DNA from: Alphaproteobacteria bacterium
GTDB taxonomy: Bacteria > Pseudomonadota > Alphaproteobacteria > Geminicoccales > Geminicoccaceae
NCBI GenBank assembly: GCA_027045875.1
Contig: JALUAG010000097.1
Coordinates: 1 to 36,124 of the forward strand
DNA: 36,124 nucleotides
Direction: 5' to 3'
Of this stretch, positions 1-36,124 are shown one piece after another. How positions within the stretch are numbered: the stretch's first letter is position 1; each line of letters opens with the position of its first letter. The translations under genes were made by a program, and so were the position numbers. Under the pieces are notes generated by a model that worked only from the letters and a program-made list of their open reading frames with translations, made no database searches and had not been told where the DNA came from.

Positions 1-65
1 CCCCCGACCGCGCCTATCTGTTCGACGCCGACGGGCGCACCCTGTTCCCCGCTCCCCCCGCCTGA
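1..65 (+). CDS. C-terminal end of a probable sugar ABC transporter ATPase (partial, 5' end outside window)
   Basis: An open frame enters from the left edge (codons starting at position 3) and stops at the TGA at 63-65. It encodes only about 20 residues, PDRAYLFDADGRTLFPAPPA. The pattern aromatic/His-Leu-Phe-Asp-x-x-x-Gly-Arg is the usual last segment of MalK/UgpC-type ATPases, where it ends the C-terminal OB domain. This fits a sugar or polyol uptake operon running into the transketolase and SDR genes downstream. The identity rests on a very short peptide and on context, so another protein family is possible. Confidence 0.4.
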   Translation, partial: PDRAYLFDADGRTLFPAPPA

Positions 66-128
66 CCGCCGCCGTCGCGGCCGCCGGCCGACCGGGGGAC
101 GCGGTGCCGGTTCCCGTGCCGGCGGCGG

Positions 129-157
129 TTGACGGCCGCGCCGGTTTCCCCTAGCGG
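129..157 (+). promoter_or_regulatory. candidate sigma70-type promoter upstream of split transketolase
   Basis: TTGACG at 129-134 is followed, after 17 bases, by TAGCGG at 152-157, 42 bases before the proposed ATG at 200. The -35 box is good and the -10 box is weak. The spacing matches the clearer promoter seen in front of ihfA. It would allow the transketolase-SDR genes to be expressed apart from the upstream transporter. Confidence 0.35.
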
Positions 158-199
158 CGGGAGGGCGGGCATCCACGCCCGGGGAGGCGCCGAAGGGGG

Positions 200-1051
200 A
201 TGGAGACCGGAGGGAGCCGGGCACGCGCCAACGTCAGCCTCGCGCGGCGGGCCTGGCGGATCCGCCGCCACGCGCTGCGGATGGCGGCGGTCCAGGGGCA
301 GGGCTACATCGGCCAGGCGCTCGGGGTGGCGGACGTGCTCGCCGTTGCCTGGTTCCACGCGCTCCGCTATCGCCCCGAGGATCCGGAATGGGACGGCCGC
401 GACCGCTTCCTGCTGTCGGTCGGCCATTACGCCATCGCCCTCTACGCGGCGCTGATCGAGGCGGGCGTCCTGCCCGAGGAGGAGCTCGAGACCTACGGCT
501 GCGACGACAGCCGGCTGCCGATGTCGGGCATGGCCTCCTGCACGCCGGGGATGGAGATCACCGGCGGCTCGCTGGGCCACGGGCTGCCGATCGCGGTCGG
601 CGTCGCCCTCGCCCTCCGCCACCGCGGCAATCCCGCCCTGGTCTACAACCTCATGTCGGACGGCGAGCTCGGCGAGGGATCGACCTGGGAGGCGGCGATG
701 GTCGCCGCCCACCACCGGCTCGCCAATCTCGTCTGCCTCGTCGATTTCAACGACCAGCAGGCCGACGGCCCCTCCCGCGAGGTGCTCTCCGCCGAGCCCG
801 TGGAAGAGAAGTGGCGGGCCTTCGGCTGGCACGTCCAGCGGGTGGACGGCAACGACATCGCGGCGCTGGTGGCGGCCTTCGACCTTGCCCGCACACTCGA
901 TGAACCGCGGCCGCGGGCGATCGTCTGCGACACCCGCCTGTGCCGCGGCGTGCCTTTTCTCGAGCGGCGCGAACGGGCGCATTTCGTGCGCGTCGAGCCC
1001 GGGGAATGGGCGCGCGCCCTCGCCGCCCTCGACGAGGCGGAGCCGACATGA
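200..1051 (+). CDS. transketolase, N-terminal (TPP-binding) subunit of a split enzyme
   Basis: This 283-residue protein covers the pyrophosphate-binding half of transketolase. Visible family features are GHYA (75-78), TGGSLGHGL (121-129), the TPP/Mg motif as SDGELGEG (153-160, with Ser in place of the first Gly of GDG) and DFNDQQ (182-187). With the next gene it should transfer a two-carbon ketol unit between a ketose phosphate and an aldose in the cytoplasm. The ATG at 200 was chosen because the early helix (RRAWRIRRHALRM) is part of the fold; a GGAGG-like run lies at 181-186. The stop overlaps the start of the C subunit, so the two are translationally coupled. Because it sits with a sugar transporter remnant and an SDR, it is more likely a pathway-specific enzyme (for example of the apulose-4-phosphate transketolase AptAB kind) than the housekeeping transketolase. 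The substrate is not known. Confidence 0.88.
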   Translation: METGGSRARANVSLARRAWRIRRHALRMAAVQGQGYIGQALGVADVLAVAWFHALRYRPEDPEWDGRDRFLLSVGHYAIALYAALIEAGVLPEEELETYGCDDSRLPMSGMASCTPGMEITGGSLGHGLPIAVGVALALRHRGNPALVYNLMSDGELGEGSTWEAAMVAAHHRLANLVCLVDFNDQQADGPSREVLSAEPVEEKWRAFGWHVQRVDGNDIAALVAAFDLARTLDEPRPRAIVCDTRLCRGVPFLERRERAHFVRVEPGEWARALAALDEAEPT

Positions 1052-2049
1052 GCGGGCGGGGAAAGACGGGCGGCCGCCGCACCACGGCGGCGATGATCGC
1101 CTCCCTCGATGCCGAGGGACGCGAGACCCGCGAGGCGCCCTTCGGCCACGCGCTGGTCGAACTCGCCCGGCAGCGCGAGGAGATCGTGGGCCTCACCGCG
1201 GATCTCGCGAAATACACGGATCTGCACGTCTTCGCCGCCGTCTTTCCCGAGCGCTTCTTCCAGATGGGGATGGCCGAACAGGCACTCGTGGGCGCCGCCG
1301 CCGGCTTCGCCCGCGAGGGCTTCCTGCCGTTCGCCACCACGTATGCGGTGTTCGCCTCGCGGCGCGCCTACGATTTCGTCTGTCTGGCGATCGCCGAGGA
1401 GCGGCTGCCGGTCAAGCTCGTCTGCGCCCTTCCCGGCCTCACCACCGGCTACGGCCCGAGCCACCAGGCGACCGACGATCTCGCCATCCTGCGCGCGGTG
1501 CCCGGCCTCGTGATCCTCGATCCCTGCGATGCCGTCGAGATCGAACAGGCGGTACCGGCGATCGCCGATCATCCGGGGCCGGTCTACATGCGGCTCCTGC
1601 GCGGTCGGGTGCCGGTCGTGTTCGACGCGCGCACGCACCGCTTCGCGATCGGCCGCGCACGGCTGCTGCGCGAGGGCGAGGACGTGCTGGTGATCGCCTC
1701 CGGCTTCATGACCATGCGGGCGCTCGATGCCGCCGCGCGGCTCGCCGGGGAGGGCATCGAGGCGACGGTGCTGCACCTCGCCACAATCAAGCCGCTCGAT
1801 GTCGAGGCCATCCTCAAGCAAATCCGCCGCCATCGGCTGGTGGTGGTGGCGGAGAACCACGGCCGCATCGGCGGGCTCGGCGAGGCGGTGGCGAGCCTGC
1901 TGCTGGGCGAGGGGATCGCCGTCCGCTTCCGCCACATCGCCCTCCCCGACGCCTTTCTCGCGGCGGGGGCGCTTCCTACCCTGCACGCGCGCTACGGGCT
2001 CACCGCCGAGGCGGTGGCGGGACGGATCCGCGCCTGGCTGGAGGCATGA
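1048..2049 (+). CDS. transketolase, C-terminal (pyrimidine-binding) subunit of a split enzyme
   Basis: This 333-residue protein holds the central and C-terminal transketolase domains. The catalytic glutamate that activates the TPP aminopyrimidine ring is in GMAEQAL (74-80, Glu77). The family motif TGYGPSHQATDD is at 133-144, and AENHGRIGGLGEAV near the C terminus marks the regulatory-type Rossmann domain. The ATG at 1048 overlaps the TGA of the N subunit as ATGA, which settles the start; a longer frame opening at 940 would run deep into the upstream gene. Two-subunit transketolases are common in sugar catabolic operons of proteobacteria and actinobacteria. The SDR gene begins 7 bases downstream, in the same operon. 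Confidence 0.88.
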   Translation: MSGRGKTGGRRTTAAMIASLDAEGRETREAPFGHALVELARQREEIVGLTADLAKYTDLHVFAAVFPERFFQMGMAEQALVGAAAGFAREGFLPFATTYAVFASRRAYDFVCLAIAEERLPVKLVCALPGLTTGYGPSHQATDDLAILRAVPGLVILDPCDAVEIEQAVPAIADHPGPVYMRLLRGRVPVVFDARTHRFAIGRARLLREGEDVLVIASGFMTMRALDAAARLAGEGIEATVLHLATIKPLDVEAILKQIRRHRLVVVAENHGRIGGLGEAVASLLLGEGIAVRFRHIALPDAFLAAGALPTLHARYGLTAEAVAGRIRAWLEA

Positions 2050-2056
2050 AGGGGGG

Positions 2057-2821
2057 ATGGTACAGGTGGCGGGGCTTCTCGACGGCAAGTTCGCGATCGT
2101 CACCGGCGCCGCCTCGGCGCGCGGCATCGGGCTCGCCACCGCGCGCCTCTTCGCCGAGCACGGCGCCACCCTGGCGCTCCTCGACCTCGATCGCGGGGCG
2201 GTGGAAGCGGCGGCGGCGGGCCTCGGCTCCGGCCATCTGGGGCTCGTCTGCGACGTGCGCGATGCCGAGGCCTGCCGGCGTACCATGGGCGGGCTCGAGG
2301 CGCGCTGGGGCCGGATCGACGTGCTGGTGAACAACGCCGGCATCACCCAGCCGCTGCGGCTGTGCGAGATCCGCCGCGCGGACTATGATGCGGTCCTCGA
2401 CGTCAACCTGCGCGGCACGCTCCACATGAGCCAGGCGGTGGTGCCGGGCATGCGCCGCCGGCGCGCCGGTGCCATCGTCAACATCTCCTCGGTCTCGGCC
2501 CAGCGCGGCGGCGGCGTCTTCGGCGGCCCCCACTACGCCGCCGCCAAGGCCGGCATCCTCGGCCTCACCAAGGCGATGGCGCGCGAACTCGCGCCGGACG
2601 GCATCCGGGTCAACGCCGTCTGCCCGGGCTTCATCGACACCGACATCACCGCCGGCAAGCTCACGCCGGAGATGCTGGGGCGGATCCTCGAGGGCATTCC
2701 CCTCGGGCGCGCGGGCAGGGCGCGGGAGGTGGCCGGCTGCTGTCTCTTTCTCGCGAGCGAGCTCGCCGCCTACGTCACCGGCGCCGAGCTCGACGCCAAC
2801 GGCGGCCTGCTGATCCACTGA
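2057..2821 (+). CDS. SDR-family NAD(P)-dependent oxidoreductase (sugar/polyol dehydrogenase-like)
   Basis: This 254-residue classical short-chain dehydrogenase has the cofactor motif TGAASARGIG (16-25), NNAG (92-95), NISSVS with the catalytic Ser (around 145) and YAAAK (Tyr160, Lys164). The C-terminal stretch ends in the usual YVTGxxLxxNGG pattern. Asp residues after beta-strand 2 (LLDLD) suggest NAD rather than NADP, an inference. The ATG at 2057 follows GGGGGG and lies 7 bases after the transketolase stop. Its place behind a split transketolase and a sugar-ABC fragment suggests oxidation of a sugar, polyol or sugar acid feeding the transketolase. The substrate cannot be read from sequence. 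Confidence 0.85.
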   Translation: MVQVAGLLDGKFAIVTGAASARGIGLATARLFAEHGATLALLDLDRGAVEAAAAGLGSGHLGLVCDVRDAEACRRTMGGLEARWGRIDVLVNNAGITQPLRLCEIRRADYDAVLDVNLRGTLHMSQAVVPGMRRRRAGAIVNISSVSAQRGGGVFGGPHYAAAKAGILGLTKAMARELAPDGIRVNAVCPGFIDTDITAGKLTPEMLGRILEGIPLGRAGRAREVAGCCLFLASELAAYVTGAELDANGGLLIH

Positions 2822-2834
2822 GGAGGCGTCGCGG

Positions 2835-2865
2835 GACACCCGCCTCCGAGGGCGGTGCGGGTGTC
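2835..2865. terminator. stem-loop between the SDR operon and tRNA-Pro
   Basis: GACACCCGC (2835-2843) and GCGGGTGTC (2857-2865) form a perfect 9-bp stem with a 13-base loop, 14 bases after the SDR stop. There is no clear T run. It lies between converging transcripts and is the best candidate for the end of the sugar operon. Confidence 0.5.
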
Positions 2866-2881
2866 GGGCGGTTCCGTCGGT

Positions 2882-2958
2882 TGGTCGGAGCGGCCGGATT
2901 CGAACCGGCGACCCCCAGTCCCCCAGACTGATGCGCTACCAGGCTGCGCTACGCTCCG
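2882..2958 (-). tRNA. tRNA-Pro (anticodon GGG)
   Basis: On the minus strand a 77-base cloverleaf can be folded. The acceptor stem is CGGAGCG/CGCTCCG, the D arm contains AGCCTGGTAGCGC, the anticodon loop is CTGGGGG with anticodon GGG, and the T arm is GCCGG-TTCGAAT-CCGGC. The discriminator is A and the 3' CCA is encoded. It lies directly after the merR-like gene, an arrangement common in alphaproteobacteria. The decoding of CCC/CCU proline codons follows from the anticodon. Confidence 0.96.
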
Positions 2959-3015
2959 TGAGGCGAGCCGCAATATAGGAGCTCGCGCGGAAGCGGGCAA
3001 CGCCGGAAACGGGGA

Positions 3016-3417
3016 TCAGCGCTCCAGTTCGCGCCGCAGATCGGCCGCCAGCCGTCGCAGATCGCGGGCGACGCGCGCGAAGCGTGAGGGATCGCCGGCG
3101 ACCGCCCCGCTCTCGCCCGGGGGCGCCGCACCGGCCTCCTCGGGGCCGGTCTCGAGGGCGCGACCGCGGCGCTGGCGCAGCAGCTTCTGCGCTCCCTTGA
3201 TGGTGTAGCCCTGATCGTAGAGCAGGATGCGGATCTGGCGCAGGAGCTCGACGTCCTCGGGCCGGTAGTAGCGCCGCCCGCCGCCCCGCTTGAGGGGCCG
3301 CACCTGGCTGAACTTGCTCTCCCAGAAGCGCAGCACGTGCGGCGCCACCCCGAGCTCCTCGGCGACCTCGCTGATGGTCCGGAAGGCGGTGGAGGCCTTG
3401 GCCGGGCGCTCGGTCAT
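3016..3417 (-). CDS. MerR-family transcriptional regulator (ihfA-linked type)
   Basis: This 133-residue protein has an N-terminal winged HTH of the MerR type. [20 protein letters not shown] (15-34) is the recognition HTH, followed by the wing with [17 protein letters not shown]. It lacks metal-binding cysteines, and the C-terminal part is a basic, Arg/Leu-rich helix ([17 protein letters not shown]), so it is not a mercury or copper sensor. This short MerR protein immediately downstream of ihfA is a standard alphaproteobacterial arrangement; its targets are generally not known. The ATG at 3417 was chosen because residues just after it start the HTH. A longer in-frame reading reaching 3924 would run through ihfA and is not credible. 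Confidence 0.85.
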
Positions 3418-3434
3418 CTCGCGCGCCGCCTCGC

Positions 3435-3734
3435 TCAGCCGCGTCCGCGGTTGAGCCGCGCCCTGAGCGCCTGGGAGGGGCGGAACACCAGCACCCGGCG
3501 GGGGAGGATCGGCACCTCCTCGCCGGTCTTGGGATTGCGTCCGATGCGCCGGCCCTTGTGGCGCACCAGGAAGGTGCCGAAGGACGAGATCTTCACGGTG
3601 CCCTCCCGAACCAGCGACTCGGAGATCTCCTCCAGAATCGCGTCGACCAGCTCCGCCGACTCGCTGCGCGACAGTCCCACCTGCTGGTAGACGGCCTCCG
3701 CGAGCTGGGCCCGCGTCACCGTTTTGCCCGCCAT
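3435..3734 (-). CDS. ihfA: integration host factor subunit alpha
   Basis: This 99-residue DNA-bending protein of the HU/IHF family has the beta-arm signature [16 protein letters not shown] (61-76) with the intercalating proline region. The N-terminal helices start at [17 protein letters not shown]. The alpha rather than beta or HU assignment follows from the C-terminal [15 protein letters not shown] and from its position between fabH and the merR-like gene. It acts as a heterodimer with IhfB, which is not in the window. GGAGGAG lies a few bases before the ATG at 3734, and a good promoter is found at 3773-3801. Confidence 0.93.
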
Positions 3735-3772
3735 CGGACCGCTCCTCCCTTCCCTTCTCGTTCGGGTGGAAA

Positions 3773-3801
3773 AGCCTAGGGATCACCGGCTTGGGCGTCA
3801 A
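3773..3801 (-). promoter_or_regulatory. sigma70-type promoter for ihfA-merR
   Basis: Read on the minus strand, TTGACG (3801-3796) is followed after exactly 17 bases by TAGGCT (3778-3773), about 39 bases before the ihfA ATG. Both hexamers are close to consensus for alphaproteobacterial housekeeping promoters. It suggests that ihfA and merR can be transcribed independently of plsX-fabH. Confidence 0.6.
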
Positions 3802-3824
3802 TAGACGAGACCGTCGAGGAAAAC

Positions 3825-4805
3825 CTACCAGCGCAGCAGCACCGACCCCCAGGCGAAGCCGCCGCCGATCGCCGAGGCGAGCACGAGATCGCCCCGCCGC
3901 AGCCGGCCCTCGCTCCAGGCGCATTCGAGGGCGAGGGGAATGGAGGCGGCGGAGGTGTTGGCGTGCCGGTCGACGGTCATCACCACCCGCTCCTCGGGGA
4001 TCTCGAGCCGCTTCGCCACCGCCTCGATGATGCGCCGGTTGGCCTGATGGGGCACGAACCAGTCCACCTCGCCCGGCGCGATGCCGAGCTCCCCGCAGGT
4101 CTCGCGCGCGCTCGCCACCAGCGCCGCCACCGCGTGGCGGAACACCTCCCGGCCGTTCATCCGCAGATGGCCCACGGTACCGGTGGAGGAGGGGCCGCCG
4201 TCCACGTAGAGATGCCCGTAATGGCGGCCGTCGGCGGACAGGGCGGCGGCGAGGATGCCGCGATCAAGGACGGTGCCGGTGCCCTCCTCGGCCTCGATCA
4301 CGAGCGCGCCGGCGCCGTCGCCGAACAGCACGCAGGTGGCGCGGTCCTCCCAGTCGAGGATGCGGGAGAAGGTCTCGGCGCCGATCACCAGCGCCCGCCG
4401 CGCCCGGCCGCAGCGCAGGAGCGCCTCGGCGGTGGTGAGGGCGTAGACGTAGCCGGCGCACACCGCCTGCAGATCGAGGGCCATGGCCGGCCCCGTGCCC
4501 AGCTTGCGCTGCACCGCGGTGGCGGTGGCGGGAAAGGTGTTGTCGGGGGTGGAGGTCGCCACCAGCACGAGATCGATCTCGCCGGGGCGGCGGCCGGCCC
4601 GCTCCAGCGCCTGGCGGGCCGCGGCTACCGCCAGATCGGAGGTGAGCTCCCCTTCGGCGGCGATGTGCCGCTGGCGGATGCCGGTGCGCTCGCGGATCCA
4701 GGAGTCCGAGGTGTCGACCCGTTCCGAGAGCTCGTCGTTGGTCACCACCCGCTCGGGCAGCCGGGCGCCCACTCCGGTGACCACACTCCGCCTGCGCGGA
4801 CTCAC
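3825..4805 (-). CDS. fabH: 3-oxoacyl-[acyl-carrier-protein] synthase III (KAS III)
   Basis: This 326-residue enzyme condenses acetyl-CoA with malonyl-ACP to start fatty acid synthesis. The Cys-His-Asn triad is visible: Cys116 in [12 protein letters not shown], His253 in VPHQANRRI and Asn283 in RHANTSAAS. The length is normal for FabH. The start codon is GTG at 4805, overlapping the plsX TGA as GTGA, so translation is coupled to plsX. The gene order plsX-fabH is the usual phospholipid/fatty acid pair. Confidence 0.95.
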
Positions 4806-5842
4806 GAGGCGACCACCTTGGGGCCGGCGACCCCGCCCGCGGCGGCGTTCATCTCGGCGATGATACGCTCGTTCGTTCCCTGGCGCACGAGCTGGATGGC
4901 GGTGGCGATGGCGGCGGCGAAACCCACCGCGTCGGTACCGCCGTGGCTCTTCACCACCACGCCGTTGAGGCCGAGGAACATGGCCCCGTTGTAGAGCCGG
5001 GGATCGAACCGTTCGCGCATGCGATCGAGGGCCGGGCGGGCCAGCAGGTAGCCGAGGCGGGCCCGCCAGCTCGAGCGGAAGGCCTGACGGAGTGCGGAGC
5101 TGAACAGCCGCGCCGTGCCTTCCGTGATCTTGAGGGCGACGTTGCCGGTGAAGCCGTCGGTGACCACCACGTGGACCCGGCCCTCCGAGACGTCGCCGCC
5201 CTCGACGAAGCCGTAGTAGTCGATGGCGAGCCCGCTGTCGCGGATGAGGGCCGCCGCCGCCCGCACCACGCTGTCCCCCTTGACCTCCTCGGTGCCGACG
5301 TTGAGGAGACCGACGCTGGGCTTGGCGATGTCGAGCACGGCGCGGGCGTAGACCTCGCCCATCACCGCGAACTGGAACAGATGTTCCGGGCCGCAGTCGA
5401 CGTTGGCGCCGAGATCGAGCATCACCACCGGATCGCGGCGGGTGGGCAGGAGAGTGGCGATGGCCGGCCGGTCGATTCCCGGCAGGGTCTTGAGGACGAA
5501 CTTGGCCATCGCCATCAGCGCTCCGGTGTTGCCGGCCGACACCGCGGCCGTGGCCTCGCCCGCCTTCACCGCCTCGACGGCGAGACGCATGCTGCTCCGC
5601 CGTCCCTGGCGCAGCGCCTGGCTGGGCTTGGCGTCCGGCGCCACCGCGACCTCGGTGTGGCGCAGCTCGCTGGCGGCGGCGAGGTCGCGATGGCGGTCGA
5701 GGAGGGGAGCGATGCGCGCCTCGTCGCCGAACAGCAGAAAGCGCAGACCGGGGGTTTGGCGGAGGGCTTTCGCCGCGCCGTCGATCACGATGCCGGGCGC
5801 ACTGTCGCCGCCCATCGCATCGAGCGCGATCACGAGGGTCAT
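4802..5842 (-). CDS. plsX: phosphate acyltransferase PlsX
   Basis: This 346-residue protein converts acyl-ACP to acyl-phosphate for the PlsY step of phospholipid synthesis. Typical features are the N-terminal [25 protein letters not shown], and [13 protein letters not shown], all PlsX signatures. The ATG at 5842 is preceded by GGAG five bases upstream. It is separated from yceD by 83 bases, too short for the rpmF gene that often lies between them in other proteobacteria. It ends in a 4-base overlap with fabH. Confidence 0.95.
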
Positions 5843-5864
5843 GGTGTCTCCGTCCGGATCCCGC

Positions 5865-5884
5865 GCCGGCGGGGCGCCGCCGGC
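5865..5884. other. GC-rich hairpin in the plsX leader
   Basis: GCCGGCGG (5865-5872) and CCGCCGGC (5877-5884) form a perfect 8-bp stem with a 4-base loop, 22 bases in front of the plsX ATG. It could attenuate read-through from yceD or end the yceD message; there is no T run, so its role is uncertain. Confidence 0.35.
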
Positions 5885-5900
5885 TGCCGCACGCAGCCCG

Positions 5901-5914
5901 GGTGACCGGTCACC
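5901..5914. promoter_or_regulatory. perfect 14-base palindrome between yceD and plsX
   Basis: GGTGACCGGTCACC is a perfect palindrome 11 bases downstream of the yceD stop. It could be a dimeric protein site controlling plsX or simply part of a structured 3' end. No matching second copy was noticed in the window. Confidence 0.3.
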
Positions 5915-5925
5915 TCGCGCCGTCC

Positions 5926-6453
5926 TCAGTCGTTTCTTCCCAGCCGCCGCAGGGCTTCGGCCAGCGGTCCGGCCCCGCCCCCGGCTTCGCCGATGGAAGC
6001 ATAGCGCGCGAGGTGGCTCTCCGCATCGGGGCTGCGCGGATAGGGGTCGATGGCGAGCGCCAGTTCCTCGGTGACCAGCTCGCCGAGATCGAGAAGATCG
6101 CCCAGGAGCGGCTCCGGCTCCTCCTCCTCGGGATCGAGGATCACGGTGCCGGCCACGGTGCCGCCGCGCAGGAACAGCCGGTCGAACTCGGCGGTCACCT
6201 CCGCCTCCACCGGTTCCAGGGTCACCACGCAGCGCTGCCGGAGACGCGCCCGCAGGGCGCCCCGCACGCGGATCACGCCGCCGCTGCCCGCCTCCACGGT
6301 GCCCTCGGCGACCAGTTCCTCGAGCTGCAGCAGATCGAGCCGGCGGGCCACCGCCAGGCGTTCCTGGGCCACCGCCTCGAGCTCGAAGCCGCTCTCCTCC
6401 GAACCCAGCTCGCCGAGATCGAAAAGTCTCGAGAATTCACGTGTTGCGATCAA
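5926..6453 (-). CDS. yceD: YceD/DUF177 family protein (23S rRNA accumulation protein)
   Basis: This 175-residue protein of the DUF177 family shows the central motif RLRQRCVVTLEPVEAEV, with the single conserved Cys, followed by an acidic stretch (DPEEEEPEPL) and LDLGELVTEELALAIDPYPR, which are family hallmarks. YceD homologues are linked to 23S rRNA accumulation in E. coli and plants. I chose the TTG at 6453 because GGAG sits 7 bases before it and the family begins with an REFSR-like segment. Another in-frame TTG at 6489 would add 12 residues with no evident ribosome site. The gene lies upstream of plsX as usual, but rpmF (L32) is absent between them. Confidence 0.85.
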   Translation of the reverse strand: MIATREFSRLFDLGELGSEESGFELEAVAQERLAVARRLDLLQLEELVAEGTVEAGSGGVIRVRGALRARLRQRCVVTLEPVEAEVTAEFDRLFLRGGTVAGTVILDPEEEEPEPLLGDLLDLGELVTEELALAIDPYPRSPDAESHLARYASIGEAGGGAGPLAEALRRLGRND

Positions 6454-6557
6454 GAAGGTACTCCCGGGTGATGCAGCGAACGACCGCAAGGCCGATGCAC
6501 CGGCCCGCGTACCGGCACCAGCTCCCCCAGCGTTCCCAGGAATTCCAGCGGTGCCGC

Positions 6558-6586
6558 AAATTAGAGTGCCCCACGGGATTGGTCAA
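6558..6586 (-). promoter_or_regulatory. sigma70-type promoter for yceD-plsX-fabH
   Basis: On the minus strand TTGACC (6586-6581) and TAATTT (6563-6558) are separated by exactly 17 bases. The -35 box touches the stop codon of the upstream chaperone gene. This A+T-rich island stands out in the GC-rich background. It leaves a leader of roughly 100 bases before the yceD start. Confidence 0.6.
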
Positions 6587-7155
6587 CGTCGAGCCTTCTC
6601 CCCGCCGCCGCCGAAATGCGGTGCCGCGAAGGGGACCCGAACGCCGGTCGCGTCGGCGGGCGCCGCGCCGGCCAGGGCCGCGTCCTGGGCGAGGGCGTAG
6701 CGGGCGAGGGCGGCGGCGTCCACCGGCGGCCGTCCCGGTACCTCGAGGTTGCGGGCGAGGATCGCCGCCACGGCATCCGCGTCGCCGGCGTCCAGGGCGG
6801 CGGAGAGATCGCGGCTGCGGGCGAGGAAGCTGCCGGCGATGCGCTTGACGTGCTTGCCCACCGAGAGATCGCCCACCCCCATCTCGCGCAGGTTGCGGTC
6901 GATATCGGTGAAGCAGGCGTCCACCACCGCCTGGGCGAGGCGCGCCTTCTCTTCTCCCGGTTGCCGTCGCAGCCAGCGCCACAGCAGCAGCACATGGAGG
7001 GTGAGCAGCTCGAAGCGCCCCTCGGCGGTGTCGGGGACGCCGCAGCCGGCGTAGAACTCCGGCCGCCGCGCCTGCGCCACCGCCTGGCGGTAGAGGTGCC
7101 AGGCCAGCCGCCGCCGCCGGCGCCGTTGCCGCCATCCGCGGAAGAGGTCAGGCAT
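6583..7155 (-). CDS. ubiquinol-cytochrome c chaperone (CBP3/UQCC1 family)
   Basis: This 190-residue protein matches the CBP3-like chaperone family that assists cytochrome bc1 assembly. Family features seen are the N-terminal LYRQAVAQARRPEFYAGCGV, then GRFELLTLHVLLLWRWLR, and DIDRNLREMGVGDLSVGKHV, followed by a helical C-terminal half. No signal peptide is present, as expected for a cytoplasmic or membrane-associated factor. The ATG at 7155 starts the first basic helix. It is divergent from bamE with a 94-base shared region, a gene pair often found in alphaproteobacteria. Confidence 0.88.
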   Translation of the reverse strand: MPDLFRGWRQRRRRRRLAWHLYRQAVAQARRPEFYAGCGVPDTAEGRFELLTLHVLLLWRWLRRQPGEEKARLAQAVVDACFTDIDRNLREMGVGDLSVGKHVKRIAGSFLARSRDLSAALDAGDADAVAAILARNLEVPGRPPVDAAALARYALAQDAALAGAAPADATGVRVPFAAPHFGGGGEKARR

Positions 7156-7171
7156 GCCGGCCTCCGGGCGC

Positions 7172-7201
7172 TTGTTCGCGGGTGGAGGGATGTGCTAACC
7201 G
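7172..7201 (+). promoter_or_regulatory. candidate promoter for bamE
   Basis: TTGTTC (7172-7177) and, after 18 bases, TAACCG (7196-7201) preceded by TGC, an extended -10 arrangement. It lies 48 bases before the bamE ATG in the divergent region with the chaperone gene. Confidence 0.35.
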
Positions 7202-7249
7202 CATCGCGGTCACCACTCCTCTGATTCTCCGCAATCCGGACGGTTCCGC

Positions 7250-7705
7250 ATGAGATTCCCGGTCAAGCTCCACACGGCCTCGCTGGCGCTGCTCCTGTTC
7301 GCCGGCGCCTGTGTGCCGACCGTACAGCAGCACGGCCAGCGCATCGATCCCGAAGCGGTGGCCCGCATCCGCCCGGGCGTCACCTCCCGCGAGGAGGTGT
7401 TCCGGCTGATGGGTTCGCCCTCGGCCACCGCCACCTTCGACGACCGCCGCTGGTACTACGTCACCCAGACGGTGGAGAAGAAGTCCTTCTATCAGAAGCG
7501 GCTCACCGATCAGCGGGTGGTGATCGTGGAGTTCGACGAGCGCGGCATCGTGCGCAACCTCGAGGAGCGCGGCCTCGAACAGGCCCGTGCCGTCGAACCG
7601 GTGGCGGACGAGACCCCGACGATGGGCAACGAGTTCTCGCTGCTCGAGCAGCTCATCGGCAACATCGGCCGCTTCTCCCGCAACGCCGACAACGCGAGCC
7701 GATAG
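7250..7705 (+). CDS. bamE: outer membrane assembly lipoprotein BamE/SmpA
   Basis: This 151-residue protein starts with a lipoprotein signal: basic MRFPVK, a hydrophobic core LALLLFAGA, and Cys21 for lipidation. The SmpA/OmlA domain follows: IRPGVTSREEVFRLMGSPS, then FDDRRWYYVTQTVEKKSFYQ and VIVEFDERGIVRNLE, the conserved strands and helices of BamE. It would sit on the periplasmic face of the outer membrane in the BAM complex. The C-terminal 35 residues are an alpha-type extension beyond the E. coli protein. Its 3' end converges on hppA with a hairpin between. Confidence 0.93.
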   Translation: MRFPVKLHTASLALLLFAGACVPTVQQHGQRIDPEAVARIRPGVTSREEVFRLMGSPSATATFDDRRWYYVTQTVEKKSFYQKRLTDQRVVIVEFDERGIVRNLEERGLEQARAVEPVADETPTMGNEFSLLEQLIGNIGRFSRNADNASR

Positions 7706-7719
7706 CTTTCGGAGGAAAC

Positions 7720-7740
7720 GGCCCGGCACGGAGCCGGGCC
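7720..7740. terminator. bidirectional stem-loop between bamE and hppA
   Basis: GGCCCGGC (7720-7727), loop ACGGA, GCCGGGCC (7733-7740): a perfect 8-bp GC stem 15 bases after the bamE stop and 20 bases after the hppA stop (on the other strand). On the minus strand it is followed by GTTT. Its position between converging genes supports a terminator for both. Confidence 0.6.
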
Positions 7741-7760
7741 GGATCGGGGCGTGGCCGGCT

Positions 7761-9878
<2,118 letters not shown>

Positions 9879-9935
9879 CTGCCTCTACCCCCTTGGCTGC
9901 CCGGCGGCGACGGATGCCGGGTCGCGCATACCATT

Positions 9936-9954
9936 CGTCGTGAACACGTCGTGA
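9936..9954. promoter_or_regulatory. two direct copies of CGTCGTGA upstream of hppA
   Basis: CGTCGTGA occurs at 9936-9943 and again at 9947-9954, an 11-base period (one helical turn), within the 233-base divergent region between hppA and the PLP enzyme gene. Such spacing is compatible with a tandem regulator site. No clear promoter hexamers were found nearby. Confidence 0.25.
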
Positions 9955-10111
9955 GCATCGATGCGGTCGGATGTGGCCTCCGGCCGGCCGATCGTTTAGC
10001 GTCGGGCCGACGCCCTGTCCACCGGTCAGGGCGACACCGCGGTGCGCGCGCGGGCCAGGCCCGGCGGCCGCGGGTTCGCGGAAACGGTGCAGGACGCCCG
10101 GGAGGCGGCGG

Positions 10112-11068
10112 ATGTTCGATCGACGCGCGCTCGAGGATGCGGCCGAAACGGTCTACCGCGCCCTCGGGCCCACCCCCCAGTATCGCTGGCCGCTGCTGGC
10201 CGAGCGCTGCGGCGCGGAGGTCTGGGTCAAGCACGAGAACCACACCCCGGTGGGTGCCTTCAAGGTGCGGGGCGGGCTCGTCTTCATGGCCGGCCTCGCC
10301 CGCCGCGGCGGCTCGTCGCAGGGCCTCGTCACCGCCACCCGCGGCAACCACGGCCAGAGCCTGGCCTTCGCCGGCCGCCACCACGGCATCCCCGTGACCA
10401 TCGTCGTCCCCCACGGCAACAGCCGCGAGAAGAACGCGGCCATGCGCGCGCTGGGGGCCGAGCTCGTGGAAGCGGGACGCGATTTCGACGCCGCCCGGGA
10501 GACCGCGGAACGCCTCGCCGCCGAGCGCGGTCTGACGCTCGCCCCCTCCTTCCACCCCGATCTCGTGCGCGGGGTGGCCACCTACGCGCGGGAGCTGTTC
10601 GCGGCCGTCCCCGATCTCGATGCGGTCTACGCGCCGATCGGCCTCGGTTCGGGGATCTGCGGCCTGATCGGGGTGCGGGATCTCCTCGGCCTGCGCACCG
10701 AGATCGTGGGCGTGGTGGCGGCCCGCGCCCCCTGCTACGCCCGCTCCCTCGAGGCCGGTCGCCCGGTGGCCACCGACCGCGCCGACACCATCGCCGACGG
10801 CATGGCGGTGCGGGTGCCCGATCCCGAGGCCCTCACGGTCATGCGGCGCGGGCTCGCGCGGGTGGTGACGGTGGAGGAAGAGGAGATCGCGGCGGCGATG
10901 CGCCACTACTGGACCGACACCCACAACCTCGCCGAAGGGGCGGGTGCGGCGCCGCTCGCCGCCCTCCTCCGCGAACGGGAACGGATGCGCGGGCGCCGGG
11001 TGGCGCTGGTGCTGTCCGGCGGCAACGTCGATCTCGCCCTGTTCGCGCGCCTGCTCGGTCAGTCGTAG
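10112..11068 (+). CDS. threonine/serine dehydratase-like PLP enzyme (fold type II)
   Basis: This 318-residue protein of the tryptophan-synthase-beta PLP superfamily has the Schiff-base lysine in HENHTPVGAFKVRGG (Lys51), ATRGNHGQS for the substrate carboxylate, IGLGSGICG for the PLP phosphate, and LSGGN near the C terminus, where the PLP ring nitrogen is contacted. This layout is that of biosynthetic/catabolic threonine dehydratases and of L-serine or hydroxyaspartate ammonia-lyases; no ACT regulatory domain is present. The ATG at 10112 was chosen for the GGAGG at 10101-10105; a longer frame from 9971 has no support. It converges on map with a 10-base overlap. Which hydroxyamino acid it deaminates is not known. 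Confidence 0.85.
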   Translation: MFDRRALEDAAETVYRALGPTPQYRWPLLAERCGAEVWVKHENHTPVGAFKVRGGLVFMAGLARRGGSSQGLVTATRGNHGQSLAFAGRHHGIPVTIVVPHGNSREKNAAMRALGAELVEAGRDFDAARETAERLAAERGLTLAPSFHPDLVRGVATYARELFAAVPDLDAVYAPIGLGSGICGLIGVRDLLGLRTEIVGVVAARAPCYARSLEAGRPVATDRADTIADGMAVRVPDPEALTVMRRGLARVVTVEEEEIAAAMRHYWTDTHNLAEGAGAAPLAALLRERERMRGRRVALVLSGGNVDLALFARLLGQS

Positions 11069-11889
11069 GGGGGCTTGTGCCATCCCTTCGGAGAGAGGGT
11101 GAACACCTCGACCCCGTCCTCGGTCACCCCCACCGTGTGCTCGAACTGGGCGGACAGCGAACGGTCGCGGGTGACGGTGGTCCAGCCGTCGCCCAGGATC
11201 TTCACCTCCGGCCGGCCGGCGTTGATCATCGGCTCGATGGTGAACAGCATGCCCGGCACCAGCAGGAGGCCCTCGCCCGGCCGGCCGTAATGCCGCACCT
11301 CGGGGGCGTCGTGGAACACCCGGCCGAGACCGTGGCCGACGAAATCGCGCACCACCGAGAAGCGGTTCCGTTCCGCCACCGTCTGGATGGCGTGACCGAC
11401 GTCGCCCAGGGTGGCGCCGGGACGCACCGCGCGGATCCCCGCCCACATGGCCTCGAAGGTCACCTCGACGAGCTTGCGCGCCTTCACCGGGACCCGCTCG
11501 CCGACGAGGAACATGCGGCTCGTGTCGCCGTACCAGCCGTCGAGGATCACGGTCACGTCGATGTTGACGATGTCCCCCTCGCGCAGGGTCTTGTCGTCGC
11601 TGGGGATGCCGTGGTTGACGACGTGGTTGACCGAGATGCAGCAGCTCTTGGGATAGCCCCGGTAGCCGAGGGTGGCCGGGACGCCGCCGTGCTCGCGCAT
11701 GAAGGCGTCGACGATGCGGTCGAGCTCGCCGGTGGTGACGCCGGGACGCACATGGGGCGTGACATGGTCGAGGGTGGCCGCCGCCAGCCGCCCCGCCCGG
11801 TGCATGGCGGCGAACTCCTCGGGGCCGTAGAGGGGCACGGGCTTGCCGGTGCCCGCCTTGTCGATGATGGGTTTGGTGCTGCGCTTCAA
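11059..11889 (-). CDS. map: type I methionine aminopeptidase
   Basis: This 276-residue metalloprotease removes N-terminal methionine. The five metal ligands are visible: Asp in NIDVTVILDG, Asp in WYGDTSRMF, His in VGHGLGRVFHDAP, Glu in FTIEPM and Glu in AQFEHTV. His in NHGIPSDDK is the substrate-contacting residue. It is the last gene of a minus-strand run after the 2-hydroxyacid dehydrogenase, 19 bases away. The length, with a short N-terminal extension before the catalytic fold, is normal for type I enzymes. The C-terminal end overlaps the dehydratase gene by 10 bases. Confidence 0.95.
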   Translation of the reverse strand: MKRSTKPIIDKAGTGKPVPLYGPEEFAAMHRAGRLAAATLDHVTPHVRPGVTTGELDRIVDAFMREHGGVPATLGYRGYPKSCCISVNHVVNHGIPSDDKTLREGDIVNIDVTVILDGWYGDTSRMFLVGERVPVKARKLVEVTFEAMWAGIRAVRPGATLGDVGHAIQTVAERNRFSVVRDFVGHGLGRVFHDAPEVRHYGRPGEGLLLVPGMLFTIEPMINAGRPEVKILGDGWTTVTRDRSLSAQFEHTVGVTEDGVEVFTLSPKGWHKPPYD

Positions 11890-11908
11890 GTTCGGGATTC
11901 CGTGACAG

Positions 11909-12895
11909 TCAGTCGGCGGTTCCGGTGATCACCTCGGGGTTGAGAAGCCGCCCGTCCCCGGGATCCAGGCCGCGCATCAGGGACAGGATGTTGTCGACGC
12001 ACACCGTCGCCATGCGCCGCACGGCGTCCTCGCTCAGGCCTGCGATATGGGGCGAAAGGACCAGGTTGTCGAGTTCCAGAAGGGGCGAACCGGCCGGCGG
12101 CTCGCACCACATGACGTCGAGGCCGGCGCCGGCGATGCGTCCCTCGCGCAGGGCCTCGACGAGGGCCGGTTCGTCCACCACGCCGCCGCGGGCGGTGTTG
12201 ATGAGGAACGCCGAGGGGCGCATGAGGGCGAGCCGTTCGGCGTTCATGAAACCTTCGGTTTCGGGGGTCAGCGGCAGATGCAGGGAGACGAAATCGGCCT
12301 CGGCGAGGAGACGCTCCACCGGTGCCGGCTCGGCGCCCGCGGCCACGATCTCCTCCGCCGCCACCAGCGGATCGCGAACCAGGATGCGCATCCCGAAGCC
12401 CCGGCAGCGGCGCGCCAGCGCCCGACCGATGCGGCCGAAACCGAGGATCCCGACGGTGGTGCCGAAGAGGCCGAGATGGGTGCCGGTGCGCCAGCGGCCC
12501 TCCCGCACCCCGCGGTCGTTGGCGAGGATGCGGTGGGCCAGCGCCGCCATCAGCGCGAAGGCATGGTCGGCGACCGCCTCGTGGTTGGCGCCGAAGGCCA
12601 TCGCCACCGCCACCCGGTGGCGGCTGGCGGCGGCGAGATCGACGGCGTCGTGGCCGACCCCGAAGCGGGCCACGATCCTGAGCTCGGGTGCCGCCGCGAA
12701 CACCGCCTCGTCGTAGGGTTCGGTGCCGGCCACGGTGGCCACCACTCCGGGCAGGCGGGCCAGGAGCGCCTCGCGGGTCAGCGCCCGGCCGCTGTCGTTG
12801 AAGAGGAGGGCGAAACCCGCCTCGCGGAGCGGGGCGAACAGCACCCGGTGCGCCTCCGGCAGCGGAATGGCGACGAGGATGCGGGAGGCGGTCAC
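11909..12895 (-). CDS. D-isomer-specific 2-hydroxyacid dehydrogenase
   Basis: This 328-residue NAD-dependent dehydrogenase has the dinucleotide motif GILGFGRIGRALARR, the arginine in NTARGGVVDEPAL, the glutamate in WCEPPAG, and the catalytic His in LSPHIAG. It should reduce a 2-keto acid to a D-2-hydroxy acid or do the reverse. The start is GTG at 12895, 9 bases after the amidase stop, so it is probably co-transcribed with the amidase and GatC-like gene. It most resembles glyoxylate/hydroxypyruvate or phosphoglycerate-type members; the exact substrate cannot be assigned. Confidence 0.88.
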   Translation of the reverse strand: MTASRILVAIPLPEAHRVLFAPLREAGFALLFNDSGRALTREALLARLPGVVATVAGTEPYDEAVFAAAPELRIVARFGVGHDAVDLAAASRHRVAVAMAFGANHEAVADHAFALMAALAHRILANDRGVREGRWRTGTHLGLFGTTVGILGFGRIGRALARRCRGFGMRILVRDPLVAAEEIVAAGAEPAPVERLLAEADFVSLHLPLTPETEGFMNAERLALMRPSAFLINTARGGVVDEPALVEALREGRIAGAGLDVMWCEPPAGSPLLELDNLVLSPHIAGLSEDAVRRMATVCVDNILSLMRGLDPGDGRLLNPEVITGTAD

Positions 12896-12904
12896 GGTCC
12901 GACC

Positions 12905-14338
12905 TCAGGCCGCGGCGAGGGCGGAGAAGGGCGGCACCCGGCGCCCGTGGCCGGTGGCCCGTTCGAAGGCGTGGCAGGCCCGCAGCACGCGCGCCTCGGC
13001 GAAGGGGCGGCCGACGATCTGCAGCCCCAGCGGCAGCCCCTCCTCGTCGAAGCCCATCGGCACCGAGGCGGCGGGCAGGCCCAGATAGTTGAAGGGGGCG
13101 ACGCAGGCGGTGAGGCGGTTGGCGAGGGCGACGAACCGTGCATCGCCGCCGGTGTCGGTCTCGACGATCGGCGGCGCGCCCGAGACGGCGGTGGGCAGGA
13201 CGAGGAGGTCGGCATCCGACAGGAGCTCGCGGCAGATCCGCGCCAGCATCTCGCCGCGGGCCGCGAGGGCACGGGCGTAGACCCCGGCCCCGATGGCGAA
13301 CCCCGGCTCCATGCGGGCGAGGGTGTGGGGGTTGAAGGCCTCGCGGCGGTTCAGCACATGCTCGCGATGGAGCGCCGCCGGCTCCGCCATGCCGATCACC
13401 CGCCGCAGCACGTTGAGGGGCTCGCCGGCGGGGAACGCGGCCTCGCGCAGCTCGGCGCCGAGATCGCGCAGCACGTCGCGCGCCTCCGCGAAGCGTCGCA
13501 GGACGATCGGCTCCGGCGCGCAGCCGAGACCGTCCACCAGGGCCAGGATGCGCTGGCCGCGGAGATCCTCGCCGAGGGCGGCCGGATAGTCCGGCACCGG
13601 CTGGTCGCCGGTGGTCGGGTCGCGCGGATCGCGGCCGGCGATCACCCGGAGCAAGAGCGCGCAGTCGGCGGCGCTGCGCGCGATGGGGCCGATGTGATCG
13701 AGGGTGAAGGAGAGCGGCATGCAGCCGGCGCGGCTGACCCGGCCATAGGTCGGCTTGATGCCCACCAGATTGCAGAAGGCGGCGGGCACGCGGATGGAGC
13801 CGCCGGTATCCGAGCCGAGGGTGGCGAAATTGAGCCGTGCCGCCACCGAGGCGGCGCCGCCGCTGGTCGAGCCACCGGTCAGCCGCGCCCGGTTCCAGGG
13901 GTTCCGCGGCGTCCCCGTCCAGGGGTTGTGGCCGGTGATGCCGAGCGCCACCTCGACCATGTGGGTGCGGCCGGCGTCGATGGCGCCGGCGGCATCCAGC
14001 CGCTCCAGCACGGTGGCCGTCACCGCGGGGCGGAACCCCGCGAACAGACGCGAGCCGCATTCGGTGAGCTCGCCCGCCCGGTAGAACATGTCCTTGTGCA
14101 CGAGCGGCACGCCGTGCAGCGGTCCGCGCAGCCGTCCGGCGGCGCGTTCGCGGTCGCAGGCCTCGGCCTCGGCCATCGCCCGCTCGGGCCACAGGCGGGC
14201 CACCGCCCCGAGTTCGCGGCCGCGCGCCTCCATCATCCCGAGCACCGCCTCGGTCACCGCCCGCGAGGAGACGCTGCCGTCGCGGATCGACGCCGCGATC
14301 TCGCAGAGGTCGCGGGAGAGGATCTCCGCGGGGGTCAT
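12905..14338 (-). CDS. amidase (amidase signature family, AtzE/GatA-like)
   Basis: This 477-residue amidase has the Ser-cisSer-Lys triad: Lys82 in PLVHKDMF, Ser157 in TGGSTSGG and Ser181 in GSDTGGSIRVPAAFC. It is cytoplasmic, with no signal peptide. The ATG at 14338 overlaps the stop of the upstream small gene as ATGA. That small partner and the lack of a GatB gene argue against a role in tRNA amidation and for a small-molecule amidohydrolase of the AtzE type, which in known cases works as a complex with AtzG. The downstream 2-hydroxyacid dehydrogenase suggests that the product may be a hydroxy or keto acid. Confidence 0.88.
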   Translation of the reverse strand: MTPAEILSRDLCEIAASIRDGSVSSRAVTEAVLGMMEARGRELGAVARLWPERAMAEAEACDRERAAGRLRGPLHGVPLVHKDMFYRAGELTECGSRLFAGFRPAVTATVLERLDAAGAIDAGRTHMVEVALGITGHNPWTGTPRNPWNRARLTGGSTSGGAASVAARLNFATLGSDTGGSIRVPAAFCNLVGIKPTYGRVSRAGCMPLSFTLDHIGPIARSAADCALLLRVIAGRDPRDPTTGDQPVPDYPAALGEDLRGQRILALVDGLGCAPEPIVLRRFAEARDVLRDLGAELREAAFPAGEPLNVLRRVIGMAEPAALHREHVLNRREAFNPHTLARMEPGFAIGAGVYARALAARGEMLARICRELLSDADLLVLPTAVSGAPPIVETDTGGDARFVALANRLTACVAPFNYLGLPAASVPMGFDEEGLPLGLQIVGRPFAEARVLRACHAFERATGHGRRVPPFSALAAA

Positions 14339-14523
14339 CGGCGCGGGTCCGGGGCCGGTTCCGCCAGCCGGTCGCGGATCACCAGATAGTCGGCGGGCTC
14401 GGCGCCGAAGGGCAGGTCCCGGGTCACCCGGTCGACGAGTCGGGTGAGCTCACGGGCGACGCGGCGCGCCTCCGGGCTCACCGGCACCGCAGCATCGGGG
14501 CGATCGGCGGCGTGTTCGCTCAT
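14335..14523 (-). CDS. small GatC/AtzG-like partner subunit of the amidase
   Basis: This 62-residue protein (MSEHAADRPDAAVPVSPEAR...) is helical, with LTRLVDRVTRDLPFGAEPAD followed by YLVIRDRLAEPAPDPRR. The pattern of one long helix, a LPFGAEPAD turn and an extended tail resembles AtzG/DUF4089 and GatC, which wrap around an amidase subunit. The stop overlaps the amidase start by 4 bases (ATGA), so a 1:1 complex is likely. The ATG at 14523 was preferred to longer frames because upstream sequence belongs to the divergent promoter region. Assignment is by pattern and context, not by strong similarity. Confidence 0.6.
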   Translation of the reverse strand: MSEHAADRPDAAVPVSPEARRVARELTRLVDRVTRDLPFGAEPADYLVIRDRLAEPAPDPRR

Positions 14524-14598
14524 CCTCTCGAGAGCTCCTCGGCTGCGCCCGACGGTACCACCTGTCGTGCTCCGGCAGAAGAGGCTATCAGCCGGAGG

Positions 14599-14627
14599 TT
14601 GGATGGCCGGGCGCCGGCGACTAGATT
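14599..14627 (+). promoter_or_regulatory. candidate promoter of the AceE-like gene
   Basis: TTGGAT (14599-14604) and TAGATT (14622-14627) are separated by 17 bases, 23 bases upstream of the ATG at 14651. It lies in the 127-base divergent region shared with the amidase operon. Confidence 0.5.
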
Positions 14628-14650
14628 GCAGCAGCAGTGCGGAGACGGAA

Positions 14651-16993
14651 ATGACATCCAGGCTCGGGCAGCCCCGGGTCGAAGCGGCAGGCCGGACGGC
14701 GCCGGATCTCGCCATGCTGCGCGAGATCGAACGCAAGCTGCTGTGGCTCGCCTGCTGGACGGTCCATCACGCCAATCACGTCCGGCCCTCCCGGGACGGG
14801 CTCAAGGTGGGCGGGCACCAGGCCTCCTGCGCTTCGGTGGCGACCATCGTCACCTCCCTCTTCTTCGACGTGCTGCGGCCGGGCGACCGCATCGCCGTCA
14901 AGCCCCACGCCGCGCCCATCTACCATGCGGCCATGTATCTTCTCGGCCAGGAACCCCTCGAGCGGCTGGTCGCCTTCCGTGCCTTCGGCGGCGCCCAGGC
15001 CTATCCCTCGCGCACCAAGGACGTCTGCGGGGTCGACTTCTCCACCGGTTCGGTGGGGCTCGGGGCGGCGATGACCCTCTTCGCCTCCCTCACCCAGGAC
15101 TTCGTGCGGCTGCGGGGAACCGTGCCCGAGGGGCGCGGCGAGGGGCGCATGGTGGCCATCCTCGGCGATGCCGAGCTGGACGAGGGCAACGTCTACGAGG
15201 CCCTGCTCGAGGGCTGGAAGTACGACGTGCGCAATCTGTGGTGGGTGATCGACTACAACCGCCAGAGCCTCGACCGGGTGGTGCCCGAACGTCTGTTCGC
15301 CAAGATCGAGCAGTTCTTCTCCACCGTCGGCTGGCGGGTGGTCACCGTCAAATACGGCAAGCGGCTGCAGGCGGCCTTCGCCCGCCCCGGCGGCGAGGCG
15401 CTCAGGGAATGGATCGACGCCTGCCCCAACGATCTCTACGCCGCCCTCACCTTCAAGGGGGGCGCCGCCTGGCGCGCCCATCTCGAGAGCGATCTCGGCC
15501 GCAACCCGGCCATCCGGGAGATCCTCGAGACCCACGACGATCGCGAGCTCGCGCGGCTGATGACCAATCTCGGCGGCCACGATCTCGAGGCCATGCTGGA
15601 GGCCTTCCACGCCGTCGAGGACGATCTGCCGCACTGCTTCATCGCCTATACGGTCAAGGGCTGGGGGCTGCCCTTCGCCGGCCACAAGGACAATCACGCC
15701 GGGCTGATGACGCCCGGGCAGATGGCCGCCTTCCGGCACGAGAACGGCGTCGCGCCGGGCGAGGAATGGTCGCCCTATGCCGGTCTCGCCGTCTCTCCGG
15801 CGGAGCTCGACGCCTTCCTCGAGCGGGTGCCCTACCGGCGCCGCACGGGACGTTACCGGGCGCCGTCCGTGGCGGTACCCGGGAGCCTGCCGCTGCCGCC
15901 GCGGCGCGCGCGCACCTCCACCCAGGAGGCCTTCGGCCGCCTCATGGGGGAGCTCGCGCGGAGCGATCTGCCGCTCGCCCGCCACATGGTGACGATCTCC
16001 CCCGACGTGACGACCTCGACCGGCCTCTCCGCCTGGGTGAGCCGCCGCGACGTCTTCAACCGCAAGGAACACGAGGACGTGTTCCGTAGCCAGCAGGTGA
16101 GCTCGCCCACCCGCTGGCGGGAGAGCCGCACCGGCCAGCATCTCGAACTCGGCATCGCCGAGAACAACCTGTTCCTCGCGCTGGCGGCCACCGGCCTCGC
16201 CCACGAGCTGTTCGGGGCGCGGCTGCTGCCGGTGGGCACCGTCTACGATCCCTTCGTTGCCCGCGGGCTCGATGCGCTCACCTACGCCTGCTACCAGGAC
16301 GCCCGCTTCGTCCTCGTGGCCACCCCCTCCGGCATCAGCCTCGCCCCGGAAGGGGGGGCGCACCAGTCGGTGGCGACGCCGCTTCTGGGCATCGGTCTGC
16401 CGGGGCTCACCTGTTTCGAACCGGCCTTCGCCGACGAGCTGGCGGTGATCCTTTGCTGGGCCTTCGCCCACATCCAGGCCGAGGACGGCGGCGCCGTCTA
16501 CCTGCGCCTCACCACGCGTCCGATCCCGCAGCCGGAACGGTCCATCGATGCGGCACTCGCGGATGCGATCCTGGCGGGCGGCTACTGGCTGGTGCCACCC
16601 GCCGCCGGTGCCGAGCTCGCCATCGCCTTCGCCGGTGCGGTGGCCCCCGAGGCGCGCGAGGCCTTCGAGGCGGTGCGGGAGGACATCCCGGGGGCGGGGC
16701 TCTTGTGCGTCACCTCGGCCGACCGGCTGCACGCCGACTGGAAGGAACGGGGGCGGCAATCGCACCTCGCCACCCTGCTCGCGCCGATGGCCCGAAACGC
16801 GGCGCTGGTGACCGTGCTCGACGGCCACCCGGCGACCCTCGCCTGGCTCGGCGCGGCGCGCGGTCTGCGCACCTATCCCCTGGGCGTCACCCGCTTCGGC
16901 CAGTCCGGCGACATTCCCGATCTCTACCGGCACTACGGGATCGACGCCGAGGCGGTGCTCGATGCCTGCGCCCGCGCCTGCCTCGGCGCCTGA
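14651..16993 (+). CDS. transketolase/pyruvate dehydrogenase E1 (AceE-like) TPP enzyme
   Basis: This 780-residue TPP enzyme is built like homodimeric pyruvate dehydrogenase E1: an N-terminal TPP domain with GGHQAS (54-59), the TPP/Mg motif LGDAELDEGN (171-180) and DYNRQS (201-206), then a pyrimidine domain with ELGIAENNLFLALAATGL (catalytic Glu), ATPSGISLAPEGGAHQS and FEPAFADELAVIL, and a C-terminal domain. It is about 100 residues shorter than E. coli AceE (887). The GDG of the TPP motif reads GDA. No lipoyl acyltransferase (E2) or E3 gene lies nearby, so it may not work in a classical complex. The ATG at 14651 has GGAG 6 bases upstream; a reading from 14444 would overlap the divergent gene. 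The true substrate (2-keto acid or ketose) is open. Confidence 0.82.
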   Translation: MTSRLGQPRVEAAGRTAPDLAMLREIERKLLWLACWTVHHANHVRPSRDGLKVGGHQASCASVATIVTSLFFDVLRPGDRIAVKPHAAPIYHAAMYLLGQEPLERLVAFRAFGGAQAYPSRTKDVCGVDFSTGSVGLGAAMTLFASLTQDFVRLRGTVPEGRGEGRMVAILGDAELDEGNVYEALLEGWKYDVRNLWWVIDYNRQSLDRVVPERLFAKIEQFFSTVGWRVVTVKYGKRLQAAFARPGGEALREWIDACPNDLYAALTFKGGAAWRAHLESDLGRNPAIREILETHDDRELARLMTNLGGHDLEAMLEAFHAVEDDLPHCFIAYTVKGWGLPFAGHKDNHAGLMTPGQMAAFRHENGVAPGEEWSPYAGLAVSPAELDAFLERVPYRRRTGRYRAPSVAVPGSLPLPPRRARTSTQEAFGRLMGELARSDLPLARHMVTISPDVTTSTGLSAWVSRRDVFNRKEHEDVFRSQQVSSPTRWRESRTGQHLELGIAENNLFLALAATGLAHELFGARLLPVGTVYDPFVARGLDALTYACYQDARFVLVATPSGISLAPEGGAHQSVATPLLGIGLPGLTCFEPAFADELAVILCWAFAHIQAEDGGAVYLRLTTRPIPQPERSIDAALADAILAGGYWLVPPAAGAELAIAFAGAVAPEAREAFEAVREDIPGAGLLCVTSADRLHADWKERGRQSHLATLLAPMARNAALVTVLDGHPATLAWLGAARGLRTYPLGVTRFGQSGDIPDLYRHYGIDAEAVLDACARACLGA

Positions 16994-16999
16994 GGCCGC

Positions 17000-17959
17000 T
17001 CACAGCCAGCCGCGGCGGCGGAAGTAGCGGTAGGGCAGGATCGCCGACAGCACCATCAGCAGCAGCGCCAGGGGGTAGGCGAGGGGCCAGTCGAGTTCCG
17101 GCATGTGGCGGAAGTTCATGCCGTAGATGCTGGCGATCAGGGTCGGCGGCATGAAGACCAGGGCCATCACCGAGAAGATCTTGACGATGTTGTTCTGCTC
17201 GATGTTGACGAGGCCGAGAACGGCATCGAGCAGGAAACCGATCTTGCCGCTGACGAAGCTCGCGTAGTCGGCCAGCGAACGGATGTCGCGGGCGAGGGTA
17301 TCGAGCCGTTCGCGCGGCAGCCGGTGGCGATCGGCGATCCCTTCGAGAAAGGCCAGGACGAGCTCGAAGGAGACCAGGGATTCGCGGAGCCGCGAGGCGC
17401 CGTCGCCGGCCCGTCCGATTTCCTGCAAGAGCGGGCGGAAGCCGCGGTCGCCGCCCGCGTGCGAGCCGCGGTCGAGCACGTCGCGTGCCACCCCGTCGAC
17501 GCGGTTGGCGACCCGCTCCAGGAGATCGGCCGTCTGGTCGATCGTCGTCTCGAGGAGCGCCAGCAGCACCTCTTCGGGTGCGCCTTCGGCGCCCGCGAGG
17601 CGGCGGGTCGGCACCAGGCGGAAAGCGGGAAGATCGGCGTAGCGCTGGGTCACCAGCCGGTTCCGGCCCAGCACGAAGGCCACGGGTGTCGTCCGCAGGC
17701 CCTCGCGCTCGCCGCCGGTCGCCACCTGCAGGGTGAGGAAGAGCACCCCCTCCTCCTCGCGGGCGCGGCTCGAGGCCTCGATCTCCTCCATGTGGGCCCG
17801 GTCCGGCAGTGCCAGCCCGGTGACCCGGGCGAGGGCCTGCCGCTCGGCCTCCCCGGGCTCCCGCAGATCGACCCATACCGCACCCGCGGGCGGCGCTTCC
17901 CCGGCGGCGAGGGGATGGGCGGCGAGGCGGCCGTCTTCGGGGAGATAGGCTGTGATCAT
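17000..17959 (-). CDS. CorA/ZntB-type divalent cation channel
   Basis: This 319-residue protein has a long cytoplasmic alpha/beta and helical domain, then two C-terminal membrane helices. The channel signature YGMNF is at about 279-283, after the first TM (IFSVMALVFMPPTLIASIYG), and the second TM is LAYPLALLLMVLSAILPY. It ends in a short basic tail, RYFRRRGWL. It forms a pentameric Mg2+/Co2+ or Zn2+ channel; the loop after GMN is short and MPEL-like as in CorA. The ATG at 17959 was chosen because GGAGG lies just upstream; the longer reading is not supported. It converges on the AceE-like gene with 6 bases between stops. Confidence 0.9.
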   Translation of the reverse strand: MITAYLPEDGRLAAHPLAAGEAPPAGAVWVDLREPGEAERQALARVTGLALPDRAHMEEIEASSRAREEEGVLFLTLQVATGGEREGLRTTPVAFVLGRNRLVTQRYADLPAFRLVPTRRLAGAEGAPEEVLLALLETTIDQTADLLERVANRVDGVARDVLDRGSHAGGDRGFRPLLQEIGRAGDGASRLRESLVSFELVLAFLEGIADRHRLPRERLDTLARDIRSLADYASFVSGKIGFLLDAVLGLVNIEQNNIVKIFSVMALVFMPPTLIASIYGMNFRHMPELDWPLAYPLALLLMVLSAILPYRYFRRRGWL

Positions 17960-18038
17960 CGCGCCCTCCACGCTGCCGGACGGCCTCCGACCGCGCCGCC
18001 GGGAGGTGGACAGCCGGGCGGCGACCGCGCAACCTGAC

Positions 18039-18055
18039 GCCGGATCATATCCGGC
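18039..18055. promoter_or_regulatory. inverted repeat in front of the decarboxylase-like gene
   Basis: GCCGGAT (18039-18045), CAT, ATCCGGC (18049-18055) is a perfect 7-bp inverted repeat that ends right before the ribosome site GGAGGG (18057-18061). It lies in the divergent corA/decarboxylase region. It could be an operator or an RNA hairpin limiting ribosome access. Confidence 0.35.
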
Positions 18056-18065
18056 GGAGGGACGC

Positions 18066-18455
18066 ATGGACAGGGAACGGTTCGAGAAGGGGCTCGCCAA
18101 GCGCAAGCAGGTGCTGGGCGCGGACTATGTGGAAAAGGCGCTGGCGGCGGCCGACGATTTCAGCCGCCCCTGGCAGGAGTTCCTGACCGAATACTGCTGG
18201 GGCACCTGCTGGGGCCACGAGGTGCTGACCGACCGCGAGCGCAGCATCCTCAACCTCGGCATGCTCGCCGCCCAGGGCCGGATGCACGAGTTCGGGCTGC
18301 ATTTCCGCGGCGCCGTCCGCAACGGTCTCTCGCGCGAGGAGCTGCGCGCCATCCTGATCCAGATCTCCGTCTACTGCGGCGTGCCCACCGGGGTCGAATG
18401 CTTCCGCGTCGCCCGCGAGATCTTCGCCGAGATGGACGGGGACGGAGGGAGGTGA
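18066..18455 (+). CDS. carboxymuconolactone decarboxylase family protein
   Basis: This 129-residue all-helical protein is of the 4-carboxymuconolactone decarboxylase (PcaC) type, with RERSILNLGMLAAQGRMHEF (the core helix) and EELRAILIQISVYCGVPTGVECF followed by a terminal helix. Real PcaC removes CO2 in the beta-ketoadipate pathway, but many relatives have other or unknown roles. Cys residues (EYCWGTCWGH, SVYCG) do not form the AhpD CxxC pair. The ATG at 18066 follows GGAGGG by 5 bases. No pca genes are nearby, so the true substrate is unknown. Confidence 0.85.
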   Translation: MDRERFEKGLAKRKQVLGADYVEKALAAADDFSRPWQEFLTEYCWGTCWGHEVLTDRERSILNLGMLAAQGRMHEFGLHFRGAVRNGLSREELRAILIQISVYCGVPTGVECFRVAREIFAEMDGDGGR

Positions 18456-18462
18456 CCCCGGT

Positions 18463-18490
18463 CGGGCGCGGAGCGCTCCGTTCGCGCCCG
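18463..18490. terminator. stem-loop after the decarboxylase-like gene
   Basis: CGGGCGCG (18463-18470) pairs with CGCGCCCG (18483-18490), and the 12-base loop itself begins with the region of the palindrome GGAGCGCTCC. It starts 8 bases after the stop codon. No T run is present. Confidence 0.45.
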
Positions 18491-18519
18491 TCGGCCGCCG
18501 AAGGCTGGGCGGGGGAGGG

Positions 18520-18650
18520 CCGTTTGCCGTCTCCTTCGCCGGTGAAGGCGGCGACGATGCGGTCGAGCCCGGCGAACAGCAGTTCGACGCTGTAGCCGGC
18601 GAGGAAGGCGAGGGCCAGCGGCTGCACGGCGGCGAGGCCGGTCACCCGCG
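18520..18650 (-). pseudogene. possible remnant of a small membrane-protein C terminus
   Basis: In the 486-base gap 18456-18941 the minus strand encodes LAAVQPLALAFLAGYSVELL followed by FAGLDRIVAAFTG, roughly 18640-18540. The hydrophobic helix plus GYSVELLFAGLDR looks like a conserved protein end rather than chance translation of GC-rich DNA. No start codon, ribosome site or upstream domain was found on the same frame, so it may be the decayed end of a longer gene. The remainder of the gap, 18660-18870, shows no gene I can support. Confidence 0.3.
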
Positions 18651-18877
18651 CATCTCCCCGGCCGTCGCCGGCACCTCGAAATCGGCCGCCGGCGCCGTTT
18701 CCGCGAGCGCTCTCGATCCGCGCTCCTGCATCCCGCCGCCTCCCCGAGCCGGACCGCGCGTTCAATCGCCGCGCTGGTTGCTTCCGGGAAAGCTTATCGC
18801 ACGGGTTTCCGGAGGCGGCCGTGTCCTTTCGGGACGGTCGTCCACCGGAGCGCCGACCTATGGACAGGGTTGGTGGA

Positions 18878-18892
18878 TTTGTATATGCAAAA
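18878..18892. promoter_or_regulatory. HutC-type operator in front of the liv-type transporter
   Basis: TTTGTATATGCAAAA is an A+T-rich imperfect palindrome (core TTGTATATGCAA, one mismatched pair) in GC-rich DNA, 50 bases before the binding-protein start. The 12 bases TGTATATGCAAA are repeated exactly at 25877-25888 in the hutG-hutC divergent region. The site contains a TATATG that could serve as -10 box, so a bound GntR-family repressor would block transcription. The assignment to HutC is inferred from the shared word and from the presence of hutC in the locus. Confidence 0.65.
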
Positions 18893-18941
18893 CGCGCGGC
18901 TTTCGGCGCATCCGGAACAAGTGCCAGAAAGGAGACGAGGG

Positions 18942-20105
18942 ATGGCAACGCGTCGTATGGTGACCGGACTGCTGCTCGGAACGGCGGTGGCGCTCGCGGG
19001 AACGGGCGTTCCCGGGGCGGGAGCCGCCGAGGCGATCCGGATCGGCTTTCACGCGCCGCTCACCGGCTTCGCCGCCGGCGACGGCAAGAGTGCGCGCCTC
19101 GGTGCCGAGCTCGCGGTGGAGCAGATCAACGCCGCCGGTGGCGTGCTCGGCAGGCCCCTGGAGCTCGTGACCTACGACGACCAGGCCAAGCCCGACCAGG
19201 CGGTGCCGGTGGCCAACAAGCTGCTCGGCGAGGGCATCGTGGCGGCCATCTCGGGCAGCTATTCCGGCGCCACCCGGGCGGCGGCGGCGGTCTTCCAGCA
19301 GGCCGGCATGCCCTATGTTTCGGCCTACGCCATCCATCCCGACATCACCCGCACCGGCGACTACGTGTTCCGCACCGCCAGCATGGGCGAGGTGCAGGGC
19401 CGCGGCGGCGCCAAGCTGATCGGCGAGATCCTGGGCCAGAAGCGGGTGGTGCTGATCACCCTCGACAACGATTTCGGCCAGTCGCTGGCCCGCGGCTTCA
19501 AGGAGAAGGCGGGCGACTTCGGCATCGAGATCGTGAGCGAGTACACCTACGGGATCAAGGAGCGCCAGTTCGGCGCCATCGTCGCCTCGGTCAAGCGCGA
19601 CGCCCCGGAGGCGATCTACGCCTCGGGCTACTTCTTCACCGCCGGGCCGCTGGTGAGCCAGCTCCGCGCCGGCGGCGTGCGGGCCACCATCGTCGGCCAG
19701 GAAGGCTACGATTCCCAGAATTTCATCGACATCGCCAAGGCCGCCGCCGAGGGGGTGCTGATCACCACCGCCCTCGATCGCGACAGCGATCGGCCCGAGG
19801 TGCGCAGCTTCATCGGCGCCTTCGAGGAGAAGGCGGGCTTTCCCGCCGACATGGTGGCCGCCTCCACCTACACCGCGGTGCAGGTGCTGGCCCACGCCAT
19901 CGAGCGGGCGGGCGGCACCGAGGGCAAGGCCGTTCGCGACGCGCTGGCCGCCACCCGGGACTTTCCGACCGCCATCGGCCCCGTCACCTTCAACGCGCTG
20001 GGGGAGATCTACAAGCCCATCCAGGTGCAGGTGGTGAAGGACGGGCGTTTCCGGCGTTTCGCGGTGATCGACGATCCGGTGCTGCTGGCACCGCCGGCCG
20101 AATAG
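18942..20105 (+). CDS. branched-chain amino acid-type (HAAT) ABC transporter, periplasmic binding protein
   Basis: This 387-residue protein has a signal peptide (MATRRM, hydrophobic LLLGTAVALAGTG, cleavage near AGAAEA). The mature part is a LivJ/LivK-like fold: IRIGFHAPLTGFAAGDGKSA, AVEQINAAGGVLGRPLELV, DDQAKPDQA, and ISGSYSGATRAAAAVFQQAG for ligand contacts. The ATG at 18942 follows GGAGACGAGG; the frame is open further upstream to 18870 but that part covers the operator. It is first of a five-gene operon. Because a HutC-like operator precedes it and hutU-hutG lie downstream in convergent orientation, histidine or urocanate is a better guess for ligand than leucine. That is inference. Confidence 0.9.
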   Translation: MATRRMVTGLLLGTAVALAGTGVPGAGAAEAIRIGFHAPLTGFAAGDGKSARLGAELAVEQINAAGGVLGRPLELVTYDDQAKPDQAVPVANKLLGEGIVAAISGSYSGATRAAAAVFQQAGMPYVSAYAIHPDITRTGDYVFRTASMGEVQGRGGAKLIGEILGQKRVVLITLDNDFGQSLARGFKEKAGDFGIEIVSEYTYGIKERQFGAIVASVKRDAPEAIYASGYFFTAGPLVSQLRAGGVRATIVGQEGYDSQNFIDIAKAAAEGVLITTALDRDSDRPEVRSFIGAFEEKAGFPADMVAASTYTAVQVLAHAIERAGGTEGKAVRDALAATRDFPTAIGPVTFNALGEIYKPIQVQVVKDGRFRRFAVIDDPVLLAPPAE

Positions 20106-20144
20106 GCGCGCACGCTACCGACGCTCTTCCTTCCGCGAGGCGGC

Positions 20145-21008
20145 ATGTTCTACGTCGAGCTCCTCATCGCCGGGCTCGTTCAGGGCGCGATGTACGCGAT
20201 GATGGCGCTGGGGCTGACCCTGATCTACGGCCTCCTGCGCATCCTCCACATCGCCCATGCCGCCTTCTTCACCCTCGGCGGCTACGTCGGGGTGCTGGCG
20301 GCCAACAGTGGCCTGCCGCTCGGCGCGGCGGCGGCCCTCGGCGTGCTGGTGGCGGCGACCGCCGGGCCCCTCGTCTACGGTACCGTCTACCGCCCGCTCC
20401 TCGACAAGCCGCCCTATGTGGCACTCATCGCCTCGATCGGTCTCCTGATCGCCATGGAGGACGGGTTCCGCCTGCTGTTCGGCCCCTACGGCCTGTCCTT
20501 CGCGGAGAACCCCTGGTTCGTCACCGGCCCCGATCTCGGCGGCATCTTCCTCAACTGGGTGCAGATCGCCCTCGGCCTCTCGGCCGTGCTGGCGATCGCC
20601 GGGCTCGGGCTGTTCGCCGTCGGTTCGCGGGCCGGGGTCGCCTGGCGGGCCACGGTGGACGACCCCGAGATGGCGATGAGCTTCGGCGTCTCCCCCGAAC
20701 GGGTGCGGCTCCTGGCCTTCGCCCTCGCCTCGGCGCTGGCCGGCCTCGCCGGCTTTCTCGTGGGTCTCCTCAACAACCTGATCGAGCCCGGCATGGGCAA
20801 CATCACGAGCTACAAGGGGCTCGCCATCGTCGTCCTGGGCGGGCTCGGCAACGTGCCGGGGACCCTGTGGGCGAGCCTCCTCCTGGGTGTCGCCGAGAGC
20901 TTCGGTACCATCTATCTCGACAAGATCCTGGATCGCGACGCCATCGCCTTCTTCATCCTGGTGGCGGTGCTGATGTGGCGGCCGCAGGGGCTCGCGCGGG
21001 GGCGGTGA
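20145..21008 (+). CDS. HAAT ABC transporter permease (LivH-like)
   Basis: This 287-residue integral membrane protein of the LivH family begins with LLIAGLVQGAMYAMMALGLT and LIYGLLRILHIAHAAFFTLG, the typical first two segments. RATVDDPEMAMSFGVSPERV is the cytoplasmic loop that contacts the ATPase, and IVVLGGLGNVPGTLWASLLLG is the late conserved segment. About eight hydrophobic helices are seen. The ATG at 20145 has GAGG 5 bases upstream, 39 bases after the binding protein gene. It pairs with the LivM-like permease that begins 4 bases after its stop. Confidence 0.93.
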   Translation: MFYVELLIAGLVQGAMYAMMALGLTLIYGLLRILHIAHAAFFTLGGYVGVLAANSGLPLGAAAALGVLVAATAGPLVYGTVYRPLLDKPPYVALIASIGLLIAMEDGFRLLFGPYGLSFAENPWFVTGPDLGGIFLNWVQIALGLSAVLAIAGLGLFAVGSRAGVAWRATVDDPEMAMSFGVSPERVRLLAFALASALAGLAGFLVGLLNNLIEPGMGNITSYKGLAIVVLGGLGNVPGTLWASLLLGVAESFGTIYLDKILDRDAIAFFILVAVLMWRPQGLARGR

Positions 21009-21012
21009 GGTC

Positions 21013-21855
21013 ATGGACGCCTATCTGACGAGCCTGCTCACCTTCGTCGCCATCAACGTGACCCTCGCCCTGGGCCTCAACCTGATCACCGGCTTCTGCG
21101 GCCAGGTGAGCCTCGGGCACGCCGCCTTCTTCGGCGCCGGCGCCTATGCCGCGGCGCTGGTCACCACGGCGGGCCATCCCTTCGCCCTCGGGCTCCTGGC
21201 GGCGATGGCGACGGCGGGCGTCCTCGGGCTCGTGGTGGGGCTCGCGAGCCTCCGGGTGCGCGAGGATTTCCTCGCGATCACCACCATGGGCGCGGGTTTC
21301 CTGTTCCTGGGCTTCGTCCGCAAGCAGGAATGGCTCGGCGGCGAGTTCGGCATCCCCGGCATCCGGCCGCCCTTCGGCCCCGAGGGCATGGCCATCCTCG
21401 CCGTCGCCTCGGCGCTCCTCGTCTGGGCCGCCGGCATCGCCGTGCGGCGGAGCTGGATGGGACGCATCTTCCTGGCCATCGCCCGCGACGAGGAGGCCGC
21501 CTCCAGCCTCGGCATCGACACCGCCCGCTTCAAGCTCGCGGCCTTCCTCCTGGGCACCGTGAGCGCCGGTCTCGCCGGCGCCGTCTACGCCCATGTGGTG
21601 CAGCTCATCGTTCCCGATGCCTTCGGCTTCATCCAGTCCATCACCATCCTGGCGATGGTGGTGGTGGGCGGCATCGGCTCCAACCTCGGCGCCGTGGCGG
21701 GCGCGGTGCTGCTGACCCTGCTGCCCGAGATGTTCCGCTTCGTCGATACCTACAAGCTCCTCGTCTACGGCGGGCTCCTGATCCTCGTCATGCATTTGAG
21801 CCCCGACGGGCTCGTCGGTATCGCCCGGCGCCTCCTGGGGGCGGTCCGGCGATGA
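21013..21855 (+). CDS. HAAT ABC transporter permease (LivM-like)
   Basis: This 280-residue permease shows the LivM landmarks LGLNLITGFCGQVSLGHAAF, REDFLAITTMGAGFL, AIARDEEAASSLGIDTARFK (ATPase-coupling loop) and AMVVVGGIGSNLGAVAGAVL. It is at the short end for LivM, lacking the extra N-terminal helices of the E. coli protein. The stop overlaps the ATPase start by 4 bases (ATGA). It forms the translocation pore with the LivH-like subunit. Confidence 0.93.
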   Translation: MDAYLTSLLTFVAINVTLALGLNLITGFCGQVSLGHAAFFGAGAYAAALVTTAGHPFALGLLAAMATAGVLGLVVGLASLRVREDFLAITTMGAGFLFLGFVRKQEWLGGEFGIPGIRPPFGPEGMAILAVASALLVWAAGIAVRRSWMGRIFLAIARDEEAASSLGIDTARFKLAAFLLGTVSAGLAGAVYAHVVQLIVPDAFGFIQSITILAMVVVGGIGSNLGAVAGAVLLTLLPEMFRFVDTYKLLVYGGLLILVMHLSPDGLVGIARRLLGAVRR

Positions 21856-22598
21856 GCCTTCTCGAGATCCGCGAGGTGAGCCGCGCCTTCGGCGGCGTGG
21901 TGGCGGTGGACCGCGTGTCGCTCGCGGTGGAGCCCGGCGCCTTCCTCGGGCTGATCGGTCCCAACGGCGCCGGCAAGACCACCCTCCTGCGCCTCACCTG
22001 CGGGCTGGAGCGTCCCGACGGCGGCAGCATCCGCTTCGACGGCCGCGACGTCACCCGCCTGCCGCCCCATCGGCGGGCCCAGCGGGGCCTGGTCCTGACC
22101 CATCAGGTGGTGCGTCCCTTCCGCGACCTCACCCTGACCGACAACGTGCTGCTGGGCGCTGCCCGCGAGTTCGGCCGGGATCCGCTGCGGGCCCTCGCCA
22201 CCTTCGCCTACCGCGACCGACGGGCGGAGGCGGAGGCGCTGCTGGCCCGTGTGGGCATCGCCGACTTCGCCGGCCGGACGGCGGCCGAGGTGCCCCTCGG
22301 CATCCTGAAGCGCATGCAGATCGCCCGCGCCCTCGCCACCGGGCCGCGCCTGCTGCTGCTCGACGAGCCGCTGGCCGGCCTCAACCAGACCGAGGCACGG
22401 GCGATCGGCGATCTCCTCACCCGCCTCCACGACGAGGGGCTCACGCTCGTGCTCATAGAGCACAATCTCGCCGAGGTGCTGCGCATCGCGAGGCGGCTCG
22501 CGGTCCTCGATCGGGGACGGCTGCTGGCCGAGGGGGAGCCCGAAGCGGTGATGCGGGATCCCGCCGTGCGCCGCGCCTATCTCGGGGAGGCGGCCTGA
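21852..22598 (+). CDS. HAAT ABC transporter ATP-binding protein (LivG-like)
   Basis: This 248-residue ATPase has Walker A GPNGAGKTT (36-44), Gln85 in the Q-loop, Walker B LLLLDEP (167-173), and the H-loop His in LVLIEHNLAEV. The C-loop signature, normally LSYGQ or LPYGxQRR in LivG, reads VPLGILKRMQIARA (147-160), so the canonical Ser/Gly-Gln is missing. The ATG at 21852 overlaps the permease stop. It should form a heterodimer with the LivF-like ATPase, whose signature is intact (LSGGEQQM), so one of the two ATP sites may be degenerate. Confidence 0.92.
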   Translation: MSLLEIREVSRAFGGVVAVDRVSLAVEPGAFLGLIGPNGAGKTTLLRLTCGLERPDGGSIRFDGRDVTRLPPHRRAQRGLVLTHQVVRPFRDLTLTDNVLLGAAREFGRDPLRALATFAYRDRRAEAEALLARVGIADFAGRTAAEVPLGILKRMQIARALATGPRLLLLDEPLAGLNQTEARAIGDLLTRLHDEGLTLVLIEHNLAEVLRIARRLAVLDRGRLLAEGEPEAVMRDPAVRRAYLGEAA

Positions 22599-23311
22599 TG
22601 CTGGAGCTCGCGCGGGTGTCGGTGGCGAGGGGCGAGCTGCGGGTGGTCCGGGATCTCGAGCTGACCGTCTCCGCGGGCGAAATGGTGGCCCTTCTCGGCC
22701 CCAACGGCGCCGGCAAGACCTCCACCATCATGGCGATCGCCGGCCACGTGCCGGTGGTGGAGGGCACGATCCGCTTCGAGGGACGGTCGATCGACACCCT
22801 GTCGCCGCCCGAACGGACCCGCCTCGGGCTCGGTCTCGTGCCCGAGGGGCGGCGCATCTTCCCCGATCTCACGGTGCGGGAGAACCTGGTGGTCGGCGGC
22901 TACCTGCTGTCGCGGGGCGAGGCCCAGAAGCGGGAACGGGAGGTGACGGCCCTCTTCCCCCGGCTCGAGGAGCGCCGCCAGCAGCGCGCCGGCACCCTCT
23001 CCGGCGGCGAGCAGCAGATGCTTTCGATCGCCCGCGCGCTGATGGTGCGGCCGCGCCTTCTGCTCGTGGACGAACTGTCCCTCGGGTTGATGCCGGCGGT
23101 GGTCGACCTCTGTTTCGAGGTGCTGGTGCGGCTCTGTCGCGAGCAGGGGCTCGCCTGCCTCGTGGTGGAACAGAACACCCAGAAGATCCTCACCGTCGCC
23201 GATCGCGTGACCGTGCTCTCCGCCGGCCGCACGGTCTGGCAGGGCACCGCCGAAGAGGCGCGCGCCGACGAGGCGCTGATCGACCGCATGCTGGGGCTGG
23301 AGGCCGGCTAG
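22598..23311 (+). CDS. HAAT ABC transporter ATP-binding protein (LivF-like)
   Basis: This 237-residue ATPase has Walker A GPNGAGKTS, LGLVPEGRRIFPDLTVRENL (the LivF Q-loop region), signature TLSGGEQQMLSIARALM, Walker B LLLVDELSLGL and the H-loop in VVEQNTQK. Note DEL in place of DEP after the catalytic Glu, which is common in LivF. The ATG at 22598 overlaps the stop of the preceding gene by one base (TGATG). It is the last gene of the transporter operon, and its stop lies in a hairpin at 23310-23329 facing hutU. Confidence 0.93.
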   Translation: MLELARVSVARGELRVVRDLELTVSAGEMVALLGPNGAGKTSTIMAIAGHVPVVEGTIRFEGRSIDTLSPPERTRLGLGLVPEGRRIFPDLTVRENLVVGGYLLSRGEAQKREREVTALFPRLEERRQQRAGTLSGGEQQMLSIARALMVRPRLLLVDELSLGLMPAVVDLCFEVLVRLCREQGLACLVVEQNTQKILTVADRVTVLSAGRTVWQGTAEEARADEALIDRMLGLEAG

Positions 23312-23329
23312 CGCCGCCCGGCCGGCGCT
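23310..23329. terminator. bidirectional stem-loop between livF-like gene and hutU
   Basis: AGCGCCG (23310-23316) and CGGCGCT (23323-23329) form a 7-bp stem with a 6-base loop, starting within the livF-like stop codon and ending 4 bases from the hutU stop. A compact shared terminator for converging operons; no T run. Confidence 0.5.
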
Positions 23330-23333
23330 CCGC

Positions 23334-25010
23334 TCATCGATCGCCGAGAAACGGCAGCTCGAGCCCGTGCCGGCGGGCGCAGGCGATGGCTTCGGCATAG
23401 CCCGCGTCGGCATGACGCATGACGCCGCTCGCCGGGTCGTTCCACAGCACCCGCGCGATACGCTCGTCGGCCTCGGCGGTGCCGTCGCAGCAGATCACCA
23501 TGCCGGCGTGCTGCGAATAGCCGATGCCCACCCCGCCGCCGTGATGGATGGACACCCAGGTGGCGCCCGAGGCGACGTTGAGCATGGCATTGAGGAGCGG
23601 CCAGTCGGCCACCGCGTCGGAACCGTCGCGCATGCCCTCGGTCTCGCGGTTGGGGGAAGCCACCGAGCCCGAATCGAGATGGTCGCGGCCGATCACGACG
23701 GGCGCCGACAGCTCGCCCCGGCGCACCATCTCGTTGAAGGCGAGACCGAGGCGGTGGCGCTCGCCGAGGCCCACCCAGCAGATGCGCGCCGGCAGCCCCT
23801 GGAAGCGGATCCGGCGCCCGGCCATGTCGAGCCAGTTGTGGAGATGCGGATCGTCGGGCAGCAGCTCCTTCACCTTCTCGTCGGTGCGGCGGATGTCCTC
23901 GGGATCGCCGGACAGGGCCGCCCAGCGGAAGGGTCCGACGCCGCGGCAGAACATGGGCCGGATGTAGGCGGGCACGAAGCCCGGAAAGGCGAAGGCGTCC
24001 TCGAGCCCCTCCTCCCGGGCCACCTGGCGGATGTTGTTGCCGTAGTCGAAGGTGGGCACGCCCCGGCGGTGGAACGCCAGCATCGCCTCGACATGGGCGC
24101 GGATCGAGGCGCGGGCCGCCCGTTCGACGGCTCCGGGGTCGCTTTCCTGTCGTGTCCGCCATTCCTCGAGGCTCCAGCCCCGCGGCAGGTAGCCGTGCAC
24201 GGGATCGTGGGCCGAGGTCTGGTCGGTCAAAAGATCCGGCCGCACGCCGCGTTCGAGGAGTTGCGGCAGCACCTCGGCGGCATTGCCGAGCAGCCCCACC
24301 GAGAGGGGGCGCCGCTCGGCCACCGAGCGCTCGATCATCGCGAGCGCCTCCTCGAGGTCCGCGGTCCAGCGGTCGAGATAGCCCGTGCGGATGCGGAACT
24401 CGATGCGGGCCGGGTCGCATTCGACGGCCAGCAGCGAGGCCCCGGCCATGGTGGCGGCGAGGGGCTGCGCGCCCCCCATGCCGCCGAGCCCGGCGGTCAG
24501 GATCCAGCGGCCGGAGAGATCGCCCCCATAGTGGCGGCGCCCGGCCTCGACGAAGGTCTCGTAGGTGCCCTGCACGATCCCCTGAGAGCCGATGTAGATC
24601 CAGGAGCCGGCGGTCATCTGGCCGTACATCATGAGTCCGAGGCGCTCGAGCTCGTTGAAATGCTCCCAGGTGGCCCAGTGCGCGACCAGATTGGAGTTGG
24701 CGATCAGCACCCGCGGCGCCCAGCGGTGGGTGCGGAACACCCCGACCGGTTTGCCCGACTGGACGAGCAGGGTCTGGTCCTCCTCCAGCCGCTCGAGGGT
24801 CGCGACGATGCGGTCGAAGCATTCCCAGTTGCGGGCCGCCCGGCCGATGCCGCCGTAGACCACGAGCTCCTCGGGGCGCTCCGCCACCTCGGGGTCCAGG
24901 TTGTTCATCAGCATCCGCAGCGGGGCCTCGATCTGCCAGTTGCGGCAGCGCAGCTCCGCGCCGCGGGGTGCTCGGACGATGCGGAGGTTGTTGCGCGACG
25001 GCTCGCTCAT
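23334..25010 (-). CDS. hutU: urocanate hydratase (urocanase)
   Basis: This 558-residue enzyme adds water to urocanate to give imidazolonepropionate, using a tightly bound NAD. Its length equals the family norm (about 557). Typical segments are [37 protein letters not shown] (NAD loop), [48 protein letters not shown] with the conserved Cys, and [17 protein letters not shown]. The ATG at 25010 overlaps the hutG stop by 4 bases, so the start is clear despite the open frame continuing to 25904. Transcription would come from the operator-bearing region at 25875-25890. Confidence 0.96.
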
Positions 25011-25828
25011 GACTGGTCTCCGATGACGCGCCGTTCGAGGGTTTCGAGCAGGGCCGCGAGCAGCCGGGCGAGGAGCGGGCGCAGCCGTGCCGCGCGCGCC
25101 TCGAACCAGCTCCAGGGCGGCTCTTCCCGCATGTAGGTGGCCTGGGCGAGTTCCATCTGCAGCGCGGACACGCCCGTTTCCGGTCGGCCGTAGTGCCGGG
25201 TGGTGTAACCGCCCTTGAAGCGGCCGTCGGTGACCCACGTGTAACCCGCCGCCTCCGCCTCCGCGAGCACGCCTTCGGCGGTCGCGATCAGTGCCGGATG
25301 GGCGCTCCGCCGGTCGTTGGCGCCGAGGTTGAGGTCCGGCAGCCGGCCGGCGAACAGGCGGGGGATGCGCGAGCGGATGGAGTGGCAGTCGTAGAGCAGC
25401 ACGTGGTCGTAGCGCCGACGGAGCCGCGCGAGCTGTTCCTCCAGAGCGGCGTGGTAGGGCCGCCAGTAGCGCTCGAGCCGTTCCCGGCACTCGGCGGCGT
25501 CCGGCTCCCGTCCCGGGAGATAGAGGGCGCGGCCGTCGAAGTCGGTCGTGGGGCAGAGCCCGGTGGTCTCGAGACCGGGGTAGAGGCAGCGGTCGTCGGG
25601 TGGCCGGTTGACGTCGATCAGGTAGCGGGAGAAGCGGGCGCGGACCACGGTTGCGCCAGCCAGCAGATCGGCATAGAGGCGATCCAGCTGCCAGTCGGTA
25701 TCGGTACGGGCACGGCCGGTGGCGGTCAGCCGCGCCTCCAGCTCCGGCGGCAGCCAGGTGCCGACATGGGGCTGTGCCAGCAGCAGAGGGCGATCGCCCT
25801 CGACGACTTCGATGCAGGCCGGGTTCAC
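25007..25828 (-). CDS. hutG: N-formylglutamate deformylase
   Basis: This 273-residue N-formylglutamate amidohydrolase shows the family pattern [73 protein letters not shown] and [25 protein letters not shown]. It releases formate and glutamate at the end of the five-step histidine pathway, which implies a HutF deiminase elsewhere in the genome. The start at 25828 is probably GTG, read from the minus strand as the first codon of the conserved N terminus. It overlaps hutU by 4 bases and is divergent from hutC, 89 bases apart. Confidence 0.92.
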
Positions 25829-25874
25829 GCGTCTCCTCCCGGTGGCCCGCTCTCGCGGGGGCTTGGCATCGAAA

Positions 25875-25889
25875 TATGTATATGCAAAT
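25875..25889. promoter_or_regulatory. HutC-type operator between hutG and hutC
   Basis: TATGTATATGCAAAT lies in the divergent hutG/hutC gap, 47 bases before the hutG start and 28 bases before the hutC GTG. Its 12 bases TGTATATGCAAA are identical to those in front of the liv-type operon (18880-18891). It fits an operator for HutC controlling hutUG and its own gene. Two in-frame ATG codons inside the operator (25876, 25882) are therefore not used as starts. Confidence 0.65.
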
Positions 25890-25917
25890 CTCGCATCTGT
25901 CCATCGAGGGAACGGAC

Positions 25918-26682
25918 GTGGCGGAGCCCGACGGCAGGACGCAAGGCGACGGAGGTACGGCTCGGCGGCCGCGGGGGCGGCTCCCCGCCTACGAGCGGAT
26001 CAAGGCGGCGATCCGGACCCGCATCCGCGAGGGAGAATGGGGGCCCGGCGATCCCATCCCCGGCGAATCCGAGCTCGCCCGGGACTTCGGCGTCTCCAGG
26101 CTGACCGCCCACCGGGCGCTGCGCGAGCTGGCGCGCGAGGGGGTGATCGAGCGCCGGCGGCGGCGGGGCAGTCGCGTCGCCGTGCGGACCGGCCGCGACA
26201 TCGTGCTCGAGATCCCGCGCATCGAGCGGCTGGTGACGGGTCTCGGGGCGGCCTACGAGCTGCGGCTCCTGTGGCGCCGCACCACCGTGCCACCGTCGGA
26301 GATCCGCGAGCGGCTGGAACTGGCGCCGGGGCAGCGGGCGCTCCACCTCGTCCTGCTGCATCTGGCGGACCGGCGTCCCTTCCAGCTCGAGGACCGCTGG
26401 ATCAATCTGCTGGCGGTACCGGAGGCGGCGCAGGCCGATTTCACCACCATCGCCCCCGGTTCCTGGCTGCTCGAGCACGTGCCCTGGTCGGAGGCCGAGC
26501 ACGTGATCGCCGCCGAGAACGCCGATCCCGCCACCGCCCGCGCGCTCGACATCGAGCCGGGCGAGGCGGTGCTGGTGATCGAGCGGCGGACGCGCAACCG
26601 GAACCGGGTGGTCACCTGGGCGCGTTTCCGCCATCCCGGCAGCTCCTATCGTCTCGCCACCGCCTTCGCGCCCCGCGCGTGA
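25918..26682 (+). CDS. hutC: histidine utilization repressor HutC (GntR family, UTRA domain)
   Basis: This 254-residue regulator has a GntR winged HTH ([20 protein letters not shown] at 22-41, then [20 protein letters not shown] and [15 protein letters not shown]) followed by a UTRA ligand domain ([40 protein letters not shown]-like region, and [11 protein letters not shown] at the end). HutC senses urocanate, which releases it from DNA. I chose the GTG at 25918, 8 bases after GAGG, rather than the upstream ATG at 25876, which lies inside the operator. The basic run RRRRRG in the wing is notable. It is divergent from hutG-hutU. Confidence 0.9.
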
Positions 26683-26720
26683 GCCCGGACGGCGGGCGAT
26701 GCTGCGGCGGTGCGCCGGAC

Positions 26721-26750
26721 TTGACAGGCGGGAAACTCGGACCGTTCTAT
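26721..26750 (+). promoter_or_regulatory. sigma70-type promoter for the two-ATPase ABC importer
   Basis: TTGACA (26721-26726), 18 bases, TTCTAT (26745-26750), 38 bases before the TTG start of the first permease. The -35 hexamer is consensus. It separates the importer operon from hutC, so the two are probably regulated apart. No operator copy of the hut word was seen here. Confidence 0.55.
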
Positions 26751-26787
26751 CGGCGCGTCCCCCCGGGGACGATCGAGGGAGGCCGAA

Positions 26788-27759
26788 TTGAAGCAGGAAA
26801 CGACGACGCCGGCCGTGCCGGAATGGTTCGAGGCACGGAGAAAGCCCCGGGCCCGTATCGTCGCCCGCTGGGTGCCCTGGGTGATGGTCGGCATCCCGGT
26901 CCTCGTGCTGCTGGCGATCGTCGTCTACCCGACCGTCTGGATGGCCTATCACGCTTTCCACGACACCAACATGATGGGCCTCTTCACCGGCCGCTATGCC
27001 TACGTCGGCTGGCAGAACTTCGCCAACGTGCTGAGCGATCCCCGCTTCCACAACAGCGTCGTCAATCTCGTCTGGTACCTGACCTTCGGCGCGACCCTCG
27101 AGGTGCTCCTCGGGACCGCACTCGCCCTCATCCTCTACGAGCTGGTGCCGCGGCCGGGCCTGCGGGTTGTGCTGCTGGTGGCCATGGTGCTGCCGATGAT
27201 GCTGCCGCCCTCGATCGTCGGCGTGCTCTGGAAGTTCCTCCTCCAGGCCAACAACGGGGCGGTCAACCATCTGCTGATCAATCTCGGGCTGATGGCGCCC
27301 ACCGAGCGCATCGACTGGCTCGGGGTCGACCTCTCCCTGACCTCCCTGATCATCGCCGACGTCTGGCAGTGGACGGCGCTGCCGCTTTTGATCGTCTATT
27401 CGGGCCGGGTGTCGTTGCCGCCGGCGGTCTTCGAGGCGGCCCGGGTGGACGGCGCCTCGCGCTTCACGGTGCTGCGCCGTCTGACCCTGCCGATGCTCAA
27501 GGAGATCATCGCCATCGCCTTCATCCTGCGTTTCATGGACGCCTACAAGTTCGTGGACAAGGTCTACGTCATGACCTCGGGCGGCCCGGCCCAGTCGAGC
27601 GAACTCCCGGTCTTCATCGCCTTCCAGAAGGGCATCCGCGAATTCCAGATCGGCGAGGCGGCGGCCTACGCCTGGCTCATCTTCGTGGTGGCGGCCGTGA
27701 TCATCACCCTCTTCCTCCAGTACCTGAAGAGGGTGCTGAAGGCCCAGGCCTTCGCGTGA
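26788..27759 (+). CDS. carbohydrate-type ABC transporter permease (MalF-like)
   Basis: This 323-residue MalF-type permease has six main hydrophobic segments, starting with WVPWVMVGIPVLVLLAIVVY. The coupling motif EAARVDGASRFTVLRRLTLP (EAA loop) at about 210-230 contacts the ATPases. It lacks the large periplasmic loop of E. coli MalF. The start is TTG at 26788, preceded by GAGGGAGG 6 bases upstream. It opens a four-gene operon with a second permease and two ATPases; no binding protein gene is present, so it may be encoded elsewhere. Confidence 0.9.
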   Translation: MKQETTTPAVPEWFEARRKPRARIVARWVPWVMVGIPVLVLLAIVVYPTVWMAYHAFHDTNMMGLFTGRYAYVGWQNFANVLSDPRFHNSVVNLVWYLTFGATLEVLLGTALALILYELVPRPGLRVVLLVAMVLPMMLPPSIVGVLWKFLLQANNGAVNHLLINLGLMAPTERIDWLGVDLSLTSLIIADVWQWTALPLLIVYSGRVSLPPAVFEAARVDGASRFTVLRRLTLPMLKEIIAIAFILRFMDAYKFVDKVYVMTSGGPAQSSELPVFIAFQKGIREFQIGEAAAYAWLIFVVAAVIITLFLQYLKRVLKAQAFA

Positions 27760-27766
27760 GGGCGGC

Positions 27767-28606
27767 ATGAGCGAGACCTCGGCGCGACTGATCCGCATCC
27801 TGCTGCTGGCCTTCCTCGGGGTGTGGCTGTTCTTCACCCTGTTCCCCTTCTATTTCCAGCTCATCACCTCCCTGAAGCCGGTGGCCGAGATCAACCGTAT
27901 GGTCCCGACCTTCTGGCCGGAGGTACTGGTGCCGGGCAACTACGCCGGCATCTTCGCCGACCCCGGCAGCCTCAAGGCGCTCCAGGACAGCCTCGTCGTG
28001 GCCCTCGCCAACACCGCCCTGTCGCTGTTCCTGGGCACCCTCGCGGGCTACGCCCTGGCCCGCTATCTCAAGGGGCCGGTGGGCGAGAACCTCTCCTTCT
28101 GGATCCTGTCGAACCGCATGTTCCCACCGGTGGCGGTGCTCATTCCCATGTTCTTCCTGTTCGACAACACGCCCTGGGGCACCGACAGCTATTTCTCGCT
28201 GATCGTCCTCTATCTCGTCTTCAACCTGCCCCTCGCCACCTGGCTGATGATGGTCTTCTTCCGCGACGCGCCGGTGGAGCTCGAGGAGGCGGCCTACGTG
28301 GACGGCTGGAAGCCCTTCCAGGCCTTCTCGCGCATCACCCTGCCGCTGGTGCTGCCCGGCATGATCTCGGTCGCCATGCTGTGCTTCATCTTCGCCTGGA
28401 ACGAATATCTGTTCGCCAATCTGCTGACCGGCACCAACGTCAAGACCTTCCCGGTGCACATTCCGACCTTCACCCAGGGCAGCCAGACCCTGTGGAACCT
28501 GGTGATGGCCTTTTCGCTGGTGGCCATGCTGCCGCCGGTGGTGATGTTCATCCTGCTGCGCCGCTACATGGTCCGGGGCCTGAGCCTCGGCGTGGTGAAG
28601 GGCTGA
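27767..28606 (+). CDS. carbohydrate-type ABC transporter permease (MalG-like)
   Basis: This 279-residue permease has six TM segments, the first being [20 protein letters not shown]. It carries the EAA loop [20 protein letters not shown] and the conserved [14 protein letters not shown] segment. [16 protein letters not shown] marks the coupling helix. The ATG at 27767 lies 7 bases after the MalF-like stop. With its partner it would form the translocation pore. Confidence 0.9.
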
Positions 28607-28609
28607 GCC

Positions 28610-29713
28610 GTGGCGCTGCTCGAGATCCGCGGCCTTTGCAAGGCCTTCGACCATGTGGTGCTCGACCGGCTCGATCTCGACGTCGAGGCGGGGGAGTTCT
28701 TCGTCGTCGTCGGCCCCTCGGGGATCGGCAAGACCACCCTGCTGCGCTGCGTCGCCGGCCTCGAGACGCCGCAGGCGGGCACGGTGCGGGTGCGCGGCAC
28801 CGATGTCACCGGTCTTCCGCCCTACCGCCGCAATGTGGCCCTCACCTTCGAGAGCTACGCCCTCTATCCCCATCTCACCGTGTTCGAGAACATCGCGAGT
28901 CCGCTGCGCGCCCGCAGGCGGCCGGCCGAGGAGATCCGCCGCAAGGTGCGGGAGGTGGCGAAATTGCTGCGGATCGAGCACATCCTCGACCATCGGCCGG
29001 GGGAGATCTCGGGCGGCCAGAAGCAGCGCACCGCCCTCGGCCGCACCTTGGTGCGCGATCCCGACGTGTTCCTGCTGGACGAGCCCATCAGCCATCTCGA
29101 CGCCAAGATCCGCCACGAGCTGCGCGAGCAGTTCCACCATCTCGAGGAGCTCCGGCGCACCGCCACCCTCTACGTCACCCACGACTACGCCGAGGCGCTG
29201 TCGCTGGGCGACCGGATCGGCGTCATGGGGCCGGGTGGTCTGGTCCAGATCGGCACCCCGGAGGAGGTGTTCGAGCGCCCCCGCAGCCTGTTCGTGGCCC
29301 GGCATCTGGGCCAGCCCACGATCAACCTGCTGCCGGCCGCACTGCGCCGCGAGGACGGCCGGGTGAGCCTCGAGCTCGAGGGTTGCGGGGCGCGGCTGCC
29401 GCTCACGGCCGAGCAGGCGGCGGCCCTCTCCGCCCGCACGGGCGATCGGGTGGTGCTCGGCGTGCGGCCCCACCACATCGCTCTCGCCGACGGCGCGGCG
29501 CCCGCCGACGGTGGCCTGCTGGAGGCCCGGGTCGAGCTCTACGAGCCCCTGGGCGCCAAGGGGGTGCTCCTGGCCGAACTGGGATCGACGAGGCTCCACG
29601 TCCTGACCCCGATCGACGTCCATTTCCGCCCCGGGGAGAGGGTCCGGCTGGCCTTCGATCGCAGCGCCTTTCTCTTCTTCTGCCCCGAGCGGGGCGTCAA
29701 TCTGGTCGACTGA
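28610..29713 (+). CDS. carbohydrate-type ABC transporter ATPase 1 (MalK/UgpC-like, variant motifs)
   Basis: This 367-residue ATPase has the NBD plus C-terminal OB (TOBE) regulatory domain. Walker A is GPSGIGKTT (35-43), signature ISGGQKQR, Walker [11 protein letters not shown]-loop SHLDA, H-loop [10 protein letters not shown]. The Q-loop residue is Glu81 ([11 protein letters not shown]) where MalK has Gln. The start is GTG at 28610, just 3 bases after the previous stop. The next gene encodes a second, different ATPase with the same change, so the importer is expected to use a heterodimer rather than the MalK homodimer. Confidence 0.9.
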
Positions 29714-29717
29714 GCCC

Positions 29718-30827
29718 ATGGCCCGCGTGGAACTCGATCGCGTCAACAAGATCTACCGCGGCCGCGGCATCGAGGTGCATGCGGTGCGCGATCTGTCCCT
29801 CGCCATCGAGGACGGCGAGTTCGTCGCCATCCTCGGCCCGTCGGGCTGCGGCAAGACCAGCACGCTGCGGATGATCGTCGGGCTCGAGGACATCACCGGC
29901 GGCGAGATCCGCTTCGACGGCAGGCGCGTCAACGAGCTCGGGCCCGAGGCCCGGAACGTGGCGATGGCCTTCGAGACCTACGCCCTCTACCCCACCTTCA
30001 CCGTGTTCGAGAACCTGGCCTTTCCGCTCGAGGTGCGCGGCCTCGAGCGGGCGCGCATCGAGCGGGAAGTGCGGGAAATCGCGCGCCTCCTGGAGATCGA
30101 GGACATCCTCGGCCAGAAACCGGGCCAGCTCTCGGGTGGCCAGCAGCAGCGGGTGAGCCTCGGCCGGGCGCTGGTGCGCGAGCCGGCGGTCTTCATCCTC
30201 GACGAGGTGATGAGCCATCTCGACGCCCATCTCAAGTTCCGCATGCTGTTCGAGCTCAAGCGCCTGCACCAGCGGCTCGGCCGCACCATGGTCTACGTGA
30301 CCCACGACCAGGTTGAGGCGCTGGCCCTGGCCGACCGGGTGGCGGTGATGAGCAACGCCGAGCTCCAGCAGTTCGCCGACCGCGACGCCCTCTACAACCG
30401 GCCGGCCAACCGCTTCGTGGCCGACTTCATCGGCGAGCCGCCGACCAACTTCTTCGACGCCCGGGTGGTCGGCGAGGGGGGGGAGGTGCGGCTGGTGGTG
30501 AACGGGACGGGGCTCGCCTTCCGGCCGGACGGGCAGCGGCGGGCGGTGCTCGCCAGATCCGGCGCCCGGGAGGTGACGGTGGGCATCCGCCCCCAGAACC
30601 TCGGGATCGAGCCGCCGGACGGCGCCTGCGAGCGGATCGAGGCCGAGGTCGACATCTTCGAGTATCTGGGCGAGACGGCGATCCTCGCCCTCAGGAGCGG
30701 CGAGCGCGCGTTCCGCGCCGTCGCCTCGCCGCGGCACCGCTACGAGCCGGGAACGCCGCTGTCCCTGTTCTACCGGCCGCGCGACGTCATGCTGTTCGAT
30801 CCCGCCACCGGGGACTTCCTGGCCTGA
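29718..30827 (+). CDS. carbohydrate-type ABC transporter ATPase 2 (MalK/UgpC-like, variant motifs)
   Basis: This 369-residue protein has the same layout as the preceding one: Walker A GPSGCGKTS (40-48), signature LSGGQQQR, Walker B FILDEVMSHLDA with Val in place of Pro after DE, H-loop YVTHDQVEAL and a C-terminal TOBE domain (EVDIFEYLGETAILAL, YEPGTPLSLFYRPRDVMLFD). The Q-loop again has Glu86 (AMAFETYALYP). It starts with ATG 4 bases after ATPase 1 and ends the operon. The two ATPases are diverged, suggesting distinct roles in one complex, as in importers with two ATPase subunits such as GlpST. Confidence 0.9.
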   Translation: MARVELDRVNKIYRGRGIEVHAVRDLSLAIEDGEFVAILGPSGCGKTSTLRMIVGLEDITGGEIRFDGRRVNELGPEARNVAMAFETYALYPTFTVFENLAFPLEVRGLERARIEREVREIARLLEIEDILGQKPGQLSGGQQQRVSLGRALVREPAVFILDEVMSHLDAHLKFRMLFELKRLHQRLGRTMVYVTHDQVEALALADRVAVMSNAELQQFADRDALYNRPANRFVADFIGEPPTNFFDARVVGEGGEVRLVVNGTGLAFRPDGQRRAVLARSGAREVTVGIRPQNLGIEPPDGACERIEAEVDIFEYLGETAILALRSGERAFRAVASPRHRYEPGTPLSLFYRPRDVMLFDPATGDFLA

Positions 30828-30845
30828 AGCGGGGGCGGCTGCCGG

Positions 30846-31208
30846 TCAGACGAAGAGCTCGACCACCCGCCTGCGCGAGAGGGCGACGGCGAAGATCAGG
30901 TAGAGGAGGAAGCCGGCCAGGAGGTCGGGCGGAAGCGGGTCGTATTCGATGAGCTGGACCGCGAGATCGACCGCGAACAGCATCGGCGTCACGAACAGGA
31001 AGAGCGCCCGCGCCCAGCCCTGCATGCGCAGGAAGCCGACGGTGAGCAGCGCATACCAGAAGAGGTAGAGGAGCGCGAGGATCCACTCGGAGCCGTCGAC
31101 GCGCGCTTCCGGCAGCGCGCCGTAGGCGGTCCAGAAACGGAACGCGTACCAGAGACAGCCCGAGAGCAGGCTCGTGATCACGATCCAGACGACCGGCGGG
31201 CGTTCCAT
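30846..31208 (-). CDS. small hypothetical membrane protein with four TM helices
   Basis: This 120-residue protein has four hydrophobic segments: VVWIVITSLLSGCLWYAFRF, WILALLYLFWYALLTVGFL, ALFLFVTPMLFAVDLAVQLI and DLLAGFLLYLIFAVAL, and ends in RRRVVELFV. I do not recognise the family. The ATG at 31208 is preceded by GGAGGAGG; an ATG 15 bases upstream (31223) has no ribosome site. It converges on the ATPase 2 gene with 18 bases between stops. Its charged loop EARVDGSEW is periplasmic or cytoplasmic depending on topology, which I cannot fix. Confidence 0.7.
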   Translation of the reverse strand: MERPPVVWIVITSLLSGCLWYAFRFWTAYGALPEARVDGSEWILALLYLFWYALLTVGFLRMQGWARALFLFVTPMLFAVDLAVQLIEYDPLPPDLLAGFLLYLIFAVALSRRRVVELFV

Positions 31209-31348
31209 GGCCTCCTCCCCCATGCAGGGCGCATTGTTGCGCCTTCCCGCTCCCGCCGGCAAGCGGCGAAGGCGGCGGCGAGCTGCTCGCGGCCGGTACC
31301 GGAAAAGCGGCCGCTGGAGAGCACGAGCTCGTGCCGCGAGGTGACCAT
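31178..31348 (-). CDS. possible short ORF with strong ribosome site
   Basis: A 56-codon frame starts at the ATG at 31348 with GGGGAGGAAACG directly upstream, an excellent Shine-Dalgarno at the right spacing. It reads MVTSRHELVLSSGRFSGTGR and onward, ending at 31178 inside the start of the membrane protein gene in another frame. This could be a leader peptide coupled to the membrane protein, a real small protein, or the stub of a frameshifted gene. No family is recognised. Confidence 0.35.
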   Translation of the reverse strand: MVTSRHELVLSSGRFSGTGREQLAAAFAACRREREGATMRPAWGRRPWNARRSSGS

Positions 31349-31513
31349 CGTTTCCTCCCCGATCCGCGTCGCGGGCGGACCCTGCTTCGGTTTCGTCCCG
31401 CGAGGCGGACGTTATCGTCTCAAGGTAATCGTTCGCGCTCGGTGTGTTAAGTCACGGTAGAGGCCGGTGGCGTGACCCGGAGGCCACGCCGGCGGCCGAT
31501 TTCGGCGCCATTG

Positions 31514-31531
31514 TGCGTATTATCATACGCA
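31514..31531. promoter_or_regulatory. perfect inverted repeat upstream of the SNase-like gene
   Basis: TGCGTAT (31514-31520), TATC, ATACGCA (31525-31531) is a perfect 7-bp inverted repeat in a locally A+T-rich stretch, 60 bases before the proposed start. It contains TATTAT (31518-31523), which could be a -10 box. The layout is that of a repressor operator over a promoter. Confidence 0.5.
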
Positions 31532-31553
31532 TCGGGCTTCGGCCCGTTGAAAC

Positions 31554-31585
31554 CTCCCGCCCGCGATCGTTAGGCTGTGCGGGAG
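31554..31585 (+). other. possible hairpin covering the SNase ribosome site
   Basis: CTCCCGC (31554-31560) is complementary to GCGGGAG (31579-31585), which includes the Shine-Dalgarno GGGAG of the SNase-like gene. A folded leader would hide the ribosome site. The loop is 18 bases. Confidence 0.3.
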
Positions 31586-31591
31586 AACGGC

Positions 31592-32134
31592 ATGTTCCGC
31601 TCGATCGGAAGGGAACGCTTCGTGTCACGCCCGATGTCACGCGCGCTGCGCGCGGCCGGGTTCGGCCTTCTCGTATGGCTCGCTTCGCCGGCAGCCGCGG
31701 TCGCCGGCTCGGACGCCCTGCGCGGCGAGGTGACCCGGGTGCGCGACGGCGACACCATCGAGATCGGCGAGGTGGCGATCCGCCTGCAGGGGGTGGCGGC
31801 GCCCGAGCTGCGCCAGCCACTCGGCCGCGAGGCGCGCGAGGCGATGCGGCGGCTGGTGCTGGGGCGGGTGGTCGAATGCGTCCCCGACGGCTCGCGCAGC
31901 TATGATCGCATCGTCGCCGTCTGTTTTCTGGACGGCCTGGACATCGCCGCCTGGCTGATCGGTCGGGGTCTGGCCCGCGACTGCCCGCGCTATTCGAAGG
32001 GCCGCTACCGCGACATCGAGGCCGCGGCCGCCACCCACACCGCCATCCTCACCCTCTACCCCCTCCCCCGCTACTGCAAGGCACGGGGGAGAAGGGTGGC
32101 GGAAGCCGGGCGACCCCCGGGAGTGGGCGGCTGA
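31592..32134 (+). CDS. secreted SNase-like (thermonuclease) family protein
   Basis: This 180-residue protein has a signal peptide (basic start, then ALRAAGFGLLVWLASPAAAVA with a likely cut after AVA). The staphylococcal nuclease fold follows: VRDGDTIEIGEVAIRLQG. The catalytic residues are in place: Arg64 (IRLQG), Glu72 (AAPE) and Arg106 (YDRIVAV), with Asp54 of DGDT for Ca2+. It is expected to act in the periplasm or outside. The ATG at 31592 has GGGAG 6 bases upstream; an earlier GTG at 31577 has no such site. The C-terminal tail after SKGRYRDIEAA is longer than the core and basic. Confidence 0.85.
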   Translation: MFRSIGRERFVSRPMSRALRAAGFGLLVWLASPAAAVAGSDALRGEVTRVRDGDTIEIGEVAIRLQGVAAPELRQPLGREAREAMRRLVLGRVVECVPDGSRSYDRIVAVCFLDGLDIAAWLIGRGLARDCPRYSKGRYRDIEAAAATHTAILTLYPLPRYCKARGRRVAEAGRPPGVGG

Positions 32135-32185
32135 ATACGGAGCCCGGGCGAACCCGGACGGTGCGACGAACGCCCGGCTTAATCG

Positions 32186-32644
32186 TTACCGTTCTCCGGC
32201 GCCGTCGGAACTTGGCTCATCGTCGAGCGGCTTCGTACCGCCGCTGGTGCCGTACGGTCGAACATGGCCGCTCCGAACGGCACCGGGAAGGTCGACGACG
32301 TAGGTGCGACGGTCCGCATCTCTCGAGAACCATCCCGCGTGCTCGAGTTCCGGAAGAGCGACCCCGACCAGCGTCCCGTAGCTCGACACCGCCGATTTGA
32401 TCCATTTCACGCGTTCGAACTCCGATTCCTCGAAACTCCGGACCTCATCGACGGAAAGCTTCATCGCATCGACCCGTGTGCCGTCCGGTCGGACGATCTC
32501 GAGATTCCAGCCACGATAGGGGCGATCTTTGTAACACCGCCAACAATTTTGAGCGACGGTCGCGGCGATTCCGATGCCGAGGCCATAAAACAGCCAGATC
32601 GGGGCCTCTTGCACGAGTACGTCGACGATCCAGGCCCAGTTCAT
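32186..32644 (-). CDS. unrecognised single-TM protein at the end of the Cmr operon
   Basis: This 152-residue protein has one hydrophobic helix (PIWLFYGLGIGIAATVAQN, about 15-33), followed by a CxxC (Cys34, Cys37 in CWRCYKDRPYRGW) and positive charges, so the C-terminal about 110 residues are likely cytoplasmic. The soluble domain reads WNLEIVRPDGTRVDAMKLSV, then SFEESEFERVKWIKSAVSSY and RRTYVVDLPGAVR, and ends in a polar disordered tail. I know no named family. The ATG at 32644 lies 3 bases after the cmr6 stop and has only a weak ribosome site, so it is probably translationally coupled to cmr6. It is a candidate ancillary or effector protein of the type III-B system. The A+T content is higher here than in the core genes. 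Confidence 0.7.
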   Translation of the reverse strand: MNWAWIVDVLVQEAPIWLFYGLGIGIAATVAQNCWRCYKDRPYRGWNLEIVRPDGTRVDAMKLSVDEVRSFEESEFERVKWIKSAVSSYGTLVGVALPELEHAGWFSRDADRRTYVVDLPGAVRSGHVRPYGTSGGTKPLDDEPSSDGAGER

Positions 32645-32647
32645 GCG

Positions 32648-33817
32648 TCAGATCTTTTCGACATCGGCAACGGGCGCCGTCTCGCGGTATCCACCCTCGA
32701 ACTCCAGAACGAGATCATCGCCTTCATGACCCACTACCACGGCATGCTCGCCGACGTAGGCGACCCGTGTTCCGATCGGGAAATCCCTGGCCGGACCCAG
32801 CACCCGTTCGTGAACGGTTCGCGGGGCGCTCGCGGGCGGAGCGCCACCCGCTGCCGGCGCGGAAACTCGCGTTTTCGTCGTCTCTTGCTTCAACGCCTCG
32901 TCACGCTTCGCACGCGCCCCCGCCTCCTCGAACCGGCCGAAGCCCACTGCCGTCTTGGCGCCGGCACCGAGCCAGTCGAGGGCCTCCTTCAGCCATGCGA
33001 GGGCCTTCTTCGCGTCCGCGACATCCTCCGGCCGCGAGGCCCGGCGCGGCCCGACCGCGAAGAGGAAACGGGCGCCGGGGGCGAGCGCGAGGAAGGGGAT
33101 GGGCACGGGATCGTACCAGTCGGCGGGCGGGCGTGCGGCCGGATTGTCGGCCTGGTACCAGGGCTGGTAATGAGGCGTCATGACCTCCATGGTGAGCTTC
33201 ACGGGCTCGAGGGGGATCGCATCGAAGAAGACCACCGAGCCGACGGACAATGCGCCACTGGCCGGCGGTGGGCCGAAGATGCGGGTAACGATCCCATCGC
33301 TCTTGCCGAGCCACTGCTTCACGTAGGAACGCGCGAGGCCCTTCAGCGCCGAGCCCGGCAGGTGCGGCACCCCGAGGCTGTGGTGGAAGAGGAAGCCGTT
33401 CTCGGTGGGATGTTCGTAGCCGGTACCGGTGACGAAGGGGGCCGTCAGTTCCAGTTCCACCGTCTCGGCCCCGTTCGCCTGCCACAGCTTCTGGAGGCGT
33501 TCGCGCGCGGCGCCGAGCCGGGCGGCATCGCCGAGCTCCAGGCTCGCTTCGGTCGAGGCCTCCGGCGCGACGAGACCGTTGCGCTGCCTCCGGTGGAGCA
33601 GGGTCATGATCCATTCGGCTTTGCCGGCACGGGTTTCCTTCGCGCGGCCACCACCGGCTTCCTGAACGAGCTGCTCCTCGAGCTTTGCGTAGTCGCCGAC
33701 CCAGAGGTCGCAGAACTTGGCCCACCACAGGCCGGGATGGCCGGAGGGATGCCAATGGCTCGGCGCCTCCCGGAGCGCATCGGCGTAGAGCGGAAGCCTA
33801 CCCTGCTTCTGAGGCAT
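32648..33817 (-). CDS. cmr6: type III-B CRISPR-Cas RAMP protein Cmr6 with extra C-terminal domain
   Basis: This 389-residue RAMP protein caps the 3' end of the Cmr effector backbone. RAMP features are VELELTAPFVTGTGYEHPTE, PHLPGSALKGLARSYVKQWL (the GSxLKG motif) and the glycine-rich GAKTAVGFGRFEEAG. After a Pro/Ala linker (about 310-340) comes a 48-residue strand-rich region (342-389: FPIGTRVAYVGEHAVVVGHE, GDDLVLEFEGGYRETAPV) that looks like an SH3/KOW-type barrel and is not part of ordinary Cmr6. The ATG at 33817 is inside the cmr5 3' end (20-base overlap) with GGAG 7 bases upstream; the open frame to 33916 is not used. Confidence 0.88.
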   Translation of the reverse strand: MPQKQGRLPLYADALREAPSHWHPSGHPGLWWAKFCDLWVGDYAKLEEQLVQEAGGGRAKETRAGKAEWIMTLLHRRQRNGLVAPEASTEASLELGDAARLGAARERLQKLWQANGAETVELELTAPFVTGTGYEHPTENGFLFHHSLGVPHLPGSALKGLARSYVKQWLGKSDGIVTRIFGPPPASGALSVGSVVFFDAIPLEPVKLTMEVMTPHYQPWYQADNPAARPPADWYDPVPIPFLALAPGARFLFAVGPRRASRPEDVADAKKALAWLKEALDWLGAGAKTAVGFGRFEEAGARAKRDEALKQETTKTRVSAPAAGGAPPASAPRTVHERVLGPARDFPIGTRVAYVGEHAVVVGHEGDDLVLEFEGGYRETAPVADVEKI

Positions 33818-34274
33818 CGGCCGTCTCCGCCGCCTTCTCCGGTTCCGCCAGCAGCGCGTTGGCGAACTTCTTGAGCCACTGGAGATAGGCCAGAGCCTCA
33901 GCCTGGGCGGTGACATAGGCCCTCTGGTCGAGGCCCGTGATCTTCTTCATGAGTTGGAGGCCCGGCCGCTCACCATTTTGAAATCGACTGTCGTAATATG
34001 GGCTGGCCTCTCCCGCTTCCTTCAGAAGCCAGGTTTCGAGATGGGCGACGAGAGCTTTCCAGGCCTCCCTGTTGCCTCCGCTCCCCTCGCCGGCATCGGC
34101 CTTGCTCATGGCCATGGCCACCGCCTGGCCGAGACCGGAAAGCAGGATCGTGGCGGGCAGGCTCTTCGCGTAGGACGTGTACGCGTCACGGAAATCCTTG
34201 GCCTTGCCGGTCAGTTTCTCGATCTTCTGCAGCGCCGCCTCGGCCCGTTTCTGTTCCAGCAGCCGCGCCGTCAT
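33798..34274 (-). CDS. cmr5: type III-B CRISPR-Cas small subunit Cmr5
   Basis: This 158-residue helical protein is the small filament subunit of the Cmr complex. It has RRAEAALQKIEKLTG-like first helix (QKRAEAALQKIEKLTGKAKD), YTSYAKSLPATILLSGLGQA, and the C-terminal DQRAYVTAQAEALAYLQWLK, the pattern of Cmr5. It is slightly longer than usual because of a polar tail (LLAEPEKAAETADASEAG). The ATG at 34274 overlaps the cmr4 stop by 4 bases (ATGA), and its tail overlaps cmr6. The order cmr4-cmr5-cmr6 is the standard one. Confidence 0.9.
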   Translation of the reverse strand: MTARLLEQKRAEAALQKIEKLTGKAKDFRDAYTSYAKSLPATILLSGLGQAVAMAMSKADAGEGSGGNREAWKALVAHLETWLLKEAGEASPYYDSRFQNGERPGLQLMKKITGLDQRAYVTAQAEALAYLQWLKKFANALLAEPEKAAETADASEAG

Positions 34275-35098
34275 GACCGCACCCTCGTCACATGGAACCA
34301 GCCCTGCCCGACGGTCTCGTTGCCGCCGAGCTGGAGATAGGGCCGGCCGTTCCCGGTGAAGAACAGACCCTCGATGTGCTGTTCGGCGCTGCCGTTGCGG
34401 AACAGGGCCACGCTGTAGAACAGCGTGTCGGGGGCCAGCGTCTCCTCGTACCAGAGGTTCTTCGAGGTCTTGTTTTCGTCGAGCACGTTGTGCGCGTGCA
34501 CCGGCAGGGCGTAGCGGGCGAACCAGGCGAAATCGTCGTTGGTGACGACGGCGAGCTGTTCCGGCAGGCGCGTTTTCGCCTCTTCGTGGCCGACGAGCGG
34601 GGAAACGAGCTCGACCAGGCCGTTCGGCAGGTCTCCTTTGCGCGTGAAGAGCCGCTCCTCGAGGAACAGCTTTTCCTCAGTCGTTCCCGCACACAGGATC
34701 GGCGGCGGATCGCCGGTGGCGAGTGCTCCGAAGTCGAACTTCTCCGGTGCCTGCTGCGTCACCCGCTGCCGGTCCCGCTGGAACCGTTCGATCAGATGGG
34801 GACAGGTGAGCCACAGATAGCAGCGGGAGAGGCAGCGCACGGGCAGCAGCAGCAGCTTGGCGTCGGAAAGGAGAAGCTCACCGGCGCCGTCCGGCCTGCC
34901 GTAGATCCGTTCCACCGTGCCGTCGTTGAACTGTCGTTCCGCCAGATCGCGCATCGCTCCCTTGACGCCGGAGCCGGGAACGAAGGGATAGTCGGTGGTC
35001 TTCTCCCGCGCCACCGGCAGATCCACCGCCCCTTCGCTCTGCCCGGTGCCGGGGTGGATGTGGGTTTCGGCGAGCAGTCCGAGGATCGTGCCCTGCAT
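34271..35098 (-). CDS. cmr4: type III-B CRISPR-Cas backbone RAMP protein Cmr4 (target RNA cleavage)
   Basis: This 275-residue RAMP protein forms the Cmr backbone and cuts target RNA at 6-base steps. The catalytic aspartate of the family, Asp26 (as in the Pyrococcus protein), is present in GTGQSEGAVDLPVARE. VPGSGVKGAMRDLAER is the Gly-rich RAMP helix, and GGNETVGQGWFHVTRV is the C-terminal glycine-rich loop. RNase activity is therefore expected. The ATG at 35098 is 3 bases after the cmr3 stop, and the stop overlaps cmr5. Confidence 0.94.
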   Translation of the reverse strand: MQGTILGLLAETHIHPGTGQSEGAVDLPVAREKTTDYPFVPGSGVKGAMRDLAERQFNDGTVERIYGRPDGAGELLLSDAKLLLLPVRCLSRCYLWLTCPHLIERFQRDRQRVTQQAPEKFDFGALATGDPPPILCAGTTEEKLFLEERLFTRKGDLPNGLVELVSPLVGHEEAKTRLPEQLAVVTNDDFAWFARYALPVHAHNVLDENKTSKNLWYEETLAPDTLFYSVALFRNGSAEQHIEGLFFTGNGRPYLQLGGNETVGQGWFHVTRVRS

Positions 35099-35101
35099 GG
35101 C

Positions 35102-36124
35102 TCAACATTCCTTCCGCGGCCAGTATCCGAGGAGAAAACGGCCGAAGCCGAGGTTCGTGCGTTCGCCGAGTGCGCGTGTTCCGCTCTTCCAGAGTTTCTC
35201 GAGCGCGTCGGCCTCCGCACCTTCGAGGAAGAACACGCTGCCGGCGGGGATGTGCGGCTCCAGCCGCCGCGGTCCGCGATGCGGCTTCGGCCTCCCGTCC
35301 CAGCCGCCGATCATGACGGGCCGGCCGGTGCAGGCGAAGCGGATGGTTCCGGGGAAGCGGATGGTTCCGGGAAGGTCGGGAATGCACCCGCCCGGCCGGT
35401 TCCAGTCGAGATCGGGGAAGCGCGCGGGGCTTACGAGATAGAGAATGTAGTGGCCGTCTCTTGGCGGCTCCCGGGGCTCCTCCGCTTCCTGCCAGTCCCC
35501 GTTCCATTTCTCGAACGCGGCCGGGCGCTGGAAGCCGCCCAGCGGTCCGTGTGACTCCGGCTGCATCTCGGCAGGCACACTCTCGACCTCGAGCCCGAGG
35601 AGCGTCCGATGCATTCGCGCCACCTTTCCGGTCTTCCGGTCGGCAGGCCCGGTACCGGCACCGAGACGGATGTGACTCGCCGCATAGAGCATGCCGGGGA
35701 CGGCGGTGCGCGTCCGCGGATCGCGTTGCAGCCCCACCCGGTACTCGTGGGCGAACAGCTTGTTCTCTTCGATCAGCTGGTCCCCGGCCGGAGCCTCGCC
35801 GGCGAGCACGCGGGTAAGACCCGAAGGCCCGAGCCGGCTTTCCTCGACCTCCTTCACCCCCTCCCTGGCCTTCGGCAGGGCGACATCCCCGAGATCCGTC
35901 CGCAACGGTTCGGCATCCGCGGGGTCGAGCAGAAACGGTGCTCCGTCTTCGAGCAGGACGTGCCGCGGCACCGCATACAGCCGGCGGAACACGCCATCCC
36001 GCCCCCGACACAGCAACGCGGGCGGGCCGAAGCGGAGCTCGCCCATGTCGTCGGGACCGTCCCCCAGTACCTGCTTCATCGACGGATCGTCGGCCCAGCT
36101 ACCGCGCCCGTTCCATCCCATCGC
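35102..36124 (-). CDS. cmr3: type III-B CRISPR-Cas RAMP protein Cmr3 (partial, N terminus outside window)
   Basis: The C-terminal about 340 residues of Cmr3, which binds the crRNA 5' tag with Cas10. Segments seen are LRFGPPALLCRGRDGVFRRL, LYAVPRHVLLEDGAPFLLDP, NKLFAHEYRVGLQRDPRTRT, GMLYAASHIRLGAGTG and GERTNLGFGRFLLGYWP. The usual N-terminal PLxFRDGRPF-type region is missing, so the gene runs past the right edge and the ATG at 36121 is not the start. There is a perfect 18-base tandem repeat inside the gene (35336-35371) that duplicates PGTIRF. cas10 and cmr1 probably lie upstream, outside the window. Confidence 0.88.
   Translation of the reverse strand, partial: AMGWNGRGSWADDPSMKQVLGDGPDDMGELRFGPPALLCRGRDGVFRRLYAVPRHVLLEDGAPFLLDPADAEPLRTDLGDVALPKAREGVKEVEESRLGPSGLTRVLAGEAPAGDQLIEENKLFAHEYRVGLQRDPRTRTAVPGMLYAASHIRLGAGTGPADRKTGKVARMHRTLLGLEVESVPAEMQPESHGPLGGFQRPAAFEKWNGDWQEAEEPREPPRDGHYILYLVSPARFPDLDWNRPGGCIPDLPGTIRFPGTIRFACTGRPVMIGGWDGRPKPHRGPRRLEPHIPAGSVFFLEGAEADALEKLWKSGTRALGERTNLGFGRFLLGYWPRKEC
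35336..35371 (-). repeat. 18-base tandem duplication inside cmr3
   Basis: Two exact, adjacent copies of an 18-base unit (35336-35353 and 35354-35371) encode PGTIRFPGTIRF in frame. The repeat looks like a recent slippage event that keeps the frame. It lies in the region between the first and second RAMP domains. Confidence 0.9.

Follow-up and report, generated by a model that had tools for sequence, protein, structure and literature searches.

Gene content of the locus

The window, i.e. the whole stretch of 36,124 nucleotides analysed here, is contig C97 of genome G000, an alphaproteobacterium of the family Geminicoccaceae. It harbors the five genes livJHMGF (18942-23311), which encode a complete ABC importer of the LIV (HAAT) type with a Peripla_BP_6 binding protein, two BPD_transp_2 permeases and two ATPases, one of which carries a BCA_ABC_TP_C domain. 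The cluster is convergent with hutU and hutG on the minus strand, and these are followed by hutC (Table 1). The HutC protein combines a GntR winged helix (PF00392, 73 bits) with a UTRA domain (PF07702, 116 bits) and scores above the curated equivalog cut-off of TIGR02018; a second HutC model, NF011575, was not reached (131 against a cut-off of 424). As an alternative identity of the importer, the urea transporter UrtABCDE was rejected, since the UrtA model gave 73 bits against a cut-off of 492.75.

Two further observations concern the surroundings of hutC. After the recognition helix, the wing of the window HutC is very basic (RRRRRGSRV); many of the HutC proteins compared read QGVGTFV-like at this place. 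Directly after hutC and on the same strand lies a sugar-type ABC system (26788-30827) with two permeases and two MalK/UgpC-like ATPases, which is not preceded by the word TGTATATGCAAA described below.

Table 1 Features of the window and related enzymes encoded at other loci. Positions refer to the window unless a locus is given.
Feature	Position	Strand	Evidence
Candidate -35 element for livJ, TGGACA	18861-18866	+	Conserved in the window, L010 and L011; putative promoter role
Predicted HutC operator before livJ, TTTGTATATGCAAA	18878-18891		Copy search, palindrome; identical in L010 and L011
livJ-like periplasmic binding protein, 387 aa	18942-20105	+	Peripla_BP_6, 210 bits; AlphaFold2 pLDDT 92.9
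livH-like permease	20145-21008	+	BPD_transp_2, 131 bits
livM-like permease	21013-21855	+	BPD_transp_2, 144 bits
livG-like ATPase	21855-22598	+	ABC_tran and BCA_ABC_TP_C on the containing ORF 21330-22598; start inferred
livF-like ATPase	22598-23311	+	ABC_tran; LivF model 210 bits, below cut-off 441
hutU, urocanate hydratase	23334-25010	-	TIGR01228, 960 bits, cut-off 375
hutG, N-formylglutamate deformylase	25007-25828	-	TIGR02017, 329 bits, cut-off 278.75
Predicted HutC operator between hutG and hutC, TATGTATATGCAAA	25875-25888		Copy search, palindrome; unchanged in L011
Candidate -35 element for hutG, TGGACA	25898-25903	-	Conserved in L011; putative promoter role
hutC, GntR/UTRA repressor	25918-26682	+	TIGR02018, 286.7 bits, cut-off 220
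S-methyl thiourocanate hydratase-like enzyme	L012:14243-15928		Beside or near a LIV cluster of the same subfamily
S-methyl thiourocanate hydratase-like enzyme	L015:14103-15929		Beside or near a LIV cluster of the same subfamily
S-methyl thiourocanate hydratase-like enzyme	L020:14065-15891		Beside or near a LIV cluster of the same subfamily
S-methyl thiourocanate hydratase-like enzyme	L163:17103-18752		Beside or near a LIV cluster of the same subfamily

A word shared by the livJ and hutG/hutC promoter regions

A sequence-only reading of this DNA had pointed to a word that occurs exactly twice, before the binding-protein gene and in the hutG/hutC region. Indeed, we found TGTATATGCAAA at 18880-18891 and 25877-25888, exact in both cases and without another copy in the window, and these two copies are also the only ones in the whole genome (3,527,208 bases in 110 contigs, 99.93% complete), where the reversed control word of TGTATATGCAAA has zero copies. 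The same reading had considered a chance 12-base match at both promoters unlikely, which is borne out by an expectation of 0.0026 copies per genome (first-order Markov model, window composition, 70.8% GC); for the window, shuffled sequence gives an expected mean of 0.05 matches even if two mismatches are permitted. When the pattern was loosened to TTGTNTANRCAA with one mismatch, no enrichment was apparent in the genome (five forward and two reverse matches vs nine and nine for the reversed control), so that there only the exact word has weight.

The first copy represents the core of TTTGTATATGCAAA, which is palindromic at 12 of 14 positions, and ends 50 bases before the ATG of livJ; the interval initially given for it, 18878-18892, was correct to one base. 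The second copy is located within TATGTATATGCAAA, palindromic at 10 of 14 positions, between the start of hutG on the minus strand and the GTG start of hutC.

Relation of the word to the HutC box

HutC of Pseudomonas binds TGTA-N2-TACA according to the available part of PMC12977541, and the consensus of the HutC subfamily is given as NyGTMTAKACNy in the corresponding part of PMC4494728. Both sites of the window read TGTA-TA-TGCA and thus match TGTA-N2-TACA at seven of eight positions, the deviation being one base in one half-site. This TGCA half-site may be related to the basic wing of the window HutC. At the two nearest livJ orthologues (L010, L011), CTATGGACAGG and GGATTTGTATATGCAAAACG are kept save for single changes outside the box, and the DNA further upstream of livJ has diverged around the kept box; at the hutG/hutC site, no change was found in L011. 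A genome of the same family, G015 (L103), has the variant TTGTATATGCAA directly before hutU and TTGTATAGGCAA directly before hutF, and several orthologous livJ promoters of more distant genera show the perfect form of the box. The conservation in near relatives, the sites of G015 and the perfect forms in distant genera argue that the TGTA-TA-TGCA variant would be a real box. The predicted operator is found at hut promoters and is conserved among relatives. Across 19 HutC loci (L090-L108, own locus included), a box within two mismatches was detected in five (L090, L091, L093, L103, L107). Several HutC loci of the same family (L095-L101, L104) have no box within three mismatches, from which we conclude that the operator is not universal even within this family.

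Recurrence of the box upstream of livJ

Scanning genome contigs for LivJ yielded 80 loci, which include 22 close orthologues with 60-93% identity (L010-L030, L079) and one intermediate with 43% (L040), and a tblastn search of the plasmid set yielded copies from Thermus and Agrobacterium with about 48% identity. A class-wide survey of 385 genomes detected LivJ (E at most 1e-85) in 14, including the genome of the window.

A box, defined as at most one mismatch to TTGTMTAKACAA in the 350 bases before the livJ match, was found at 16 of 37 family loci compared with none of 56 distant LIV loci (Fisher p 3e-8, not corrected for relatedness); L024 and L030, which have no upstream DNA, were left out of the count and L050, whose upstream DNA is too short, out of its control. 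The 16 box-bearing loci span about ten genera or equivalent groups, and the perfect form TTGTMTAKACAA is present at seven of these loci. Since exactly two mismatches occur at none of the 37 family loci (vs two of the 56 controls), the distribution within the family is two-peaked. The distant controls stem mostly from other phyla, and for this reason a control with paralogues of the same genomes was added. In the 12 genomes used, the box precedes 12 of 12 family members but none of the 18 LIV paralogue loci that were returned among 3 to 29 paralogue matches per genome (best, three mismatches). These genomes were taken from the 15 that carry LivJ, 13 of which have the box before livJ; left out were the two without it (G246, G217) and G218, which has it.

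No box close to livJ was detected at 21 of the 37 family loci. L014, L022 and L023 lack it there but have one at a nearby hut promoter, and for L012, L015, L018, L020, L025, L026 and more, no box was found anywhere in the sequence stretch scanned. All 15 LivJ-carrying genomes gave a HutC match with an E value of 1e-20 or lower, a level that is also reached by 19 of 60 relatives. In 11 of the 13 survey genomes other than the window's own, this match is located within about 8 kb of livJ; it lies about 23 kb away in G246 and on another contig in G037. Eight HutC proteins of LivJ-carrying genomes were scanned, and all of them pass TIGR02018.

These results also bear on the possibility that the word belongs to the core promoter or is bound by a regulator other than HutC, and that the transporter has nothing to do with histidine use. 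The word could overlap the -10 region at both promoters, and TGGACA is conserved upstream of both; a scan with the consensus sigma-70 pattern detected no promoter. However, a promoter element of this kind has to be reconciled with the absence of the exact word elsewhere in the genome and with the perfect HutC palindromes that other genera have at the same place, often near hutC and hut genes, and that are missing from all 18 paralogue loci. We therefore regard this explanation as very improbable.

hut genes next to livJ in other bacteria

Next to the box, we investigated the gene context of livJ with hutU, hutH, hutI, hutF, hutG and hutC as queries (threshold 100 bits). A homologue of hutU, hutH or hutI was found near livJ at 13 of 25 family loci vs none of 57 control LIV loci (1.03 Mb in total). 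At L163, one of these 13, the only match is of the S-methyl thiourocanate hydratase type; without this locus, 12 remain. At the other 12 family loci, no hut enzyme reached the threshold: L010 terminates in a hutU fragment scoring below it, L019 and L027 show nothing but a HutC-like gene next to livJ, and the remaining nine, two of which are short contigs (L013, L024), showed no hut match.

The gene orders vary between lineages. On plasmid pTthSNM7-6b of Thermus thermophilus the order is livJ-livH-livM-livG-livF-hutU-hutI-hutH, followed by speB on the other strand. BAL199 (L017) and a Minwuiaceae genome (L016) have livJHMGF-hutC-hutU-hutH with a perfect box before livJ, L022 has a box followed by hutI-hutG-hutU-livJ, and in L014 and L023 the promoters of hutC or of hut genes in the vicinity carry boxes.

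HutC-like regulators are encoded divergently from livJ at L019:1684-2442 and L027:1554-2336, in two MAGs of Alphaproteobacteria whose scanned stretches contain no hut enzymes. The palindrome ATATGTGTACACATAA is located between regulator and livJ in L027.

Remaining hut genes of the genome

At least three contigs of G000 share the hut pathway: apart from the genes on C97, hutF is located on C74, and C64 carries both hutH and hutI, separated by about 16 kb. It had been proposed to look for further copies of the word in front of hutH, hutI and hutF; such copies are absent from the whole genome. Likewise, no HutC box was found in about 500 bases upstream of these three genes, the best matches to TTGTMTAKACAA having three mismatches for hutI and four for hutH, with none within four for hutF. 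The box is thus not present before every hut gene of the genome. The predicted regulon in G000 consists of hutC, hutGU and livJHMGF, and with hutH, hutI and hutF on other contigs and without a box, the HutC regulon would be incomplete here.

Binding pocket and ligand of LivJ

The AlphaFold2 model of LivJ is confident (mean pLDDT 92.9), and its best solved relatives are LIV-type binding proteins (3hut, 4gnr, 3td9), and UrtA structures are also among the fold matches. In an alignment with the leucine-binding protein (LBP) of E. coli, residues W18, C78, T102 and N103 of LBP correspond to D47, Y107, I131 and H132 in LivJ, which retains S79 and E226 (its S108 and E254). We take E226 of LBP to hold the alpha-amino group of the ligand, and the other compared positions presumably line its pocket. 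A transporter specific for leucine, isoleucine or valine would not fit this pocket, in which D, Y, I and H replace the four LBP residues.

Within the family, D47, Y107 and H132 were found in 25 of 25 proteins and E254 in 24 of 25, with Q in Agrobacterium; in 13 further members (L165-L177), D, Y, H and E are present without exception. Among 55 distant LIV binding proteins, D47 occurs in one, Y107 in two, H132 in at most two and E254 in none, the commonest residue at position 254 being D (30 proteins). The 18 paralogues of the same genomes have D47 in one, Y107 in none, H132 in two and E254 in two cases, never together. The family set excludes L029, the distant control excludes L036 and L078 (stop in the translated stretch), and L012, with one internal stop in the translated stretch, was kept with X. 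As judged from these alignments, the LivJ pocket is marked by a family-specific signature (D47, Y107, H132, E254) that is unlike LBP. The nearest LIV paralogue of the same genome, with 39% identity (L203, G000:C23:33066-34181), and L202 of G002 have an unusual pocket as well, with I, D, T, H and D at positions 47, 107, 108, 132 and 254.

Taking pocket and context together, an imidazole compound is the probable ligand. The retention of E254 would favor an amino acid, i.e. histidine over urocanate, and if the ligand is an imidazole, histidine is the likelier candidate. The operator could also be real with a transporter that carries another compound used together with histidine, e.g. formamide, glutamate or a product of peptide breakdown. 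The substrate range of LIV-type systems is wide and includes urea, as the UrtA structures illustrate, and the ligand is assigned indirectly from context; however, the pocket signature is nearly constant although the pathway ends differ (FTCD at L014, a speB-type gene in Thermus), and this would implicate the upper steps that these pathways have in common. We consider such another substrate improbable.

S-methyl thiourocanate hydratase-like enzymes near related transporters

The S-methyl thiourocanate hydratase model (cut-off 880) was passed by two enzymes, one next to livF in L012 (960 bits) and one in L163 (976 bits). The latter locus is located on pAt of Agrobacterium, where this urocanase homologue is encoded a few genes downstream. 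In L015 and L020, urocanase homologues next to livF score 864 and 866 bits, just below the cut-off. The pocket of L015 and L020 equals that of the hut-linked L018 and L023 except for position 46; that of L012 differs also at positions 130 and 131, and L163 has Q at 254. This suggests that the LivJ subfamily would handle a range of imidazole compounds.

The pAt cluster of Agrobacterium additionally encodes an IclR protein, a DUF917 protein, a GST, a Zn hydrolase and a molybdopterin S/N-oxide reductase. It possibly represents a pathway for S-methylated thiohistidine. A search of the thiourocanate literature yielded nothing useful.

More broadly, and only tentatively, since we hold the following to be somewhat less than even in probability, the LivJ of the window may belong to a widespread LIV-type subfamily that is specialized in amino acids with an imidazole group and in derivatives of these, is marked by D47, Y107, H132 and E/Q254 and is mostly under HutC control in Alphaproteobacteria. 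Some lineages would have recruited it to the breakdown of S-methylated thiohistidine, with S-methyl thiourocanate hydratase encoded nearby, where E254 can become Q. We found no name for this LivJ subfamily in the literature searched.

Proposed regulation and transport

The claim that the transporter is tied to histidine or urocanate use, as put forward in the sequence-only reading, gains support from the recurrence of the box, the hut neighbors and the family-specific pocket of LivJ. In the explanation we favor, TGTATATGCAAA would be the operator word of the local HutC repressor, which would bind the two palindromes (Table 1), overlapping the promoter regions, and thereby repress hutC, hutGU and livJHMGF. 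Upon accumulation of intracellular urocanate, HutC would release the DNA, and both gene sets would be expressed. The LIV-type importer, whose binding protein lacks the leucine pocket, would then import one of the imidazole compounds of the hut pathway; L-histidine is the most likely of them, and urocanate the chief alternative. We have high confidence in this explanation as a whole. Binding and repression by HutC, the role of urocanate as inducer and the ligand are inferred. Directly observed were the two sites, which are unique in the genome and conserved, the identities of the genes, the repeated co-occurrence of the LivJ family with the HutC box and with hut genes, and the residues of the pocket.

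A narrower form of this explanation, which overlaps with it, assumes the same regulation but urocanate, or another imidazole acid, as the physiological substrate, so that HutC would control only the importer and the steps from urocanate onwards (hutU, hutG). It would fit the lack of a HutC box at hutH in this genome, where hutU and hutG share their operator with the transporter, as well as those family members that adjoin an S-methyl thiourocanate hydratase instead of or beside a canonical urocanase. The 24 of 25 family proteins with E254, aligned with the LBP residue that presumably holds the alpha-amino group, argue against it, as does hutH, which is needed only for histidine and yet is part of the Thermus operon and of several other loci. 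We hold this narrower form to be unlikely.

Relation to known systems and significance

With LivJHMGF of E. coli, the window transporter shares the five-gene architecture, the Peripla_BP_6 fold and the residues aligned with S79 and E226 of LBP, and it differs in the pocket (D47, Y107, I131, H132), the hut gene context and the predicted HutC operator. Histidine and urocanate are taken up by HutXWV and HutT-type systems in Pseudomonas and rhizobia. These resemble the window system in that predicted histidine or urocanate uptake is linked to hut regulation, but they are transporter families that we take to be unrelated to its LIV type. HutTh and HutTu are named in the available part of PMC12977541.

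For the HutC regulon of Proteobacteria, the available text of Leyn et al. 2016 (PMC5343134) names as transporters HisT, HisJMPQ, HutXYZ, HisXYZ, a TonB-dependent transporter and the COG2814, COG3314 and COG1457 permeases; its passages on HutC name no LIV-type system and do not state the protein family of HisXYZ. As far as that text goes, the window resembles the known regulon in combining a HutC repressor and hut catabolic genes with an uptake system predicted to be co-controlled, but differs in that the transporter is of the LIV type. A HutC-controlled LIV-type system with hut genes was not found in titles and abstracts of the open-access literature searched, and the available part of PMC9007349 contains nothing on such a system. 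Both the regulon of HutC and importers of the LIV type are already known; what appears to be new, as far as the literature searched goes, is the predicted LIV-type branch of this regulon.

LIV-type binding proteins are commonly annotated by default as parts of branched-chain amino acid transporters. Here, a regulator site together with a near-constant pocket signature leads to a specific substrate prediction for a subfamily that ranges from Alphaproteobacteria to a Thermus plasmid. If true, the HutC regulon would gain one more type of transporter, and the way nutrient uptake is annotated would be corrected for many uncultured bacteria.
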